From contig NZ_CP134876.1 of NCBI RefSeq assembly GCF_032108445.1, positions 6,758,001 to 6,822,000 of the forward strand: DNA of 64,000 nt, in the 5' to 3' direction. Positions within the stretch are counted from its first letter, which is position 1; each line of letters begins with the position of its first letter. Under the pieces are notes generated by a model. The model had not been told where the DNA came from and did not search any database. It saw only the letters and a program-made list of their open reading frames with translations. A program made the position numbers and the translations under genes. This document shows positions 1 through 64,000 of this stretch, one piece after another. The stretch is from Micromonospora halotolerans (GTDB lineage Bacteria; Actinomycetota; Actinomycetes; Mycobacteriales; Micromonosporaceae).

Positions 1-294
1 GGCCACCCGCTCGGCGTCCAGGTCGGCGACCTGGGCGGGGGTGAGCGCAGCCCGGCCGGCGGCCCGCGCCGCGGCGGCCCGCCGCACCGGCTCCGGGGCC
101 CCGGTGAAGCGCGACAGCGGCCCGGTGTGGCCCAGGTCGCCGCAGTCGTCGCCGCGCAGCGCCCGGGCCGTCACGGCGACCAGGAGCCGGGCGGCGCTGC
201 CCGCCGCCACCACCCGCTCGCCGGTCAGGCCGGCCCCGGACGCCGGCCCCACCGGCACCTTCCGACCCGGCCCCACCTTGCCTCGTTCGCTCAC
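1..294 (-). CDS. Unknown protein, 3' part cut off by the window edge
   Basis: An open minus-strand frame runs from a GTG at 294 off the left edge, giving 98 residues without a stop. The visible part is alanine- and arginine-rich, with a segment reading LTGERVVAAGSAARLL followed by RALRGDDCGDLGHTG and then a helical stretch ending LTPAQVADLDAERVA. I do not recognise the family. A second GTG lies at 297, so the exact start is uncertain; a purine-rich GGGAAG lies upstream of both. It follows the TPP enzyme on the same strand after about 230 bases that hold no other convincing gene. Codon use is normal for the window. Confidence 0.5.
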   Translation of the reverse strand, partial: MSERGKVGPGRKVPVGPASGAGLTGERVVAAGSAARLLVAVTARALRGDDCGDLGHTGPLSRFTGAPEPVRRAAAARAAGRAALTPAQVADLDAERVA

Positions 295-527
295 CACGCG
301 GCCCGGCTTCCCGTCCCTATGGGGTCTAAACGGGGCATCCCCCCACGGGTCGGACCAATCAGCGGGCGGGCGGCGGCACCGCGCGCAGCACGCACCGGAG
401 CCCTTCCGCCCTGCCCCGCCGTCCGGGGCGGAACGGGGGCGAAAGCAGCGTGGCCGGGCGGCGGCACGACAACGGCCGGCACCGCCCCGGTGGGGGCAGC
501 GCCGGCCGGAAGGTGGTCCGGTCCCCG

Positions 528-2288
528 CTAGACCAGGTCCTCCGCCTCCACGGCTGTGCCGGTCTCCAGCACCCGCTCCCGCACCCGCCGAGCGGCGTCC
601 CCGTCGGCGAACAGGCCGCGCAGGTCGGCCAGGGCCGGCTCGGGCGGGTCCAGGGCCACCGCCGGGTCGACCACGGCCTCCAGCACGCTGGGCCGGTCCG
701 CGGCGAGCACCTCGTCCCAGGCGGGCCCGATCAGGTCGGGGCGGTCCACCCGCACCCCGTGCAGGCCGAGCAGCCGGGCCCAGCCGGCGTACGGCACGTC
801 GGGGCGCCGGTCGGCGAACGCGCCGGGTGGTCGCCCGCCGCCCATTCCGGACTGGTCGCGGTTGTTCAGCACCAGCACCACGAGCCGGGGATCCCGCCAC
901 TCCTGCCAGTGGTGCGCGACGGTGATCAGCTCGGCGAGCCCGTTGAGCTGCATGGCGCCGTCGCCGAGCAGCGCGATCACCGGCTCGTCGGGCCGGGCGA
1001 GCTTGGCCGCGACCGCGTACGGCAGCGCGCAGCCCATCGAGCCGAGCGTGCCGCAGAGCTGGGCCCGGACGCCCGGTGGCAGTTGCAGGTGCCGGGCGTA
1101 CCAGTAGATGACCGAACCGACGTCCACCGCGACGGAGCCGTCGCGCGGCAGCCGGGCGGAGAGTTCCTGCAGCACGAGCTGCGGGTTGATGGGCTCGGCC
1201 GGGGCGGCGGCCCGCTCGGCCGCGGCGTCCCGCCACCGGTCCACCGAACTCTCCACCACGCTCCGCCACTGCGGGTTGGGCCGGTGCGGCACCCGGGCCA
1301 GCAGCGCGCGCAGGGTCTCCGCGGCGTCGCCGACCAGCGGCACGTCCACCGGGTAGCGGGTGCCGATCCGCCGGCCGTCGATGTCGATCTGGATGGTGCG
1401 GACCTGGCCCGGCATCGGGAACCAGTCGGTCCACGGGTCGTTGGTGCCGACCATGAGCAGCGTGTCGCAGCCGCCCATGAGCTGCGCGGCGGCGGTGGTG
1501 CCGACCTCACCGAGCACCCCGGTGTGGAAGGGCAGCCGCTCGTCCAGCACCGGCTTGCCCAGCAGCGAGGTCGCCACGCCCGCGCTGAGCCGGTCGGCGA
1601 GGGCCACGATCTCGTCGGCCGCGCCGTGCGCGCCCTGGCCCACGAGGATCGCCAACCGCTGACCGGTGCCGAGCAGCGCGGCGGCCGCGTCCAGGTCGGC
1701 GTCGTGCGGCAGCACGCGGGCCAGCGGCTCCCCCGGGGTCGCCGACATGACGCCGGCGGTCTGCGGCAGCAGGTCGGGAACCGCGGCGAGCTGCAACGCG
1801 TGCGGCAGCACCACGCAGGTCGGACTGCGGGTCGCCGCCGCCGTGCGGAACGCCTGGTCCAGCAGGACCGGCACCTGGTCGGGGCTGCGGCCGTAACGGA
1901 CGAACTGGTTGCAGACGTCGCCGAAGAGCCGGCTCAGCCCGATCTCCTCGTGCGCCCCGCCGAGCGGCCCGGTGACGTCCTCGCCGACGATCGCCACCAC
2001 CGGCTTGCTGTCCAGCTTGGCGTCGTAGAGGCCGTTGAGCAGGTGCACCGCGGCCGGACCCTGGGTGGCCAGGCACACCCCGATCTCGCCGGTGAACTTG
2101 GCGTGGCCGGTGGCCATGAACGCGGCGGTCTCCTCGTGCCGGGCGGGGATGAAGTCCGGGTCCCCGCCCGCGGCGTCGAGCGCGGCGACCAGCGGGGCGA
2201 TGGCCGCCCCCGGGTAGCCGAACGCCCGGGGCACCCGCCAGGCGCGCAGCCGCTCGACGACGAGGTCCGCCACGCTGCGGTCAGCCAT
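528..2288 (-). CDS. Thiamine pyrophosphate-dependent enzyme, pyruvate oxidase/acetolactate synthase family
   Basis: A 586-residue protein of normal length for the POX/AHAS family of ThDP enzymes. The N-terminal pyrimidine-binding domain (about 1-170) contains ARHEETAAFMATGHAK, whose glutamate near residue 53 should activate the cofactor. A central Rossmann-like domain (about 190-330) follows. The C-terminal diphosphate-binding domain has the GDG...NN signature (GDGAMQLNGLAE to VLNN, about 435-470). The family decarboxylates 2-keto acids; the substrate cannot be read from sequence, but the lack of a nearby acetolactate synthase small subunit favours a pyruvate oxidase/dehydrogenase-like role. 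Its start overlaps the stop of the upstream baeRF2-like gene by 8 bases, so the two are probably co-translated. Confidence 0.85.
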   Translation of the reverse strand: MADRSVADLVVERLRAWRVPRAFGYPGAAIAPLVAALDAAGGDPDFIPARHEETAAFMATGHAKFTGEIGVCLATQGPAAVHLLNGLYDAKLDSKPVVAIVGEDVTGPLGGAHEEIGLSRLFGDVCNQFVRYGRSPDQVPVLLDQAFRTAAATRSPTCVVLPHALQLAAVPDLLPQTAGVMSATPGEPLARVLPHDADLDAAAALLGTGQRLAILVGQGAHGAADEIVALADRLSAGVATSLLGKPVLDERLPFHTGVLGEVGTTAAAQLMGGCDTLLMVGTNDPWTDWFPMPGQVRTIQIDIDGRRIGTRYPVDVPLVGDAAETLRALLARVPHRPNPQWRSVVESSVDRWRDAAAERAAAPAEPINPQLVLQELSARLPRDGSVAVDVGSVIYWYARHLQLPPGVRAQLCGTLGSMGCALPYAVAAKLARPDEPVIALLGDGAMQLNGLAELITVAHHWQEWRDPRLVVLVLNNRDQSGMGGGRPPGAFADRRPDVPYAGWARLLGLHGVRVDRPDLIGPAWDEVLAADRPSVLEAVVDPAVALDPPEPALADLRGLFADGDAARRVRERVLETGTAVEAEDLV

Positions 2289-3408
2289 TGCCCCGCCCGG
2301 GCGTGCTCGCGTCGACGTAGCGCAGCACCGCGCCGACGCCGTCGGTGAGTTCCGGCGCCTCCTCGGGCGCGAGCACGGTGAGCTCGGCGTCGGTGCCGAC
2401 GAGGGCGCGCAGCAGCGCGGCGTCGGCGCGTACCTTCTGCGGGTCGCCCACGGACATGTCCCGCAGCTGTCCCGGGTCGGTGGCGATCTCGGTGGGCTCC
2501 GGACCGATCCACAGCTCGCCGTTGGCGGACGCGTCGTCGACGATCAGCATGGTGTCGACCTGGTTGCGTTGCAGGGCGGAGACCACCGCGTCGAGCCCCG
2601 CGCCGACGTCTTCCTGCACCCCGAAGCGTTCGAGCGCGGTGGCGATCCGCTGGTCGGCGGCCTCGGCGATGGTCTGCACGGTGATGTCGTCCATGAGGGT
2701 GTCGTCGGCGCCGATGGGGTCGCGGGCGCCGGCGTCGGTGCGCACCAGCATGTCCTGCCAGCGCTCCGGCAGCTGGGCCGCGATCATTCCGGTGGCCCGG
2801 ACGTCCCCGGCCACCACCACGACGTCCGCACCGACCCGGTCGGCCAGCTCAGCGGTGGCCGCGGCGACGTCACCGGCGTTGTGGTGCCACGCCTCCATGG
2901 CGGCCCGCTGGTAGCGGGACTGCGACCAGCCGCCCGGCTGCACCCGGCGCAGCTGCCTGCTCTCGCGGCCCTTCACCGTGGCCCGGCGCGGCACCCCGCC
3001 GGCGCTGACCGCGACCGCGTCGGCGCCGGTACGGTCCGCCAGCACCCGCACCCAGGCGATCTGCTCGCCGCGCTGGGCGACCAGCGGCATGGTGTGCGGC
3101 AGCGCGGACCAGGTGGCCAGGTCGCGCAGTGGCGGCGCGGAGAGGTATTCGGTGAGCACCACCCGCCCGCGGGTGGCGAAGACCGCGATGCCGTAGTCGC
3201 CGGGCATCGGTTGGTGCCGGCGGACCACCTCCTCGACGGCCTCGATCGTCACCGGGTCGGCGCCCTGCCCGATCAGGTCCCCCTTGAGCGCACGCCAGCG
3301 CAGGTCGACCTGCGGACGTGCGTCGTGGGTGTCCCGCGAGGCGTCCAGGTACACCGAGCACCAGGGCCCGGGACGGTCGTAGAGCGGGCGCAGGAAGGAC
3401 AGCTGCAT
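2281..3408 (-). CDS. Bacterial eRF1-like (baeRF2, Rv2629-type) protein
   Basis: A 375-residue protein resembling Mycobacterium tuberculosis Rv2629 and the baeRF2 group of bacterial/archaeal eRF1-like proteins, relatives of the Vms1/ANKZF1 peptidyl-tRNA hydrolases. The N-terminal part starts MQLSFLRPLY and has the SVYLDASRDT segment typical of the group; the middle has a VVVVAGDVRATG strand (about residue 195), and the C-terminal third is an L7Ae-like domain (MLIVDDASANGELWIG near 295). The Vms1-like GxxQ motif is not evident, so peptidyl-tRNA hydrolysis is not assured. Family members are linked to ribosome rescue or hypoxic stress. The ATG at 3408 has an AAAGGGG ribosome-binding site. It leads a two-gene operon with the TPP enzyme. 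Confidence 0.75.
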   Translation of the reverse strand: MQLSFLRPLYDRPGPWCSVYLDASRDTHDARPQVDLRWRALKGDLIGQGADPVTIEAVEEVVRRHQPMPGDYGIAVFATRGRVVLTEYLSAPPLRDLATWSALPHTMPLVAQRGEQIAWVRVLADRTGADAVAVSAGGVPRRATVKGRESRQLRRVQPGGWSQSRYQRAAMEAWHHNAGDVAAATAELADRVGADVVVVAGDVRATGMIAAQLPERWQDMLVRTDAGARDPIGADDTLMDDITVQTIAEAADQRIATALERFGVQEDVGAGLDAVVSALQRNQVDTMLIVDDASANGELWIGPEPTEIATDPGQLRDMSVGDPQKVRADAALLRALVGTDAELTVLAPEEAPELTDGVGAVLRYVDASTPGRGNG

Positions 3409-3549
3409 GCTCGACCCCTTTCCAGCTCGGCCGCACGCATACCCGCACGACCCGGGATGTCACCTTCCGGACCGGGCCCGTGACCGCCGTTCATTCACGT
3501 CGTTCAACCCGGGGAATCGATACCATGAGTGAACACGACAGGACTCTCG

Positions 3550-4098
3550 GTGGTGAACATGAACACGGAGCTGCACATCCGCCGCCCCGTCCACCCGACG
3601 GAACGGATCGTCACCGGCCGGTTGGTCCGTCTCCTGGAGGGCTACGCCCGCGAGGTGCGGGTGGGGCAGCCGGTGCTGGTCGGGGTGCTGACGGCGGCGG
3701 GCGTGGTGGGGCTCCTGCTCCGCGTGGTGCGGGCGCTGTTCAGCAGCGGCGGCGGAGGCGCGCGGCGCAGCTTCAAGGAGCTGAAGAAGGGGCCGGAGTT
3801 CCTGGTCACCCCGGTCCGGGTGCGCGACGCCGCCGACCGGCTGGTCGAGGTGGAGCTGCACGGCCACCTGCCGCAGAGCGCCCTGCACCCCGGCGACCTC
3901 GTGCAACTGACCCTGCGCCCGCAGCGCGACGCCGACCTCCCGCCGCGGATCGAGCGGATCGTCAACCTGACCACCGGCCAGCTGCTGACCCCGCGTACGG
4001 CGACGCTCTGGTCGCACCTGGGGCCGGCGCTGCTGCTCCAGGCGGTGCTCGGCGTGCTGCTGCTGGCGGGCGTCGCCGCCTGCTCGGCGCTCGGCTGA
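3550..4098 (+). CDS. Small two-helix membrane protein of unknown function
   Basis: A protein of about 182 residues that I cannot assign to a family. One hydrophobic helix (PVLVGVLTAAGVVGLLLRVV) lies near residues 40-65 and a second closes the protein (LLLQAVLGVLLLAGVAACSA). Between them is a basic linker (RRSFKELKKG) and a roughly 80-residue hydrophilic domain with beta-strand character (FLVTPVRVRD, VEVELHGHLP, RIERIVNLTTG), possibly an OB-like or beta-barrel domain. Possible starts are GTG 3529, GTG 3550 and ATG 3559; 3550 is chosen because AGGA at 3540-3543 sits six bases upstream. It is divergent from the baeRF2 gene and followed closely by a hydrolase gene. Confidence 0.6.
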   Translation: MVNMNTELHIRRPVHPTERIVTGRLVRLLEGYAREVRVGQPVLVGVLTAAGVVGLLLRVVRALFSSGGGGARRSFKELKKGPEFLVTPVRVRDAADRLVEVELHGHLPQSALHPGDLVQLTLRPQRDADLPPRIERIVNLTTGQLLTPRTATLWSHLGPALLLQAVLGVLLLAGVAACSALG

Positions 4099-4135
4099 GG
4101 TTTCCGCCCCCGCCCGCCGGGGCACCGGCTCGGCC

Positions 4136-5023
4136 ATGTTCCCCGGATTCACCCTCGAGCACATCGACGTGGGCCCGGTGCGCCTGCGGGTCCGGCACGG
4201 CGGCTCGGGGCCGCCGGTGGTGCTGCTGCACGGGCACCCACGCACCCACGCCACCTGGCACCGGGTCGCGCCGCTGCTCGCGACCCGGCACACCGTGATC
4301 TGCCCGGACCTGCGCGGGTACGGCGGCTCGTCGAAGCCGCCCAGCGACCCGGCGCACACGGCCTACTCGAAGCGGGCGATGGCCGGGGACGTGGTGGCGC
4401 TGCTCGACGCGCTCGGCCACCCCCGGGCGGCGGTCGTCGGCCACGACCGGGGCTGTTACGTGGCCATGCGGACCGCCCTGGACCACCCGGACCGGGTGAC
4501 CCGGCTCGGCGTGCTGGACGGCGTGCCGATCGGCGAGGCACTCGCGCGCTGCGACGCCCGGTTCGCGGCCCGCTGGTGGCACTGGTTCTTCCTGGGCCAG
4601 CTCGCGAAGCCGGCCGAGCGCGTGATCAACGCCGACCCGGACGCCTGGTACGGCGGCTCGCCGGAGGTGATGGGCGCGGAGGCGTACGCCGACTACCGCC
4701 GGGCCATCCACGACCCGGCCACGGTGCACGCGATGTGCGAGGACTACCGGGCGGGACTCGGCCCGGACCGGGCGGCGGACGACGCCGACCGGGCCGCCGG
4801 CCGGCGGATCGGCTGCCCGGTCCTCTTCGCCTGGTCCGAGCGGGACGACATGGTCGACCTGTACGGCGACCCGGCGGCGATCTGGCGCGACTGGGCCGAC
4901 GACGTGCGCGCGGCGTCGATCCCCTCCGGCCACCACATGGCCGAGGAGGCCCCGGCGGAGCTGGCCGCCCTGCTCGGCGACTTCCTGGCGGGGGGACCCG
5001 CGGCGGTCAGCCGACCGGGGTGA
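4136..5023 (+). CDS. Alpha/beta hydrolase, haloacetate dehalogenase/epoxide hydrolase-like
   Basis: A 295-residue alpha/beta hydrolase. The oxyanion motif HGHPRTHATWHR (about 32-43) and the nucleophile elbow GHDRGCYVAMR (about 101-111) are those of fluoroacetate dehalogenases and epoxide hydrolases, with aspartate as nucleophile; the acid lies in the SERDDMVD region (about 240) and the histidine in SGHHMAEEAP (about 266). WWHWFFLGQ matches the halide-pocket HW pair. In characterised fluoroacetate dehalogenases a second arginine follows four residues after the nucleophile; here that position is tyrosine, so haloacetate is not a safe substrate call. It converges on the DUF3817 gene with a 17-base overlap. 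Confidence 0.8.
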   Translation: MFPGFTLEHIDVGPVRLRVRHGGSGPPVVLLHGHPRTHATWHRVAPLLATRHTVICPDLRGYGGSSKPPSDPAHTAYSKRAMAGDVVALLDALGHPRAAVVGHDRGCYVAMRTALDHPDRVTRLGVLDGVPIGEALARCDARFAARWWHWFFLGQLAKPAERVINADPDAWYGGSPEVMGAEAYADYRRAIHDPATVHAMCEDYRAGLGPDRAADDADRAAGRRIGCPVLFAWSERDDMVDLYGDPAAIWRDWADDVRAASIPSGHHMAEEAPAELAALLGDFLAGGPAAVSRPG

Positions 5024-5345
5024 GCGGGCACTCGGCGGCGACCGGCGCGGCGAGGAGACCGCGGCGCCGGGCCCAGCGCTCGAAGAGCACGGTGGCGAAC
5101 GGCGGCACCGCACAGGCCAGCGCGACGGCGGTGTGCCACAGCGACCAGCGCCGCTGCCGGGCCACGACCAGCACGAGCAGCCCGTACGCCACGAAGAGCG
5201 CCCCGTGGATCGGGCCGAACACGTGCACGCCGGTCTCGTTGCGCGGCGGCCCGTACTTGACGGCCATCCCGGCCAGCAGGGCGGCCCACGAGCAGGCCTC
5301 GGCGATGGCCGCCGCCACGAACAGCCGGGTGGTGATCTCGCGCAT
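5007..5345 (-). CDS. DUF3817 integral membrane protein
   Basis: A 112-residue protein with three hydrophobic helices: residues about 6-27 (LFVAAAIAEACSWAALLAGM), 40-60 (HVFGPIHGALFVAYGLLVLVV) and 70-87 (HTAVALACAVPPFATVLFE). The central VHVFGPIHGALFVAY stretch and the final FERWARRR are hallmarks of DUF3817 (YdzA-like) membrane proteins common in actinobacteria. No biochemical role is established for the family. It lies alone on the minus strand, its 3' end overlapping the convergent hydrolase gene by 17 bases. Confidence 0.85.
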   Translation of the reverse strand: MREITTRLFVAAAIAEACSWAALLAGMAVKYGPPRNETGVHVFGPIHGALFVAYGLLVLVVARQRRWSLWHTAVALACAVPPFATVLFERWARRRGLLAAPVAAECPLTPVG

Positions 5346-5507
5346 CCGGCCATGCTAGCCACCCGGGCCGGTCGGACCGGCCGCGACACTGTGCGACGCG
5401 ACAGGGATCACCGGCCGGACAGCTGGGTAGTAAGGGATCCCCCGGCCCTTCCCCGCGCCACGGTGGCGTGCGAGGTTAGGGGGACCAACGGTGACAGGGT
5501 GGTGACC

Positions 5508-6986
5508 ATGGGCGAGGACGTCGGCGTGCGCACCTTCAGCCGGGAGGACCGGGCCCGCTACCGCGACAAGGTGCGGCGTTGCCTGGACGTGTTCGCCGAG
5601 ATGCTGCGGGAGTCCCGCTTCGACGTGGAGCGGCCCATGACCGGGTTGGAGATCGAGCTCAACCTGGTCGACGAAGAATCCCAGCCGGCCATGCGCAACG
5701 CCGACGTGCTGGAGGCGATCGCCGATCCCAGCTTCCAGACGGAGCTGGGCCAGTTCAACGTGGAGATCAACGTCGCGCCGCGCCGGTTGACCGGCACCGG
5801 CACGGCCCAGTTCGAGGAGCACGTCCGCGCCAGCCTCAACGCCGCCGAGGAGAAGGCCCGCGCGGTCGGCGCGCACATGGTGATGATCGGCATCCTGCCG
5901 ACCCTGCGCCCGGAGCACCTGACCGCCGAGACCCTCTCGGCCAACCCGCGGTACGCGCTGCTCAACGAGCAGATCTTCGCCGCCCGGGGCGAGGACCTGC
6001 GGATCTCGATCAGCGGGGTGGAGCGGCTGGCCACCACCGCGGATACCATCACCCCCGAGGCCGCCTGCACCAGCACCCAGTTCCACCTCCAGGTCAGCCC
6101 GGCCCAGTTCGCCGACTACTGGAACGCCGCGCAGGCGATCGCCGGCGTCCAGGTCGCGCTGGGCGCGAACTCGCCGCTGCTGTTCGGCCGGGAACTGTGG
6201 CGGGAGACCCGGGTGCCGCTGTTCCAGCAGGCCACCGACACCCGCGCCGAGGAGATCAAGGCCCAGGGCGTACGCCCCCGGGTGTGGTTCGGGGAACGCT
6301 GGATCACCAGCGTGTTCGACCTCTTCGAGGAGAACGTGCGCTACTTCCCGGCGTTGCTGCCGGTCTGCGACCCCGAGGACCCGGCGGAGACCCTGGCCGC
6401 CGGCGGCGTGCCGAAGCTCGCCGAGCTGCGGCTGCACAACGGCACGATCTACCGGTGGAACCGCCCGGTCTACGACGTGCTGAAGGGCCGCCCGCACCTG
6501 CGGGTCGAGAACCGGGTGCTGCCCGCCGGGCCGACCGTGCTGGACACCGTCGCCAACGGCGCCTTCTACTTCGGCCTGGTCCGCGCCCTCGCCGAGTCCG
6601 ACCGGCCACTCTGGTCGCAGATGTCGTTCAGCGCGGCCGAGGAGAACTTCACCAACTGCGCCCGGCACGGCATCGACGCCCAGGTGTTCTGGCCGGGCCT
6701 GGGCTACCTGCCGGTGACCGAGCTGGTGTTGCGCCGGCTGCTGCCGCTGGCCCACCACGGGCTGGACCGGTGGGGCCTCGACCCCGGGGAGCGGGACCGG
6801 CTGCTCGGCATCGTCGAGCAGCGCTGCCTGACCGGCCGCAACGGCGCGACCTGGCAGGTGGAGACGCTGCACCGGCTGGAGTCCGCCGACCACCTGGACC
6901 GGCCGGAGGCGCTGCGCGAGGTGGTCCGCCACTACGTCGACCTCATGCACAGCAACCGGCCGGTCCACGAGTGGCCGATCCCCTGA
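5508..6986 (+). CDS. Glutamate-cysteine ligase-like protein (GCS2 family)
   Basis: A 492-residue protein starting MGEDVGVRTFSRED. It belongs to the GCS2/carboxylate-amine ligase superfamily: MTGLEIELNLVDEESQP (about 45-61) supplies the metal- and ATP-binding glutamates, ELGQFNVEINVAPR (about 78-91) is the substrate-binding strand, TSTQFHLQV (about 187-195) and the later HLRVENRVLPAGPT (about 332-345) complete the active site. Family members ligate glutamate to cysteine or another amine using ATP. Actinomycetes make mycothiol and ergothioneine, so an ergothioneine (EgtA) role is possible, but no egt genes are adjacent. The ATG at 5508 is preferred; the open frame continues upstream through the DUF3817 region without coding sense. 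Confidence 0.8.
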   Translation: MGEDVGVRTFSREDRARYRDKVRRCLDVFAEMLRESRFDVERPMTGLEIELNLVDEESQPAMRNADVLEAIADPSFQTELGQFNVEINVAPRRLTGTGTAQFEEHVRASLNAAEEKARAVGAHMVMIGILPTLRPEHLTAETLSANPRYALLNEQIFAARGEDLRISISGVERLATTADTITPEAACTSTQFHLQVSPAQFADYWNAAQAIAGVQVALGANSPLLFGRELWRETRVPLFQQATDTRAEEIKAQGVRPRVWFGERWITSVFDLFEENVRYFPALLPVCDPEDPAETLAAGGVPKLAELRLHNGTIYRWNRPVYDVLKGRPHLRVENRVLPAGPTVLDTVANGAFYFGLVRALAESDRPLWSQMSFSAAEENFTNCARHGIDAQVFWPGLGYLPVTELVLRRLLPLAHHGLDRWGLDPGERDRLLGIVEQRCLTGRNGATWQVETLHRLESADHLDRPEALREVVRHYVDLMHSNRPVHEWPIP

Positions 6987-6996
6987 CCGCTCCGGA

Positions 6997-7581
6997 TCAG
7001 AGCGGGGACGGGTCGTCGCGCAGCCGGCTGTAGAGCCAGCCGTCACGCCAGGCGCCGGCCCGGAACTCGCAGGCGCGGATGACCCCTTCCAACTGGAAGC
7101 CGGCCTTCTCCAGCGACCGCTGCTCGGCGGGGTTCTCCGCGTGGGTGCCGGCCTGGATCCGCTGCGCCGGGGTGTGCGCGAACAGGTAGTCGCAGAGCAG
7201 TGCCTGGGCCCGCCAGCCGATGCCCCGGCCGCGCCACTCGGGCAGCAGGGCGATGCCGATCTCCCAGTACGGCGCGCGTCCGCCGTAGATCCCCGACCGG
7301 TAGCTCACCAGGCCGGCGGCAGCCGCCTCGGGCTCGACCTGGACGATGAGCCGGCCGTCCCCCTCGCCCAGGAAGCTGTCCTCGGCGTACCGGCGGGCGG
7401 GCACGCCCGGGTCCCGGAAGCCGGCCCAGTCCAGCCCGATCAGGCCCGGCTCGGTGAGGAACCGGCGGAACATGGCCAGGTCCGGCTCGGCGACCGGGCG
7501 CAACCGGACGGTGCTGTCACCCGCCTGGTGCGCGATGCCGGCGAGCCCCGCCGGCGACTCGGCTTCGTCCACAACGGGCAC
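6997..7581 (-). CDS. GNAT-family N-acetyltransferase (RimJ/RimL-like)
   Basis: About 194 residues from the GTG at 7581. It shows the full GNAT fold: TVRLRPVAEPDLAMFRRFL at the start, the acetyl-CoA loop LPEWRGRGIGWRAQALLCDYL (about 123-143, R/Q-x-x-G-x-G/A type) and AENPAEQRSLEKAGFQLEGVIR near the C-terminus, which is the NxxSxxLxxKxGF motif of ribosomal-protein or aminoglycoside-type acetyltransferases. The frame is open further upstream with an ATG at 7671, but that extension is low-complexity. The substrate is unknown. It converges with the GCS2-type gene, only ten bases separating the stops. Confidence 0.8.
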   Translation of the reverse strand: MPVVDEAESPAGLAGIAHQAGDSTVRLRPVAEPDLAMFRRFLTEPGLIGLDWAGFRDPGVPARRYAEDSFLGEGDGRLIVQVEPEAAAAGLVSYRSGIYGGRAPYWEIGIALLPEWRGRGIGWRAQALLCDYLFAHTPAQRIQAGTHAENPAEQRSLEKAGFQLEGVIRACEFRAGAWRDGWLYSRLRDDPSPL

Positions 7582-7733
7582 GCTAGCGGCGGCCGGCGCG
7601 TCCCGCAGCCCGGGCCCCGGGGCCGGCGTTCGCCGGAGAGAGCGCGGGAGAAGCCCGCCCGTGGCGATCATGGCGACGGCCACCGATCCGCGCTTCGTGA
7701 TCCTTGCCGGCACTGGCCGGGCTTCCGGGCTGC

Positions 7734-9467
7734 TCAGAGCGCCACGATCGCGGCGGACTCCGGGGGCAGCTCGATGCCGTCGCGCATCACGGTGACCCCC
7801 TCGGACGTGGCGAGCAGCACGCGGCGCACCACGCCGGGCAGGTTGATGCGCTGCGCCTTGCCGGCCAGGTTCGCCACCACGAGGCAGCCGCCCCGCCGCA
7901 TCAGCAGGAACTGGTCGCCGTGGCGGACGTCGACCTGGCCGAGCCGGGGGTCGGACAGGTCGGGACGCTGCTTGCGCAGGGCGATGAGCCGCCGGTAGAA
8001 GTCGTACATCTCCCGGTGTTCGGGCTTGTCCAGCTCGGCCCAGTCGAGCCGGGAGCGGACGAAGGTCTGCGGGTCCTGCGGGTCGGGCACGTCCCCCGGC
8101 GGCCAGCCGTGCGCGGCGAACTCCCGCCGGCGCCCGGTCGCGACCGCGGTGGCCAGCTCGGGCTCGGGGTGACTGGTGAAGAACTGCCACGGCGTGCTGG
8201 CCGCCCACTCCTCCCCCATGAACAGCATCGGGGTGAAGGGCGCGGTCATCAGCAGGGTGGCGCCGACGCGCAGCAGCCCGGCGGAGAGCGTCTGGGAGAT
8301 CCGGTCCCCGGTGGCCCGGTTGCCGATCTGGTCGTGGTTCTGCAGGTACGCCACGAACCGGTGCCCCGGCGTGCGCTGCCGGTCGACGGGCCGGCCGTGG
8401 CTGCGGTTGCGGAAGCTCGACCAGGTGCCGGCGTGGAAGAACGCGCCGGTCAGCACGTCGGTCAGGCATTCGAGGGAGCCGAAGTCACCGTAGTAGCCCT
8501 GCCGTTCCCCGGTGAGCAGGGTGTGCAGCGCGTGGTGGGCGTCGTCGTTCCACTGGGCGTGCAGCCCGTACCCGCCGGCCTCCCGAGGGGTGATCAGCTT
8601 CGGGTCGTTCAGGTCGCTCTCGGCGATCAGCGACAGCGGCCGGCCCAGGTGGGTGGAGAGCGCCTCCACCTCGGCGGCCACCTCCTCCAGGACGTGGGTG
8701 GCCCGGGAGTCGGGCATGGCGTGCACGGCGTCCAGCCGAAGCCCGTCCACGTGGTAGTCGCGCAGCCACATGAGCACGCTGTCGACGATGTAGCGGCGTA
8801 CCCCGTCGGAGTGCGGCCCGTCCAGGTTGACCGTGCGGCCCCAGGTGTTGCTCTGCTCGGTGAGGTACGGCGCGAAGCGCGGCGCGTAGGCCCCGGAGGG
8901 CCCGAAATGGTTGTAGACGACGTCGAGGATCACCCCCAGCCCCTTGGCGTGCGCCGCGTCGACGAAACGCTTGAGCCCGTCCGGCCCGCCGTACGGCTCG
9001 TGCGGCGCGTACCAGCAGACCCCGTCGTAGCCCCAGTTGTGCTCGCCGTTGAAGGCGTTGACCGGGAGCAGCTCGACCAGGTCGACGCCGAGGTCGACCA
9101 GGTGGTCGAGGCGGCCGATCGCCGCGTCGAAGGTGCCCTCCGGGGTGAAGGTGCCGATGTGCAGCTCGTAGAGGACGCTGCCGGGCAGCTGCCGCCCGGT
9201 CCAGTCCTGGTCGGTCCAGCGGTACGCGGCATGGTCGTAGCGGCGGCTCGGCCCGTGCACGCCCTGCGGCTGCCAGGCCGACCGGGGGTCGGGCAGGACC
9301 TGCTCGTCGTCGTCGAGCAGGAACGCGTAGTCGGTGCCCGGCCCGGCGCCGGGCACCTCGACCCGCCACCAGCCGCCCGGCCCGGGGCGCATGTCGTGGT
9401 CGGCGACGCCGGGCAGGCGCAGCCGCACCCGGGCGGCTTCGGGCGCCCACACCGTGAACTCGGTCAT
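7734..9467 (-). CDS. treZ: Malto-oligosyltrehalose trehalohydrolase
   Basis: A 577-residue GH13 enzyme that releases trehalose from maltooligosyl-trehalose, the second step of the TreY-TreZ pathway. The N-terminal CBM48-like domain (about 1-90) starts MTEFTVWAPEAARVRL. The catalytic barrel has DGLRLDAVHAM (nucleophile near 243), LIAESDLN (acid/base near 281) and LQNHDQIGNRA (near 378), plus the TreZ-typical VELLPVNAFNGEHNWGYDG loop. Its ATG overlaps the treY stop by four bases (ATGA), so translation is coupled. It is the last gene of glgX-treY-treZ. Trehalose serves as a compatible solute and carbon store. Confidence 0.97.
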   Translation of the reverse strand: MTEFTVWAPEAARVRLRLPGVADHDMRPGPGGWWRVEVPGAGPGTDYAFLLDDDEQVLPDPRSAWQPQGVHGPSRRYDHAAYRWTDQDWTGRQLPGSVLYELHIGTFTPEGTFDAAIGRLDHLVDLGVDLVELLPVNAFNGEHNWGYDGVCWYAPHEPYGGPDGLKRFVDAAHAKGLGVILDVVYNHFGPSGAYAPRFAPYLTEQSNTWGRTVNLDGPHSDGVRRYIVDSVLMWLRDYHVDGLRLDAVHAMPDSRATHVLEEVAAEVEALSTHLGRPLSLIAESDLNDPKLITPREAGGYGLHAQWNDDAHHALHTLLTGERQGYYGDFGSLECLTDVLTGAFFHAGTWSSFRNRSHGRPVDRQRTPGHRFVAYLQNHDQIGNRATGDRISQTLSAGLLRVGATLLMTAPFTPMLFMGEEWAASTPWQFFTSHPEPELATAVATGRRREFAAHGWPPGDVPDPQDPQTFVRSRLDWAELDKPEHREMYDFYRRLIALRKQRPDLSDPRLGQVDVRHGDQFLLMRRGGCLVVANLAGKAQRINLPGVVRRVLLATSEGVTVMRDGIELPPESAAIVAL

Positions 9468-11800
9468 GCGGCTGCCTCCACGGAAACGGTGGGAACGAGG
9501 AGGGCGACGGGATAGCTGCTCAGCAGATCGTGCATCAGCAGCTCAGACCCACTGTAGACCCGACCGGTGAACACGTCGGTAACACTGTTGCCGGAAATCG
9601 CCAGCGTCGTGTCGCGCCAACCGCCGGCGCGGGCCAGCCGCAGCGGCAGGCGGGTGGCCACGGCGATGGCGCCGCCCCGGTCGAAGGCCACCGCGTGCGC
9701 GCCGGCCGGCCCGTGCGCCGGCACCGGCCGGTAGCCGGTGAACAGCTCCGGGCGGTCCCGGCGCAGCCGCAGGGTCCGCGAGACCACGAGCAGCTTGGCC
9801 GCGCCGTCGGCGGCCACCGCGGGCCGCCAGCCGGCGTCGAGCCGGGCCAGCAGCTCCCGGCGTACGGCGAAGTCGACCGGGCGGCGGTTGTCCGGGTCGA
9901 CCAGGGAGTTCTCCCACAGCTCGGTGCCCTGGTAGGTGTCCGGCACCCCGGGCATGGCGAGCTGGACGAGCTTCTGCCCGAGCGAGTTCGACCAGCCGGC
10001 CGGGGCGATCTCGTCGGCGAACGCGGTGAGCTGGGCGTGCAGCTCCGGGTCGTCGTACATGCGGTCGACGAGGGCGTGCAGATCGTGCTCGAACGCCGGG
10101 TCGGGGTCGGCCCAGCTGGTCGACACGGACGCCTCCCGGGCGGCCTTCTCCGCGTACCCGTGCAGGCGCTCGCGCTCGATGGGCCAGGCGCCGACGGCGG
10201 TCTGCCAGAGCAGGTGGGCGAAGGCGGGATCGGCCAGCGGCGCGCGGGACATCCAGTCGGCCACCCGCTCGGCCCAGCGGCCGGGCAGCTCGGACAGGAC
10301 GGCGAGCCGGGCCCGGACGTCCTCGCCCCGTTTGGTGTCGTGGGTGGAGAGGGTGGTCATGCCGGCCGGCCAGCGCACCTGCCGGGCGGCGGCGGCGCGG
10401 TGGAACTCGGCGGGCGGCACGCCGAAGTGGGCGGGGCTGCCGCCCACTTCGTTGAGCGCGACGAACCGGCTCCACCGGTAGTAGGCGGTGTCCTCCACAC
10501 CCTTGGCCATGACCGCGCCGGAGAACTGCGGGAAGCGGGCGGCCAGCTCGTGGTCGGGGTCGCGGAGCCGGGCGGTGACCGCGTCCAGCACGCCGGTCAG
10601 GTCGGGGCGGCGGCGGCCGGCCTCGGCGCGGGCGGCGGCGAGGTGCCGGGCGCCCTCCGGCGGGTAGCCGCGGTAGACCGGGAAGGCGGCGGCCAGCTCG
10701 GCGAGGGCCGACCGGACCTGCTCGCGGGGCAGCTCCGGGACGAGCGCGGCGAGCCGGCTCAGCTCGGCGGCGAGCAGCCGGGTGGCGGCCGCCAGCTTGG
10801 TGTCGTGGGTGAGGTCCTGCCACGAGGTGTGCCGGCCGGTGAGCCGCCCGTCGAGCGCCGTGAAGTCCGCCTCGGCGTCGGGGTCGACGAAGAGCCCGCC
10901 CGCCGCGGCCAGGGAGTCGTAGCCGGTGGTGCCGTCGACGGGCCAGTCCGGCAGCTCCTCGCCGTACTCCAGGATCTTCTCCACGACCAGCCAGGCACCG
11001 GGCGCGGCGGCGCGCAGCCGGGCCAGGTAGCCGGCGGGGTCGCGCAGGCCGTCCGGGTGGTCGACCCGGATGCCGTCGAGGTCGCCGGCGGTGGCCCAGC
11101 GCAGGATCTCGGCGTGGGTGGCGCGGAAGACCTCCGGGTCCTCCACCCGCAGTCCGGCCAGGTCGGACACGGCGAAGAACCGGCGGTACGTCAGCTCGCT
11201 GTCGCCGCGCCGCCAGTCGACCAGCTCGTAGTGCTGCCGGTCGTGCACCTCGCGGGGCGTCCCGTCGCCGGTGCCGTCGGCGATCGGGAAGCGGTGCTCG
11301 TGGTAGCGCAGCTCCCCCTCGACGACCTTGAGGTCGTCCAGGGCGTCGGGGGTGTCGGCGAGCACCGGCAGCAGCAGCCGGCCCCGGTCCCAGTCGATGT
11401 CGAACCAGTCCGCGTACGCCGAGGCCCGGCTCCGGCGCAGCACGTCCCACCAGGCCGGGTTGGCGGCCGGCCGGGCCACCCCGGCGTGGTTGGGCACGAT
11501 GTCCACGACCAGGCCGAGCCCGGCCGCGCGCAGCGCCCGGACGAGGCGCTGGCGGCCGCCCTCGCCGCCGAGTTCCGGGTTGACCGCCCGGTGGTCGACC
11601 ACGTCGTAGCCGTGCTGGGAGCCGGGGGTGGCGGTGAGCAGGGGCGCGCTGTAGAGGTGGGTGACGCCCAGGTCGGCCAGGTAGCCGGCGAGGCCGGCGG
11701 TGGCGTCGAGGTCGAAGCCGGGACGGACCTGGACACGGTAGGTCGACCCCACCCGCGTCGTCGTCGCCGTCGTGTCGTGGGGGTGGGGGGTGTCGGGCAT
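9464..11800 (-). CDS. treY: Malto-oligosyltrehalose synthase
   Basis: A 778-residue GH13 enzyme that isomerises the reducing-end alpha-1,4 bond of maltodextrins to alpha,alpha-1,1. It starts with TYRVQVRPGFDLDATAGLAGYL and the YSAPLLTATPGSQHGYDVVDH region typical of TreY. Catalytic segments are DGIRVDHPDGL (near residue 243), VVEKILEYGEELP (near 272) and TTLSTHDTKRGEDVRAR (near 486); VPDTYQGTELWENSLVDPDNRRPVD closes the active site. Length is normal for the family. The ATG at 11800 lies two bases after the glgX stop. An apparent open frame continuing upstream to about 13.8 kb is a shadow of glgX. Confidence 0.97.
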   Translation of the reverse strand: MPDTPHPHDTTATTTRVGSTYRVQVRPGFDLDATAGLAGYLADLGVTHLYSAPLLTATPGSQHGYDVVDHRAVNPELGGEGGRQRLVRALRAAGLGLVVDIVPNHAGVARPAANPAWWDVLRRSRASAYADWFDIDWDRGRLLLPVLADTPDALDDLKVVEGELRYHEHRFPIADGTGDGTPREVHDRQHYELVDWRRGDSELTYRRFFAVSDLAGLRVEDPEVFRATHAEILRWATAGDLDGIRVDHPDGLRDPAGYLARLRAAAPGAWLVVEKILEYGEELPDWPVDGTTGYDSLAAAGGLFVDPDAEADFTALDGRLTGRHTSWQDLTHDTKLAAATRLLAAELSRLAALVPELPREQVRSALAELAAAFPVYRGYPPEGARHLAAARAEAGRRRPDLTGVLDAVTARLRDPDHELAARFPQFSGAVMAKGVEDTAYYRWSRFVALNEVGGSPAHFGVPPAEFHRAAAARQVRWPAGMTTLSTHDTKRGEDVRARLAVLSELPGRWAERVADWMSRAPLADPAFAHLLWQTAVGAWPIERERLHGYAEKAAREASVSTSWADPDPAFEHDLHALVDRMYDDPELHAQLTAFADEIAPAGWSNSLGQKLVQLAMPGVPDTYQGTELWENSLVDPDNRRPVDFAVRRELLARLDAGWRPAVAADGAAKLLVVSRTLRLRRDRPELFTGYRPVPAHGPAGAHAVAFDRGGAIAVATRLPLRLARAGGWRDTTLAISGNSVTDVFTGRVYSGSELLMHDLLSSYPVALLVPTVSVEAAA

Positions 11801-11802
11801 GG

Positions 11803-13923
<2,121 letters not shown>

Positions 13924-14241
13924 GTCGCTCCTTCGGCCATGATCATGAGCGCACCGGACGGGCGGACCGCCGGTGCGCACGCCGCTTATGCCCCGCCACA
14001 CGCTCCGCCAATCCACCCGTTCGGACCGTAACCGATTTCCACCCACCTGAGGCCGCCTGGACCTTCGGGTGTTGTCCGTCACGATCGCCCTTTTCGAGAT
14101 GCGGGTTCGCGCCGGATGGCTTTTCCTGGATCGCGGACGCGCGTGCCCGCGCGGGTCCACCCGGCCGTTCGGCCGCCCCACCACGCTCCCCACGCCGCCA
14201 CCGACGTCGGCGCGTACCAGCATGCATGGACGGAGATCGAT
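13924..14241. other. Divergent intergenic region between glgX and the GT4 gene
   Basis: About 318 bases without a convincing gene. It must contain the leftward promoter of glgX-treY-treZ and the rightward promoter of the glycosyltransferase. An imperfect inverted repeat at 14135-14158 (GGAC-CGCG arms pairing with CGCG-GTCC, one mismatch, short loop) is a possible regulator site. I see no convincing -35/-10 pair. Confidence 0.5.
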
Positions 14242-15639
14242 GTGACCACCCTGCGGGTCGGCGCGCAGCCCGCCACCGCGACGGACCGGACCCACCGGCC
14301 CACCCTCACCTCCCGCCCGACCCTCCCCCCGCAGCCCGGCGTGCCGGCCCGGAAGCAGCGCATCCTCATGCTGTCGTGGGAGTACCCGCCGGTGCTCGTC
14401 GGTGGCCTCGGCCGCCACGTGCACGCGCTCTCCGTCGCCCTGGCCGCCGCCGGCCACGAGGTCACCGTCGTCACCCGGCACGCCGACGGCGCGCCGCTGG
14501 AGGAGTACGCCGACGGCGTGCGGATCGTCCGCGCCGCCGAGGACCCGGTCACCTTCCCGCTCGCCACCGGATCGCTGCTGGCCTGGACCATGGCGTTCAA
14601 CCACACCCTCACCCGGGTGGCGCTGCGCGCCGCCGAGTCCGGCGCGTACGACGTCATCCACGCCCACGACTGGCTGGTCGCGCACACCGCCATGACCCTG
14701 CGCGAACACCTGGACGTGCCCCTGGTCAGCACCATCCACGCCACCGAGGCCGGCCGGCACCAGGGCTGGCTGCCCGAGGAGATGAACCGCACCATCCACG
14801 GCGTCGAGCACTGGCTGGCCAGCGAGTCGGGCCGGGTGATCGTCTGCTCCGGCTACATGCGCGACGAGGTGGGCGCGCTGTTCGGAGTGGAGCCCGCCCG
14901 GGTCGACGTGGTGCCCAACGGGGTCGAGCCGCACCGCTGGCGGGTGCCCGGCTCGGCGGTCGCCGCCGCCCGCGCCCGGTTCGCCGGCGACGGCCCCCTG
15001 GTCACCTTCGCCGGCCGGCTGGTCTACGAGAAGGGCGTGCAGCACCTGCTCGCCGGCCTGCCCCGGCTGCGCGACCGGCACCCCGGGCTGCGCGCCGTGA
15101 TCGTCGGCGACGGCCCGTACCGGGCGACCCTGGAGGACGAGGTGCACCGGCTCGGGCTCGGCGGCACGGTGAGCATGCCGGGCTTCCTCGGTGGCACCGA
15201 CCTGCCCGCCGTGATGGCCGCCTCGGACTGCTTCGCGGTGCCGAGCATCTACGAGCCGTTCGGCATGGTGGCCCTGGAGGGGGCCGCCGCCGGCGCGCCG
15301 CTCGCGGTGGCCCGCACCGGCGGGCTGGCCGAGATCGTCGAACCGGGCGTCACCGGGCTGACCTTCGCCCCGCAGGACCCGGACGGGCTCGCCGAGGCGG
15401 TGCACGCGCTGCTCTCCGACCGGGACCGGGCGCGACTGCTCGCCCGGCGCGCCCGCGCCATGGTCCACGAGCAGTACGGCTGGTCGGCCATCGCGTCCCG
15501 CACGGCCTCCGCGTACGCCGCGGCCATCGCCGGCGATCCCGCGTTCACCGCCGCCCGGACCGAGCAGCGGATGACCGCCGGCCGTGCCCTGCCCGCCCTG
15601 CCGGAAGGCAACCTGCTGGCCGCCGCCGGCCTGCGCTGA
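14242..15639 (+). CDS. GT4 glycosyltransferase, glycogen/maltose-1-phosphate synthase-like
   Basis: A 465-residue retaining glycosyltransferase with two Rossmann domains. The N-terminal domain starts near residue 35 with RILMLSWEYPPVLVGGLGRHVHAL, the donor/acceptor glycine loop of glycogen synthase-like GT4 enzymes. The C-terminal domain has VTFAGRLVYEKGVQHLL (near 253) and the EPFGMVALE Ex7E motif (near 337-345). Actinobacterial relatives include the GlgA/GlgM type of alpha-glucan enzymes; being divergent from glgX-treY-treZ, an alpha-glucan role is plausible, but another acceptor cannot be excluded. GTG 14242 is chosen because GGAG lies at 14232-14235. A strong hairpin terminator follows. 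Confidence 0.8.
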   Translation: MTTLRVGAQPATATDRTHRPTLTSRPTLPPQPGVPARKQRILMLSWEYPPVLVGGLGRHVHALSVALAAAGHEVTVVTRHADGAPLEEYADGVRIVRAAEDPVTFPLATGSLLAWTMAFNHTLTRVALRAAESGAYDVIHAHDWLVAHTAMTLREHLDVPLVSTIHATEAGRHQGWLPEEMNRTIHGVEHWLASESGRVIVCSGYMRDEVGALFGVEPARVDVVPNGVEPHRWRVPGSAVAAARARFAGDGPLVTFAGRLVYEKGVQHLLAGLPRLRDRHPGLRAVIVGDGPYRATLEDEVHRLGLGGTVSMPGFLGGTDLPAVMAASDCFAVPSIYEPFGMVALEGAAAGAPLAVARTGGLAEIVEPGVTGLTFAPQDPDGLAEAVHALLSDRDRARLLARRARAMVHEQYGWSAIASRTASAYAAAIAGDPAFTAARTEQRMTAGRALPALPEGNLLAAAGLR

Positions 15640-15650
15640 CCCGAACCACG

Positions 15651-15686
15651 ACGGCCGCCGGCCCCCCGCACCGGGCCGGCGGCCGT
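15651..15686 (+). terminator. Intrinsic-type hairpin after the GT4 gene
   Basis: A perfect 14-base-pair inverted repeat (arms 15651-15664 and 15673-15686) with an 8-base loop lies 11 bases after the glycosyltransferase stop. There is no T-tract, which is usual for high-GC actinomycete terminators. Confidence 0.75.
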
Positions 15687-15733
15687 TATGGACGTCTCCC
15701 CAGGGCTGCCGCGTCGGCCCTAGGATCGCGATC

Positions 15734-16234
15734 ATGCGCGAGGTGGGGCTGACGGTTCGGCTGGCGGGCCTGGCGGATGTTCCCTCGTTGGTGGAATTGC
15801 GGCTGGCCAACGCCGAGGCCCACCTCGCCCTCGATCCTGACGTCTACCGCGTTCCGCGGCGCGAGGCGGTGGTGCGCCACTTCACGGCCGTGCTGGGCGA
15901 CGAGGCGGGACGGGACGCGATTCTCGTCGCCGAGGATCGGGACGGCCGGGTCGTCGGGATGATCGAGGTGCTGCGGCAGTCCGAGCCGCCGGAGCATCAG
16001 ATCCTGCGTCCTGAGCCGTCGGCGCAGGTGCACACGGTCGTGCTGCCCGATGCGAGAGGGCTCGGGGTGGGAGCAGCGTTGCTGGACGCGGCCGAACGGT
16101 GGGCGACCGACCGAGGGATCACGTACCTGTCCGCCGGCATCCACCACCGCAATGTCGGTGCGGTGCGCTTCTACGGTCGGCACGGCTACACCGACGCCGG
16201 TTTCTCCCTGGGCAGGCGTCTGGGCGTCCGGTGA
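15734..16234 (+). CDS. GNAT-family N-acetyltransferase
   Basis: A 166-residue acetyltransferase starting MREVGLTVRLAGLADVPSLVELR. The acetyl-CoA site is QVHTVVLPDARGLGVGAALLDAAERWA (about 97-122), and HRNVGAVRFYGRHGYTDAGFSLGRRL (about 138-162) is the N-x-x-A-x-x-F/Y-Y-x-x-x-G-F/Y motif of GNAT enzymes. The substrate is unknown. The gene uses more T- and G-ending codons (GTT, TTG) than its neighbours, a mild hint of separate history, but it is too short for a firm claim. It stands alone between the terminator and the convergent esterase gene. Confidence 0.8.
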   Translation: MREVGLTVRLAGLADVPSLVELRLANAEAHLALDPDVYRVPRREAVVRHFTAVLGDEAGRDAILVAEDRDGRVVGMIEVLRQSEPPEHQILRPEPSAQVHTVVLPDARGLGVGAALLDAAERWATDRGITYLSAGIHHRNVGAVRFYGRHGYTDAGFSLGRRLGVR

Positions 16235-16271
16235 CCAGTGGTACGCCCGACCGCGCGTCGGCTGCGGAAGA

Positions 16272-17165
16272 TCAGTTGGATCGTCGGCCCAGCACCTGCG
16301 CCGCGTCGCCGAGGAAGCGGTCCTCCGCCGCGGCGGCGGCTGGTGACACGTCCCGCAGGGTCGGGAAGTCGTGGACCAGTCCGGGCTCACGCCGGTGCGT
16401 CACCGCCACGCCGGCGGCCCGCAGGCGCGCGACGTAGGCCTCACCCTCGTCGCGCAGGGGATCGTGCTCGGCGGTCACGACGAGGGCCGGCGGCAGACCT
16501 CGCAGGTCCGCGACGAGTGGATTGGTCAGCGGCGAGTCGCGGGTGTCGGGGTCGGGCAGCCACATGGCGACCCATCGACGAAGGGTGCCGGCATCGAGCA
16601 GCCAGCCGCGCCCCTTGTCCTCGACGCTCGGACACCGGAGCGTGGGATCGGCGTTCGGGCAGACCAGCAGCTGCGCCACCAGGGGGACCTCGTCGCGCAG
16701 CCGCAGCGCCGTCAGGATCGCGATGAGACCACCGGCCGAGTCCCCGGCCACCGCCACCGGTGTCCCGTCGCCGGCCACCCGCCGGACCACCCCCACCGCG
16801 TCGTCGACCGCCGCCGGCCAGGGATGTTCCGGCGCGCGTCGGTAGTCGACCGCGACCACCGACGCCGCCGTGGCCACGGCGAGCCGCCGCGCCTGCGCGT
16901 CGTGCGTGTCGAGGTCTCCCAGCACGAACCCGCCACCGTGGAGGTAGACGACCGCCGGGTCCGCGCCCGGCGCGTACACCCGCACCGGGACACCGGCCAT
17001 CGTCGTGTCGACGGTCGGGACGTCCGGTCCCGGCGTACGCGCCGCGGCCCGGGCGCGGGACGCCTCACGCGAGGTCGTCACGTCCGGTTCGCCGACGGCG
17101 GGCTGGGCCCTCGCGGTCCGCAGGAACGCGGCCAGCTGGTCGTCAGCGATGAAGTCCTCCGGCAC
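16272..17165 (-). CDS. Alpha/beta hydrolase, hormone-sensitive-lipase-family esterase
   Basis: A 297-residue esterase of the HSL/LipH family. [18 protein letters not shown] (about 73-90) carries the HGGG oxyanion motif, [14 protein letters not shown] (about 138-151) the nucleophile serine, [14 protein letters not shown] (about 236-249) the aspartate, and [11 protein letters not shown] (about 267-277) the histidine. Such enzymes hydrolyse short-chain esters in the cytoplasm. The ATG at 17165 begins [15 protein letters not shown]. It is divergent from the Nudix gene with a gap of about 90 bases. Confidence 0.85.
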
Positions 17166-17257
17166 GCAATCATGCTAGTGGGCCGGCCGGCTCCGGCTGG
17201 GCGGAAGCCGCGCGCCGACGGCCAGCGCCGGGGGTGCCGCCGTGGAATGATTCCGCG

Positions 17258-17686
17258 ATGGCCAGCTATGACATCGCGCTCGTCCTGCTCGTCGACCCCT
17301 CTGGCGCCGTTCTCCTGCAGCATCGCGACGAGCACGCGCCCGTCTCCCCGAACCAGTGGGGTCTGCCCGGCGGGCACATCGAGCCGGGCGAGACGCCGGA
17401 GCAGGCCGCCCGCCGGGAACTGCTGGAGGAGACCGGCCTGACCGCGGGCGAGCTGCATCCCTTCTGGAGCGGTCCGCGCCCGGACGAGGAGGGCTTCCCG
17501 CACACGGTCAACGTCCACGTCTTCCGCGGCGCGACCGACGCCCGTCAGGAGGACGTGGTGCTCGGCGAGGGACGCGCCATGGTCTTCGTCCCCCGCGACG
17601 AGGTGCTCGACCGGGACCTGGCGGTTTCCTCCGCGCTGGTCCTCCCGCTGCACCTCGGGGTCGGCCCGACGGCTCGACCCGCATGA
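17258..17686 (+). CDS. Nudix hydrolase
   Basis: A 142-residue Nudix protein. The complete box Gx5Ex7REUxEExGU is present as [23 protein letters not shown] from about residue 35. The upstream strand QWGLPGG is typical of pyrophosphohydrolases acting on nucleoside diphosphate derivatives. The ATG at 17258 ([12 protein letters not shown]) is preferred over a GTG at 17234 because it gives the normal family N-terminus. The specific substrate cannot be inferred. Confidence 0.85.
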
Positions 17687-17780
17687 TCGTCTGGTCGTGA
17701 TCGTTCGTCCGGGCTGGTCGCGGCGGGTGCGGATCGGACAGACTCGCGTGAACCTGTCGCACGAGGTTCGAGGAGACGCG

Positions 17781-18437
17781 GTGCGGGTGCTTCTGGTGGA
17801 GGACGACCTGCGAGTCGCGTCCGCGCTCGCCGCCGCGCTGCGCCGCCGGGGCAACTACGTCATCACGGCCACGACCGCGTCGGAGGCGGCCGAGGCCGGG
17901 CCGGTCGACCTCCTGCTGCTCGACCTCAACCTGCCGGACCGGGACGGCCTGTCGCTGTGCCGGGAGATCCGCCGGCACAACGAGGACATCGCGATCATCG
18001 CGGTGACCGCCCGCGGCGACGAGCGGGACCGGGTGGCGGGGCTGCGGGCCGGCGCCGACGACTACGTGGTGAAGCCGTTCTCCATGGCGGAGCTGCAGGC
18101 CCGGATCGAGGCGGTGATGCGCCGCGCGTCCCGCGCCTCCCGGGCCGAGGCGGCGCTGGAGGTCGGCGACCTGCGCCTGGACCTGAACGCGCGGCGGGTC
18201 TGGCTCGCCGGCCGGGAGGTGGTCCTGACCCGCAAGGAGTTCGCGCTGCTCATGGCGCTGGCCCGGCAGGCGGGGACGGTGGTGCCCCGGGAGCGGCTGC
18301 TCATGGACGTCTGGCAGACCACCTGGGGCGCCGGCCACACCCTCGACGTCCACGTCGCCGCCCTGCGGGGCAAGCTCGACGACGCCGGCCTGGTGGAGAC
18401 CGTGCGCGGGGTGGGCTACCGGCTCCGGGCGGCCTGA
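17781..18437 (+). CDS. OmpR-family response regulator, orphan
   Basis: A 218-residue DNA-binding response regulator. The receiver begins VRVLLVEDD (acidic pocket), has the phosphoacceptor in LLLLDLNLPDRDG (Asp48) and the conserved lysine in YVVKPFS (near 97). The C-terminal winged helix (about 125-218) includes LTRKEFALLMALARQAG and VHVAALRGKLDD, typical of OmpR/PhoB. No histidine kinase gene is adjacent, so the partner is elsewhere or lost. GTG 17781 is chosen over the longer frame because AGGAG lies five bases upstream (17771-17775). Confidence 0.85.
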   Translation: MRVLLVEDDLRVASALAAALRRRGNYVITATTASEAAEAGPVDLLLLDLNLPDRDGLSLCREIRRHNEDIAIIAVTARGDERDRVAGLRAGADDYVVKPFSMAELQARIEAVMRRASRASRAEAALEVGDLRLDLNARRVWLAGREVVLTRKEFALLMALARQAGTVVPRERLLMDVWQTTWGAGHTLDVHVAALRGKLDDAGLVETVRGVGYRLRAA

Positions 18438-18545
18438 GCCGCCGATCCTCAGATCCACCTCAAGAAATCGGCCGTTGTCGACCAAGGACGGGCGGAGAAG
18501 CGTGTGCTGTCCGGACCGAGTCATCCCACCTGTTCGGGAGCCTCC

Positions 18546-20648
18546 ATGAGAGACAGACGGACGACGGCCCTCCTCTCCGCCCTGCTCGCCGCCAGCCTCG
18601 CGGCGTTCGCCGGGCCCGTGCCCGCACAGGCCGAACCGGCCGAACCGAACCAGGTCCAGGGCCTGACGGTCGTGCAGGGCGACGGCTACGCCACCCTGGC
18701 CTGGACACCGGTCGACGGCGCCACCGACTACCAGATCGAGCGCACCCCGGTCGCCGCCGACGACACGGCGACCGGACCCGCGGTGATCACTGGCGTCTGG
18801 CGGCCGAACCGCCAGATCAACAACTCCTCCCCCACCTTCGCCGACGCGGGCTTCAACCCGGGCGCCCGGGTTCAGTGGCGGGTCCGCGCCCGCCTCGACG
18901 CCACCGCCCAGCCGTACTCGGCGCCGGTCACCGGCACCACCAGGCCCCCGTGGGGTGACCCCGCCGTGCCGGGCCAGAACCTGCGGACCCAGTGGGAGAC
19001 CACCCTCGCGGCGCAGTACACCAGCGACGTCAACGAGTACGCGTACACCGCGGCGGTCGACGAGCTGAGCGACCGGGTCCGGGTGACCGAGATCGGCCGG
19101 ACCGCGCTGGGTCGCCCGATCAACATGTTCGTCATCGGCTACCCGGCCCCGCCGGCCACCCCGGCGGCGGTGGCGGCGACCTCACCGCTGATGGTCAACT
19201 GCAACGTGCACGGCAACGAGCCCAATGACCGGGAAGCGTGCTTGATCCTGGCGCGCCAGCTCGCCTTCAGCGACGACCCCCGCACGCTGGACCTGCTGTC
19301 GCACACGACCGTGCTGATCGTGCCCACGATCAACGGGGACGGCCGGGCGGCCAACACCCGGGGCAACTCCACCGGCCAGGACCTCAACCGGGACTACTCG
19401 CTGATCCGCCAGCCGGAGACCTTCGCGCTGGTGCGCATGCTGCGCGACTACCGCCCGGTGGCCGGCTACGACGGGCACGAGTTCGGCAACTCCAGCGCCG
19501 GCGACCTGCCGATGCTGCCGCCTCGGCACCAGAACGTCGCCCAGCCGATCTTCGACGAGTCGCAGCACATGATCGAGGGTCACATGTACACGCAGGGCGC
19601 GAAGGACGGCTGGTGGCCCTGCCCGTACGGGTGCAACGGCGGCGGGAACGTGGGGCTCAGCGAGGAGACCATCCTGCGCAACACGCTGGGGCTCAAGAAC
19701 GTGGTGAACTCCCTGCTGGAGCTGCGCAGCGCCGGCGGCGCCACCCGGCCGGACGAGGGCAACACGGCGAACAACCGGCGGCGCAAGGCGTACTCGGCGC
19801 TCTGGACGTTCCAGCAGTTCCTCGACTACCACCGGGCCAACCTCAAGGAGATCACCTCGGCGCGGACCGACGGGATCACCTTCCAGGTGTCGAACACCGG
19901 CCGGATCGTCTTCCGCGGCTCCCGGCCGATCCCCGCGCACCCGGCGCCGCACCCGGGCGAGGCACCGCCGCCGCTGGACGCCCCGCGCGAGGACCAGATC
20001 CTCACCGAGGCGCCGTGCGCCTACCGGCTCACCGAGGAGCAGTACCACGGGGAGCGCACCGACGGCCCGGCCGGCCAGCGGACCACCGTGGCGCAGCGGC
20101 TCGCCGCGCACGGCTGGAAGGTGGTCAAGGCCGCCGACGGGTACGTGGTGCCGCTGGCCCAGCCCGAGCGGGGACTGATCCCGCTGCTGCTCGACGGGCA
20201 GGCCGTGGAGAAGCTGGTCGCCGCCGAGCGGGTGTACCCGACGGTGACCGGCCGGCACGACGGCCCGCTGGTGGTCTCCGGCTTCACCTGCCTGCGGGAC
20301 GCCACGGTGACCGGCCCGGTCCGGGTCCGGCCCGGCGCCACGCTGGTCGCCACCGGCTCGTCGATCACCGGCCCGGTGGACGCCACCGGCGCGGCCGGCG
20401 TGTTCCTGACCGACAGCACGGTCACCGGCCCGGTCCGGATCGCGCAGGGCACCGGAGCCGTGGTGGTCGTCGACGCCACGGTCGAGGGTCCGGTCGACGT
20501 GTCCGGCAACCGGGGCGACGCGCCGCTGCTGGCCGCCAACACGGTCACCGGCCCGCTGCGCTGCGACGGCAACAGCCCGGCCCCGGTCGACCTGGAGCTG
20601 GGCAACTCGACGCGGGGGCCGAAGTCCGGCCAGTGCGCGAGCCTCTGA
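18546..20648 (+). CDS. Secreted M14-family zinc carboxypeptidase with C-terminal beta-helix-like repeats
   Basis: A 700-residue exported protein. A signal peptide (about 1-29, ending PAQA) is followed by an FN3-like domain (about 35-130: LTVVQGDGYATLAWTP) and an M14 peptidase domain. Zinc ligands are visible in NVHGNEPNDRE (His222, Glu225) and YDGHEFGN (His311), with QDLNRDYS supplying the substrate-binding NR pair. The last ~100 residues carry five TGP(V/L)-type repeats about 20 residues apart, which look like a short beta-solenoid. The role is probably peptide or cell-wall fragment cleavage outside the cell. ATG 18546 gives a proper signal peptide; GGGAG lies just upstream. Confidence 0.85.
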   Translation: MRDRRTTALLSALLAASLAAFAGPVPAQAEPAEPNQVQGLTVVQGDGYATLAWTPVDGATDYQIERTPVAADDTATGPAVITGVWRPNRQINNSSPTFADAGFNPGARVQWRVRARLDATAQPYSAPVTGTTRPPWGDPAVPGQNLRTQWETTLAAQYTSDVNEYAYTAAVDELSDRVRVTEIGRTALGRPINMFVIGYPAPPATPAAVAATSPLMVNCNVHGNEPNDREACLILARQLAFSDDPRTLDLLSHTTVLIVPTINGDGRAANTRGNSTGQDLNRDYSLIRQPETFALVRMLRDYRPVAGYDGHEFGNSSAGDLPMLPPRHQNVAQPIFDESQHMIEGHMYTQGAKDGWWPCPYGCNGGGNVGLSEETILRNTLGLKNVVNSLLELRSAGGATRPDEGNTANNRRRKAYSALWTFQQFLDYHRANLKEITSARTDGITFQVSNTGRIVFRGSRPIPAHPAPHPGEAPPPLDAPREDQILTEAPCAYRLTEEQYHGERTDGPAGQRTTVAQRLAAHGWKVVKAADGYVVPLAQPERGLIPLLLDGQAVEKLVAAERVYPTVTGRHDGPLVVSGFTCLRDATVTGPVRVRPGATLVATGSSITGPVDATGAAGVFLTDSTVTGPVRIAQGTGAVVVVDATVEGPVDVSGNRGDAPLLAANTVTGPLRCDGNSPAPVDLELGNSTRGPKSGQCASL

Positions 20649-20659
20649 CCCGCTGATCG

Positions 20660-20698
20660 TCGTACCGGCAGGTCCGGCCTCCGGGCCTGCCGGTACGA
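20660..20698 (+). terminator. Hairpin terminator after the first M14 gene
   Basis: A perfect 13-base-pair inverted repeat (arms 20660-20672 and 20686-20698) with a GC-rich loop that can pair further lies about 11 bases after the peptidase stop and before the fasciclin gene. Confidence 0.75.
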
Positions 20699-20719
20699 CC
20701 CGACCGACGGGAGAACGCC

Positions 20720-21424
20720 GTGGACCGGCCCGTCATCCCCCCGCGATCCCGATCTCTCCCCCGGCTCCGGCGGCCGGCCCGCCGGCCACGGGCCGGTGCG
20801 CTCGCCGCGGTCGCGCTGTCCCTGGTGCTCACCGGCACGGGCTGCTCCGGCGCCGGCACCGCTGCGCCGGCCGCGACCGGCGGCGCCGCACCGAAGGGAG
20901 CGCCCGCCGTGAGCGGCCCGCTGTGCGACCTGCTGCCCTCCGGCAGCGACCCGGGCAACCCGGCGGCGCTGACCGGTCAGCCGGCCGACGCGGCTCTGCG
21001 GTGGCTGCCCGTCCTCACCACGTTCGAGGCGGCGGTGCGGGCGGCCGGCATGTCCGCCGACCTGCACGACGGCTCCGGGGTGACCATCCTGGCCCCGACC
21101 GACGACGCGTTCGCGGCCAAGTTCTCCGAGGACGACCTGGACCACCTGCTCCTGGCCGACCGGGACAAGCTCCGCGGCCTGCTCCGCGAACACCTCGTCG
21201 CCGGGTCGCTGTCGCTGTCCGACCTGGTGGCCGCCGGTAGCGTCACCACGCTCGCCCGCACCACGGTGACGGTCACCGGGGGCGGAGGGACCGCCCGCCT
21301 GGCCGGCCAGGCCGACACCGTGTGCGCCGACTACCAGGTCGCCAACGCGCGGATCCACCTCATCAACCACGTGCTCGGCAGCCTGCCCACCACGGGCGGC
21401 GAGGGCGGGCACCGCGCCCACTGA
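20720..21424 (+). CDS. Secreted fasciclin (FAS1)-domain protein
   Basis: A 234-residue exported protein. A basic N-terminus and hydrophobic helix (ALAAVALSLVLTGTGCSGAG, about 33-52) suggest Sec export, possibly as a lipoprotein, but position -3 to the cysteine is glycine rather than the usual leucine, so the lipobox is imperfect. A linker rich in Ala/Gly/Pro leads to a FAS1 domain with the conserved VTILAPTDDAFAAKF (about 115-129), LREHLVAG and a final HLINHVLGSLP. FAS1 proteins mediate adhesion or protein-protein contacts at the surface. It lies between two secreted M14 peptidases with a terminator on its left. Confidence 0.8.
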   Translation: MDRPVIPPRSRSLPRLRRPARRPRAGALAAVALSLVLTGTGCSGAGTAAPAATGGAAPKGAPAVSGPLCDLLPSGSDPGNPAALTGQPADAALRWLPVLTTFEAAVRAAGMSADLHDGSGVTILAPTDDAFAAKFSEDDLDHLLLADRDKLRGLLREHLVAGSLSLSDLVAAGSVTTLARTTVTVTGGGGTARLAGQADTVCADYQVANARIHLINHVLGSLPTTGGEGGHRAH

Positions 21425-21440
21425 CCGCACGGACCGGGTC

Positions 21441-21469
21441 TTGACCCGGGAAACCGCCGGTCCTACGTT
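21441..21469 (+). promoter_or_regulatory. Putative sigma-70-type promoter of the second M14 gene
   Basis: TTGACC at 21441-21446 and TACGTT at 21464-21469 are separated by 17 bases and lie about 50 bases before the start of the peptidase gene. The -35 is near-consensus; the -10 is weak but acceptable for an actinomycete housekeeping promoter. Confidence 0.4.
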
Positions 21470-21516
21470 CCGATCGATCTCGCTAGATCTCCCACCGAGT
21501 GAAACGAGGCATCCCG

Positions 21517-24333
21517 ATGCGCCTGTCGAAGCGTCCGCCCGGGACGGTCCACACGAGAAGAACGGCCGGCGTCGCCGCGCTGCTCCTGCTGGCCGGTCTG
21601 ACACCGTTGCTGGGAGGCGCGCCGGCCGGCGCCGCCCCCACGGCCCCCAGCTGCAGCAACGACCCCGCCGCCCGGCTGTCCACCGTGCCCAGCCCCGAGT
21701 CCGCGCTGGGCTTCCCGCTCGGCACTGGCCAGGAGCGGGTCGTCACCAACGACGAGGTCCGTGGCTACCTGAAGGCCGTCGACTCCGCCTCCGACCGCGT
21801 GGTCACCGGCGTCATGGCGACGAGCGTGCTCGGCCAACCGCTGCCGTACGCCATCGTCTCCAACGAGCGGCACGTCCGGCCGGGTGCGCTGAAGCAGATC
21901 GCCGACGACATCCGCGACCTGCGGGACCCGCGGCGGACCAGGGCGAAGAAGGCCGCCGAGACCGCGTCCGACCGCCCGGCCATCGTCTGGGTGGCCGGGA
22001 ACGTGCACGGCGGGGAGAAGAGCGGAACGGACGCCGCGCTCAAGACCCTGTACGAGCTGGCCTCCGGGCTGTCCTGCGCGGTCGCGGAGCGCAACGACAA
22101 CCTGGTGACCGTCATCGTGCCGACCCAGAACCCCGACGGCCGCGACGCCAGCCGCCGGCAGAACGAGTACGGCTTCGACATGAACCGGGACTGGTTCGCC
22201 CGCACCCAGCAGGAGACCGACGGGAAGATCGAACTCCTGCGGCAGTACCCGCCGCAGGTCTTCGTCGACGCGCACGAGATGGGCGGCCGGCAGTACTTCT
22301 TCCCGCCCAACGCGGACCCGATCCACCACGAGATCGCCAGCGAGAACGTCGACTGGATCAACCGGATCGGCGAGGCCAACAAGGCCGGCTTCGGCTTCAA
22401 CGGCGCCTGCGGCGGCGCCGTCACCACCGAGTGCTACTTCAACTACGCGACGTACGACCTGTTCTTCATGGGCTACGGCGACACCGTCCCGGCCGCCGGC
22501 TTCGGCGCCGCCGGCATGACCTTCGAGAAGGGCAGCGCGTCGGCGGTGGCCGACCGGGTCCAGCAGCAGTTCCACACCCAGTGGTCCACCCTCGGGTGGG
22601 CCGCCGCGAACAAGCACGAGGTGCTGACCAGCTACTACAAGATCTGGACGGACGCGCTCGCCGAGGGCAGGGCCGGGACGCTGGAGCCGAACGAGGTGGT
22701 CCAGCCGACCAACAGCGTCCAGTTCCCGGTGCCGGACATCAGGATCCGCTCGTACTTCCTGCTCCCGGACCGGCAGCTCGGCGACGTGCGCCAGCTGGTC
22801 GAGCGGCTGCGCCGGATGGACGTCGAGGTCTACGAGGTGACCAGGCCGACGACGGTGCCCACCGCCCGGGTCTTCGGCGGGCGCACCGCGACCGACGTCA
22901 CGGTGCCGGTCGGCGCGTACTGGATCCCGATGGACCAGCCGCAGAAGCACTGGATCCAGGCGATCATGGGCGAGGACCCGTACGTCCCGTTCCCCTACTT
23001 CTACGACGTGTCCTCCTGGAGCAACCCGCTGCTCATGGGCGTGAACGCCATCTACACCGGCGACGACGTCCGGCCGCAGGCCCGGCCGGTCCGGCAGATC
23101 ACCGGCGGCACGTCCGCGGCGGCCGAGGCGAAGGGGTCGTACGCGTACCCGCTGGACTCGGCGGCGGCGGCCGAACTCACCTTCCAGCTGCTCGGCCGGG
23201 GCGTGCCGCTCGTCCGTGACCTCGACACCAGCGCGGTCGGCTTCCCCGCGAAGAGCCTGACCCGGGAGATCGACCAACTGGCCCGGTCGCTCGGGGTGAC
23301 GCTGCGCCCGAGCCGCGCGGCGGCCAGCGGGAGCCCGGTGGACCTGCCGGACGTCGGGCTGTTCGAGGGTACCGGCATCTCGACCACCTCCGGCTCGCAC
23401 GGCGAGGCCCGCTACGTGCTCGGCAGGCGGTGGGGGCTCGAACTCACGCCGGTGACCACCGCCGACATCAACGACAACACCCCGGCGTTCACCGGGCGCA
23501 CCGTGCTGCTCGTGCCGGACGGCAGCAGCGCGACCGGCGGGCTCACCGCCGCCGGGCAGGCCAACCTGCGGAACTGGATCGCCCAGGGCCACACCTACGT
23601 CGGCCTGCGCAACGAGGGCACCCGGATGGCCCGGGCCGCCGGCCTCACCTCCACCACCGAGAAGACGAAGCCGGCGGACTACCGGATGATCGGGTCGCAC
23701 CTGCGGGTCGACGTCGACGGCAGCAGCCCGGTCGCGCTGGGACGCCCGGCCGAGGACTTCGAGTTCAACAACAGCGACTCGATTCTGAACCCGAGCAGCA
23801 CCGGCACCAACGTCCTCAGCTACCCGTCCGACGACACCTTCTGGGCGAACGGCTACACCATGCGCAGCGACGTGTTGAAGGGCACGGTCGCCCTGGTGGA
23901 CGAGCCCACCGGCGGCGGTCGGGCGGTGCTGTTCGCGTTCAACCCGCTCTTCCGGGCGTACAACGAGAACGGGTTGCACCTGGTGGCCAACGCCCTGCTC
24001 TATCCGTCGGGTGCGGCGGCGGACCGCGCCACCCCGCGGCGTACGACCGGTGTCGAGCCCGCCCGGGCGGCCGCGGCGGCCCAGCCGGTCGCGGACAACC
24101 TGGGCGGCGAGTGGCGCCCGATCACCGTCGAGGTGGCGGCGGGTGACCGCGGTCGCGCCGAGGCGGTCGTCGCCCGGTACACCGACACCGCCCGGGTCTC
24201 CGCGGCGGACGGATCGGCGTACCTGGTGATCCCGAATCCGGCCGGCCTGCAGGCCGACGAGCACCCGTTCCTGCGTGACCTGGTGGGCGCCCTCCGGGAC
24301 GCACAGATCCCGGTCCGCTCCCTGGTGGGCTGA
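21517..24333 (+). CDS. Large secreted M14-family zinc peptidase
   Basis: A protein of about 938 residues with a signal peptide (about 1-41, ending AGA-AP). The catalytic domain shows GNVHGGEKSGTDAA (His164, Glu167), DMNRDWFARTQ and FVDAHEMGGRQYFFPP (His253), i.e. the M14 zinc ligands and substrate arginine. The C-terminal half (about 560-930) is not peptidase; the stretch around VLLVPDGSSATGGLTAAGQANLRNW (about 670) looks like a class I glutamine-amidotransferase-like fold, common in large actinobacterial M14 proteins. ATG 21517 is preferred to GTG 21499. It ends at a strong bidirectional terminator before gltA. Confidence 0.85.
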   Translation: MRLSKRPPGTVHTRRTAGVAALLLLAGLTPLLGGAPAGAAPTAPSCSNDPAARLSTVPSPESALGFPLGTGQERVVTNDEVRGYLKAVDSASDRVVTGVMATSVLGQPLPYAIVSNERHVRPGALKQIADDIRDLRDPRRTRAKKAAETASDRPAIVWVAGNVHGGEKSGTDAALKTLYELASGLSCAVAERNDNLVTVIVPTQNPDGRDASRRQNEYGFDMNRDWFARTQQETDGKIELLRQYPPQVFVDAHEMGGRQYFFPPNADPIHHEIASENVDWINRIGEANKAGFGFNGACGGAVTTECYFNYATYDLFFMGYGDTVPAAGFGAAGMTFEKGSASAVADRVQQQFHTQWSTLGWAAANKHEVLTSYYKIWTDALAEGRAGTLEPNEVVQPTNSVQFPVPDIRIRSYFLLPDRQLGDVRQLVERLRRMDVEVYEVTRPTTVPTARVFGGRTATDVTVPVGAYWIPMDQPQKHWIQAIMGEDPYVPFPYFYDVSSWSNPLLMGVNAIYTGDDVRPQARPVRQITGGTSAAAEAKGSYAYPLDSAAAAELTFQLLGRGVPLVRDLDTSAVGFPAKSLTREIDQLARSLGVTLRPSRAAASGSPVDLPDVGLFEGTGISTTSGSHGEARYVLGRRWGLELTPVTTADINDNTPAFTGRTVLLVPDGSSATGGLTAAGQANLRNWIAQGHTYVGLRNEGTRMARAAGLTSTTEKTKPADYRMIGSHLRVDVDGSSPVALGRPAEDFEFNNSDSILNPSSTGTNVLSYPSDDTFWANGYTMRSDVLKGTVALVDEPTGGGRAVLFAFNPLFRAYNENGLHLVANALLYPSGAAADRATPRRTTGVEPARAAAAAQPVADNLGGEWRPITVEVAAGDRGRAEAVVARYTDTARVSAADGSAYLVIPNPAGLQADEHPFLRDLVGALRDAQIPVRSLVG

Positions 24334-24350
24334 CGCCCCGTACCGACAGG

Positions 24351-24383
24351 AAGGCCGCCGACCCGCACGGGGTCGGCGGCCTT
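24351..24383. terminator. Bidirectional terminator between the M14 gene and gltA
   Basis: A perfect 14-base-pair stem (24351-24364 with 24370-24383) and a five-base loop, flanked by AA/TT at the base, lies between two convergent genes and probably ends transcription from both sides. Confidence 0.85.
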
Positions 24384-24400
24384 CGCCGTCAGGACCGGGC

Positions 24401-25684
<1,284 letters not shown>

Positions 25685-25733
25685 CTGTTCCTCGCTTCGC
25701 CGGCAAGATCTTCGTTGAGTTGCCTTCGCTTTT

Positions 25734-25747
25734 ACCGTAATCACGGT
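25734..25747. promoter_or_regulatory. Inverted repeat upstream of gltA
   Basis: ACCGT-AATC-ACGGT is a perfect 5+5 inverted repeat with a four-base spacer, about 50 bases before the citrate synthase start, in a locally A/T-richer patch. Position and form fit an operator of a dimeric repressor or activator overlapping the gltA promoter; the regulator is unknown. Confidence 0.35.
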
Positions 25748-25877
25748 GGGGAGGACACCGCTCGTCATGGTTCGGTGGTGAGGTATGCGTCACCCGATTC
25801 CCGACTTGCCGGCTCGGAAACCCGGTGGAAGCGCGACCACCCCGAGCTGGGAGGCTACCCGGCGATCCCGCGGATGA

Positions 25878-27923
25878 TCACGAGAGGGTGAGCCGCCGCA
25901 GCGACCCGTCGGTGCCCACCCGGTAGAGGTCGAGGCGGTTGGCACCGGCGGCGAAGAGCCGGTCGTCGGGCAGCAGCGCGGCGAAGCGCCGGCCGGCGGA
26001 GTCCGGCGGGACCACCGGGACGACGGCCCCGACCGTGCCGTTCACCGCCACGGCGAGCCGCGTGCCGTCCGGCACCGAGGCGGGCACGGTCCCCCAGACC
26101 AGCGCGGGCAGCTCGCCGCGCGCCGGGTCGACGTCGCGGAACGCGGCGAGGTTGGCCACGGTCGCCGTACCCTCGGACGGTGTCGCGCCGACCGTGGTGC
26201 CCACCAGCGGGTCGGGGGCGGCCGGCGCGGGCGGGGACGGGACCCCGCCGGGGAACGTCAGCGGCTGTCCGGGCGTGTCGTAGAAACGCTTGTCGGCGTT
26301 GTCGCGCGGGGCCTGGCTCGCCGGGCGGCCGTCCATCCGCCAGGGGACCCGGATGTGGGTCTCGTCGGCGATCGTCGGCAGCAGGTCCACGTGCTGCCAG
26401 TTCCGGTCGTCGACCCGGCCGGTCCGCTGGCCCGGTTCCTTCAGGAACATCGGCACCCAGGCGACCTGGTCGGGGGCGTGGTTGATGGCGTCCAGCCCCC
26501 GGCCCTGCCAGTCCTTGCGGAAGCTCACGCCGTGGTCGGCGGTGACCACCACGAGCGCCTGGTCGTAGAGGCCGGTGGCGCGCAGGGTGCGCAGGGTCTC
26601 GCCGATCAGCCGGTCGGTGTAGCCGAGCTGGGCGAGGTGCCGGGCCCGGGCCAGGTCCACCCACCCGGTCCCGTCGCTGTGCAGGTCCTCGGGGGCGACG
26701 TAGCGCGCCCCGGACGGCAGGTGGACCCAGGGCGAGTGCGGCATGAGCAGGTGCAGGAAGTGCAGCGTGGGCCGGTCGGCGGGGCGCAGCCCGGCGAGGA
26801 AGGTGGTGAACCGTGCCGGCTGGTTGTCGTCGAGCGTGTCCCAGCGGAACTTCGGGTCGTTGGGCACCGGCTCGGCCGCGTCCAGCCCCGCCTCGGCCCG
26901 GGTCTGCTCCCGGTAGGAGTCCTCCGGGTCGATCCGGCTGTCCACCGGGGCGGTGACCTGGCGCAGCAGCTTGCCGCTCTCCCGGACCAGCACCCCGAGC
27001 CCCTGCTCCGGGCTGGTCGGCTGTTCGCACCGGCTGGGCGGGCAGAGCCGGGTGATGCTCTCCTCGGCCTTGATGTCGTACAGGCCGCCGAGCGCGGTGA
27101 ACAGGTTGTCCGGGTACCGCGAGTAGTGCGGGGCGATCGGCTCGGCCGGGTAGCGCCCGGTCAGCATGGCCGGCAGCGCGTAGGGCGTCCATCCGCTGAC
27201 GCCGGTGGCGTTGCGGTACCAGGTCGAGCCGGCGGCCAGTTCGGCGAAGTGCGGATACCGGGCGGCGTCGATCCGGTGGTCCGGGCCCAGCAGGGAGACC
27301 AGCGGCAGCTCGTCCAGGACGATCATGACCACCGGCGGGTGGGCGCCCGCACCGGCCACCCCGGCGGCGCCGCCGTGCCCGCGGGGCAGCACCACGGCCG
27401 AGGCCGGCGAGGCGAACACGAACAGACCGACGAAGACCAGCGGCCCGACCGCGGCCACCCGCAGCACCCGGGCGATGGCCCGCCACCGCCGGTGGGCGGC
27501 CGCCGCGGCGGCGCCGGCCGCGACCGCCGCCAGCAGCAGGGGTACGCCCCGCAGCGGCGTGACGTGCCGGCCGACCTGGACCGCGAGCGCGGCCAGCAGC
27601 AGCCCCACGACCAGGGTGTGCAGGGCCGCGCGGGCCGGCCGCGGGGCGATCAGGCCGAGCGCGCCGAGCAGGGCGAACGGCACGGTCGGTGCGATCGCGA
27701 TCAGCGCCACCAGGAGCAGCACGTCGGTCCGGGTGGCGCGGTGGAACAGGAAGAAGTCCGGGCTGCGACCGAGCACGTCCAGCAGCGGCTGGGTGACCAC
27801 CAGCCCGACCAGCGCCGCCGCCTCCAGCAGCCGGCCCGCCTCGCCGCGCCAGCCGCCCCGGACGCGGGTGCGGTCCGGCGCCGCCGGCGGGGCCTTCGGT
27901 GGCGCGAGCGTGTCCTCAGCCAC
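25878..27923 (-). CDS. Membrane-anchored sulfatase/alkaline phosphatase-superfamily protein
   Basis: A 681-residue protein. About five N-terminal membrane helices (residues 29-180, e.g. VLLLVALIAIAPTVPFALLGAL) precede an extracytoplasmic sulfatase-fold domain starting VVMIVLDELPLVSLL (metal Asp near 203). The nucleophile region reads NATGVSGWTPYALPAMLTGRYP: there is no Cys/Ser-x-Pro-x-Arg formylglycine motif, so a threonine or serine nucleophile, as in phospho- or lipoteichoic-type transferases, is likely. VVVTADHGVSFR (near 470) gives further metal ligands. It may hydrolyse or transfer a phospho group on an envelope polymer. Its start overlaps the methyltransferase gene by 8 bases. Confidence 0.75.
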   Translation of the reverse strand: MAEDTLAPPKAPPAAPDRTRVRGGWRGEAGRLLEAAALVGLVVTQPLLDVLGRSPDFFLFHRATRTDVLLLVALIAIAPTVPFALLGALGLIAPRPARAALHTLVVGLLLAALAVQVGRHVTPLRGVPLLLAAVAAGAAAAAAHRRWRAIARVLRVAAVGPLVFVGLFVFASPASAVVLPRGHGGAAGVAGAGAHPPVVMIVLDELPLVSLLGPDHRIDAARYPHFAELAAGSTWYRNATGVSGWTPYALPAMLTGRYPAEPIAPHYSRYPDNLFTALGGLYDIKAEESITRLCPPSRCEQPTSPEQGLGVLVRESGKLLRQVTAPVDSRIDPEDSYREQTRAEAGLDAAEPVPNDPKFRWDTLDDNQPARFTTFLAGLRPADRPTLHFLHLLMPHSPWVHLPSGARYVAPEDLHSDGTGWVDLARARHLAQLGYTDRLIGETLRTLRATGLYDQALVVVTADHGVSFRKDWQGRGLDAINHAPDQVAWVPMFLKEPGQRTGRVDDRNWQHVDLLPTIADETHIRVPWRMDGRPASQAPRDNADKRFYDTPGQPLTFPGGVPSPPAPAAPDPLVGTTVGATPSEGTATVANLAAFRDVDPARGELPALVWGTVPASVPDGTRLAVAVNGTVGAVVPVVPPDSAGRRFAALLPDDRLFAAGANRLDLYRVGTDGSLRRLTLS

Positions 27924-29331
27924 CCACCACCACCTGGTAGAGGGTGCGGGTGCCCGACGGCAGCTCGGTGCGGCCGACGACCCGCCCGCGTGCCGCGAGC
28001 AGCGACTCGAACACCTCCCGGCGGTAGTCCGGGAAGAGCCCGTCCGGCTTGTTGGCCAGCAGCCGGCGGGCCATCGGGTCGTCCGGGTGCACGAACTCGA
28101 CCACCAGGCTGCCGCCGGTCACGGTCAGCGCGGCGAGCTGGTCCAGCACCTCCGGCAGCGGCACGTTCCGGCCGATCGCCAGGTGGTGCACCAGGGCCAG
28201 GGCGAGCACCACGTCGGCCCGGGCGCGGTCGGTGAAGGCGGCCCGCTCGACGCCCCGCCAGCCACCGCCGGGCGAGGGGTCGGCCAGGTCCATCACCAGG
28301 GGCAGGATCCGCCCCTCCCCCTCCTCGCGCAGCGCGCGGTAGAGGGCGTCCACCACCGCCGGATCCTGCTCGACGGCGACCACGTGATCGGCGTGCCGGG
28401 CGGCGATCCGGGCGTAGCGGCCGTCGTTGGCGCCCAGGTCGAGCACCCGGCCCGGCCCGGTGGCGGCCACCGCCCGGTCGACGAACTGCTCCTTGGCCTG
28501 CCGGTCCGGCATCGAGTACGCGCACGTGCGCTGGTAGTCCGACCAGTGGGTCTCCCCCGGCCGGTGGTCCAGCCGGCGCACCAGCTTCGTCAGCCCGCGC
28601 ACGGTGGCCAGGGCCAGCTCCCGCGAGTAGCCGGCGGACCGGAGCTGGGCGCGCACCGTGCTGGTGCTGGCCTCGGCGTTGCGGTCCTGCATCGCGCCGT
28701 GCAGGTGCACGTGGGTGAGCACGCCGGCCCGCCAGCGCCGGGCCCCGCCGAAGAGCCGGCGCATCTGGTCCGGCTCGATCCCGTCGATCCGGGCCCGTAG
28801 GAAGGGCTGGAAGTCCAGCCCGAGGTGGGCCTGGACCAGCAGCGGGTAGAGCAGCGTCTGGCAGAACTGCCGGTAGCCGGCCCAGGGCTCGCCGTCGCGG
28901 GCCGCCTCGAACGAGCCGACGTCGATGAAGACCGGCCGGGCGCCCCGCCACTGCACGTTGTAGGCGGAGCCGTCCTTCGTGGTGAAGCCGGCGGTCAGCG
29001 CGGCACGCAGCACCTCCAGGTGCAGCAGGGCGGCGTCGCGGAGCATCCCGTACGACCACTCGTAGGGATGCGACACGAACGGGATCCGCTCGTGGCGCAG
29101 CACCGCGGCCCACGGCACGTCGACCGGGGTGGGGAACAGCTCCTCCGTGCCGCAGACCTGGCGGTTGGCGAGCAGGTCGCGGAAGAAGTCGCTGGCCGCC
29201 AGGGCGCGCCAGTCGCGGGCGGACCGCTCGTCCAGCCCGCGCAGCACCTCGCCGGCGCGGTGGAAGACCCGGTTGCCGGGGTCACGGAAGGAGCCGGGTT
29301 CGGCGCGCAGGCCGGCGTCGGGGAGCGCCAC
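27916..29331 (-). CDS. Class I SAM-dependent methyltransferase
   Basis: A 471-residue protein from a GTG start. The N-terminal half (about 1-250) is a helical accessory region with VSHPYEWSYGMLRDAALLHLE and FIDVGSFE segments. The C-terminal half is a Rossmann methyltransferase: RVLDLGANDGRYARIAA (motif I, about 294-310), VVAVEQDPAVVDAL (motif II), ADVVLALALVHHLAIGRN (motif IV) and GGSLVVEFVHPDDPM. This two-part form is typical of methyltransferases found beside sulfatase-fold membrane proteins and polysaccharide genes. It sits between the 49-residue membrane protein (5-base gap) and the sulfatase-fold gene (8-base overlap), so the three are one operon. The substrate is unknown. Confidence 0.75.
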   Translation of the reverse strand: MALPDAGLRAEPGSFRDPGNRVFHRAGEVLRGLDERSARDWRALAASDFFRDLLANRQVCGTEELFPTPVDVPWAAVLRHERIPFVSHPYEWSYGMLRDAALLHLEVLRAALTAGFTTKDGSAYNVQWRGARPVFIDVGSFEAARDGEPWAGYRQFCQTLLYPLLVQAHLGLDFQPFLRARIDGIEPDQMRRLFGGARRWRAGVLTHVHLHGAMQDRNAEASTSTVRAQLRSAGYSRELALATVRGLTKLVRRLDHRPGETHWSDYQRTCAYSMPDRQAKEQFVDRAVAATGPGRVLDLGANDGRYARIAARHADHVVAVEQDPAVVDALYRALREEGEGRILPLVMDLADPSPGGGWRGVERAAFTDRARADVVLALALVHHLAIGRNVPLPEVLDQLAALTVTGGSLVVEFVHPDDPMARRLLANKPDGLFPDYRREVFESLLAARGRVVGRTELPSGTRTLYQVVVGG

Positions 29332-29336
29332 GCCGG

Positions 29337-29486
29337 TCAGCCCTGGTCGGTGGGCTGCCGGCGGAACCGGGCCACGAGGCGTCTCCAGTAGAGCTTGGCG
29401 GCGACCGCCACGCCGGCCACCCCGCCGACCACCGCCTGCACGATGAGGCTGCCGGATCCCGCGTCCAGGTAGGCCAGGTGCGTCAC
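29337..29486 (-). CDS. 49-residue single-helix membrane protein (YLDxGSGS type)
   Basis: A short gene from GTG 29486, with GGAAGGA a few bases upstream, to TGA 29337. The product begins THLAYLDAGSGSLIVQAVVGG and has one hydrophobic helix (about 13-32) followed by the basic tail KLYWRRLVARFRRQP. The YLDxGSGSxxxQ opening with a glycine-rich helix is a recurrent small-protein pattern that I have seen beside envelope-related methyltransferase and sulfatase-fold genes; no function is established. The positive tail predicts a cytoplasmic C-terminus. It is the first gene of a three-gene operon, so it may anchor or regulate the two enzymes. Confidence 0.75.
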   Translation of the reverse strand: MTHLAYLDAGSGSLIVQAVVGGVAGVAVAAKLYWRRLVARFRRQPTDQG

Positions 29487-29665
29487 GGCTGCTTCCTTCC
29501 CCTCGCCAGTCATCGGAGTCCGGACCGATATGTGAGCTTTACTGCCCTACGCCGGACTTGCCCCACCGTACGCCCCTGGTCCTGATTGCGCGGGCCACAC
29601 CGGCGACTCGTCCCCCGTCCGATCCGTTCAAGACGGGCCGGTCCTCCGGGCCCTACGGTGGCCGC

Positions 29666-30064
29666 ATGACACCGCAGTTCGATCTCATCGGCATGGTCGT
29701 CACCGACATGGGACGCACCCTGGACTTCTACCGCCGGCTCGGGCTACCGGTCCCGCCCGGCGCCGAACACGAGCCGCACGTGGAGGTGACCCTCGACAAC
29801 GGCGTCCGGCTGGCCTGGGACACCGTCGAGACGATCCGCAGCTTCGACCCGGATTACGCCCCGGCAACCGGCGGGCCCCGTGCCAGCCTGGCCTTCCGCT
29901 GCGCCGACCCGGCCGAGGTGGACCGCTGGTACGCCGAGCTGACCGCCGCCGGCCACCACGGCCACCTGGCGCCGTGGGACGCCTTCTGGGGCCAGCGGTA
30001 CGCGGTCCTGCACGACCCGGACGGCAACGGCGTCGACCTGTTCGCCCCGCTCAAGTCCGACTGA
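29666..30064 (+). CDS. VOC-family (glyoxalase/bleomycin-resistance-like) protein
   Basis: A 132-residue protein with two beta-alpha-beta-beta-beta units. FDLIGMVVTDMGRTLDFYRRLGLPVP opens the first and ASLAFRCADPAEVDRWYAELTAAG the second; GQRYAVLHDPDGNGVDLFAPL is the typical C-terminal DPDGN metal-site strand. Such proteins are metal-dependent lyases, dioxygenases or drug-binding proteins; the substrate cannot be inferred. ATG 29666 gives the canonical N-terminus. It converges on the AraC-type regulator with an imperfect palindrome between them. Confidence 0.85.
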   Translation: MTPQFDLIGMVVTDMGRTLDFYRRLGLPVPPGAEHEPHVEVTLDNGVRLAWDTVETIRSFDPDYAPATGGPRASLAFRCADPAEVDRWYAELTAAGHHGHLAPWDAFWGQRYAVLHDPDGNGVDLFAPLKSD

Positions 30065-30094
30065 ACCACCACCGCCGCACCCTTCCGCGGATCG

Positions 30095-30131
30095 TGGACA
30101 GTTACCGTTCGAGCGGAACGGGAACTATCCA
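30095..30131. repeat. Imperfect palindrome between the VOC and AraC genes
   Basis: Arms 30095-30110 and 30116-30131 pair at 14 of 16 positions. It lies between convergent genes, so it may terminate both. The right arm, read on the other strand, is closely similar to the left arm of the palindrome at 30969-31006 on the opposite side of the AraC gene. Confidence 0.6.
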
Positions 30132-30159
30132 GGATCTCGGTGTGCGGGCGTGGCGGGCG

Positions 30160-30924
30160 TCAGGCTGCGGGCGGCAGCAGGCGGGTCGGTGGGACGCCCG
30201 CCAACTCCTTCACCTCGCGGGTGAGGTGGGCCTGGTCGGCGTACCCGGCCAGGGCGGCGACCTCGGCCAGCGGGGTCCCGGCGCCGGCCAGGTCGAGGGC
30301 CCGGCGCATGCGCAGGATGCGGGCGAGGGTCTTCGGGCCGTACCCGAAGAGGAGCCGGCTGCGCCGGTGCAGGGCCCGCGCGCCGAGGCCGACCTCGGCG
30401 GCGGTCGCGGCGATGGTCGCGCCGGCCGCCAGCCGGGCGGCGACCTCGCGGCCGAGCGGGTCCGGGCCACCGGCGGCCCGCAACCGGGCCAGGGCGACCT
30501 CCTCCAGCAGGGCGGCGACCGACGGCCGGCGGAACGCCGACGCGGCGGGACCGCCACCGGCGCGGGCGGGGGTCACGCCGGCGCCTCGCGCATCCTCCGC
30601 CGCGACGCGGTCGGCCAGGTCGGCGGCGGCCCGCCCCCACAGGTCGGCGAGCGGCACCCGCTGGTCCCGCAGCTCGTCGGCGGGCACCCCGAACACGGCG
30701 GGTCCGGTGCCCGGCGGCAGCCGCAGCCCGACCCACCGCTCCCCCGGAATGCTCCGCGACAGGTGCGCGGTGCGGTCCGGCCCGGCGACGAGCAGCCCGG
30801 AACGGCTGGACCAGAGCAGGTCCAGGCACCCGTCCGGCAGCACCCGAACCGGCCCGTCGCCGCGCGCGACGCTCGCCCACCGCACGGCGCCGGGGAGCCC
30901 CGGCGCCGGTCCCTCCCGGTACAT
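30160..30924 (-). CDS. AraC-family transcriptional regulator
   Basis: A 254-residue regulator. The N-terminal part (about 1-120) has the DUF6597-like sensor pattern, with VRVLPDGCLDLLWSSRSGLLVAGPD and LRLPPGTGPAVFGVPADEL. The C-terminal double helix-turn-helix (about 165-250) reads TIAATAAEVGLGARALHRRSRLLFGYGPKTLARILRMRRAL and then LAEVAALAGYADQAHLTREVKELAG, the AraC signature. Such regulators often control neighbouring genes; candidates are the VOC gene or its own gene. ATG 30924 has GGTGGAGGG directly upstream. Related palindromes lie on both sides of the gene. Confidence 0.85.
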   Translation of the reverse strand: MYREGPAPGLPGAVRWASVARGDGPVRVLPDGCLDLLWSSRSGLLVAGPDRTAHLSRSIPGERWVGLRLPPGTGPAVFGVPADELRDQRVPLADLWGRAAADLADRVAAEDARGAGVTPARAGGGPAASAFRRPSVAALLEEVALARLRAAGGPDPLGREVAARLAAGATIAATAAEVGLGARALHRRSRLLFGYGPKTLARILRMRRALDLAGAGTPLAEVAALAGYADQAHLTREVKELAGVPPTRLLPPAA

Positions 30925-30968
30925 CCCTCCACCCTGCCACGCCGTCGCCGGATCCCCGTTCCGGATCT

Positions 30969-31006
30969 TGGCGAGTTCCCGTCCCGGGGCGGACGGGAAC
31001 TCGCCA
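30969..31006. repeat. Perfect 16-bp palindrome between the AraC and histidine kinase genes
   Basis: Arms 30969-30984 and 30991-31006 are perfectly complementary with a six-base GC loop. It is 45 bases upstream of the AraC start and 58 bases after the histidine kinase stop, both on the minus strand, so it can end the two-component operon and could also be read by a regulator of the AraC gene. Confidence 0.75.
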
Positions 31007-31063
31007 GGTTCTGTCCATGCCGGCAAGCCTCCGGCCGGCCGCTGACCCGGCCCCGTGCGCCGC

Positions 31064-32569
31064 CTATGCGTCGGCTGTGGATCCCGGCAGCCGCACCGTG
31101 AACACGGTCCGGCCCGGTCGGCTCGCCACCGCGACCTCGCCGTGGTGGGCCTCCACCACGGCGGCCACGATGGCCAGGCCGAGGCCGGTGCTGCCGTGCG
31201 CCCGGGAGCGGGAGCTGTCGCCGCGGGCGAACCGCTCGAACACCTCGGGTTGCAGCTCTTCGGGGATGCCGGGGCCGTCGTCGCTGACGCTCAGCTCGAC
31301 GTCGCCGGCCACCGGCGCGAGGCGGGTGGTCACCGTGGTGCCGGGCGGGGTGTGCACGCGGGCGTTGGCGAGCAGGTTGGCCAGCACCTGGTGCAGCCGG
31401 TGGGCGTCGCCGGTGACGCTCACCGGCTCGTCGGGCAGGTCGAGCTGCCAGCGGTGCTCGGGGCCGGCCGCGTGCGCGTCGCTGACCGCGTTGACCACCA
31501 TGGCGGTGAGGTCGACCGGCTCGGTCGCGAGCGGGCGGCCGGAGTCGAGGCGGGCGAGCAGCAGCAGGTCGTCGACGAGGCTGGTCATTCGGGTGCTCTC
31601 CGACTCCACCCGGCGCAGGGCGTGTGCCACGTCCGGCGGCACCTCGTCCCGCCCACGCCGGGCCACCTCGGCGTAGCCGCGGATGGCGGCGAGGGGGGTA
31701 CGCAGCTCGTGGCTGGCGTCGGCGACGAACTGGCGTACCCGCGTCTCGCTGGCCTGCCGCGCGGCGAGCGCGGCGGCGACGTGGCCGAGCATCCGGTTGA
31801 GCGCGCCGCCGACCTGCCCGACCTCGGTGCGCGGGTCGGTGTCCGCCGCCGGCACCCGCACCGACAGGGCGACCTCGCCCCGGTCCAGCGGCAGCTCGGT
31901 GACCCGGCTGGCGGTGGCGGCGACCCGGTTCAGCGGGCGCAGCGCGGCCCGGACGATCAGCGCGCCGAGGCCGCCCGCGATGACCAGCCCGGCGGTGACG
32001 AGCCCGGCCTGGGCGACCAGCACCCACATGACCGTGTCCTGGATCCCGGCGAGTGGGATGGCGACGGCCCCCACCTCGCCGTTCGACGACCGATGGGCCA
32101 CCGCGCGATAGTCACCCCGGTCACCGACCTCGACGGTGCGGGGCCGCCCGTCGAGCGGTAGCGCGGCGAGCGCGGCGATGTCGGCTGCCGGCACCGTCTG
32201 CGCCTCTCCGGACTCGGTCCGGGCCGTGGCGCCGGTGGCTCCGCAGGCGGTACGCAGGGCGATCGAGCCGGGCGGGAAGCCGCGCGGCGGCTCCAGTGTC
32301 GACAGGTCGCACGGGTCCGTCCGACGCGGGTCACCGGGCGGACGCAGCCACGGCGGGCCGCCGCCGGCGCGCCCGTCGGCGATGGCGAGTTGGTTGTCCA
32401 CCTGGCCGACCAGGAAGTGCCGCAGGGCGATCGTGGTCAGGCCGCCGATGCCGATGCTGACCAGGGCCAGCAGCGCCACCACGGAGAGCACCAGGCGCCG
32501 GCGCAGCGACCACCCGGCCAGCCGCCGCCGGAGCCGCCCGCCCCGGTCACTCGGCGGGCTTGAGGACAT
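31064..32569 (-). CDS. Sensor histidine kinase
   Basis: A 501-residue membrane kinase. Helix 1 spans about 25-48 (LVLSVVALLALVSIGIGGLTT), an extracytoplasmic sensor of about 110 residues follows, helix 2 is about 178-205, then a HAMP domain. H-box FVADASHELRTPLAAIRGYAEVARR (His near 288), N-box QVLANLLANARVHTPPG, G1 SVSDDGPGIPEE, F-box VFERFARGD and G2 GLGLAIVAAVVEAHHG are all present. It belongs to the EnvZ/TrcS-like class of actinobacterial kinases. Its start overlaps the end of the response regulator gene by 23 bases, so the two form one operon with the regulator first. Confidence 0.93.
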   Translation of the reverse strand: MSSSPPSDRGGRLRRRLAGWSLRRRLVLSVVALLALVSIGIGGLTTIALRHFLVGQVDNQLAIADGRAGGGPPWLRPPGDPRRTDPCDLSTLEPPRGFPPGSIALRTACGATGATARTESGEAQTVPAADIAALAALPLDGRPRTVEVGDRGDYRAVAHRSSNGEVGAVAIPLAGIQDTVMWVLVAQAGLVTAGLVIAGGLGALIVRAALRPLNRVAATASRVTELPLDRGEVALSVRVPAADTDPRTEVGQVGGALNRMLGHVAAALAARQASETRVRQFVADASHELRTPLAAIRGYAEVARRGRDEVPPDVAHALRRVESESTRMTSLVDDLLLLARLDSGRPLATEPVDLTAMVVNAVSDAHAAGPEHRWQLDLPDEPVSVTGDAHRLHQVLANLLANARVHTPPGTTVTTRLAPVAGDVELSVSDDGPGIPEELQPEVFERFARGDSSRSRAHGSTGLGLAIVAAVVEAHHGEVAVASRPGRTVFTVRLPGSTADA

Positions 32570-33287
32570 AGCCCGCGCCGCGCAGGGTGTGGATCATGGG
32601 CTCGCGGCCCGCGTCGATCTTCTTCCGCAGGTACGAGATGTACAGCTCGACCACGTTGGCCTGGCCGCCGAAGTCGTAGTTCCAGACCCGGTCGAGGATC
32701 TGCGCCTTGCTCAGCACCCGGCGCGGGTTGCGCATGAGGTAGCGCAGCAGCTCGAACTCGGTGGCGGTGAGGTTGATGAGGTCGCCGCCGCGGCGTACCT
32801 CGTGGCTGTCCTCGTCGAGGCTGAGGTCGCCGACGGTGAGCACGGCCTCCTCGCGGGCGGCGACGGCGAACCCGGAGCGGCGCAGCAGGGCGCGCAGCCG
32901 GGCGATCACCTCTTCGAGGCTGAACGGCTTGGTGACGTAGTCGTCGCCGCCGACGGTGAGCCCGGCGATCCGCTCCTCGACCGCGTCCCGGGCGGTCAGG
33001 AAGAGCACCGGCACGGTGGGCGCCTGCTCGCGCAGCCGGCGCAGCACCTGGAAGCCGTCGAGGTCCGGGAGCATGACGTCGAGCACCACGGCGTCGGGCT
33101 TGACCTGCCGGGCGGCGCTGATCGCCGCCATCCCGTTGCCGGCGGTGGTGACCTGCCAGCCCTCGTAGCGCAGCGCCATCGAGAGCAGGTCGGTGAGCGT
33201 CGGCTCGTCGTCCACCACCAGCACCCGCACCGGTTCACCGTCCGGTCGGCGCAGCTCGATCCGGCCCTGCGCGGCCTGCCCGTTCAT
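32547..33287 (-). CDS. OmpR-family response regulator paired with the histidine kinase
   Basis: A regulator of about 246 residues. The receiver starts RVLVVDDEPTLTDLL, has the phosphoacceptor in AVVLDVMLPDLDG and the lysine in YVTKPFSLEEV; the winged helix (about 150-245) includes INLTATEFELLRYLMRNP and VELYISYLRKKIDAG, as in MprA/TrcR/PhoP types. Three in-frame ATGs occur at 33302, 33293 and 33287; the last is chosen because GGGGAG sits seven bases upstream. It is divergent from the SDR gene and co-transcribed with the kinase. The signal sensed is unknown. Confidence 0.9.
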   Translation of the reverse strand: MNGQAAQGRIELRRPDGEPVRVLVVDDEPTLTDLLSMALRYEGWQVTTAGNGMAAISAARQVKPDAVVLDVMLPDLDGFQVLRRLREQAPTVPVLFLTARDAVEERIAGLTVGGDDYVTKPFSLEEVIARLRALLRRSGFAVAAREEAVLTVGDLSLDEDSHEVRRGGDLINLTATEFELLRYLMRNPRRVLSKAQILDRVWNYDFGGQANVVELYISYLRKKIDAGREPMIHTLRGAGYVLKPAE

Positions 33288-33427
33288 GACCATGCTCCCC
33301 ATCGTGGGCGCACCCGCTGTGTCGGGCCTGTCCCGATCCTGTGTACCAGCTGTGCGGGTCGGCCGTCGCGATCCACGCTCACCGGACGGCCCTTCCCCCG
33401 CACGCTACCCGGTGGTAACTTGCCGGC

Positions 33428-34381
33428 ATGTCCATCGACGGTCGTCCCGCCGGCCGGCTGGCCGGCAAGGTGGTGCTGGTGACCGGGGCGGCCCGGGGCA
33501 TCGGCGAGCACACCGCCCGGCTCGCCGCCGCCCGGGGCGCGCGGCTGGCCCTGGTCGGCCTCGAACCCGACCGCCTCGCCGCGCTCGCCACCGAGCTGGG
33601 TCCCGGCCACGTGTGGTTCCCCGCCGACGTCACCGACCAGGCCGAGCTGGCCGCCGCGGTCGACGGCACGGTCACGGAGCTGGGCGGCATCGACGCCGTG
33701 GTGGCGAACGCCGGGGTCGCCAACCGGGGCACCATCGCCGTCGGCGACGTCGAGGCGCTGGTCCGCACGGTCGAGGTGAACCTGATCGGGGTGATGCGCA
33801 CCGCCGCGGCGACCGTGCCGGCGCTCACCGCCCGCCGTGGCTACCTGCTGATCGTCTCCTCCGCCGCCGCGTTCGCGGCGCTGCCCGGGATGGCCGCCTA
33901 CTGCGCCTCGAAGGCCGGCGTCGAGCACTTCGGCACGGCCATCCGGCTGGAGCTGGCGCACCGCGGGGTGGCCGTGGGCACGGCGCACCCGTCCTGGGTG
34001 GACACCGACCTGGTCCGGGAGGCGCGGGCCGACCTGCCGGCGTTCGAGACGGCGCTGGCGAAGCTGCCCTGGCCGATGCGGCGCACCACCACGGTGCAGG
34101 AGTGCGCGGCGGCCTTCGTCCGGGCGATCGAGCGCCGCAGCCGCCGGGTCTACGTGCCGCGCGCCGTCGGCGGCGTGCAGGCGGTCCGGTCGCTGCTGGT
34201 CAGCCCCCTCGCCGACAAGCTGGTCGGGCGGACCGCGAAGGAGACCGTCCCGCTCATCGAGGAGCAGTCCCGGGCGTTGGGGCGGGGCTTCGGCGCGAGC
34301 ACCCCGGAGGTGCCGGCCAGCGCGAGGAGTGAGCCGATTCCGCGAGCCCCGCGGTCGCGAGCGGAGGAGACGCGGCGATGA
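33428..34381 (+). CDS. Short-chain dehydrogenase/reductase
   Basis: A 317-residue SDR. The NAD(P) loop is VVLVTGAARGIGEHTARLAA (TGxxxGIG, about 17-30), the structural motif is VVANAGVANRG (NAG), and the catalytic set is LIVSSAAAFAALPG (Ser) with YCASKAGVEHF (YxxxK). The C-terminal extension beyond about 250 has a hydrophobic face (VRSLLVSPLADKLVG) like SDRs acting on lipophilic substrates. The stop overlaps the next hydrolase gene by four bases (ATGA), so the pair is coupled and probably works on the same, perhaps lipid-like, substrate class. Confidence 0.88.
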   Translation: MSIDGRPAGRLAGKVVLVTGAARGIGEHTARLAAARGARLALVGLEPDRLAALATELGPGHVWFPADVTDQAELAAAVDGTVTELGGIDAVVANAGVANRGTIAVGDVEALVRTVEVNLIGVMRTAAATVPALTARRGYLLIVSSAAAFAALPGMAAYCASKAGVEHFGTAIRLELAHRGVAVGTAHPSWVDTDLVREARADLPAFETALAKLPWPMRRTTTVQECAAAFVRAIERRSRRVYVPRAVGGVQAVRSLLVSPLADKLVGRTAKETVPLIEEQSRALGRGFGASTPEVPASARSEPIPRAPRSRAEETRR

Positions 34382-35175
34382 GCGCTCCCGTGGAGGTGGT
34401 CTTCGAGCGGCGCGGGGCCGGAGCGCCACTGGTGCTGCTGCACGGCATCGGCCACCACTGGGCGGCCTGGTCGCCGGTGCTGGACCGGCTCGCCGAGGCG
34501 CACGACGTGATCGCCGTCGACCTGCCCGGGTTCGGCCGCTCGCCGGTGCCCGCGGCCGGCCTGCCCGCGGACATGCCCGGCCTGGTGGCCGCGATCGCCG
34601 AGCTGTTCGCCGCGCTCGGGCTGGACCGCCCGCACGTGGCGGGCAACAGTCTCGGCGGGGCCATCGCCCTGGAGCTCGCCGCCGCCGGTGCGGTCTCCTC
34701 CGCCACGGCCCTCTCCCCCGCCGGCTTCTGCACCCCGCGTGAGCTGCGTTGGGCGCTCACCGTGCTCAGCCTGCACCGCAACGCGGCCCGGCTGCCGGAA
34801 CCGGTGCTGCGGTCGCTGTTCGCCAACCCGGCGCTGCGCACCCTCGCGCTGGGCATGATCCTGGCCCGGCCGAACCGGATGGCGCTGGCCGAGGCGCTCG
34901 CCGACGCGCGGGCGCTGCGCGAGGCGCGGGCGTTCCGCGCGGTGGCCCGCGCCGGCCGGGGCTACGCCTTCGCCGGCACGCCGGCCGTTCCGGTGACGGT
35001 CGCCTGGGGCACCCGGGACCGGATCCTGCCCTACCGGCAGGCCGCGCTGGCGCGGACCCGGCTGCCGGCGGCCCGGCACCTGGAGCTGGCCGGCTGCGGG
35101 CACGTGCCGATGCACGACGACCCGGAGCTGGTCGCCTCGGTCATCCTCGACACCACCGGCGCGCGGGGGGCCTGA
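34378..35175 (+). CDS. Alpha/beta hydrolase
   Basis: A 265-residue hydrolase coupled to the upstream SDR by an ATGA overlap. LVLLHGIGHHWAAW (about 18-31) is the oxyanion segment, VAGNSLGGAIALELAA (about 88-103) the nucleophile serine elbow, VAWGTRDRILPYRQ (about 210-223) holds the acid and LAGCGHVPMHDDPELVA (about 238-254) the histidine. The family includes esterases, lactonases and C-C hydrolases; sequence alone does not separate them. Confidence 0.85.
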   Translation: MSAPVEVVFERRGAGAPLVLLHGIGHHWAAWSPVLDRLAEAHDVIAVDLPGFGRSPVPAAGLPADMPGLVAAIAELFAALGLDRPHVAGNSLGGAIALELAAAGAVSSATALSPAGFCTPRELRWALTVLSLHRNAARLPEPVLRSLFANPALRTLALGMILARPNRMALAEALADARALREARAFRAVARAGRGYAFAGTPAVPVTVAWGTRDRILPYRQAALARTRLPAARHLELAGCGHVPMHDDPELVASVILDTTGARGA

Positions 35176-35181
35176 GCGGGC

Positions 35182-35409
35182 TCACTCGGTGGCGCCGAAC
35201 GGGTCGGTGCGCACGTACCGCATCGTCCAGTCGCCTGCCCCGCCCCGATGGTGGTCGCGCTCGTAGAGGTGGTCGGCCTCGCCACCGGGCGGCCGGTCGG
35301 GGTGGCGCAGGATCCACCGCGGCGGCGGCGCCCCGTCCGGCTCGGCGGGCAGATCCCGGACCAGGTCGTCGGCGGGCCCGCCGACGAACCGCACGCGCAC
35401 CAGAGCCAC
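35182..35409 (-). CDS. Small hypothetical protein
   Basis: A 75-residue hydrophilic protein from GTG 35409, chosen because GGAGGG lies five bases upstream; a longer frame to 35436 has no such site. It begins ALVRVRFVGGPADDLVRDLP and ends TMRYVRTDPFGATE, with a proline- and histidine-rich middle. I do not recognise it. The YVRTDPFG ending and GG-rich strand suggest a small beta-rich protein. It converges on the hydrolase gene with a 6-base gap and is divergent from the kinase gene. Confidence 0.6.
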   Translation of the reverse strand: MALVRVRFVGGPADDLVRDLPAEPDGAPPPRWILRHPDRPPGGEADHLYERDHHRGGAGDWTMRYVRTDPFGATE

Positions 35410-35560
35410 GGTCACCCTCCGTCTCACCGTCGACACGCTCCCCTGCCCGCGAAGCTACCCCGCGCCGGGGCCGCCCGGTGGCCGGAATCCCCGGCGGTTT
35501 GCCCTGCTCCGGGGCCGGGTAGCGAAACCGGAGGGGACCGACGAGGGCGAGGAGTGGTCG

Positions 35561-36505
35561 ATGAGGACGCTGGGCGGGCGGTACGAGCTCGAACGGCGGG
35601 TCGGCATCGGCGGGATGTCCGAGGTGTGGCGGGCGCACGACCTCGTGCTCGACCGGACGGTCGCGGTGAAGCTGATCTCGCCGGGGCTGGACGGGGAGTC
35701 CACCTCGGTGGACCGGATCCGGCGCGAGGCCCGCTCGGCGGCCCGGCTCGTGCACCCGAACGTGGCCAGCGTGCACGACTTCGGCACCGCCGCCCTGCCG
35801 GACGGCCGTGCCGTGCCCTACATCGTGATGGAGCTGGCCGAGGGTGAGACGCTCGCCGCCCACCTGCGCCGCGGCCGGCTCGACTGGCGGATCGCCGTGC
35901 GGGTCTGCGCCGAGGTGAGCGCCGCGCTGGCCGCCGCGCACACGCACGGCATCGTGCACCGGGACGTGAAGCCGGCGAACGTGATCCTCACCCCGGCCGG
36001 TGTGAAGGTGCTCGACTTCGGGATCGCCAGCCCGGCCGGCGCACCCGACCACACCCCGGACGGGATCGTGGTCGGCACGCCGGCGTACCTGGCGCCGGAG
36101 CAGCTCGACCGGCAGCCCGCCACCCCGGCCGCGGACATGTACGCCCTGGGCGTGCTCCTCTACTACTGCCTGACCGGCCGGCTGCCGTACACGGCGGACA
36201 GCACCACCCAACTGCTCGGCTCCGGCCGGCGCCGGGTGCCGGAGCCGCTGCCCGACATCGACGGGTTGCCGGCCGAGGCGGCCGACCTGTGCCGCCGCTG
36301 CCTCGCCGAGGACCCGACCGCCCGGCCGACCAGCCTGATGGCGGCGCTGCTGCTCGCCGAGGTGGTGGACGCCCGGGTCTACGTGCCGATGGTCGCGCCG
36401 GCGCCCCGCCAGCGCGGCGAGGTGTCGGCGTGGACCGACCAGGCGGCGGCCGAGGCGACCGAGGCGATCGCCGTCGACGCGCAGCCGACCGGCCGGGCCC
36501 GCTGA
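35561..36505 (+). CDS. Soluble Ser/Thr protein kinase (PknB type, no transmembrane or PASTA part)
   Basis: A 314-residue Hanks-type kinase. The glycine loop RVGIGGMSEVWRA (about 12-24), VAVKLI lysine (near 38), HRDVKPANVIL catalytic loop (near 134), DFGIASP and GTPAYLAPEQ (APE) are intact, so it should be active. The kinase domain ends near 270; the remaining 45 residues are an acidic, Ala/Thr-rich tail with no membrane helix and no PASTA repeats, unlike the cell-wall-sensing PknB. Targets are unknown. It stands alone, between the small hypothetical gene and the Ohr-like gene. Confidence 0.9.
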   Translation: MRTLGGRYELERRVGIGGMSEVWRAHDLVLDRTVAVKLISPGLDGESTSVDRIRREARSAARLVHPNVASVHDFGTAALPDGRAVPYIVMELAEGETLAAHLRRGRLDWRIAVRVCAEVSAALAAAHTHGIVHRDVKPANVILTPAGVKVLDFGIASPAGAPDHTPDGIVVGTPAYLAPEQLDRQPATPAADMYALGVLLYYCLTGRLPYTADSTTQLLGSGRRRVPEPLPDIDGLPAEAADLCRRCLAEDPTARPTSLMAALLLAEVVDARVYVPMVAPAPRQRGEVSAWTDQAAAEATEAIAVDAQPTGRAR

Positions 36506-36580
36506 CGGCCTGCCTGCTCAGGCGCGGTTTCGCCGGCCCGGGGCCGGGTAGCCGGGCGGGTGAGTGACGGGAGGAACGCG

Positions 36581-37009
36581 ATGCCGGATCCGAGTTCCTG
36601 GCTGGCCGAGACGGCCACGGCGACCGCCGCGGGCGGTCACGTACGCACCGACGACGGCGGTCTCTCCTCCGCCCTGGCGTCGCCCCTGGCGCCGCACTGC
36701 ACCGGCCTGACGCCCGAGCAGCTCCTGGCGGCCGCGTTCGCCTCCTGTCTGCACCACGCGGCGGTGGAAGCGGCCGGTGAGATCACCGACGAGGCACACA
36801 CCGTCGAGGTGACCGCGGAGGCGAAGCTGGGGCGCGACGACGACGGCCGCTACCGGGCCGATGTGCACGCCGAGATCTCCTCGGCCGGTCTCACCCGGGA
36901 GCAGCTGGCCGACCTGGTCGCGCACGCCGACCGGCTCTGGCCGTTCTCCAGCGGCGACAACAGCAGGCACCGGCTGACCGTCACCCCGGCGGAGAACGGC
37001 CGGCACTGA
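36581..37009 (+). CDS. OsmC/Ohr-family protein lacking the second cysteine
   Basis: A 142-residue protein with the Ohr layout: AGGHVRTDDGGLS (about 17-29), LTPEQLLAAAFASCLHHAA (peroxidatic-type Cys56) and a C-terminal half ending DRLWPFSSGDNSRHRLTV. In organic hydroperoxide resistance proteins the last segment normally has a cysteine before PFS/PYS; here it is Trp119. Cys40 is an extra cysteine but not at the resolving position. The protein may therefore reduce peroxides through a single-cysteine route or have another role. ATG 36581 is chosen for the GGGAGG site six bases upstream. Confidence 0.85.
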   Translation: MPDPSSWLAETATATAAGGHVRTDDGGLSSALASPLAPHCTGLTPEQLLAAAFASCLHHAAVEAAGEITDEAHTVEVTAEAKLGRDDDGRYRADVHAEISSAGLTREQLADLVAHADRLWPFSSGDNSRHRLTVTPAENGRH

Positions 37010-37013
37010 CCGC

Positions 37014-37973
37014 TCACCAGCGGAAACCGGCGGTCACCGCGCGGTGGTCGCTGTCCGGGGTGTGCAGCACCCCGGCCGCCGTGGGGATGAGCCCCCGGTA
37101 GAGGACGTGGTCCGGGCGGGTCACCGGGAGTTCCGCCGGCCAGGTGAAGCCGAAACCCCGCCCGGCCTCGGCCTGGGCGTCGCCGAGCAGCCGGGTGAGG
37201 GGTCCGAAGACCCGGTCGGTGGTGGCGGTGTTCAGGTCGCCGAGCACCAGCAGCCGCGGCGCGTCGTCGGCCCGGACGGTCGCGGCGAGCGCGGCGAGGG
37301 TCTCGTCCCGGGTGGCGGTGTGCCCGGCCCGGGCCGAGCCGAGATGGACCACGTAGACCGCGAGGTCGCCCTGCGGGGTGGCGACCACGGCCCGGAGCGC
37401 GCGATCCCATCCGAGGCCGGTGTCCACGCCGTGCGCCTCGCGGATCGGCCAGCGGCTCCACAGCGCGACCGTGGAGACCGCGGCCCGGTGCGGGTAACGC
37501 CCGCCCAGAGCGCCGGCGACCCGTTCGGCGTCGTCGACCTCCTGGAGCCCGATGAGGTCCGGAGCGGCGTCGGCGAGGGCGTCGACCGTGGCGGCCGGGT
37601 CGGGGTTGCCGGAGCGCAGGTTCTGGCTGGCCACCCGCAGCGAGGCGGCGCCCGCGCCGGCGGCCGGCGGCAGCCAGGCGCCGCCGTAGAACGCCAGCCA
37701 CACCAGCGCCGGCAGCAGGACCACGAGCAGGGCCCGGCGGGACCGGCGCAGCAGCGCCGCGAGGGCGAGCAGGGGTATGCCGAGCCCGAGCAGCGGGGTG
37801 GCGCTGTCCACCAGGCTGCCCAGGCCGTGCACGTTGGGCACCGCGCGGTGGCCGACGATCAGCAGGGCGAGCAGGACCGCGCACAGGGCGACGACCAGCC
37901 CTCGCCGGCCCTGGCGGCCGGCGGGTTCGCCGGCGGCCCGCTCATCGACCATCTGCTCCGTCACCGTCCGCAT
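37014..37973 (-). CDS. Membrane-anchored endonuclease/exonuclease/phosphatase (EEP) family protein
   Basis: About 319 residues. Three hydrophobic helices at the N-terminus (about 25-45 LVVALCAVLLALLIV, 58-76 and 80-98) anchor an EEP hydrolase domain with VASQNLRSG, LIGLQEVDD (metal Glu), YVVHLGSA, LLVLGDLNT (DxN) and SDHRAVTAGF (final His). The domain should face outward. Relatives cleave phosphodiesters in nucleic acids or lipids; the order of helices then EEP is common in actinobacteria. ATG 37973 is chosen; ATG 37952 with a close GGAG is an alternative. It is divergent from the lysozyme-like gene. Confidence 0.82.
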   Translation of the reverse strand: MRTVTEQMVDERAAGEPAGRQGRRGLVVALCAVLLALLIVGHRAVPNVHGLGSLVDSATPLLGLGIPLLALAALLRRSRRALLVVLLPALVWLAFYGGAWLPPAAGAGAASLRVASQNLRSGNPDPAATVDALADAAPDLIGLQEVDDAERVAGALGGRYPHRAAVSTVALWSRWPIREAHGVDTGLGWDRALRAVVATPQGDLAVYVVHLGSARAGHTATRDETLAALAATVRADDAPRLLVLGDLNTATTDRVFGPLTRLLGDAQAEAGRGFGFTWPAELPVTRPDHVLYRGLIPTAAGVLHTPDSDHRAVTAGFRW

Positions 37974-38052
37974 CGTATCGAGCGGCGGGACCGCCGGTGG
38001 GGTCGATCCGGACACCCGGGGTCACCGGCCCCCTGGGCTTTCCGGCCCAGGC

Positions 38053-38095
38053 GTGTACGCCCAGGTGACGGGCGTACACCTCCGCCGAACGGAGG
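38053..38095. repeat. Two adjacent perfect hairpins upstream of the lysozyme-like gene
   Basis: A 10-base-pair stem (38053-38062 with 38070-38079, loop seven bases) is followed at once by a 6-base-pair stem (38079-38084 with 38090-38095). Together with GTGGC-GCAT-GCCAC at 38236-38249 and a 7-bp stem at 38269-38294 ending one base before the start codon, they make this 320-base gap unusually structured. It lies between divergent genes, so simple termination is unlikely. Confidence 0.55.
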
Positions 38096-38295
38096 AGGGC
38101 GAGCCGAACCGCCGAGAAGAGGATCATGCGTGCAGTCTGTCCGGCGGTTTCCGACATGAACGGAAAATGCGAAAGACGAGGATGATCGAATTCGTGGTCC
38201 ACCGAGCGTAATGTGCGGGCCGATCATGGCAAAGTGTGGCGCATGCCACCAATCACCCCGATGGCAAGCGCCGAGAAGCTTTCTAGCCTCGGCGA

Positions 38296-39138
38296 GTGCA
38301 TCCCGACCACCCCGACACGCAGCAGCCGACCGAGACGCGACCCGTTCGCCGTACGATCGACCCGGCATCAGCCGAACGGAGGATCGGGCGGCACCGGGCC
38401 CCGGAGCCGGCCCGCCGCGGACCGGTCCGCTCCGCCCCCGCCCGGGTCGCCGTCGCCACCGGCGTGACCTGCTGCCTCGGTCTGCTCGGCGTCATCGGCG
38501 CGCGGGAGCCCGGGCAGCGGCACGAGCCGGTCCAGGAGGCGCTCGCCGACCGGGCTGCCGCGGCCGCCGAGCAGCGGGCGTCCCGGGACTTCGAGCGCGC
38601 CGCCCCGCCGGTCGCCGTGCCGGTCACCCCGATCCCGGCCGCCAGCCCGAGCCCGACGCCCACGAAGAAGAAGACGCCGAAGAAGCCGGTCCGGCCCAAG
38701 CACCCCCGGCCCGTGGCCGGGCTGGACCAGCGGCAGATGGACAACGCCAAGGCGATCGTCGACGCCGGCCTGGCCATGAAGATGCCGCGCCGGGCGCTCG
38801 TGGTGGCCGTGGCCACCGCCATGCAGGAGAGCAACCTCTACAACCTGGCCAGCGACGTGCTCCCCGAGTCGTTCGACTACCCGCACCAGGGCAGCGGCTC
38901 CGACCACGACTCGATCGGCCTGTTCCAGCAGCGGCCCAGCAGCGGCTGGGGCACCGTCGCCGAGATCATGCGCCCGGCGTACGCGGCCCGCGCCTTCTTC
39001 ACCGCGCTGAAGGAGGTGCCCGGCTGGACCGAGATGAGCCTCACCGCGGCGGCCCAGGCCGTGCAGGTCTCCGCCTTCCCCGACGCGTACGCGCAGCACG
39101 AGGATCGGGCCACCACGGTGGTGGCGGCGCTGGTCTGA
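38296..39138 (+). CDS. Secreted or membrane-anchored lysozyme-like (transglycosylase-type) protein
   Basis: A 280-residue protein. A long basic N-terminus leads to one helix (VAVATGVTCCLGLLGVIGA, about 51-69), then a charged coil and a Pro/Lys-rich linker (PTPTKKKTPKKPVRPK), and a C-terminal domain from about 150. There, VAVATAMQESNLYNLASD (Glu178) resembles the catalytic glutamate segment of SLT/lysozyme folds, followed by GSDHDSIGLFQQRPSSGWG. This domain is frequent in actinobacterial cell-wall proteins; peptidoglycan cleavage is a reasonable inference, not proven. GTG 38296 is the only early start; a small hairpin ends one base before it and could mask the start. Confidence 0.7.
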   Translation: MHPDHPDTQQPTETRPVRRTIDPASAERRIGRHRAPEPARRGPVRSAPARVAVATGVTCCLGLLGVIGAREPGQRHEPVQEALADRAAAAAEQRASRDFERAAPPVAVPVTPIPAASPSPTPTKKKTPKKPVRPKHPRPVAGLDQRQMDNAKAIVDAGLAMKMPRRALVVAVATAMQESNLYNLASDVLPESFDYPHQGSGSDHDSIGLFQQRPSSGWGTVAEIMRPAYAARAFFTALKEVPGWTEMSLTAAAQAVQVSAFPDAYAQHEDRATTVVAALV

Positions 39139-39145
39139 GCGGCGC

Positions 39146-39631
39146 TCAGGCGGCGCTGCGCTCCGCGGCGCCGCCGGTCGGCACGCCCGCGGCGGCGGTC
39201 GGCGTGTCCGGGGGCACCGTGTCGCCCCGCGCCCCGGCGAGGATCTCGTCGACGCGGGCCTCCCGCCTGCGGCGGGCCAGCAGCGCCGCCTCGAAGTCCC
39301 GGCGCGCCCGGACCGCGTCGGCGTACGCCTGCTCGCGTACCCGGCGGGCCTCCTCCCGGGCGGCCTCCAGCTCGCTGCGGGCCTCGTCCAGCAGCGCGGC
39401 GGCCTCCCGTTCGGCGGCCGTCCCGACGGCCTCCTCGCCGTCGACGACGGCGGTCCGGCGGCGCAGGAAGTCGCAGAGGTGGGTGGCGTCCTCCCGGACC
39501 TGGTCCCACTCGCGTCCGGCGCCGGCGTTCTCCGCGCGCGCCGCGAGCCGGACCAACCGGATTTTCAGCTCGTCCAGGCAGGAGTCCACCTGCCGCCGGT
39601 CGTAACCGGTCTCGACCACGGAGAACCTCAT
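39146..39631 (-). CDS. DivIVA-domain coiled-coil protein
   Basis: A 161-residue protein from ATG 39631. It begins MRFSVVETGYDRRQVDSCLDEL, the GYD..QVD pattern of DivIVA N-terminal domains that bind curved membrane. A long coiled coil follows (about 70-140, with AAALLDEARSELEAAREEARRVREQ), and the tail is Ala/Pro/Gly-rich. Such proteins organise polar growth, septation or secretion. It is the last gene on the minus strand after the response regulator (119-base gap), possibly co-transcribed with the light/partner-switch operon. Confidence 0.75.
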   Translation of the reverse strand: MRFSVVETGYDRRQVDSCLDELKIRLVRLAARAENAGAGREWDQVREDATHLCDFLRRRTAVVDGEEAVGTAAEREAAALLDEARSELEAAREEARRVREQAYADAVRARRDFEAALLARRRREARVDEILAGARGDTVPPDTPTAAAGVPTGGAAERSAA

Positions 39632-39750
39632 CGGTGTCGCCCCCCAGGCAGCTGGTGTCACGTCCCCCACCTGACGATCCTGGGCGGCCGGCGGCCACGG
39701 CGCGGCGCTTCCCGCAAAATGTTCAGCATCCGGACGCCCGGACGAAGCGC

Positions 39751-40197
39751 TCAGGGGTGCTTGGGGAGCACGACCACCCGGCCGAAGAACTCGTCGATGC
39801 GGCGCACCACGTCGTTGAAGTCGTCCAGGTCGATCGGCTTCGTCACGTACGCGTTGGCCTGGAGGGTGTAGCTGCCGAGGATGTCGGTGTCGGCGTTGGA
39901 GGTGGTGAGCACGACGATCGGGATGGTGCGCAGGTCCTCGTCCCGCTTGACCTCGCCGAGCACCTGACGCCCGTCCATCCGCGGCATGTTCAGGTCGAGC
40001 AGGATGACGTCGGGACGCCGGGCCTCGGTGTGCCGGCCCTCGCGGCGGAGGAACTCCATCGCCTCCTGGCCGTCGTTGACCACGTCGATGACCTTCTCGA
40101 CGTCCGAGTCCTCGAGGGCTTCCTCGATCATCAGGACGTCACCCGGGTCGTCGTCCACCACCAGGATGCGAACGGGGCTCGGGGTGCCATGACCCAT
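39751..40197 (-). CDS. Stand-alone receiver-domain protein of the Rcp1 (phytochrome-partner) type
   Basis: A 148-residue response regulator without output domain. VRILVVDDDPGDVLMIEEAL, DVILLDLNMPRMDGRQVL (phosphoacceptor Asp), IPIVVLTTSNADTDI and NAYVTKPIDLDDFNDVVRRIDEFF follow the Rcp family pattern, whose founder Rcp1 accepts phosphate from the cyanobacterial phytochrome Cph1. Rcp-like proteins also pair with other kinases. No histidine kinase is nearby. ATG 40197 is chosen. It lies 72 bases after the STAS gene, downstream of the B12-binding protein and PP2C phosphatase, which makes a light-linked role attractive. Confidence 0.85.
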   Translation of the reverse strand: MGHGTPSPVRILVVDDDPGDVLMIEEALEDSDVEKVIDVVNDGQEAMEFLRREGRHTEARRPDVILLDLNMPRMDGRQVLGEVKRDEDLRTIPIVVLTTSNADTDILGSYTLQANAYVTKPIDLDDFNDVVRRIDEFFGRVVVLPKHP

Positions 40198-40269
40198 GGG
40201 ACTACCTGCTTCGTCTCGGGAGGCGGACGCCGACGGCGGGGTCGACGGCTGGCGGGGCAATCTATCCGA

Positions 40270-40617
40270 TCAGGAGGCGGCCGGCGTGGCCGGGTCGGCC
40301 ACCTGCGCCTCGTGGCTCAACACCTCGGCCAGCCCGGTCACCTGGAGCACCCGGGCCACCCGCCCGGTCGCCCCGGTGATCCGCAACCAGCCACCCGCCG
40401 CGGCGGCGAGATTGTCGCCGCGGACGAACGCGGCGATGCCGGTGGAATCGCAGAAGGTCAGCTCGGTGAGGTCCAGCAGGATCTCGCGGTGCCCCTCGGC
40501 GGCCAGCCGGTCGATGGCCGCGTTGAGCTCCGGCGCGGTGCCCAGGTCGAGCTCACCCTCGAGCCGCAGGCAGGCCGGAACGCCCTCCCGCTGGCCGTGC
40601 GTGACGGCGAACGTCAC
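40270..40617 (-). CDS. STAS-domain anti-sigma factor antagonist
   Basis: A 115-residue single STAS domain. LRLEGELDLGTAPELNAAI and ILLDLTELTFCDSTGIAAFV are typical; Ser58 in DSTG is the expected site that a partner-switch kinase phosphorylates and a PP2C phosphatase dephosphorylates. GTG 40617 is chosen because AGAGGGG lies upstream; the longer frame crosses the end of the previous gene. It is 86 bases after the B12-binding gene and probably in the same transcript, so the phosphatase encoded two genes upstream is its likely partner. Confidence 0.88.
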   Translation of the reverse strand: MTFAVTHGQREGVPACLRLEGELDLGTAPELNAAIDRLAAEGHREILLDLTELTFCDSTGIAAFVRGDNLAAAAGGWLRITGATGRVARVLQVTGLAEVLSHEAQVADPATPAAS

Positions 40618-40703
40618 CGTGGCCCCTCTCGCTCCGACCGCAGGCCAACCCTTGCAGTACGGCAAGTATACGCGGATCTCCCCGGCGTGCCCGCGCCCGG
40701 CGG

Positions 40704-41753
40704 TCACCGCCCCGGCGCGGCGGACAGCCCGCCGACCAGCGCGCGGGCCCGGTCGAGGAACCGGGCGGCCCGGGGGAAGTCGCGCAGCCGCTGTCCATAG
40801 TGGTCGAGGGTGAGCCCGACCGCACCCGCCGGGACCCGGCGGCTGACCAGGATCGCCACCAGCCACTCGACGAACTCGGTGAAGAGGGTCTCGTCATCGA
40901 CGTAGAGGGCGGCGGCGAGGAAGTCGATGATGTAGCCGAGGTCGCTGACGGTCGAGTCGAGCTGCGCCGGGGTGTAGTCGCGCACCCCGGGCACCCGCTC
41001 CCGCAGGTCCGCTAGGGCGCTGTCGATCAGCTCACCGCGCCGCTTGGCCAGGCTCGCGTACTCGTCGTCGGCGAGGTGGTCGAGCCGGGCCGGCGGCGCC
41101 GCCCGCAGCGCCCGCTCGTCGGCCACCAGGTCCGCCGCGGTCGGCGCGTCCGGCGCCCACGACACGCCGAGCACCCGGGCCCAGCGCCCGTCGCCGCCGA
41201 AGCCGCGCCCGCCGACCACCACCGGCACGTCCGAGCGGCGGCACGCCTCGATCATCCGGTGGGCGTGCGGCAGCCGCATCGGCAGCGCGCAGGCGAGAGC
41301 CACCGCGTGCGCGTCGTAGCGGTGCAGGTAGGACACCAGGTGCGCGGCGGGCACGCTCGCCCCGAGGAAGGTGATCTGCCAGCCGCGCAGCCGCAGCACC
41401 TCGGCCACCAACCGGGCCGGCAGGGCATGCCACTCACCGTCCATGCAGGCGACCACGATCCGGCCGCGGGTCGGGCGCGGATTCGCGTACGCGGCGACGG
41501 CCGCCACCACCCGCTCGCTGATGTGGGTGGCGGCGTGCTCCTGGGCCACGCTCCACTCGTCGCGCGCCCACCGCTCCCCCACCTCGGCCTGCGCCGGGGC
41601 GACCAGGTCCAGCAGCACCCGCTCGGCCGGCACGCCGGACTTCTGCAGCCCGGCCGCCACCTCGACCGCGGCGTGCTCGTCGGCCTCCGCCAGGCACTCC
41701 AGGTAGCCGGGGAAGGCCTGCGTCGGGCCGGCCTCCGTGGTCGTCGCGGTCAC
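40704..41753 (-). CDS. Stand-alone cobalamin-binding protein, candidate B12 photoreceptor
   Basis: A 349-residue protein without DNA-binding domain. A helical bundle (about 15-90) contains W62-x9-E72-H73, the Wx9EH signature of CarH-type photosensory B12 domains. The Rossmann B12 domain (about 97-220) has GEWHALP: His109 lies 36 residues after His73, matching the spacing of the axial histidine in CarH, with Glu107 two before it; VPVVVGGRGFGG is the later cobalamin loop. A further domain of about 120 residues, probably all helix (about 235-349), is not part of CarH and recalls photocobilins, where a bilin-binding domain follows the B12 domain. GTG 41753 overlaps the phosphatase stop by four bases. 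Confidence 0.85.
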   Translation of the reverse strand: MTATTTEAGPTQAFPGYLECLAEADEHAAVEVAAGLQKSGVPAERVLLDLVAPAQAEVGERWARDEWSVAQEHAATHISERVVAAVAAYANPRPTRGRIVVACMDGEWHALPARLVAEVLRLRGWQITFLGASVPAAHLVSYLHRYDAHAVALACALPMRLPHAHRMIEACRRSDVPVVVGGRGFGGDGRWARVLGVSWAPDAPTAADLVADERALRAAPPARLDHLADDEYASLAKRRGELIDSALADLRERVPGVRDYTPAQLDSTVSDLGYIIDFLAAALYVDDETLFTEFVEWLVAILVSRRVPAGAVGLTLDHYGQRLRDFPRAARFLDRARALVGGLSAAPGR

Positions 41754-43498
41754 GCGTCGGTCTCCCTCGTTCGCTCGGCGTCGGTCGGGCCGGGCACGGC
41801 GTGCAGGTGGCGGCCGGAACGGACCGGGTTGGCCGCCCGCAACGCGAGCACGGCGATGTCGTCGTGGTCGCCGTGGCCGAGCCAGTCGCAGGTCACCTGC
41901 TCGACGCGCTCGGCCAGCGCCGGTGCGGGCATCCGGTGGCAGCCGGTCACGGCGTGCACCAGCCGCTCGGGGCCGAACTGCTCGTCACCCCGCCGGCCGC
42001 CGCGCGCCTCGGTGACCCCGTCGCTGTAGAGCAGGCAGGTCTCGCCCGGCGCCAGGCGCACGGTCACCTCGCCGATGCGGGGATCCGGCACCACACCGAT
42101 CAGCATCCCGCTCAGCGGCACCACCTCGACCTCACCGGAGGCCCGCAGGACCAGGGGCGGGAGGTGGCCGCCGCCGGCCAGGGTCAGGGTGAGGCCGCCG
42201 TCGCGCTGCGGGCGCACCACGCCCAGCACGACGGTGGCGAACCGGCCCTGCCCGTTCGCCTGGGTGGTCTCCAGCAACGCGTCGTTGAGCAGCTTCAGCA
42301 GCCGGCCCGGCTGCGACTCGACCCGGTGCAGCGCCTGCAGGCACTGGCGGAGCTGGCCGGTGAACACGGCCGCCTCGACGCCCTTGCCGGAGACGTCGCC
42401 GAGGAAGAAGACCGAGCCGCCGTCGACGAGCCGGTGCGAGCCGTAGAAGTCCCCGCCGATCCGCAGCCCGGCCTGCGCCGGCCGGTAGGCGGTCCCCCAC
42501 TGCACGCCGGGGGCCGCCGCCGGCTCGACGGGCAGGAGGCTGGCCTGGAGGGTGTCGGCGACCTCGGCCTGGTCGCGGTAGAGCAGCGCGGTGGTGAGCG
42601 CGGCGCCGGCCCGGGCCGCGAACGCGCGGACCAGGTCGAGGTCGGCGTCGTCGTACCAGCGGTCGGCCCGGCGGGCGACCAGCAGCACCCCGGCCGGGGC
42701 CTCCCGACCGGGCAACGGCACCACCCGCGCGGTGACGCCGGCCGCGTCGAGACCGGGCAGCCAGCCCGCCTCGACGGCCTGCTCCACCAGCCAGTCCAGG
42801 GCGTGCGGCTCGACACCGCCGAGCCCCTCCCCGATCGCCGACGGCAGCGCCGCGGCGGCGAGCACGCCGCTGTCCACGGCGGGCGCCTCGTCGTCCGCGC
42901 GCACGGCCCGCCACCAGCGGGCCCGGCCGGAGCGCGGGGTCAGCACCAGCACGGCGACGTCGGCCACGGTCGGCACGGCCAGCCGGACCACCGCGGCGGC
43001 GGCCCGGTCGGGGTGCAGGGGGTTGCCGAGCTTCTCGCCGACCACGGCGAGGAACGCCGAGCGGGCCCGCTCGGCGAGCAGCGCGTCGGCCCGGCTGACG
43101 CTCTCGGTGACGTCCTCGACATACCAGCAGCGGCGGCCGGCGGAGAGCCCGACCCGGCGCAGGCGCAGTCGCCGGCCGTGGTGGGTGAACTCGCCCGGGT
43201 CGTCACCGCACAGGGCGGGCACGCCGGCCGCGGCGAGCACCTCGCCCGGCACCACCTCGGGAACCAGCCGCTCGGCGACCGGGCTGAGGTGCCGCACCAC
43301 GCCGTCGGCGTCGCAGACGATCAGACCCTCGCGGAAGTGCTCCACGACCTCCGACCAGTCGGGGGTGGCCGGGCCACGGTCCGGGGCCAGGGGCGGCAGG
43401 GCCGGCGCGGCGGGCGACCACGCCCGAGCCCGTCTGGCACTCGGCGTGGAGATCCGTCCGTCGCCCGGGTCAGCGCCCCTGACGTCGGCAGCAGTCAC
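41750..43498 (-). CDS. PAS-GAF-PP2C (SpoIIE-type) serine phosphatase
   Basis: A 582-residue cytoplasmic phosphatase from GTG 43498. A PAS-like domain (about 45-135: LIVCDADGVVRHLSPVAERLVP), a GAF domain (about 150-320) and a PPM/SpoIIE domain (about 335-560) are visible. Metal-binding motifs GGDFYGSHRL (near 350), LGDVSGKGVEAAVF (near 366), LYSDGVTEARGG (near 493) and GDHDDIAVLAL (near 546) are complete, so it should be active. Such enzymes dephosphorylate STAS anti-anti-sigma factors and release a sigma factor. Its stop overlaps the B12-binding gene (GTGA), tying the two in translation. No chromophore cysteine for bilins is obvious in the GAF domain. Confidence 0.9.
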   Translation of the reverse strand: MTAADVRGADPGDGRISTPSARRARAWSPAAPALPPLAPDRGPATPDWSEVVEHFREGLIVCDADGVVRHLSPVAERLVPEVVPGEVLAAAGVPALCGDDPGEFTHHGRRLRLRRVGLSAGRRCWYVEDVTESVSRADALLAERARSAFLAVVGEKLGNPLHPDRAAAAVVRLAVPTVADVAVLVLTPRSGRARWWRAVRADDEAPAVDSGVLAAAALPSAIGEGLGGVEPHALDWLVEQAVEAGWLPGLDAAGVTARVVPLPGREAPAGVLLVARRADRWYDDADLDLVRAFAARAGAALTTALLYRDQAEVADTLQASLLPVEPAAAPGVQWGTAYRPAQAGLRIGGDFYGSHRLVDGGSVFFLGDVSGKGVEAAVFTGQLRQCLQALHRVESQPGRLLKLLNDALLETTQANGQGRFATVVLGVVRPQRDGGLTLTLAGGGHLPPLVLRASGEVEVVPLSGMLIGVVPDPRIGEVTVRLAPGETCLLYSDGVTEARGGRRGDEQFGPERLVHAVTGCHRMPAPALAERVEQVTCDWLGHGDHDDIAVLALRAANPVRSGRHLHAVPGPTDAERTRETDA

Positions 43499-43703
43499 CA
43501 GCTGAGCCCCACTCCTGTCGATACCCGCGGTCCCCGCGAAACGGCGCGTATGGTCAAATCTTCCTTCGCCCACCCTACGCCGGTGCACCGGTACCGCCAC
43601 CCCACGCTCATGCCATGGCCTGCGGACGCGCCATCCGGCGGGGCGGTCGGGAGGTTGTTACGATCCGGGCGACCCGGCCCGACCGGCAGCCGCGAAAGGC
43701 GTG

Positions 43704-44087
43704 ATGGTGGCACCCCGACGGAGAACACCCGAGGCGACGCCCCTGCGCATCTCCGTGGACCGTTCCGACCCCACCGCGCCGGCCGTCCGGATCGGCGGGG
43801 ACCTCGCCTTCACCACGGCCGCCCCGCTGCGCACCGAGGTGGACCGGCTGCTGGCCCAGACCCCGCAGACGCTCGTGCTGGACTTCCGCGACCTGCTCTT
43901 CATCGACAGCACCGGCCTGTCGTTGATCGTCCACGCCTGGCGGGACGGCCAGCGGGGCGGCACGGCCATCCAGCTCCGGGAGACCCCCCGCTTCCTGGCC
44001 ACCATCCTCGACATGACCGGGGTCGCCGGCCTGCTGTCCCGGCCGCAGCCCGACCGGCCGACGACCGGCCCGTCCGCCCGTGTCTGA
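43704..44087 (+). CDS. STAS-domain anti-sigma factor antagonist
   Basis: A 127-residue STAS protein. VRIGGDLAFTTAAPLRTEVDRLL and LVLDFRDLLFIDSTGLSLIV show the fold, with Ser69 in DSTG as the probable phosphorylation site. Three nested starts occur (GTG 43701, ATG 43704, GTG 43707); GAAAGG lies just upstream. It is divergent from the PP2C-B12 operon, and its stop nearly meets the second plus-strand STAS gene, so the two STAS genes are likely co-transcribed. Confidence 0.88.
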   Translation: MVAPRRRTPEATPLRISVDRSDPTAPAVRIGGDLAFTTAAPLRTEVDRLLAQTPQTLVLDFRDLLFIDSTGLSLIVHAWRDGQRGGTAIQLRETPRFLATILDMTGVAGLLSRPQPDRPTTGPSARV

Positions 44088-44133
44088 GCACCCTGGGCTT
44101 TGCGGGGCCGGCTCGAGCTGGAAACATGGCGGC

Positions 44134-44481
44134 ATGCGCCCGCAGCTGTTGACCATCGAGGTGGACCGGCTCGACGCCGGACGTGCCCGGCTTCGGCTGA
44201 CCGGCGAGCTGGACTTCGACACCGCGCCGGAACTCGTCGCCGCCGCCGCCGAGCTGCGCCGCGACGGCTGCCGGGAGCTGCTCCTCGACTTCTCCGCCGT
44301 GGCGCTCTGCGACTCCTCCGGCCTCAGCGCCCTGGTCGTCATCCACCGTGCCGGCGCCGGCCCGGTGCGGCTGGACGCCGTGAGCCCCCAGGTGCGGCAG
44401 CTGCTCGACCGCACCGGGCTGGCCGAGCTGCTGGCCGTCCCGCCCGCCGGGGAGACGGCGGCGACCCGCGACGTCGGCTGA
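44134..44481 (+). CDS. STAS-domain anti-sigma factor antagonist
   Basis: A 115-residue STAS protein from ATG 44134. LTIEVDRL, LRLTGELDFDTAPELVAAAAEL and LLLDFSAVALCDSSGLSALVVI give the fold, with Ser61 or Ser62 in DSSG as phosphorylation site. A GTG at 44080 overlapping the previous stop would add 18 poorly conserved-looking residues. It is the third STAS protein within 4.2 kb. A terminator-like hairpin follows. Confidence 0.87.
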   Translation: MRPQLLTIEVDRLDAGRARLRLTGELDFDTAPELVAAAAELRRDGCRELLLDFSAVALCDSSGLSALVVIHRAGAGPVRLDAVSPQVRQLLDRTGLAELLAVPPAGETAATRDVG

Positions 44482-44495
44482 CGGCGAACGGGGGT

Positions 44496-44528
44496 GGCCC
44501 CCGACCCTGGGACCAGGGGCCGGGGGCC
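44496..44528. terminator. Bidirectional hairpin between STAS and a convergent small gene
   Basis: An 8-base-pair GC stem (44496-44503 with 44521-44528), extended by four more pairs after a mismatch, lies between two convergent genes. Confidence 0.6.
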
Positions 44529-44540
44529 GGGGAGGGTGGC

Positions 44541-44855
44541 TCAGGCGGCGGGGACGGCCTGCAGGCGCGGGCCGGACTCGCGCAGCTCCCCCACCGTGGG
44601 CGACGCCGCGTCCTCCGGCGTGCCCGAATCGGGCGTCTGGAACAGGTAACGGACGAACTCCCCACCCACCTCGTTGTCGTCGGCTCCCGGCCACTGCCCC
44701 ACACAGTCGACGCCGACGACCTCGCGTCCGCTGCCGTCGTTCTCCTCCAGCAGCGCCCAGAGGGTCACCGGGTAGCTGCGGGTGGCCTCCGGGTCGACCT
44801 GCCACCTCGCGTACCAGCCGGGCCGGGCGGGGACGATCTCCACGATCCGTTTCAT
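44541..44855 (-). CDS. Small hypothetical protein
   Basis: A 104-residue acidic protein from ATG 44855 that I cannot place in a family. It begins MKRIVEIVPARPGWYARW, has the LWALLEENDGSGREVVGVD and GGEFVRYLFQ segments, and ends with a low-complexity tail. The aromatic WYARW and beta-strand pattern suggest a small folded beta domain. An AGG-type site precedes the start. It is convergent with the STAS gene and divergent from the DUF2267 fusion gene. Confidence 0.6.
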   Translation of the reverse strand: MKRIVEIVPARPGWYARWQVDPEATRSYPVTLWALLEENDGSGREVVGVDCVGQWPGADDNEVGGEFVRYLFQTPDSGTPEDAASPTVGELRESGPRLQAVPAA

Positions 44856-45040
44856 GACGACCTGCCCTTCCGCGTGCGTCGGAAGTTCTTCCGGTCCACC
44901 ACGATCGTGCGGCCCCCCGGGGTGACCGGCCCTCACCCGCAGGGAGTGAAGCCGGCCGGTCCGTCGGCGGCTGTTTCCTTCCCGGCAGCGCCGGGAAGGC
45001 CACCGGCGCAAGCGCAACCGACCAGGAACGAGGTGCGACG

Positions 45041-46015
45041 ATGCGCAAGCAGATGGAGGGCGACAACCAGCGCCGCCGGGCTCTGGCCCGGGACGCCCGG
45101 GGACGCGGTCGGCTTCCCAGCCAGACCGGCGCCAGCCTGAGCGCGTCCAAGCAGATCACCTCGCTGGACCGAGGCGAACGGTCCGGCCCGCCGCCGGCCG
45201 GCCGGCGCAAGCCGGACACGACGCGCGGCGGTCCCGCCCCGCCGCCCGCGGCCGTGGCGGAGCGCCCGCGCCCGCTGCCCGACGAGCGGCCGGCCCCGGT
45301 GACCACCCTGGGCTACCGGGACCTCGTCGGCGACGTGAGCCGGCGGGCGGGAGTCGACTTCGCCACCGCCAAGGTGGCGGCGGAGGCGACCGTGCTCGCG
45401 CTGGCCCGGGCGCTCGACGAGACCGAGCGGGAACGGCTGCTCGAGGCGGTGCCGGTGAAGCTGCACGACGTGGTGCCGGTCGACGGGCTCGCGCGGCGGC
45501 ACGATTTGCCCGGCTTCCTCGCCGAGGTGGGCCGGCGCAGCCGGCTGACGCCGGAACAGGCCCGCTACCAGGCGCAGGCCACCCTGGCCGCGCTGGCCGA
45601 CGCGGACGGCGAACTCGTCGAGTCGCTGCGCGTACCGGACGGGTTGCAGGACCTGCTCCCGCCGCCGCCGGCGGTCGGCGGCGGCCTGGTGGGCGCGACG
45701 TCCGCCACCGCCCCGCTGGACGAGGCGGAACTGCGCGACGCGCTCGGCCGGCTGCCGTACTGGTCCAGCGACCGGCAGTCGCTGGTGCGCACCATCGAGC
45801 TGCCGAACGGCAACCTGGACCGGGTGCTCGACCGGCTCGACCAGCTCCGGGGCGAGACCGGGCGCGGCCCGCAGATCGGCCGTCCCGGCCCGGACAGCGC
45901 CGTGCTCACCGTGCGCAGCCAGCAGGTCGACGGGGTGACGGCGGCGGACGTGGACCTGGCCCGGCGGGTCGACGACGCCATCGACGAGGCCGGCGCCGGG
46001 ATGAACGCCGGCTGA
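45041..46015 (+). CDS. DUF2267 protein fused to a degenerate pterin-dehydratase-like domain
   Basis: A 324-residue protein. The first 40 residues (MRKQMEGDNQRRRALARDAR...) are basic and of a kind often seen in actinobacteria. A DUF2267 domain (about 88-190, TTLGYRDLVGDVSRRAGVDF) follows. The C-terminal part (about 225-320: LDEAELRDALGRLPYWSSD, NGNLDRVLDRLDQL, VDGVTAADVDLARRVDDAI) resembles pterin-4a-carbinolamine dehydratase, but the catalytic HHP-type histidines are absent, so enzymatic activity is doubtful. I infer a structural or binding role. A strong terminator follows. Confidence 0.65.
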   Translation: MRKQMEGDNQRRRALARDARGRGRLPSQTGASLSASKQITSLDRGERSGPPPAGRRKPDTTRGGPAPPPAAVAERPRPLPDERPAPVTTLGYRDLVGDVSRRAGVDFATAKVAAEATVLALARALDETERERLLEAVPVKLHDVVPVDGLARRHDLPGFLAEVGRRSRLTPEQARYQAQATLAALADADGELVESLRVPDGLQDLLPPPPAVGGGLVGATSATAPLDEAELRDALGRLPYWSSDRQSLVRTIELPNGNLDRVLDRLDQLRGETGRGPQIGRPGPDSAVLTVRSQQVDGVTAADVDLARRVDDAIDEAGAGMNAG

Positions 46016-46027
46016 GCCACGGCCGGT

Positions 46028-46060
46028 CCGGGCCGGCGGGCGCCACGCCCGCCGGCCCGG
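46028..46060 (+). terminator. Hairpin terminator after the DUF2267 fusion gene
   Basis: A perfect 15-base-pair GC stem (46028-46042 with 46046-46060) and a three-base loop start 13 bases after the stop codon. Confidence 0.8.
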
Positions 46061-46085
46061 GGTGCGCCGGGTACCGTTGCCCGCC

Positions 46086-46877
46086 GTGGACAGCGACGCC
46101 GAGGCCCTGGAGATCGTCGTGGACCCGGCCCGGCCCACCGGCCGGACGCTGCTCGCCGCGGGGGTCGAACAGTCGTACGTCGACCTGGCGGACCCTCGCC
46201 ACCTGCACTTCGAGTACGTACGGCGGATGGCCGCCGTGGTCGACCTGGCCGCCCCGCCGGGTCGGCCGTTGGCCGTCCTGCACCTGGGCGGCGGGGCGCT
46301 CACCCTGCCCCGCTGGCTGGCCGCCGCCCGGCCCGGCTCACCCCAGCGGGTGATCGAGCGGGACCCGGCGGTGGTCGAGCTGGTCCGCCGCGAGCTGCCC
46401 CCGGTGCCGCCGGAGGTGGTCGTCGAGATCGGCGACGCCCGGGACGCGGTCGCCGCCGCCCCGGCCGGGGCGTACGACGTGGTGCTGGCCGACGTCTACC
46501 GGGCGGCCCGGATGCCCCGGCACGTGGCCAGCGTGGAGTTCGCCGCCGAGGTGGCCCGGGTGCTCCGCCCGGACGGCGTCCTCCTGGTCAACGTCACCGA
46601 CCTGCCGCCGCTCGTGCACACCCGGACCCAGGTGGCCACCCTGCGGGCGGTCTTCGCCGACGTCTGCCTGGTCACCGACCGGCGGATGCTGCGCGGCCGG
46701 CGGTACGGCAACCTGGTCCTCGCCGCGTCCACCCGTCCCGACCGGCTGCCGGTACGCCGGCTCGTCGCCCGCGCCGCCGGCGACCCGGTGCCCGGGGGCG
46801 TGCTGCACGGGGCGACGCTCGACGCGTTCGTCGCGGGGACCCGGCCGGCCACCGACGCCACCCTCGCCGAGCGCTGA
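46086..46877 (+). CDS. Spermidine-synthase-like methyltransferase-fold protein
   Basis: A 263-residue protein from GTG 46086. It has the spermidine synthase-type Rossmann fold: VEQSYVDLADPRHLHFEYVRRM, LAVLHLGGGALTLPRWLAAA (motif I), QRVIERDPAVVELVR (motif II) and YDVVLADVYRAARMPRHVAS. The residues that bind putrescine and decarboxylated SAM in true SpeE are not clearly retained, and the lone form lacking N-terminal strands is common in actinobacteria, so the reaction is uncertain. Lies between a terminator and the AI-2E permease gene. Confidence 0.75.
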   Translation: MDSDAEALEIVVDPARPTGRTLLAAGVEQSYVDLADPRHLHFEYVRRMAAVVDLAAPPGRPLAVLHLGGGALTLPRWLAAARPGSPQRVIERDPAVVELVRRELPPVPPEVVVEIGDARDAVAAAPAGAYDVVLADVYRAARMPRHVASVEFAAEVARVLRPDGVLLVNVTDLPPLVHTRTQVATLRAVFADVCLVTDRRMLRGRRYGNLVLAASTRPDRLPVRRLVARAAGDPVPGGVLHGATLDAFVAGTRPATDATLAER

Positions 46878-46918
46878 CGGCGGGGTTTCCCCTCATCCGG
46901 TGCGGGTAGCCGCGCCGG

Positions 46919-48043
46919 ATGAGCAGAGCCGACGACCGGTCCACCGCCCGCCGGGCGCTGATCGTGATCGGTCTGGTGCTCGCCACGCTGATGGGGCTGG
47001 CGCTCGTCTGGGCGACCCGGCGGGTGCTGGTCTGGGGCCTCGTCGCGGCGTTCTTCGCGGTGGCCCTGAACCCCCTGGTCGACCGGGTGGAACGGCGGCT
47101 GGTGCGGCGCCGGGCCCTGGCCACCCTGCTGGTCTTCCTGGCCGCCTTCGTGCTGCTGGCCGCGCTGGGCGCGATGATCGTGCTGCCGCTGGCCGACGAG
47201 CTGGGCCGGTTCGCCGACCGGGCGCCGGAGCTGCTCCGCGAGGCGCGCGCCGGGCGCGGACCGGTCGGCGAGGTCCTCAACCGGTTCCACCTGCTCCGGT
47301 ACGCCGACACCCACGCCGACCAGATCCAGCGCTACGGCTCCCGGCTCGGCCAGCCGGCGGTCGGGGTGCTCCGGGGCGTGCTGGAGATCGTCGCCGCGGT
47401 GCTCACCGTGGTGGTGCTGGCCTACCTGATGGTGCTGGAGGCCCCGAAGATCATCGCCGGCACGCTCCAACTGATCGGCGACGGCGCGGCGGAGCGGCTG
47501 CGGCGCATCGGCCGGGACTCCTCCCGGATCATCACCGGCTACCTCAGCGGCAACCTGCTCATCAGCGTCATCTGCGGCGGCCTGACCTTCGCAGTGCTCG
47601 TCCTCGTCGGGGTGCCGTTCGCCGGGGTGATCGCCCTGGTGGTCGCGCTGGCCGACCTGGTGCCGCTGGTCGGGGCCACCATCGGGGCGATCGTCGCGGC
47701 GGGGGCCGGGTTCCTGCACTCCCCCACAGCCGGCGTGGTGGTGCTGGTCTTCTTCGTGGTCTACCAGCAGGTCGAGAACCACCTGCTGCAACCGGTCATC
47801 ATGGCCCGCGCGGTCCGGCTGAACCCGTTGACCGTGCTGGTGAGCGTGCTGCTCGCCGCCGAGCTGGCCGGCCTGGTGGGCGCCCTGCTGGCCATCCCGG
47901 TGGCCGGGATCGGGCAGGTGCTGCTGCGCGAATTCGCCCGGACCGGCCGGCAGGCCCTGCCCGTCCCGGCGCCCGCGGGCCCGGACGCGGCGGCCGGCGG
48001 ACGGGCTCCCGGGGACGGGAAGCCGCCGCCGGCCGGCGGTTAA
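46919..48043 (+). CDS. AI-2E family (PerM/YdiK-type) membrane permease
   Basis: A 374-residue protein with about seven or eight membrane helices, e.g. ALIVIGLVLATLMGLALVWA (13-32), LATLLVFLAAFVLLAALGAMIVL (67-89), and a C-terminal group including LIALVVALADLVPLVGATIGAIVAAG and VVLVFFVVYQQVENHLLQPVIM. The PLVGATIG and YQxxENHLLxPxI signatures define the AI-2E transporter family, whose members move small molecules or ions; AI-2 export is established for few. The Ala/Pro/Gly-rich tail is unstructured. It converges on the NADH dehydrogenase gene with a 16-base gap. Confidence 0.88.
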   Translation: MSRADDRSTARRALIVIGLVLATLMGLALVWATRRVLVWGLVAAFFAVALNPLVDRVERRLVRRRALATLLVFLAAFVLLAALGAMIVLPLADELGRFADRAPELLREARAGRGPVGEVLNRFHLLRYADTHADQIQRYGSRLGQPAVGVLRGVLEIVAAVLTVVVLAYLMVLEAPKIIAGTLQLIGDGAAERLRRIGRDSSRIITGYLSGNLLISVICGGLTFAVLVLVGVPFAGVIALVVALADLVPLVGATIGAIVAAGAGFLHSPTAGVVVLVFFVVYQQVENHLLQPVIMARAVRLNPLTVLVSVLLAAELAGLVGALLAIPVAGIGQVLLREFARTGRQALPVPAPAGPDAAAGGRAPGDGKPPPAGG

Positions 48044-48059
48044 GCCGCGCGGACCGGAG

Positions 48060-49358
48060 TCAGCGCCGCCGCACCATCTCGGGCGACTCGCTCTCCAGCG
48101 GCACCGCGTTCGCCGGGACCAGGCCCAGCTGCACGGCCGGCCGGGGCAGGGCGGCGTCGAGCAGCCAGTCCGCGCCGACCCGCGCCCGGTTGCTCGGCAT
48201 GGCGTACAGGTGGTAGCCGCGGGTGACCGTCTTGGCCGGCAGGCCGGCCAGCGGCACGTGCAGCGGGTTGGCCGCCGCCTCCTTGCCGCCCAGGTCGACC
48301 ACCCAGCCCAGGTCGCGGTGCTTGTACGTCTTCCGGGTGCCCCTGCCGTAGGAGGCGGCGATGTTGTGGGCCGCGAGCTTGCCCTGCCGCTGCGCGTGCT
48401 GGGCGGTCATGGCGCAGATCTGCCCGGGGCGGGTCGCATCGGGCACGGCCGCCGCGTCGCCGCAGGCGAACACCTCCGGGTAGCCGGGAACGTTGAGGTA
48501 CTCGTCCACCACGAGGCGGCCCTTCTCGGTGCGCAGCCCCAGCTCGGCCACGAACGGGTCGGGGCGCACCCCGACACACCAGACCAGGCTGCACGTCGGG
48601 ACGTACTCGCCGTCGGTGAGCATCACCCCGTCCGGGGTGGCCTCGGAGACCGAGGTGCCCATGCGCACGTCGACGCCGCGCCGGCGCAGCACCCGGTCGG
48701 CGGTGACGGACAGGCGCTGGTCCAGCTCGGGCAGCACGCGCGGGGCCACGTCCAGCAGCATCCAGCGGGGACGCACCTTGAGGTGGGGCCGCTGGGCCAT
48801 CAGCCGGTCGGTGAAGAGCTGGCCGTGCGCGGCGACCTCGGTGCCGGTGTAGCCCGCGCCGACCACCACGAAGGTGGTCCGGGACCGCTGCTCGGCCGGG
48901 TCCTCGGCCAGCTCGGCCAGCTCGACCTGCCGGACCACGTGGTCGTGCAGGTAGAGCGCCTCGGGCAGGCCGCGGAAGCCATGCGCGTACTCGGTCACCC
49001 CGGGGATCGGCAGCAGCTTGTTGACGCTGCCGACGGAGAGCACCAGCCGGTCGTACGCGAGCTGGCCGTGGTCCCCCTCGACGGAGCGGTAGCCGACCCA
49101 GCGGTTCTGCAGGTCGACCCGATCCGCCTCGCCGACGACCACCCGGACGCCGTCGAGGGTGCCGGCGAGCGGCACGGCGATCCGGGTGGGCTCGACCACG
49201 CCGGCGGCGACCTCGGGCAGCAGCGGCAGGTAGAGGAAGTAGTCGGTCGTGTTCAACACGACGATCTCGGCCCGCTTGCCGGCCAACCGGCTCAACGCCT
49301 TCGCCGCGTGGTATCCGGCGAACCCGGCCCCCACGATCACCACACGAGGTTTCGTCAT
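48060..49358 (-). CDS. Type II NADH dehydrogenase-like flavoprotein
   Basis: A 432-residue FAD/NAD-binding protein. RVVIVGAGFAGYHAAKAL (about 4-21) binds FAD, TTFVVVGAGYTGTEVAAHG (about 160-178) binds NADH, and VFACGDAAAVPDATRPGQICAMTAQHAQRQG (about 293-323) is the second FAD segment with the AQxAxxQG quinone-site motif. It lacks a membrane helix; the amphipathic C-terminus may attach it to the membrane. It probably passes electrons from NADH to menaquinone without proton pumping. ATG 49358 gives the canonical N-terminus. It lies downstream of the amylo-glucosidase-type gene. Confidence 0.88.
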   Translation of the reverse strand: MTKPRVVIVGAGFAGYHAAKALSRLAGKRAEIVVLNTTDYFLYLPLLPEVAAGVVEPTRIAVPLAGTLDGVRVVVGEADRVDLQNRWVGYRSVEGDHGQLAYDRLVLSVGSVNKLLPIPGVTEYAHGFRGLPEALYLHDHVVRQVELAELAEDPAEQRSRTTFVVVGAGYTGTEVAAHGQLFTDRLMAQRPHLKVRPRWMLLDVAPRVLPELDQRLSVTADRVLRRRGVDVRMGTSVSEATPDGVMLTDGEYVPTCSLVWCVGVRPDPFVAELGLRTEKGRLVVDEYLNVPGYPEVFACGDAAAVPDATRPGQICAMTAQHAQRQGKLAAHNIAASYGRGTRKTYKHRDLGWVVDLGGKEAAANPLHVPLAGLPAKTVTRGYHLYAMPSNRARVGADWLLDAALPRPAVQLGLVPANAVPLESESPEMVRRR

Positions 49359-49400
49359 GCCCGCTGCCGTTCCCGTCGAGGACCCCGACAAACGTGGCCG

Positions 49401-51551
49401 TCAGTCGGGGGCGAGCCGGACGTACCCGGTCCGGCCGACCGCCTCCACGTCCCAGCAGCGGCCGAAGGCGCGGACCCGCTCGGCGGTGATCCGACCCAGT
49501 TCGGGCGGCACGTCCGCGTCGATCTCCAGCCGGCCGCCTACCGGGTTGAGGTTGAGCATGGCCCGGACCAGCGCCAGCGGCGCGCCGGCCGCCCAGGCCT
49601 GCGGGCTGCACGCGGTGGGGTACGGCACCGCGAACATGGTCCGCTCCCGCATGTAGCCGCTGAGCGCCTCGGGAAGCCGGTAGCCGAACTGCTCGGCCGC
49701 GTCGAGAAGGGCCAGGCTGATCCGGTTGGCCTCCGCCCGGTAGCCGTAGCGGACCAGCCCGAGCACAGCGATCGAGTTGTCGTGCGGCCACACCGTGCCG
49801 AGGTGGTAGCCGAGGGCGTTGTACGGCCGGTCCTCCCGAGACAGGGTCCGGATGCCCCAGCCGGAGAACATGTCCTCGTGCATGAGCTGGCGCACCACCG
49901 CCTCGGCGCGCTCAGGTGGGACGATGCCGCTCCACAGCAGGTGTCCCATGTTGGAGGTCTTCGAGTCGATCGGGGTCTTGTCGCCGTCCAGGCCGACCGC
50001 GTAGAAGCCGCCCCGCTCATCGAGCCAGAAGTCTCGGTTGAACCGCTCGTGGAGCCGGGCCGCGTCGGCGCGCAACCGGGTGGCCAGCCGCGGGTCCGCG
50101 AGCGGCCCGTCGGCCAGTTCGGCCAGGCGCAGTTTCGCGTCGTAGGTGTAGCCCTGGAGCTCACAGGTGGCGATCGGCAGCACGGGGATCCGGCCGTCGG
50201 AGAAGCAGACCCCGTCCGGGGAGTCCCGCCAGCACTGGTTGCCCAGTCCCTCGGGCGAGCGGGTGGCGTACTCGACGTAGCCGTCTCCGTCCCGATCCCC
50301 GTAGGTGTCGATCCAGTGCAGTGCGGCGAGTGCGTGCTCCCGCAGCCGATGCACCATGTCGTCGTCGCCGCTCCACCGCCAGTACTCGGAGAGCAGGATC
50401 AGCCAGAGCTGGGTGGCGTCGGCGGTGCCGTAGTACGGGGTGTACGGCTTCGTCCCGGTGCGGGTCAGCTCCCCGCTGCGCACCTCGTGCAGGATTCGGC
50501 CGGGCTCCTCGTCGGTGAAGTCGTCACACCGGGTGCCCTGGAGCCGGGCGAGCGCCAGCAGCGCCCCCTGGGCCAGGCCGGGTCCGGCCACCAGCGTCTG
50601 GTAGGCGGTGATCAGGGTGTCCCGGCCGAACACGGTCAGGAACCAGGGCAGCCCGGCCCCCGGCAGCATGATCCGCTGGCCCTTGACCTCCAGGTCGAGC
50701 CGGAGCGCGGCCAGGTCGTACCGGGACCGGCGGACAATCCGCTCCAGCGCGGTGCTGTCGCTGCGCAGCACGGCCCGGGTCTCCACCCAGCGGCGCAGCG
50801 GGTCCTCGCCCCGCCCGTGCAGCACGTCGGCGATGTCCCCGCGCACCGGCTCCACCACGCCCAGCCCGGGTGGCAGCGGCACCTCCAGGTCGACCTGCCA
50901 CTCCTGCCGGGATTGCAGCTCCACCTCCCAGACCAGCTCGTCGCCCTCCACCCGGTCCGGGGGCAGTGAGGAGCGCACGTCGGCGCGGGCCTGGAAGCCG
51001 TTCCGCTCGTACCGAAAGGACAGCGCCGCGCCGTCGACGCCGTGCCGGCGGACGATGTCGGCCGACCGGTCGCGTACGCCGGACTTGACCTCGAACAGGT
51101 CGGCGAAGTCGGCGGCGACGGCGAGCCGCAGCTCGATCCGCACCGGTTCGGTGCGGTACGAGAGCAACTCGATTCGCTCGTGGAAGCCCTCCCCGACGTA
51201 GCGCAGACGGCGCGCGCCGACGGAGTCCGGCGGCAGACCGGGCAGCTCGGGATTGGTGAGTACGAACTGCGCGGAGTAGTGGTCGACGGTCTCCGAGCGC
51301 AGCGCCAGAAGCCGGCCGCCGTTGACGGTGAGCAGCCAGCCGCTGAGCAGGCGGGTGTCGAGATGGACCAGCCCGCCGATGCTGCCCGGCGGCACGTCCC
51401 CGCACCGGTCCGAGTACAGGAACGTCGGCCCGCTGAGCACCGCGATCGAGTCGGGACCCAGTTCCGGCGGGACGGCTCGCTGGTCGCCGGGCTCGGCGGC
51501 GGTGACCACTCCGGGCGTCGCGTCGGCGGGAGTCGGGCGGACGACGGCCAT
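49401..51551 (-). CDS. Amylo-alpha-1,6-glucosidase-type (GH63/GH15-like) enzyme
   Basis: A 716-residue protein with an N-terminal glycogen-debranching-type domain (about 30-240: SIAVLSGPTFLYSDRCGDV, GGLVHLDTRLLSGW) and an (alpha/alpha)6 barrel (about 260-650). GLPWFLTVFGRDTLITAYQTL, YYGTADATQLWLILLSEYWRW and LGYHLGTVWPHDNSIAVLGLVRYG contain the likely catalytic acids and binding residues. Actinobacterial homologues are annotated as glycogen-debranching N-terminal domain proteins; they may trim alpha-glucans. ATG 51551 has GGGGAG upstream. It is far from glgX but could act on the same pools. Confidence 0.85.
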   Translation of the reverse strand: MAVVRPTPADATPGVVTAAEPGDQRAVPPELGPDSIAVLSGPTFLYSDRCGDVPPGSIGGLVHLDTRLLSGWLLTVNGGRLLALRSETVDHYSAQFVLTNPELPGLPPDSVGARRLRYVGEGFHERIELLSYRTEPVRIELRLAVAADFADLFEVKSGVRDRSADIVRRHGVDGAALSFRYERNGFQARADVRSSLPPDRVEGDELVWEVELQSRQEWQVDLEVPLPPGLGVVEPVRGDIADVLHGRGEDPLRRWVETRAVLRSDSTALERIVRRSRYDLAALRLDLEVKGQRIMLPGAGLPWFLTVFGRDTLITAYQTLVAGPGLAQGALLALARLQGTRCDDFTDEEPGRILHEVRSGELTRTGTKPYTPYYGTADATQLWLILLSEYWRWSGDDDMVHRLREHALAALHWIDTYGDRDGDGYVEYATRSPEGLGNQCWRDSPDGVCFSDGRIPVLPIATCELQGYTYDAKLRLAELADGPLADPRLATRLRADAARLHERFNRDFWLDERGGFYAVGLDGDKTPIDSKTSNMGHLLWSGIVPPERAEAVVRQLMHEDMFSGWGIRTLSREDRPYNALGYHLGTVWPHDNSIAVLGLVRYGYRAEANRISLALLDAAEQFGYRLPEALSGYMRERTMFAVPYPTACSPQAWAAGAPLALVRAMLNLNPVGGRLEIDADVPPELGRITAERVRAFGRCWDVEAVGRTGYVRLAPD

Positions 51552-51717
51552 GCTCCCCACCGTAGGAACGGCGGTCACCGAGCGTCATCACCCGCTCCGG
51601 GTGAAAGCTCCATCTGCGGCCGCCCGTATGGGCAACTGTCACGATGCCGGGCAGCTGACCCGACGCGAGGCGACCGGACCGGTGGCGGCCGCCGTTCGGG
51701 CGGCCGTCGCCGCGCCG

Positions 51718-52251
51718 TCAACCCTGAGGCGGCTCCGGCGCGGTGATCGCCCAGCGCTCGTGGTCCCGCCAGGCGCCGTCGATGAACAGGTAGTCCGGCG
51801 AGAATCCCTCCCGCCGGAACCCGAGCCGCCGGGCCAGCTTCTTCGACGGCTCGTTGCCGGGCTGGATGTTCGCCTCCAGCCGGTGCAGCCCCAGCGCGGT
51901 GAACGCGTGCTCGACGACCAGCCGGACCCCGGCCGAGGTGTGCCCGGTGCCCGCGTACGGCAGGAAGGCGGCGTAGCCCAGGTAGCCGCCGCGCAGCGCG
52001 CCCAGCACGATGCCGCTGATGTTCGCGTACCCGGCGATCGCGCCGGTGGCCCGGTCGCAGAGCAGGTACCCGGAGCTGTTCCGCGCCCGGATCTTGCGCA
52101 GGTAGGCGGCGTACTGCTCGGCGTCGTCGGGCGCGGCGAGCCACGGGTGGTGCAGGTCACGGCTGCGCCGGGCGGCGGCGACGAACTCCGGCTCGTCGGT
52201 GGGACGGGGACGGCGGATCGCGACGCGGCCGTCGCTGCGCAGGTACCTCAC
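51718..52251 (-). CDS. GNAT-family acetyltransferase (RimJ-like)
   Basis: A 177-residue acetyltransferase from GTG 52251, beginning RYLRSDGRVAIRRPRPTDEPEFV. YAAFLPYAGTGHTSAGVRLVVEHAF (about 100-124) is the acetyl-CoA site, ANIQPGNEPSKKLARRLGFRREG (about 133-155) the NxxSxxLxxxxGF motif of protein N-terminal acetyltransferases such as RimJ. WRDHERWAI closes the domain. Another GTG or longer frame upstream has no coding sense. The target is unknown. Confidence 0.82.
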   Translation of the reverse strand: MRYLRSDGRVAIRRPRPTDEPEFVAAARRSRDLHHPWLAAPDDAEQYAAYLRKIRARNSSGYLLCDRATGAIAGYANISGIVLGALRGGYLGYAAFLPYAGTGHTSAGVRLVVEHAFTALGLHRLEANIQPGNEPSKKLARRLGFRREGFSPDYLFIDGAWRDHERWAITAPEPPQG

Positions 52252-52696
52252 GGTGATCCACTCTCGGTCACGCGCCCGCCCGCTGTCCAACCGGGGTCGC
52301 GCCGCCCGCCGGGGTGCCCTAGCGTGGCACCCGAGGACGGGAGGTCGATCATGAGGACTGCGCCACTCGGCACGGTGCTGGTTTCCGCTTCGCCGCTGGG
52401 CGGCCCGGTGTCCTGACCTGACCGGCGCGGCTCCGCCGGCGGCTCCCGGTCGCCCCCGCGGTGTCAGACGCGCCGAGCTGGAGTCGTCGAAGCCCGACGC
52501 ACCCGGTGCTCCCCACCGGGCCCGACACCACCACCCTCGCCGCGAAGCGATGCGGTGATCCGCCCTGCGCGGGTCCCGACGTCCCGGCGTGCCCGCACGC
52601 CACCACATCGCTTCCGAGGGAGTTCCTCGTGTTTCCGGACAACCCGTCCGGGTGCCGCGTCGCACCCGGACCGCATACCCCTGCCCGGTGGCCGGC
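52252..52696. other. 445-base gap between divergent GNAT and MFS genes
   Basis: No convincing full gene. It contains the 21-codon frame at 52351 with a strong ribosome-binding site and a 7-bp hairpin at 52502-52520 (CCCGGTG pairing with CACCGGG, five-base loop) that could be an attenuator between that frame and the permease gene. Long apparent frames here are shadows. Confidence 0.45.
52351..52416 (+). CDS. 21-residue open reading frame, possible leader peptide
   Basis: ATG 52351 is preceded by GGGAGG (52339-52344) at good spacing and opens a 21-codon frame ending TGA at 52414. The product (MRTAPLGTVLVSASPLGGPV plus S) is mildly hydrophobic with no recognised motif or amino-acid run. It sits 280 bases before the MFS gene in a gap with no other gene. 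It may be a translated leader or a false positive. Confidence 0.3.
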   Translation: MRTAPLGTVLVSASPLGGPVS

Positions 52697-53923
52697 ATGA
52701 CGGCCATCCGTTCCGCCGACCGGCTCGGCCCCGACTTCCGGCGGCTCTGGACCGCCTCCGCCGTCTCCAACCTCGGTGACGGCGTCACCCTGGTGGCCGC
52801 GCCGCTGCTGGTCGCCTCGCTCACCCCGGATCCGGTGGCGGTGGCCGCCGCGGCGCTCGCCCCGCAACTGCCGTGGCTGCTCCTCGCCCTGGTCAGCGGG
52901 GCGCTCGTGGACCGGCTCGACCGCCGCCGGCTGCTCGTCGCGGTCAACCTGAGTCGGGCCCTGGTGCTGGCCGCGCTGGCCGGGGCCGTGCTCACCGGGG
53001 TGGCCACGGTGCCCCTGATCTGCCTCGCGTTCTTCCTCACCGGCGTCGGCGAGACCCTGGCCGACACCGCGGCCGGGGCGCTGCTGCCGTCGGTGGTGCC
53101 CGCCGACCGCCTGGAGCAGGCCAACAGTCGGCTGTCCGCCACGTTCGTGATCGGCAACCAGTTCGTGGCCAAGCCGCTCGGGGCGTACCTCTTCGTGTGC
53201 GCGGCGGCACTGCCGTTCGGGGTCGACGCGGCCACCTTCGGGCTGGCCGCGCTGCTGCTGGCCCTGCTGCGCTGGCGACCCGTCCCGTCCCCGGCGCCGC
53301 GGGCGCCCGCTGCGGCGCGCCGGTCGCTGCGGGCCGACGTGCGGGAAGGCATCCGCGCGCTCTGGGCCGTGCCGGTGCTGCGCACCCTGGCCGGCTGCAT
53401 CGCCGTCATGAACATCGCCTTCTGCGCCGCGTTCGCCGCCTTCGTGCTCTACGCCCGCCAGCGGCTCGGCCTCGCCGAGGTCGGGTACGGGCTGCTGCTG
53501 ACCGCCTCGGCGCTCGGCGGGCTGGCCGGCAGCGCGCTGGCCACCCGGCTGCGGGCCCGGTTCGGCACGCCCGCGCTGCTGCGGGCCGGGCTGCTGATCG
53601 AGATCGGGCTTCAGCTCGTCCTGGCCGGCACCCGGAATCCGGCGGTCGCCGGCGTGGCGCTGGCCGTGTGGGGCGGGCACGCCATGGTCTGGGGCGTGCT
53701 GGTCGTGTCGCTGCGGCAGCGCCTCGTGCCGGACCGGCTGCGCGGCCGGGTGACCAGCGTCTACGCCCTGGCCGACCTGGGTGGGGCGGCGCTGGGTACC
53801 ACCGCGGGCGGCGTCCTGGCGCGGGCGACCGGGAGCATCCTGGCACCGTTCTGGCTGGCCGCGGCGGCGCTCGCGGTGCTCACCGTGCTGGTGTGGCGCC
53901 GGCTGGGCGACACCGGGCGCTGA
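52697..53923 (+). CDS. Major facilitator superfamily permease
   Basis: A 408-residue MFS protein with about 12 helices. It begins with FRRLWTASAVSNLGDGVTLVAAPLLV (helix 1), the A-loop reads GALVDRLDRRRLLVAVNLSRAL (G-x-x-x-D-R-x-x-R-R), and the second half includes LRTLAGCIAVMNIAFCAAFAAFVLYA and RLRGRVTSVYALADLGGAALG. The pattern is that of the MFS-3/enterobactin-exporter-like group, commonly drug or siderophore efflux; the substrate is unknown. ATG 52697 is the natural start. A GC hairpin terminator follows. Confidence 0.87.
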   Translation: MTAIRSADRLGPDFRRLWTASAVSNLGDGVTLVAAPLLVASLTPDPVAVAAAALAPQLPWLLLALVSGALVDRLDRRRLLVAVNLSRALVLAALAGAVLTGVATVPLICLAFFLTGVGETLADTAAGALLPSVVPADRLEQANSRLSATFVIGNQFVAKPLGAYLFVCAAALPFGVDAATFGLAALLLALLRWRPVPSPAPRAPAAARRSLRADVREGIRALWAVPVLRTLAGCIAVMNIAFCAAFAAFVLYARQRLGLAEVGYGLLLTASALGGLAGSALATRLRARFGTPALLRAGLLIEIGLQLVLAGTRNPAVAGVALAVWGGHAMVWGVLVVSLRQRLVPDRLRGRVTSVYALADLGGAALGTTAGGVLARATGSILAPFWLAAAALAVLTVLVWRRLGDTGR

Positions 53924-53934
53924 TCCGCCCGGCA

Positions 53935-53966
53935 CCGGTGGGGAGGCCGCCCGGTCTCCCCACCGG
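53935..53966 (+). terminator. Hairpin terminator after the MFS gene
   Basis: An 11-base-pair perfect stem (53935-53945 with 53956-53966) with a 10-base loop begins 11 bases after the stop codon. Confidence 0.7.
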
Positions 53967-54086
53967 CATCCCCCAACCGCCTCCTCTCGGTCACCTCGGC
54001 GTCACGTCGGTGTCGCCGCGCCGACCGATGCCTCCAGCAGGTTGGGGTCACGCCGGAGCGGCCGGCCGACCAGCGGAGGACCAGCA

Positions 54087-55703
54087 GTGGCACACGACGA
54101 GGCGACACCGCCGCGCCGCGGCCGGATCGTCATGCTCGTCGACAACAAGGTCGAGGGCGACTCCCGGGTGCAGAAGATCGCCCGGTCCGCCGCCGAGGCC
54201 GGGTGGGACGTCACCCTGCTCGGCCGCTCCCCGGACGGCACCGAGCGGACCTGGCGGCTGGGCGCCGCCGAGGTGCGGCTGCTGCCGGTCCCGGAGCCGC
54301 TGCACCGGCGCCGGCACGAGTTCCGCCGCTCGCTGCGCTGGCCGCTGGCGTACCGGTCGGGGGGCGTCGCCGAGCACCGGGCCCAGTGGGTCCGGGCCTG
54401 GCGGGCCGACCTGGCCGTCCGCGGCGCCCTGGTGGCGCGGCGGGCCGCCGACGGCGAACTGGCCGGCGCCCGGCTGGGCCGGGCGCGGAGCGCGCTGCGC
54501 CGGCGGGAGGTCGCCGCCCGGCTGCTCGACCGCTGGGTGTGGCTGCGCACGAAGATGATGAACCGGGTCCGGTACGGCCGCCGCTTCCGCGGCCCGTGGG
54601 ACCGGGCCTACACGCTGTTCTGGCAGCTCGTCCAGGGTGACCGGGCGTGGCGGCGGCTGGAGCCGGGGCTCTGGGACTACGAGCTGGCGTACGGCCCCGA
54701 GGTGGATCGGCTGCGCCCGGACCTGATCCACGCGCACGACTTCCGCATGCTCGGCGTCGGCGCCCGCGCCAAGATCCGGGCCGCCGGGCAGAGCCGCCGG
54801 ATCGCACTGGTCTGGGACGCCCACGAGTTCCTCCCCGGGATCAAGCCGTGGCGGGACCACGCCCGCTGGCTGCCCGCCCACCGGGCCCACGAGCGGGAGT
54901 ACGCCCCGTACGCCGACGCGGTGCTCACCGTCTCGGCGGACCTGGCCGAGCTGTTGCGCCGCGAGCACCGGCTCGCCGAGGCGCCGGGCGTGCTGCTCAA
55001 CGCCCCCGCCGACGAGCACCGCCCGGCCGACGACGCGCCGCCGCCGGACCTGCGGGCCGAGTGCGGGATCGCCCCCGAGGTGCCGCTGCTGGTCTACAGC
55101 GGCGCGGCGGCCCCGCAGCGCGGGCTGGACACCCTGGTCGAGGCGTTACCGCGGCTGCCGGGCGTGCACCTCGCACTGGTGGTGAACCCGGCGCTGCGGT
55201 ACGTCGAGCGGCTCGCCGGACGGGCCGCCCGGCTCGGCGCCGCCGACCGGCTGCACGTGCTGCCGTACGTGCCGCACTGGCAGGTGGTGCCGTTCCTGTC
55301 CGGCGCCGACGTCGGCGTGATCCCGATCCACCGCTGGCCCAACCACGAGATCGCCCTGATCACCAAGTTCTTCGAGTACGCGCACGCGCGGCTGCCGGTG
55401 GTGGTCAGCGACGTGCGGACCATGGCGGCGACGGTGCGGGAGACCGGCCAGGGCGAGGTCTTCCGGGCCGGCGACGTCGACGACCTCGTCCGCGCGGTGA
55501 CCGCCGTGCTGGCCGACCCCGCCCGGCACCGCGCCGCGTACGACCGGCCGGGCCTGCTCGCCGCCTGGACCTGGTCGGCGCAGGCCGAGGTGCTGGAGGC
55601 GGCGTACCGCCGGCTGCTGCCCGACGCCCCGCCCCCGCCCGACACGGACCCGTCCGCATCGTCGACTTCCCGAGGAGCGCTCCGGTGCCCACCCCAGACG
55701 TGA
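54087..55703 (+). CDS. GT4-type glycosyltransferase
   Basis: A 538-residue glycosyltransferase from GTG 54087, chosen for the GGAGG site at 54075-54079. GRIVMLVDNKVEGDSRVQKIARSA (about 12-35) opens the N-terminal Rossmann domain; a long charged insertion (about 75-190, arginine-rich) follows. PDLIHAHDFRMLGVGA and LVWDAHEFLPGIKPW complete the acceptor domain. The donor domain has LLVYSGAAAPQRGLDTLVEALP (near 335) and ITKFFEYAHARLPVVVSDVRTM (near 430). It overlaps the GT2 gene by 19 bases, so the two probably build the same envelope glycan. Confidence 0.82.
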   Translation: MAHDEATPPRRGRIVMLVDNKVEGDSRVQKIARSAAEAGWDVTLLGRSPDGTERTWRLGAAEVRLLPVPEPLHRRRHEFRRSLRWPLAYRSGGVAEHRAQWVRAWRADLAVRGALVARRAADGELAGARLGRARSALRRREVAARLLDRWVWLRTKMMNRVRYGRRFRGPWDRAYTLFWQLVQGDRAWRRLEPGLWDYELAYGPEVDRLRPDLIHAHDFRMLGVGARAKIRAAGQSRRIALVWDAHEFLPGIKPWRDHARWLPAHRAHEREYAPYADAVLTVSADLAELLRREHRLAEAPGVLLNAPADEHRPADDAPPPDLRAECGIAPEVPLLVYSGAAAPQRGLDTLVEALPRLPGVHLALVVNPALRYVERLAGRAARLGAADRLHVLPYVPHWQVVPFLSGADVGVIPIHRWPNHEIALITKFFEYAHARLPVVVSDVRTMAATVRETGQGEVFRAGDVDDLVRAVTAVLADPARHRAAYDRPGLLAAWTWSAQAEVLEAAYRRLLPDAPPPPDTDPSASSTSRGALRCPPQT

Positions 55704-57343
55704 GCGTCGTCATCCCGGTCTACAACACCCGGCCCTACCTGCGGGCCTGCCTAGACTCGCTGCTGCGCCAGACGATCGGCCGCGACCGCCTGGAGATCGT
55801 GGCGGTGGACGACGGCTCCACCGACGGCAGCGGCCGGCTGCTGGACCGGCTCGCCGCCCGCCACCCCGGCACCGTGACGGTGCTCCACCAGGCCAACTCC
55901 GGCGGCCCGGCCGCACCCTGCAACCGCGGCCTGGAGGTGGCGACCGGCCGGTACGTCTTCTTCCTCGGCTCCGACGACCACCTCGGCCCCGAGGCCCTGG
56001 AGCGGCTGGTCGCCGCCGCCGACCGGTACGGCTCGGACGTGGTCCTCGGCAAGGTGGTCGGGGTGAACGGCCGGCACGTCTTCTCCGACGTCTTCGCCGC
56101 CGGCAACGCGGTCGACGTGAGCCTGTTCGACTCCGCGCTGCCCTGGTCGCTGGCGAACACCAAGCTGTTCCGCCGGGACCTCGTGGACCGGCTCGGGCTG
56201 CGCTTCCCCGAGGACATGCCGGTGCTCAGCGACCAGCCGTTCACGCTGGCCGCCTGCTACCACGCCCGGCGGATCTCGGTGCTCGCCGACTACGACTACT
56301 ACCACGCGGTGCGCCGCCTGGACGCCCGCAACATCACCTACCACAGCCGCGTCGACCAGCGCCTGGTCAGCGTGGAGCGGCTGTTCGCCTTCGTGGCCGG
56401 GCTGATCCCGGCCGGGCCGCGGCGGGACGCGGTGCTGCGCCGGCACGTCGGGCTGGAGCTGGCCAACCTGGTCGGCGACGACTTCCGCCGCCTGGACCGC
56501 GCCGCGCAGGAGCGGGTGCACGCGGCGGTGCGCCGCCTCGTCGAGCGGTACGTCACCGACGGGCTCCGCGACCGCCTCGACATCGAGGCCCGCCTGCGGC
56601 TGGGCGCGGTGACCGCCGGGGGCGTCGACGAGCTGCTGGCGATCATCGACCAGGACGCCGAGCGGGGCGTCCCGGCCACGGTGGTGGCCGACGGCCGCTG
56701 GCACGCCGGCTACCCGGGCGCGCCGGCCGACTGGACCGACGTCACCGAGGTACGCGCCGACTGGCTGGCCCGGCTGGACACCGTGACGGTGAGCTGGACG
56801 GACGGCCACACGCTCGCGGTGACCACGCGCAGCCCGTACCCCCGCTTCGCCGCGGAGGCGGGGCCGGTGCGGCTGGTGGCCGGCCCGGTCACCGGCACCA
56901 CCCTGCTGGACGCCACCGACCCGACCGGCCGGACGGTGCGGACCGACTTCCCGGTCGAGCGGCTCCTGGCCGGCAGCGCGGCCAGCGGCCAGCGCCACCC
57001 GGTGCGCGCGGAGGTCGACGGGGGCCACGGCCGGGGCAGCGCCCCGGTCCGCGCGCCCCGGCTCGCCGCCGGCCGCCCCCGGCTACTGCGCCAGGGCGCC
57101 CGCCTGTACGGGATCGCCGCGACCGTCGACCCGCGCAACGGCCAGCTCGTGCTGTCGGTGGTGCCGGTGACCGCCGGGCAGCTGGTCAGCCGCCTGCGCC
57201 GGCGGTGGCGGCGGACCGCGCCGGCCGCCGCCCGCCCGGTGCCGTCGCCGGCGCGGCCGGCGGGCGCCCCGGCGCCGCTCCACCCGACGAACCACGCCGA
57301 GCCGGCCCCCAGCCAGGTGGGTCAGCTCACCGTCGCGTCCTGA
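55685..57343 (+). CDS. GT2 glycosyltransferase with C-terminal domain, teichoic-acid-type
   Basis: A 552-residue inverting glycosyltransferase from GTG 55685 with GAGGAG upstream. The GT-A domain (about 1-230) starts VSVVIPVYNTRPYLRACLDSLLRQT and has VAVDDGSTDGS, FFLGSDDHLGPEAL (DxD) and LSDQPFTLAACYHARRI. A helical linker (about 230-330) and a beta-rich region (about 350-500: VTEVRADWLARLDTVTVSW) follow, like the C-terminal Ig-like parts of the teichoic acid glycosyltransferases TarS/TarP. Wall or capsule glycan decoration is the likely role. The Pro/Ala-rich tail is disordered. Confidence 0.8.
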   Translation: MPTPDVSVVIPVYNTRPYLRACLDSLLRQTIGRDRLEIVAVDDGSTDGSGRLLDRLAARHPGTVTVLHQANSGGPAAPCNRGLEVATGRYVFFLGSDDHLGPEALERLVAAADRYGSDVVLGKVVGVNGRHVFSDVFAAGNAVDVSLFDSALPWSLANTKLFRRDLVDRLGLRFPEDMPVLSDQPFTLAACYHARRISVLADYDYYHAVRRLDARNITYHSRVDQRLVSVERLFAFVAGLIPAGPRRDAVLRRHVGLELANLVGDDFRRLDRAAQERVHAAVRRLVERYVTDGLRDRLDIEARLRLGAVTAGGVDELLAIIDQDAERGVPATVVADGRWHAGYPGAPADWTDVTEVRADWLARLDTVTVSWTDGHTLAVTTRSPYPRFAAEAGPVRLVAGPVTGTTLLDATDPTGRTVRTDFPVERLLAGSAASGQRHPVRAEVDGGHGRGSAPVRAPRLAAGRPRLLRQGARLYGIAATVDPRNGQLVLSVVPVTAGQLVSRLRRRWRRTAPAAARPVPSPARPAGAPAPLHPTNHAEPAPSQVGQLTVAS

Positions 57344-57371
57344 GCCGCGGACCCGGTCGCTCGCGGCGGCC

Positions 57372-57665
57372 TCAGAGCGGGCGGGGGTGCGGCTGGTCGA
57401 GGGCCATGGGCACCCGGAGGTAGGTGGTGCCGCGCAGGTCCAGCCAGGCCTGGTCGGGGGCGCGGACCAGGCGCAGCATCACCTCGGTGCACGCCGGGCA
57501 GCGTCCGATCAGCCCGGGCGCGTGCGAGTAGACGTGCAGCCCCGCCACGGGGCCGGTCGTGCCGCAGTGGTCGCAGCGCCCGATGGCGGAGCTCAGGTCG
57601 ACCGCGAAGATGTCGCGCAGCGGCCCGTCGAGCATGTTGCCGTCCAGGTAGGACATGTCGGTCAT
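57372..57665 (-). CDS. DUF6510-like zinc-ribbon protein
   Basis: A 97-residue protein with two CxxC knuckles, GRCDHCGTTGP (about 29-39) and GRCPACTEVMLRL (about 54-66), expected to bind one zinc or iron. It begins MTDMSYLDGNMLDGPLRDIFAVD, the DUF6510 N-terminus. GAGGAGAG lies five bases before ATG 57665. It is the last gene of a three-gene set with a flavin reductase and a molybdopterin oxidoreductase, so an accessory or electron-transfer role is conceivable; no function is established. Confidence 0.8.
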   Translation of the reverse strand: MTDMSYLDGNMLDGPLRDIFAVDLSSAIGRCDHCGTTGPVAGLHVYSHAPGLIGRCPACTEVMLRLVRAPDQAWLDLRGTTYLRVPMALDQPHPRPL

Positions 57666-57682
57666 GCGCTCTCCTCGGGTGG

Positions 57683-58444
57683 TCAGCCGGTCGGGCCGAA
57701 CCGCTCGGTCTTCACCCGCCGGGTCGGATGGCCCAGCCCGACCAGCAGGTCCGCCACGGTCTCCACGAAGCCGGTGGGGCCGCAGACGTAGCAGAGCGGC
57801 TCCAGATCGGGCGGCCAGCCGTGGGTGTTCACATCGGCCAGGCCGATCCGGTGCGGCTCCCCCCGCCAGCCCTCCGGCGCCGCCCGGGTGTAGACGTACG
57901 CGACGTCGAGGCCCTGGTCCTCCCGGGTGCGGCGGCGCAACTCGTCGGCGTAGATGACGTCGTCGGGGGTGCGCACCGAGTAGATGAGCCGGAACGGCGC
58001 CCGGCTGCCGGCGGCCCGCCGGGCCCGGACCATCGCCATCAGCGGCACCACCCCGGAGCCGCCGGCGACCAGCAGCACCGGCGCGGTCTCGTCGGTGCGC
58101 CAGACGAACCAGCCGCCGACCGGCCCGCGCACCTCCACCGGGTCGCCCTCGGCGTAGGTGTCGGTGAGGTACGGCGACACCTCCCCGTCGGGTACCCGCT
58201 GCACGGTCACCGCGATCCGCTCCCCCTCGGCCGGCCCGGCCAGGGAGTACGAGCGGGCCGCCTGGTAGCCGTCGGCGGCGGTGAGCCGGATGTCGAGGTG
58301 CTGCCCGGGCTCGTGCCCCGGCCAGCCGGGCACGTCCAGCACCAGGGTCTGCGCGCTCGGTGTCTCGACCCGCCGCTCCACCAGCCGGGCGACCCGCCAG
58401 GTCAGGGGGGCGACCATCCGGGCGCCGGTCGTCGGGGCGGCCAC
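57683..58444 (-). CDS. Ferredoxin-NADP reductase-type flavoprotein
   Basis: A 253-residue FNR-family protein with FAD and NAD(P) domains but no 2Fe-2S domain. ARSYSLAGPAEGERIAVTVQR (FAD site, about 83-103), GPVGGWFVW, VLLVAGGSGVVPLMAMVRA (NAD site, about 126-144) and LCYVCGPTGFVETVADLL (about 218-235) are all typical. It starts one base after the molybdopterin oxidoreductase stop, so translation is coupled; it probably supplies electrons from NAD(P)H to that protein. An alternative ATG lies at 58417. Confidence 0.88.
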   Translation of the reverse strand: MAAPTTGARMVAPLTWRVARLVERRVETPSAQTLVLDVPGWPGHEPGQHLDIRLTAADGYQAARSYSLAGPAEGERIAVTVQRVPDGEVSPYLTDTYAEGDPVEVRGPVGGWFVWRTDETAPVLLVAGGSGVVPLMAMVRARRAAGSRAPFRLIYSVRTPDDVIYADELRRRTREDQGLDVAYVYTRAAPEGWRGEPHRIGLADVNTHGWPPDLEPLCYVCGPTGFVETVADLLVGLGHPTRRVKTERFGPTG

Positions 58445-58445
58445 C

Positions 58446-59045
58446 TCAGTCGCCCTGGTAGCGCTGCTCGCGCCACGGGTCGCCGTAGTCGTGGTAGCCG
58501 GCGGTCTCCCAGAAGCCCGGCTGGTCGTCGACGAACAGCCGGACCCCGCGCACCCACTTGGCCGACTTCCAGAAGTAGAGGTGCGGCACGAGCAGCCGGG
58601 CCGGGCCGCCGTGCTCGGCCGGCAGCGGGCCGCCCTCGTAGGTGTGGACCACCCAGGCCCGGCCGCCCCGCAGGTCGTCCAGCGGCAGGTTCGTGGTGTA
58701 GCCGCCGTACGAGTGGGCCAGCGCGTACCGGGCGGTGGTGTCGACGCCGTCGAGCAGGGTGTCCAGCGAGACCCCCTGCCAGTCGGTGCCCAGCTTCGAC
58801 CAGCGGGTGACGCAGTGGATGTCCACGTGCGGCGTCTCCTGCGGCAGGCCCATCAGCTCGTCCCAGGACCAGCGGTACTCGGCGCCCGTCTCCGTGGTGA
58901 GCACGAACTCCCAGGTGTCCAGGGGCACCCGGGGCGTCGGCCCGGCGGAGAGCACCGGGAAGTCCTCGGTGAGGTACTGGCCCGGCGGCAGGGCCGGTTC
59001 TGCCGTACGGGGCCGGCCCTGAAAGCCTGGCGAGACGATTCCCAC
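58446..59045 (-). CDS. Cytoplasmic sulfite-oxidase-fold molybdopterin oxidoreductase
   Basis: A 199-residue protein of the YedY/MsrP and sulfite oxidase catalytic fold. VDIHCVTRWSKLGTDWQGV (about 73-91) contains the molybdenum-ligand cysteine (Cys78 region) and molybdopterin contacts; YGGYTTNLPLDDLRGG and HGGPARLLVPHLYFWKSAKWVRGV are conserved. There is no signal peptide or Tat motif, so unlike periplasmic MsrP it should act in the cytoplasm. It is the first gene of the module with the flavin reductase and zinc-ribbon protein. GTG 59045 is the only sensible start. The substrate is unknown, possibly an oxidised sulfur compound. Confidence 0.85.
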   Translation of the reverse strand: MGIVSPGFQGRPRTAEPALPPGQYLTEDFPVLSAGPTPRVPLDTWEFVLTTETGAEYRWSWDELMGLPQETPHVDIHCVTRWSKLGTDWQGVSLDTLLDGVDTTARYALAHSYGGYTTNLPLDDLRGGRAWVVHTYEGGPLPAEHGGPARLLVPHLYFWKSAKWVRGVRLFVDDQPGFWETAGYHDYGDPWREQRYQGD

Positions 59046-59095
59046 GCGTCAGTCGTACCACCTGGGGCGGGTCGGCACCACGGGTTCGGCCGGGA

Positions 59096-59125
59096 GCCGC
59101 CGCGCCGGGTGACCGGCGCGGCGGC
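59096..59125 (-). terminator. Hairpin terminator after terC
   Basis: A perfect 13-base-pair stem (59096-59108 with 59113-59125) and four-base loop lie five bases after the TerC stop on the minus strand. Confidence 0.8.
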
Positions 59126-59130
59126 CGGGA

Positions 59131-60150
59131 TCAGCGCCGCTCGGCGACCACGGCCTCCTCGCCCGTGGCGCGGTCGCGGGTGGCCCGCAGGCTGGTCAGC
59201 GTCACGATCACCAGGATGCCGATGATGACGCCGAGCGAGGCCAGGGTGGGGATCTGCGGCACCCCGGGCCAGATGCCGTGCGCCCAATGCAGGCCCAGCT
59301 TGAGGCCAATGAAGGCCAGGATGGCGGCCAGGCCGTAGCTGAGGTGCACGAGGCGGCTCAGGGCGGCGTGCAGGACGAAGTAGAGCGCCCGCAGGCCGAG
59401 CAGGGCGAAGGCGTTGGTGGCGAAGACCAGGTAGGGGTCCTCGGTGATGCCGTAGACGGCGGGCACCGAGTCGACGGCGAAGACCACGTCGGTGGCGAGC
59501 ACGGCCACCACCACGAGGGCGAACGGGGTGAGCGCCCGCCGGCCGTCCCGCCGGACGGTCATCTTCGGACCGTGGTACTCGTCGACCACCGGCATGACCT
59601 TGCGGAGCAGCCGGACCGACCGCATCTTGTCGATGTCGACCTCCTGCTCGTGCCCGGTGAGGGCGTCGCGCAGCAGCTTGACCGCGGTGGCGACCAGGAT
59701 GAGCGCGAAGAGCAGGAAGGCGAAGTCGAGGGTCTGCAGGGCGGCGGCGCCCAGGGCGATGAAGATCGCGCGCAGCACCAGCGCGCCGGCGATGCCGTAG
59801 AGCAGCACCCGCTGGGCCAGCACGGCGGGCACCGCGAACGCGGCCAGCAGCAGCATGAAGACGAAGAGGTTGTCGACCGAGAGCGACTTCTCCACCAGGT
59901 AACCGGTGAGATACTGGACGCCCTGCTCCGAGCCGTAGCGACCCCACACCCAGGCGCCGAAGGCCAGCGGCAGGGCGACGTAGAAGGCCGACCAGCCCAG
60001 CGCCTCCTTCAGGGAGACCTCGTGCGGCTTCCGGGTGACCAGGAAGTCCAGCACCAGCAGCGCGAGCACGCCGGCGATGGTCACCGCCCACAGGGTGGGG
60101 GTGCCCACCGACGACAACTCGGCGGCTGACAGGTACGACAACTCGGTCAT
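59131..60150 (-). CDS. TerC family integral membrane protein
   Basis: A 339-residue protein with about nine membrane helices. LVEKSLSVDNLFVFMLLLAAFAV (about 86-108) and ALVVVAVLATDVVFAVDSVPAVYGITEDPYLVFATNAFALLGLRALYF (about 210-257) carry the paired SxDN and DxxFAxDSxPA motifs that define TerC/Alx proteins. Members are manganese exporters or act during metal loading of exported proteins; Alx and TerC genes are often under Mn-sensing riboswitches. GAGGAGG precedes ATG 60150. A riboswitch-like leader lies upstream and a terminator downstream, so this is a single-gene unit. Confidence 0.93.
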   Translation of the reverse strand: MTELSYLSAAELSSVGTPTLWAVTIAGVLALLVLDFLVTRKPHEVSLKEALGWSAFYVALPLAFGAWVWGRYGSEQGVQYLTGYLVEKSLSVDNLFVFMLLLAAFAVPAVLAQRVLLYGIAGALVLRAIFIALGAAALQTLDFAFLLFALILVATAVKLLRDALTGHEQEVDIDKMRSVRLLRKVMPVVDEYHGPKMTVRRDGRRALTPFALVVVAVLATDVVFAVDSVPAVYGITEDPYLVFATNAFALLGLRALYFVLHAALSRLVHLSYGLAAILAFIGLKLGLHWAHGIWPGVPQIPTLASLGVIIGILVIVTLTSLRATRDRATGEEAVVAERR

Positions 60151-60175
60151 GGAGCCTCCTCGAACACGGTGCCAT

Positions 60176-60292
60176 GTCCGAGGTCTCCTTCACCCACCGA
60201 TCGTGGGCAACCACCCGAGGCGGACCCGGGGCCCGCCGTACTGACCGGAATGGTTCGTGGGAAGTACTCCCCTCGCGGCTCCAAGGTTAGGG
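60176..60292 (-). promoter_or_regulatory. Probable yybP-ykoY manganese riboswitch upstream of terC
   Basis: Read on the minus strand, the leader has the hallmark segments of this class: GGGGAGTA (60272-60265), CAGTACG (60243-60237) and GAGACC (60187-60182), with a P1-like helix between CGAGG (60275-60271) and CCTCG (60183-60179). GGAGCC (60282-60277) can instead pair with GGCTCC directly before the start codon (60156-60151), overlapping the GAGGAGG ribosome-binding site. Manganese binding that forms P1 could therefore free translation. The class and its control of TerC/Alx genes are known; the switch mechanism here is inferred. Confidence 0.75.
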
Positions 60293-60400
60293 CAACCTCA
60301 ACCCGCGCGCCAAGTCTCGACGCGGATGATTGCCCTGGTCAACCGCTGTGCGGGGCGGTCGGGCGTGGTGCCCCGCCGGCCGGGGCCCTATGGTGGCGCG

Positions 60401-61549
60401 ATGAGCAGTCAGGGGCCGCTGACCGGCGTACGGGTGATCGAGCTGGCCGGTATCGGCCCCGGGCCGTTCGCCGCCATGATGCTCGCCGACCTCGGCGCGG
60501 ACGTGGTGCGGGTGGACCGGATCGGCGGCGGCGGCTTCGGCGACGTCCCGGGCGACCTGCTGAACCGCAACCGCCGGTCGGTCGCCGTCGACCTCAAGAC
60601 GCCCGAGGGACGCGAGGTGGTGCTGGCCCTGGTCGCCGGGGCGGACGCGCTGATCGAGGGCTTCCGGCCCGGGGTCACCGAGCGGCTCGGCCTCGGCCCG
60701 GACGACTGCCGCGCCGCGAACCCCCGCCTGGTGTACGGGCGGATGACCGGCTGGGGGCAGGACGGCCCGCTCGCCCACACGGCCGGCCACGACATCGACT
60801 ACCTGGCGCTGACCGGCGCGCTGCACGGCGTCGGCCGGGCCGGCGAACGCCCGGTGCCGCCCATGAACCTGCTCGGCGACTTCGGCGGCGGCGGGATGAT
60901 GCTGGCCCTCGGCGTCGTGGCGGCGCTGTACGCGGTCCGCGCCGGCGCCCCCGGCCAGGTGGTCGACGCGGCCATCGTGGACGGCGTGTCGGTGCTGTCC
61001 ACCCAGATCCACGCGCTGCGCCGCGCCGGCATGTGGCAGGACCCGCGCGGGGTGAACCTGCTCGACGGCGGCGCGCCCTTCTACGACACCTACGAGTGCG
61101 CCGACGGGCGGCACCTCGCGGTCGGCGCCCTGGAGCCGCGGTTCTACGACGAGCTGGTCCGGCTCACCGGTTTCCCGCTCGACGGCGACGAGGCCCCGGA
61201 CCGGTACGACCCGGCGAACTGGCCGGCGCTGCGGGCGGCCTGGGCCCGGCTGTTCCGCACGCGCACCCGGGACGAGTGGGCCGCGCTGCTGGCCGGCTCG
61301 GACGCCTGCGTGGCGCCGGTGCTCGACTGGGCCGAGGCCCCGGAGCACCCGCACCTGGCCGCCCGGGAGGTCTTCGTCGCGCCCGACGGGGTTCCCCAGC
61401 CGGCCCCCGCGCCGCGCTTCTCGGCCACCCCCACCTCGGTACGCCGGCCGCCGCCGCGGCCCGGTGAGCACACCGACGAACTGCTGGCCGAGGCCGGGCT
61501 CGACACCGCCCGGATCGCCGCCCTGCGCGCCGCCGGAACGGTCGCCTGA
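60401..61549 (+). CDS. CaiB/BaiF family CoA transferase, alpha-methylacyl-CoA racemase-like
   Basis: A 382-residue class III CoA-transferase fold protein. It begins LTGVRVIELAGIGPGPFAAMMLADLGADVVRVD and has GRMTGWGQDGPLAHTAGHDIDYLALTGALH (about 117-146), matching alpha-methylacyl-CoA racemases, with the H and D catalytic pair in AGHDIDY. GAPFYDTYECADGRHLAVGALEPRFY is also typical. It probably epimerises 2-methyl-branched acyl-CoAs from branched lipid breakdown. ATG 60401 is chosen; an in-frame extension upstream crosses the terC leader. Confidence 0.87.
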   Translation: MSSQGPLTGVRVIELAGIGPGPFAAMMLADLGADVVRVDRIGGGGFGDVPGDLLNRNRRSVAVDLKTPEGREVVLALVAGADALIEGFRPGVTERLGLGPDDCRAANPRLVYGRMTGWGQDGPLAHTAGHDIDYLALTGALHGVGRAGERPVPPMNLLGDFGGGGMMLALGVVAALYAVRAGAPGQVVDAAIVDGVSVLSTQIHALRRAGMWQDPRGVNLLDGGAPFYDTYECADGRHLAVGALEPRFYDELVRLTGFPLDGDEAPDRYDPANWPALRAAWARLFRTRTRDEWAALLAGSDACVAPVLDWAEAPEHPHLAAREVFVAPDGVPQPAPAPRFSATPTSVRRPPPRPGEHTDELLAEAGLDTARIAALRAAGTVA

Positions 61550-61561
61550 CGGCCGGCCGGG

Positions 61562-61966
61562 TCAGCGGCGGGTGGCGCCGGGCGCCAGGGCGGGTTCCAC
61601 CATGTCCCGGTAGTCGCGGGGCATCTGGACCACGACGTCGTCGAACTCCCCGCCGGTGACCGCCTCGCGCAGGGTGACGAACACCGCGCACACCGCCTCC
61701 CGGGCGAGGTTGCCGTCCACCCCGGCGCGCCGGCTCACCCGGGCCACGAACTCGGCCGCGCCGAACCGGTCCGCCGCCTCGGTGGCCGGGTGCGGTTTGA
61801 GCACCCGTTGCAGCTCCTTCGGCAGCTGTGCGGCGAGGTCCAGCACCTCGCCCCCGGTCAGCCGCTCGGTCAGCGTCTCCAGCGTGGCCCGCGTCAGCTC
61901 GGCGGCCCGCTCCGGCGCCGTCCGGGCCCGTTCGGACACCCGGTCGACGAAGGTCTCGTAATCCAT
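61562..61966 (-). CDS. DUF2267 protein
   Basis: A 134-residue protein consisting of a complete DUF2267 domain: MDYETFVDRVSERARTAPERAAEL, LDLAAQLPKELQRVLKPHP, and the second half FVARVSRRAGVDGNLAREAVCAVFVTLREAV with EFDDVVVQMPRDYRDMV. The family is small, helical and widely linked to stress or membrane-associated gene clusters, without known activity. It is convergent with the racemase gene and divergent from the DUF2795 gene. Confidence 0.85.
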   Translation of the reverse strand: MDYETFVDRVSERARTAPERAAELTRATLETLTERLTGGEVLDLAAQLPKELQRVLKPHPATEAADRFGAAEFVARVSRRAGVDGNLAREAVCAVFVTLREAVTGGEFDDVVVQMPRDYRDMVEPALAPGATRR

Positions 61967-62124
61967 CGGTGTACCCCCTCAGGGCTGCTCACGCGCCCCG
62001 GGCGTACCCGCCGGGGCGGGTCGGAAACGGTCGCATTTTCCGCGCCGGAGGGCGCGTGACCGGCCCGGTGCCGGGTAACCGCCGCCGGTCGTGACCGCAA
62101 CTACAGGCGCGAGGAGCCCCACCC

Positions 62125-62394
62125 ATGGCGAGTTACACCGACGTCCTCGAGTATCTGTCCGCGCTGGACTACCCGGCCGGCAAGGACGACGTCATCCAGG
62201 AGGCCGAACGGGAGGGTGCGCCGCCGGAGGTGTTGAAGGCGCTGCGGGCGCTGCCGCCGGTGGACTACGCCAACGGCACCGAGGTGGCCCGCTCGGCGGG
62301 CATCGACGCCGCCCCCGAGGTGGGCCGCTCCCAGCGCGCCGCGCAGGCCCGGGAGCCGCACACGCGGGTTTCGCAGCACCTGCGCGGCATCTGA
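62125..62394 (+). CDS. DUF2795 protein
   Basis: An 89-residue protein of the DUF2795 family: YTDVLEYLSALDYPAGKDDVIQEAE and GAPPEVLKALRALPPVDYANGTEVARSAG. The family is small, helical and common in actinobacteria; function unknown. GAGGAG lies upstream of ATG 62125. The next gene starts ten bases after its stop, so co-transcription with the membrane protein is likely. Confidence 0.85.
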   Translation: MASYTDVLEYLSALDYPAGKDDVIQEAEREGAPPEVLKALRALPPVDYANGTEVARSAGIDAAPEVGRSQRAAQAREPHTRVSQHLRGI

Positions 62395-62403
62395 CCCCGT
62401 CCG

Positions 62404-63066
62404 GTGCCCCGCCCGACGGCCGAGCGGGTCCACGAGCACGTCCCGGCGGCGGTCCAGCTCGTGGTGATCGCGTTGGTCGGCGTCTTCGCCGCCGCTGCCG
62501 CCGCCGTCATGCTCACGCCGGCCCTCGCTCCGCTCGTCGGCTGGGACGGCGCCGCGTTGAGCTGGCTCGTCCTCCAGTGGGGGCGGCTGTCCCGGCTGGA
62601 CGCGGTCCGGACCGCGCGGTTGGCGAAACTGGAGGACCCCAACCGGGCGACGCGCGACGCCCTGCTGCTGGCCGCCTGCCTGGCCAGCCTGCTGGCGGTC
62701 GGCCTGGTGCTGACCACCGCGCACAACGTCCCGCCCGGACTGCCGCGGGACCTCTACGGGGGGCTCGGTGTGCTGAGCATCGTGGTCTCCTGGTTCGTCG
62801 TACACACCGTCTTCACCACCCGGTACGCCCGGCTGTACTACAGCGGCGAGCCGGGCGGGATCGACTTCCACCAGACCGAGCCGCCCTGCTTCTCCGATTT
62901 CGCGTACGTCGGCTTCACGGTCGGCGCGACCTTCCAGGTCTCCGACACCGACCTGTGCAGCTCCGAGATGCGCCGTACGGCGCTGCGGCACCTGCTGCTG
63001 TCCTACCTGTTCGGCGCGGTCATCATCGCCGCCACGGTGAACCTGCTCGCCAGCCTCGCCCAGTGA
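62404..63066 (+). CDS. DUF1345 membrane protein
   Basis: A 220-residue protein with about five helices (about 15-36, 42-58, 85-104, 122-145, 190-215). DFAYVGFTVGATFQVSDTDLCSSEMRRTALRHLLLSYLFGAVIIAATVNLLA (about 158-216) is the DUF1345 signature. No transport activity is established. GTG 62404 follows the DUF2795 stop by nine bases. A terminator hairpin follows. Confidence 0.85.
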   Translation: MPRPTAERVHEHVPAAVQLVVIALVGVFAAAAAAVMLTPALAPLVGWDGAALSWLVLQWGRLSRLDAVRTARLAKLEDPNRATRDALLLAACLASLLAVGLVLTTAHNVPPGLPRDLYGGLGVLSIVVSWFVVHTVFTTRYARLYYSGEPGGIDFHQTEPPCFSDFAYVGFTVGATFQVSDTDLCSSEMRRTALRHLLLSYLFGAVIIAATVNLLASLAQ

Positions 63067-63085
63067 CCGCCCCCTCAAGCAGGCG

Positions 63086-63120
63086 GGCGCCCCGGGTCAC
63101 GAACCGCGACCTGGGGCGCC
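63086..63120. terminator. Hairpin between DUF1345 and the convergent right-edge gene
   Basis: A 13-base-pair stem with one G-T pair (63086-63098 with 63108-63120, nine-base loop) begins 19 bases after the DUF1345 stop. The roughly 190 bases beyond it show no gene. Confidence 0.75.
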
Positions 63121-63307
63121 ACGCAGCACCTGTCCCCGCCGGTCCGCGCCCGAACCGGGTCGCGACCGACAGGCGGTGGATGTTCGCCCGAACCGGGCGG
63201 GCATCGCTGCCACGATCATCATACGACAGGGCATCAGCCGAACGGGTGAGTATCGCGTTATTGTGGCCCGCGGCACGTCCCGCTCCCGACGACTCCAGCT
63301 CGGCGCG

Positions 63308-64000
63308 TCATCCGCCGCGCCGCGACCGGGAACCGTCGGCCGTCACCTCGGCGTACCGCTTCTCCAGATCCACCCGGGCCAGCGCCCCGACCAGCCAGGC
63401 CAGGCGCTCCGACTCGCCGCTCCCGGCCAGCCCGGCCAGGTCGTCGGCGGAGCGGCCCAGCCCCAGCCGGCGGGCCGCCGCGAGCGCCCGCCGGTCGGCC
63501 ACCGGCGCCACCTCGCGCCACACCGCCTGCACCTCCCGCAGGAACAGGTCCGCGACCTCGTCGTCCACACCGGGCAGCGCGGTCAGCAACCGCCGCTCCC
63601 GGCCCGCATCCTGGTGCGCCTCGGTGCGCAACCGGCGCAGGTCCCCCCGGTACGCGTCGACTAGGTTCTGCGCCAGGTCACCGAGCGTGGCGCTTAGCGC
63701 GTCCACGTCACCGCGCTGCCCCGCGGCACGCAGCACGCGGACCCGGTCGGCGTGCAACGAACGGGCCAGCCGGGCGGCGCTGTCCCAGCCGGCGTCCCGC
63801 AGCCCCGTCGCCGCGTCGATCGCCTTGTGGAAGTCGCCCCGCCGGGCGAGCAGAACGGACAGGTAGAGCACCTGGAACAGCTGGGACGGGTTGTTCGTGA
63901 CCCGGAACCCGTACCGTTCGGCGAACCCCCGCCCGTCCCCGGCGAGCCGGCGGACCAGCCGCTTCTTGTCCTCGACACTGGAAATCGCACTGGTGGTGGG
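63308..64000 (-). CDS. Endonuclease-like protein with helix-hairpin-helix motif, 5' end beyond the window
   Basis: At least 230 residues, open at the right edge. From the edge it reads SSVEDKKRLVRRLAGDGRGFAERYGF, then PSQLFQVLYLSVLLARRG, and near the C-terminus LLTALPGVDDEVADLFLREVQAVWREVAPVADRRALAAARRLGL. The LPGVxxxxADLFL part is an endonuclease III-type helix-hairpin-helix, and the whole matches a family of actinobacterial endonuclease-like proteins in which the iron-sulfur cluster cysteines are missing. Whether it has glycosylase or lyase activity is unclear. An ATG at 63871 is internal to this frame. Confidence 0.6.
   Translation of the reverse strand, partial: PTTSAISSVEDKKRLVRRLAGDGRGFAERYGFRVTNNPSQLFQVLYLSVLLARRGDFHKAIDAATGLRDAGWDSAARLARSLHADRVRVLRAAGQRGDVDALSATLGDLAQNLVDAYRGDLRRLRTEAHQDAGRERRLLTALPGVDDEVADLFLREVQAVWREVAPVADRRALAAARRLGLGRSADDLAGLAGSGESERLAWLVGALARVDLEKRYAEVTADGSRSRRGG

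Follow-up and report, generated by a model that had tools for sequence, protein, structure and literature searches.

A two-gene light-input unit, formed by a SpoIIE/PP2C-type serine phosphatase (PP2C) and a photocobilin (Pcob) that sets its activity in trans, is the probable core of a gene cluster in the 64,000-nt stretch of Micromonospora halotolerans DNA analysed here (the window). The phosphatase would signal through a STAS protein and an anti-sigma kinase to a sigma factor. The pairing of the two genes is not due to chance, because the genome contains just 19 SpoIIE matches in 6.96 Mb, PP2C being one of them, yet the pair recurs at 173 of 179 loci outside the window (linked groups, which overlap in genomes). 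As this pairing is kept across many actinomycetes, the unit probably lets light control gene-expression programmes in a soil actinomycete.

Organization of the locus

The gene set and order given in a preliminary description of this DNA (PP2C, B12 protein, STAS and Rcp1-type receiver, with two divergent STAS genes) were confirmed, all six genes being in place. Each of the six products retains the motifs sought for its family, namely the metal site of the PP2C, the serine of the STAS proteins, Asp/Thr/Lys of the receiver and the cofactor residues of the photocobilin. PP2C (41750..43498), Pcob (40704..41753, 349 aa), the first STAS gene and the receiver gene lie on the minus strand. In GTGA (41750..41753, minus strand) the start codon of Pcob overlaps the stop codon of PP2C, and this 4-bp overlap, also described earlier, makes translational coupling probable.

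The phosphatase gene probably starts at GTG 43498 (582 aa) and not at the alternative GTG 43600 (616 aa), because the alignment places a start codon at this position in all 23 upstream regions (GTG in 22, TTG in L061). The product comprises an N-terminal sensory region, a coil-like linker that falls in a conserved region, and a C-terminal phosphatase (SpoIIE domain, E 9.5e-43) with the metal-site motifs GGDFY, GDVSGKG, SDGVTEA and HDD. From the PAS-GAF-PP2C architecture first assigned to it, PP2C stands, while GAF is matched only below the Pfam cut-off (GAF_3, 21.1 bits against 27) and PAS has no Pfam match in the N-terminus, leaving the PAS label tentative.

STAS1 (40270..40620, minus strand; STAS E 6e-17) is of the anti-anti-sigma type (TIGR00377, 68.3 bits, cut-off 53.45) and carries the phospho-acceptor motif DSTG (Ser59). 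The divergent STAS2 (43701..44087, plus strand; STAS E 2.2e-12) has DSTG and STAS3 (44080..44481, plus strand; STAS_2 E 5.5e-13) has DSSG as the motif of the phosphorylatable serine. STAS3 overlaps STAS2 if GTG 44080 is used, and may instead start at ATG 44134. The single-domain receiver (39751..40197, minus strand, 148 aa) probably starts at ATG 40197, TTG 40260 being possible. It is Rcp1-like (Response_reg E 1.6e-21; 5te9 E 4.5e-40, RcpA 1.3e-35, Rcp1 6e-34) and keeps its Asp, Thr and Lys. The analogy drawn earlier with the pairing of Rcp1 and phytochromes fails, as this genome has no PHY domain (0 PF00360 matches at E <= 0.001).

A promoter-like block lies upstream of PP2C (43560..43605, minus strand; alignment of 23 loci), where GCGTAGGGTGG is found in 19 of the 23 aligned regions. 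The window version reads GGTGGC, an 18-bp spacer and TAGGGT (ACCCTA at 43572-43577 on the plus strand). From its sequence, the block would be the promoter of the PP2C-Pcob operon, ordinary-looking rather than SigB/F-like. Autoregulation of the operon by SigB/F was considered and rejected, since the GTTT-N12-GGGTAT-like site upstream of the window PP2C occurs in just a few relatives and the other block is better conserved.

The B12 protein as a photocobilin

The 349-aa protein combines B12-binding_2 and B12-binding domains with a C-terminal photoglobin, and it is this last domain that identifies it by sequence as a photocobilin. It aligns collinearly and over nearly its full length with the crystallised SasPcob of Saccharothrix (8j2w/8j2x; E 6.7e-102, query residues 18-339 on chain residues 11-332, 56% identity over 321 columns). 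The seven cofactor-contact residues checked are all conserved: W62, E72, H73, H109, H138, D271 and W297. These are the Trp-x9-Glu-His motif, the lower-ligand His, and H137, D270 and W296 in SasPcob numbering, and they are present in the window and in all 20 genus orthologues. The residues holding the adenosyl group, Trp and Glu-His, do not vary across 34 aligned rows; of 61 rows, fetched or from the window, 60 have them, and the exception (L120) is the genome's other B12 protein. Pcob is thus probably a vitamin-B12 light sensor that also binds a bile pigment in a predicted pocket. The earlier assignment, a stand-alone B12 protein with CarH-type photosensory residues, is right for every CarH or photocobilin residue tested; it had missed the photoglobin that makes the protein more than a B12 domain. 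CarH itself is ruled out, the CarH-like module scoring 61.7 bits with NF052513, far under the cut-off of 400 bits, and the Pfam profile search giving no DNA-binding, HTH or MerR-type match in Pcob.

Conservation of the phosphatase-photocobilin pair

The neighbourhood survey proposed in the preliminary description bears out a strongly conserved linkage to PP2C and a frequent one to STAS, where an absence of such linkage would by that description's own standard have refuted it. PP2C lies directly upstream of Pcob on the same strand at 80 of 80 named loci (including Micromonospora, Streptomyces, Mycobacterium and Streptosporangiaceae), 20 of 20 genus orthologue loci, 9 of 9 genus paralogue loci and 10 of 10 further loci. 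Of 60 other loci from the order, 54 also have it upstream and six have Pcob without an upstream PP2C; in the rest of the phylum, none of 20 loci has the pair. A start codon allowing the 4-bp overlap is found at 72/80 named, 20/20 orthologue, 9/9 paralogue, 9/10 further and 35/54 linked order loci. No PP2C-Pcob fusion protein was found among the surveyed loci.

Co-occurrence of the two orthologues is perfect among 61 genomes of the genus, both being present in 49 and neither in 12. When 17 of the 18 other SpoIIE matches of the M. halotolerans genome were placed in a tree, a single one fell inside the clade of 99 Pcob-linked phosphatases (support 99/97), and it comes from a duplicated locus without a Pcob gene. 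A paralogous phosphatase occurs in 43 of the 61 genomes, of which only 12 also have a paralogue of Pcob; the paralogous phosphatase can therefore do without Pcob. The receiver gene lies downstream in 20/20 genus orthologues and is adjacent only in this genus-level version, across which divergent STAS genes are usual.

Bilin supply

Biliverdin supply is doubtful in this strain, because its genome has no PF01126 heme oxygenase. One weak DUF2470 match (30.1 bits) represents a possible HugZ-type candidate. Heme oxygenase is patchy in the genus, with a match in 16 of 61 genomes. All 16 also have Pcob (Fisher p 0.026, or 0.19 when just the 10 strong matches are counted), and 33 of the 49 Pcob-positive genomes have no match. 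When assayed on a foreign cyclase, SasPcob activates in the dark without biliverdin and in the light with it (PMC10979010). With heme oxygenase so unevenly distributed, otherwise similar operons could respond to light with opposite sign in sister species. A broader proposal, which we regard as rather doubtful, is that standalone actinomycete photocobilins are dedicated to switching, in trans and by light, a single phosphatase lineage inherited together with them, giving a general light input to partner switching whose sign is set by bilin supply.

Proposed mechanism and alternatives

In the dark, Pcob would bind adenosylcobalamin, together with biliverdin if available, and form a dimer. On illumination the Co-C bond would be cleaved, the adenosyl group would leave and the oligomeric state of Pcob would change. 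Pcob would then touch the N-terminal sensory region or the linker of the phosphatase encoded by the neighbouring gene and set its activity, by analogy with RsbQ on RsbP and RsbT on RsbU. The phosphatase would dephosphorylate the serine of STAS1, and possibly of STAS2 and STAS3, and dephosphorylated STAS1 would capture an anti-sigma kinase encoded elsewhere, freeing a SigB/F-type sigma factor. The operon of Micromonospora has gained a phosphorelay receiver. As an inference, the mechanism outlined in the preliminary description, from B12 protein to phosphatase to sigma factor, is well supported, although that description as a whole is borne out in part. Linked genes are no proof that the proteins touch or that light matters. 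Weighing against the proposal are the paralogous phosphatase that manages without Pcob, the six order loci that lack the upstream PP2C, the missing heme oxygenase, a promoter that is not SigB/F-like, the lack of fusion proteins among the surveyed loci, and the lack of anti-sigma and sigma genes near Pcob in the window.

That description left open whether the B12 protein gates the phosphatase or a STAS protein, and the sequence survey favours the phosphatase, because PP2C is a near-constant partner and STAS a frequent one. It is unlikely that Pcob acts on the STAS proteins or the receiver, with a phosphatase that is simply co-transcribed. A STAS gene does lie just downstream of Pcob at 60 of 80 named and 31 of 60 order loci, but PP2C is steadier (80/80 and 54/60); moreover, the genus paralogue loci keep PP2C in 9/9 and have STAS within 4 kb in 0/9, and it is only in the genus that a receiver gene lies alongside. 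RsbR, for its part, is a STAS protein of the stressosome. A direct action on STAS would also fit the treatment of photoglobins as homologous to the RsbR globin domain (PMC10151467). Sensing of cobalamin availability or cofactor redox state, with photosensitivity incidental, is quite unlikely, given that the Trp and Glu-His holding the photolabile adenosyl group are so constant. Such sensing would nonetheless suit the hosts of the unit, which we take to be non-phototrophic. It would also agree with the differing activity of apo and AdoCbl-bound AbDPcob even in the dark (PMC10979010).

A phosphatase gated by Pcob could also feed a phosphoserine switch without a sigma factor, through STAS-dependent control of another target or through another phosphoprotein, which has a small but appreciable chance of being the actual output. 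A search of the window out to 7 kb from Pcob gave neither an anti-sigma-type ATPase gene nor a sigma gene, the ATPase profile being one that likewise failed to match ATPase-like frames in L233 and L236. In the entire window, HATPase_c_2 has a single match, at 31.1-31.4 kb and below cut-off, which belongs to an ordinary HisKA histidine kinase. The absence of STAS near the paralogue loci and the many HATPase_c_2 proteins of the genome (51 matches, 34 over cut-off) point the same way. Against this, at three loci of one other genus (L233, L236 and L239) Pcob has both a SigBFG-like sigma gene and STAS genes no more than about 4 kb away, and in L239 a HATPase_c_2 gene, of the anti-sigma type, is confirmed by Pfam. 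Four SigBFG factors score over cut-off in the M. halotolerans genome, the nearest about 42 kb away. In an orthology search for the target they are nearly equidistant from the L239 cluster (43-47% identity). Through Pcob, a sigma factor may come under light control.

Comparison with known systems

The preliminary description knew of no system with this gene set. It is not wholly undescribed, since links of photocobilins to STAS, SpoIIE and PP2C were predicted from interaction networks (PMC10979010). SasPcob, also standalone (PDB 8J2W/8J2X), has the same AdoCbl pocket (W61, E71, H72, H108) and the same bilin contacts (H137, D270, W296) as Pcob. The sections of PMC10979010 consulted describe no test of a cognate phosphatase and no operon, the main text giving 0 matches for 'operon', whereas here the partner gene was surveyed and a receiver is added. 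Standalone photocobilins were assayed there on a foreign cyclase, and photocobilins in the light-adapted form act in trans on a diguanylate cyclase and alter it, probably via protein contact; the authors called the function of the standalone proteins 'less clear' in 2024 (PMC10979010). AbDPcob (8J2Y) has the same sensor module (162 bits), whose illumination lifts output turnover more than 10-fold (PMC10979010). However, its output is a fused diguanylate cyclase instead of a separate phosphatase, and it has His at the position of Asp270, which Pcob keeps. The CarH/LitR transcription repressors share the CarH-like B12 module, unlike them Pcob having no DNA-binding domain match and an extra photoglobin.

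Light also feeds partner switching through YtvA, a flavin LOV domain fused to STAS that acts on the stressosome and sigma-B; here, a B12/bilin protein is paired with a phosphatase instead. In the sigma-B pathway of B. subtilis, adjacent genes likewise encode a soluble sensor, RsbQ, and a PP2C, RsbP, that has both a sensory N-terminal region and a coil linker, and 45 adjacent pairs with phosphatase, kinase or cyclase outputs were found in the same study (PMC3183031). RsbT is another trans-acting partner of a PP2C phosphatase, RsbU (PMC12143880). The RsbQ-RsbP module proper is ruled out for this locus, since RsbQ is an alpha/beta hydrolase (PMC3183031) and the partner here is a photocobilin. RsbQ acts through a PAS domain (PMC3183031), for which the phosphatase here gave no Pfam match. 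By analogy, the PP2C-Pcob unit may work like that module. As far as the literature consulted goes, the near-constant phosphatase partner, the fuller clusters, the Micromonospora receiver and the patchy heme oxygenase are new, and the survey names a specific, conserved and testable partner of standalone photocobilins, the phosphatase encoded directly upstream. Should the proposal be true, phosphoserine partner switching takes its input from B12/bilin light sensing in Micromonospora, Streptomyces, Mycobacterium and Streptosporangiaceae, which would connect light with stress or developmental programmes and would also provide a natural two-protein optogenetic switch for a phosphatase.

Identity of the B12 protein and layout of its probable operon

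The B12 protein of the window (Pcob, 349 aa, 40704..41753, minus strand) was presented in the preliminary description as a stand-alone B12-binding protein with CarH-type photosensory residues; the residues are present, but the protein is more than a bare CarH-type domain. In sequence searches against solved structures, Pcob matches SasPcob, the standalone photocobilin of Saccharothrix, over residues 18-339 (8j2w and 8j2x; E 7e-102) and AbDPcob, a photocobilin fused to a diguanylate cyclase (8j2y; E 1.4e-46), while CarH chains are matched only at about 1e-10, in the B12 part. Because the photocobilin matches far exceed those to CarH, Pcob is classified by sequence as a photocobilin with a photoglobin domain. 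Seven cofactor residues, assigned in PMC10979010 to the lower ligand, the adenosyl pocket and the biliverdin contacts, are all present in Pcob, as they are in every one of the 20 genus orthologues.

The six genes first described are all found by sequence and Pfam, as is the GTGA overlap (41750-41753) between Pcob and the upstream SpoIIE-type phosphatase gene, PP2C. When the upstream regions of the window, the loci L188 and L189 and 20 genus orthologues are aligned (23 in total), the PP2C start falls at 43498, with GTG in 22 regions and TTG in L061, yielding a protein of 582 aa. A ribosome-binding-like GGAGTGG accompanies this start, and GCGTAGGGTGG lies farther upstream in 19 of the 23 regions. 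The end of Pcob is separated from the STAS1 start by 83 bases, and STAS1 from the receiver ATG by 72 bases, so that PP2C, Pcob, STAS1 and the receiver gene are likely to form a single operon. The four metal-site motifs of PP2C, the DS[ST]G motif of all three STAS proteins and the Asp/Thr/Lys residues of the receiver are intact. Near the operon, at 45041-46015, DUF2267 and a pterin-4a-carbinolamine dehydratase-like domain are combined in one protein.

Conservation of the phosphatase linkage

The survey of Pcob neighbourhoods proposed in the preliminary description, performed with profiles built from the window proteins against six-frame ORFs of fetched loci, revealed a conserved PP2C linkage. 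A same-strand PP2C lies directly upstream of Pcob in 20/20 genus orthologues (selected from 49 Pcob-positive genomes), 9/9 genus paralogues, 10/10 loci from families f2 and f4 (the further set) and 54/60 order loci outside the genus (60 of 67 non-genus loci, five others being in the further set and G529 and G592 left out). There is none at order loci L207, L224, L231, L237, L238 and L247. The same arrangement occurs at 80/80 named loci, a set that takes the top 80 of 515 relatives and is hence weighted to close relatives, overlaps with the genomes of other sets, and includes one locus (L325) counted as linked where only a cut piece of PP2C is visible. Elsewhere in the phylum, PP2C is directly upstream at 0/20 loci and within 5 kb at one (L114); six of the 20 (L114-L119) match in the B12 part only and lack the photoglobin domain, which the second B12 protein of the window genome (L120) lacks too.

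Among linked pairs, a start codon permitting the 4-bp overlap is found in 20/20 genus orthologues, 9/9 paralogues, 9/10 further, 35/54 order and, among the best 80 of 515 relatives, 72/80 named pairs. STAS follows just downstream of Pcob at 19/20 orthologous, 7/10 further, 31/60 order and 0/9 paralogue loci, and the receiver is present at 20/20, 0/10, 0/60 and 0/9, respectively; for the best 80 of 515 relatives the counts are 60/80 and 47/80.

Pcob occurs in 49 of 61 genus genomes, and the orthologous phosphatase (at least 72% identity among the matches listed, the next group reaching at most 46%) in exactly those 49. A tree of 119 PP2C domains was built from 99 of the linked pairs (174 in all), three second phosphatases of paralogue loci and, from the window genome, 17 of its 18 remaining SpoIIE matches. 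All 99 linked phosphatases fall in a single clade (99/97) with one other member, L254, in a midpoint-rooted drawing whose outgroup comes nearly all from the window genome and includes some long-branched rows.

L254 comes from the window genome's paralogue locus. In the paralogous unit (L081-L089), Pcob lies between PP2C and a second PP2C; in this Pcob, found in some genus genomes, the biliverdin aspartate is lost (V/A/G) in 9/9 loci examined and the B12 residues checked are all kept. The window genome's version (L348, G000:C1:3677500-3684500) has two phosphatase genes side by side and no Pcob gene: at about position 3510-3529 of L348, about 1.03 kb is absent relative to L087, and this is the stretch that in L087 carries Pcob (8172-9089) between the two phosphatase genes. 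The paralogous phosphatase is present in 43/61 genus genomes and the Pcob paralogue in 12 of those 43 (two being only partial matches), and thus the phosphatase can persist without Pcob. L234 and the Pcob matches in G649, G776, G520 and G465 are interrupted by one in-frame stop or spread over two frames, possibly reflecting sequencing errors, decayed genes or a match running beyond the gene end.

Candidate partners and chromophore supply

In three genomes of genus g254 (L233, L236 and L239), genes for a SigBFG-like sigma factor and a STAS protein are found upstream of PP2C-Pcob-STAS. Their family, f88, is probably Pseudonocardiaceae, since an Allokutzneria row pairs with an f88 row in the PP2C tree. 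In L239, Pfam detects sigma-70 regions 2, 3 and 4, STAS, HATPase_c_2, GAF-SpoIIE, B12 and STAS, and the RsbW-like frame before the sigma gene matches a HATPase_c_2 locus of the window genome (42%, E 7e-19). In L233 and L236, ATPase-like frames were seen by eye only, being missed by the profile, and the sigma and STAS genes are separated by a small ORF on the reverse strand; these groups are therefore referred to as clusters, not proven operons.

The window genome itself has 51 HATPase_c_2 matches (34 over the cut-off) and four SigBFG factors over the cut-off, hence several candidates each for the anti-sigma and sigma partners. The sole HATPase_c_2 match in the window is a HAMP-HisKA histidine kinase (31064-32569, minus strand) beside an OmpR-type response regulator (32547-33302, minus strand). 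The OmpR-type regulator lies at a similar distance from Pcob (about 4.5-8.5 kb) in many genus loci.

In the window genome, a single contig with 99.99% completeness, neither a PF01126 heme oxygenase nor a PHY domain was matched. Across the genus, heme oxygenase is distributed patchily (16/61 genomes, all among the 49 Pcob-positive ones), although the bilin contacts are kept in the 20 checked photocobilin orthologues. Given the missing PF01126 match and this tally, operation with AdoCbl only, an unusual biliverdin source or an outside bilin must be considered.

Comparison with known systems

The preliminary description knew of no described system with this gene set. No description of the PP2C-Pcob operon appears among the literature matches listed; the supplements of PMC10979010 or the photoglobin paper PMC8717448 may show part of it in a gene-neighbourhood figure. 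For SasPcob, however, interactors of the STAS, SpoIIE and PP2C kinds are already predicted in PMC10979010, whose network analysis made use of Micromonospora yangpuensis.

We infer the contact between Pcob and the phosphatase, together with its light dependence, sign and sigma output. Pcob would act on the N-terminal region or the linker of the phosphatase, a target favoured by sequence and by analogy. Conservation in the linked phosphatases is 0.61 for the linker vs 0.63 for the phosphatase domain (38 rows; the domain boundaries were drawn by eye). In PMC10979010, isolated photocobilins alter a diguanylate cyclase in trans, the sign being biliverdin-dependent for SasPcob. According to PMC12143880, the phosphatase RsbU becomes active when RsbT orders the RsbU linkers as a coiled coil, and evidence is given there for related linkers serving diverse sensors. 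For RsbQ and RsbP-PAS homologues, 45 adjacent pairs are reported in PMC3183031.
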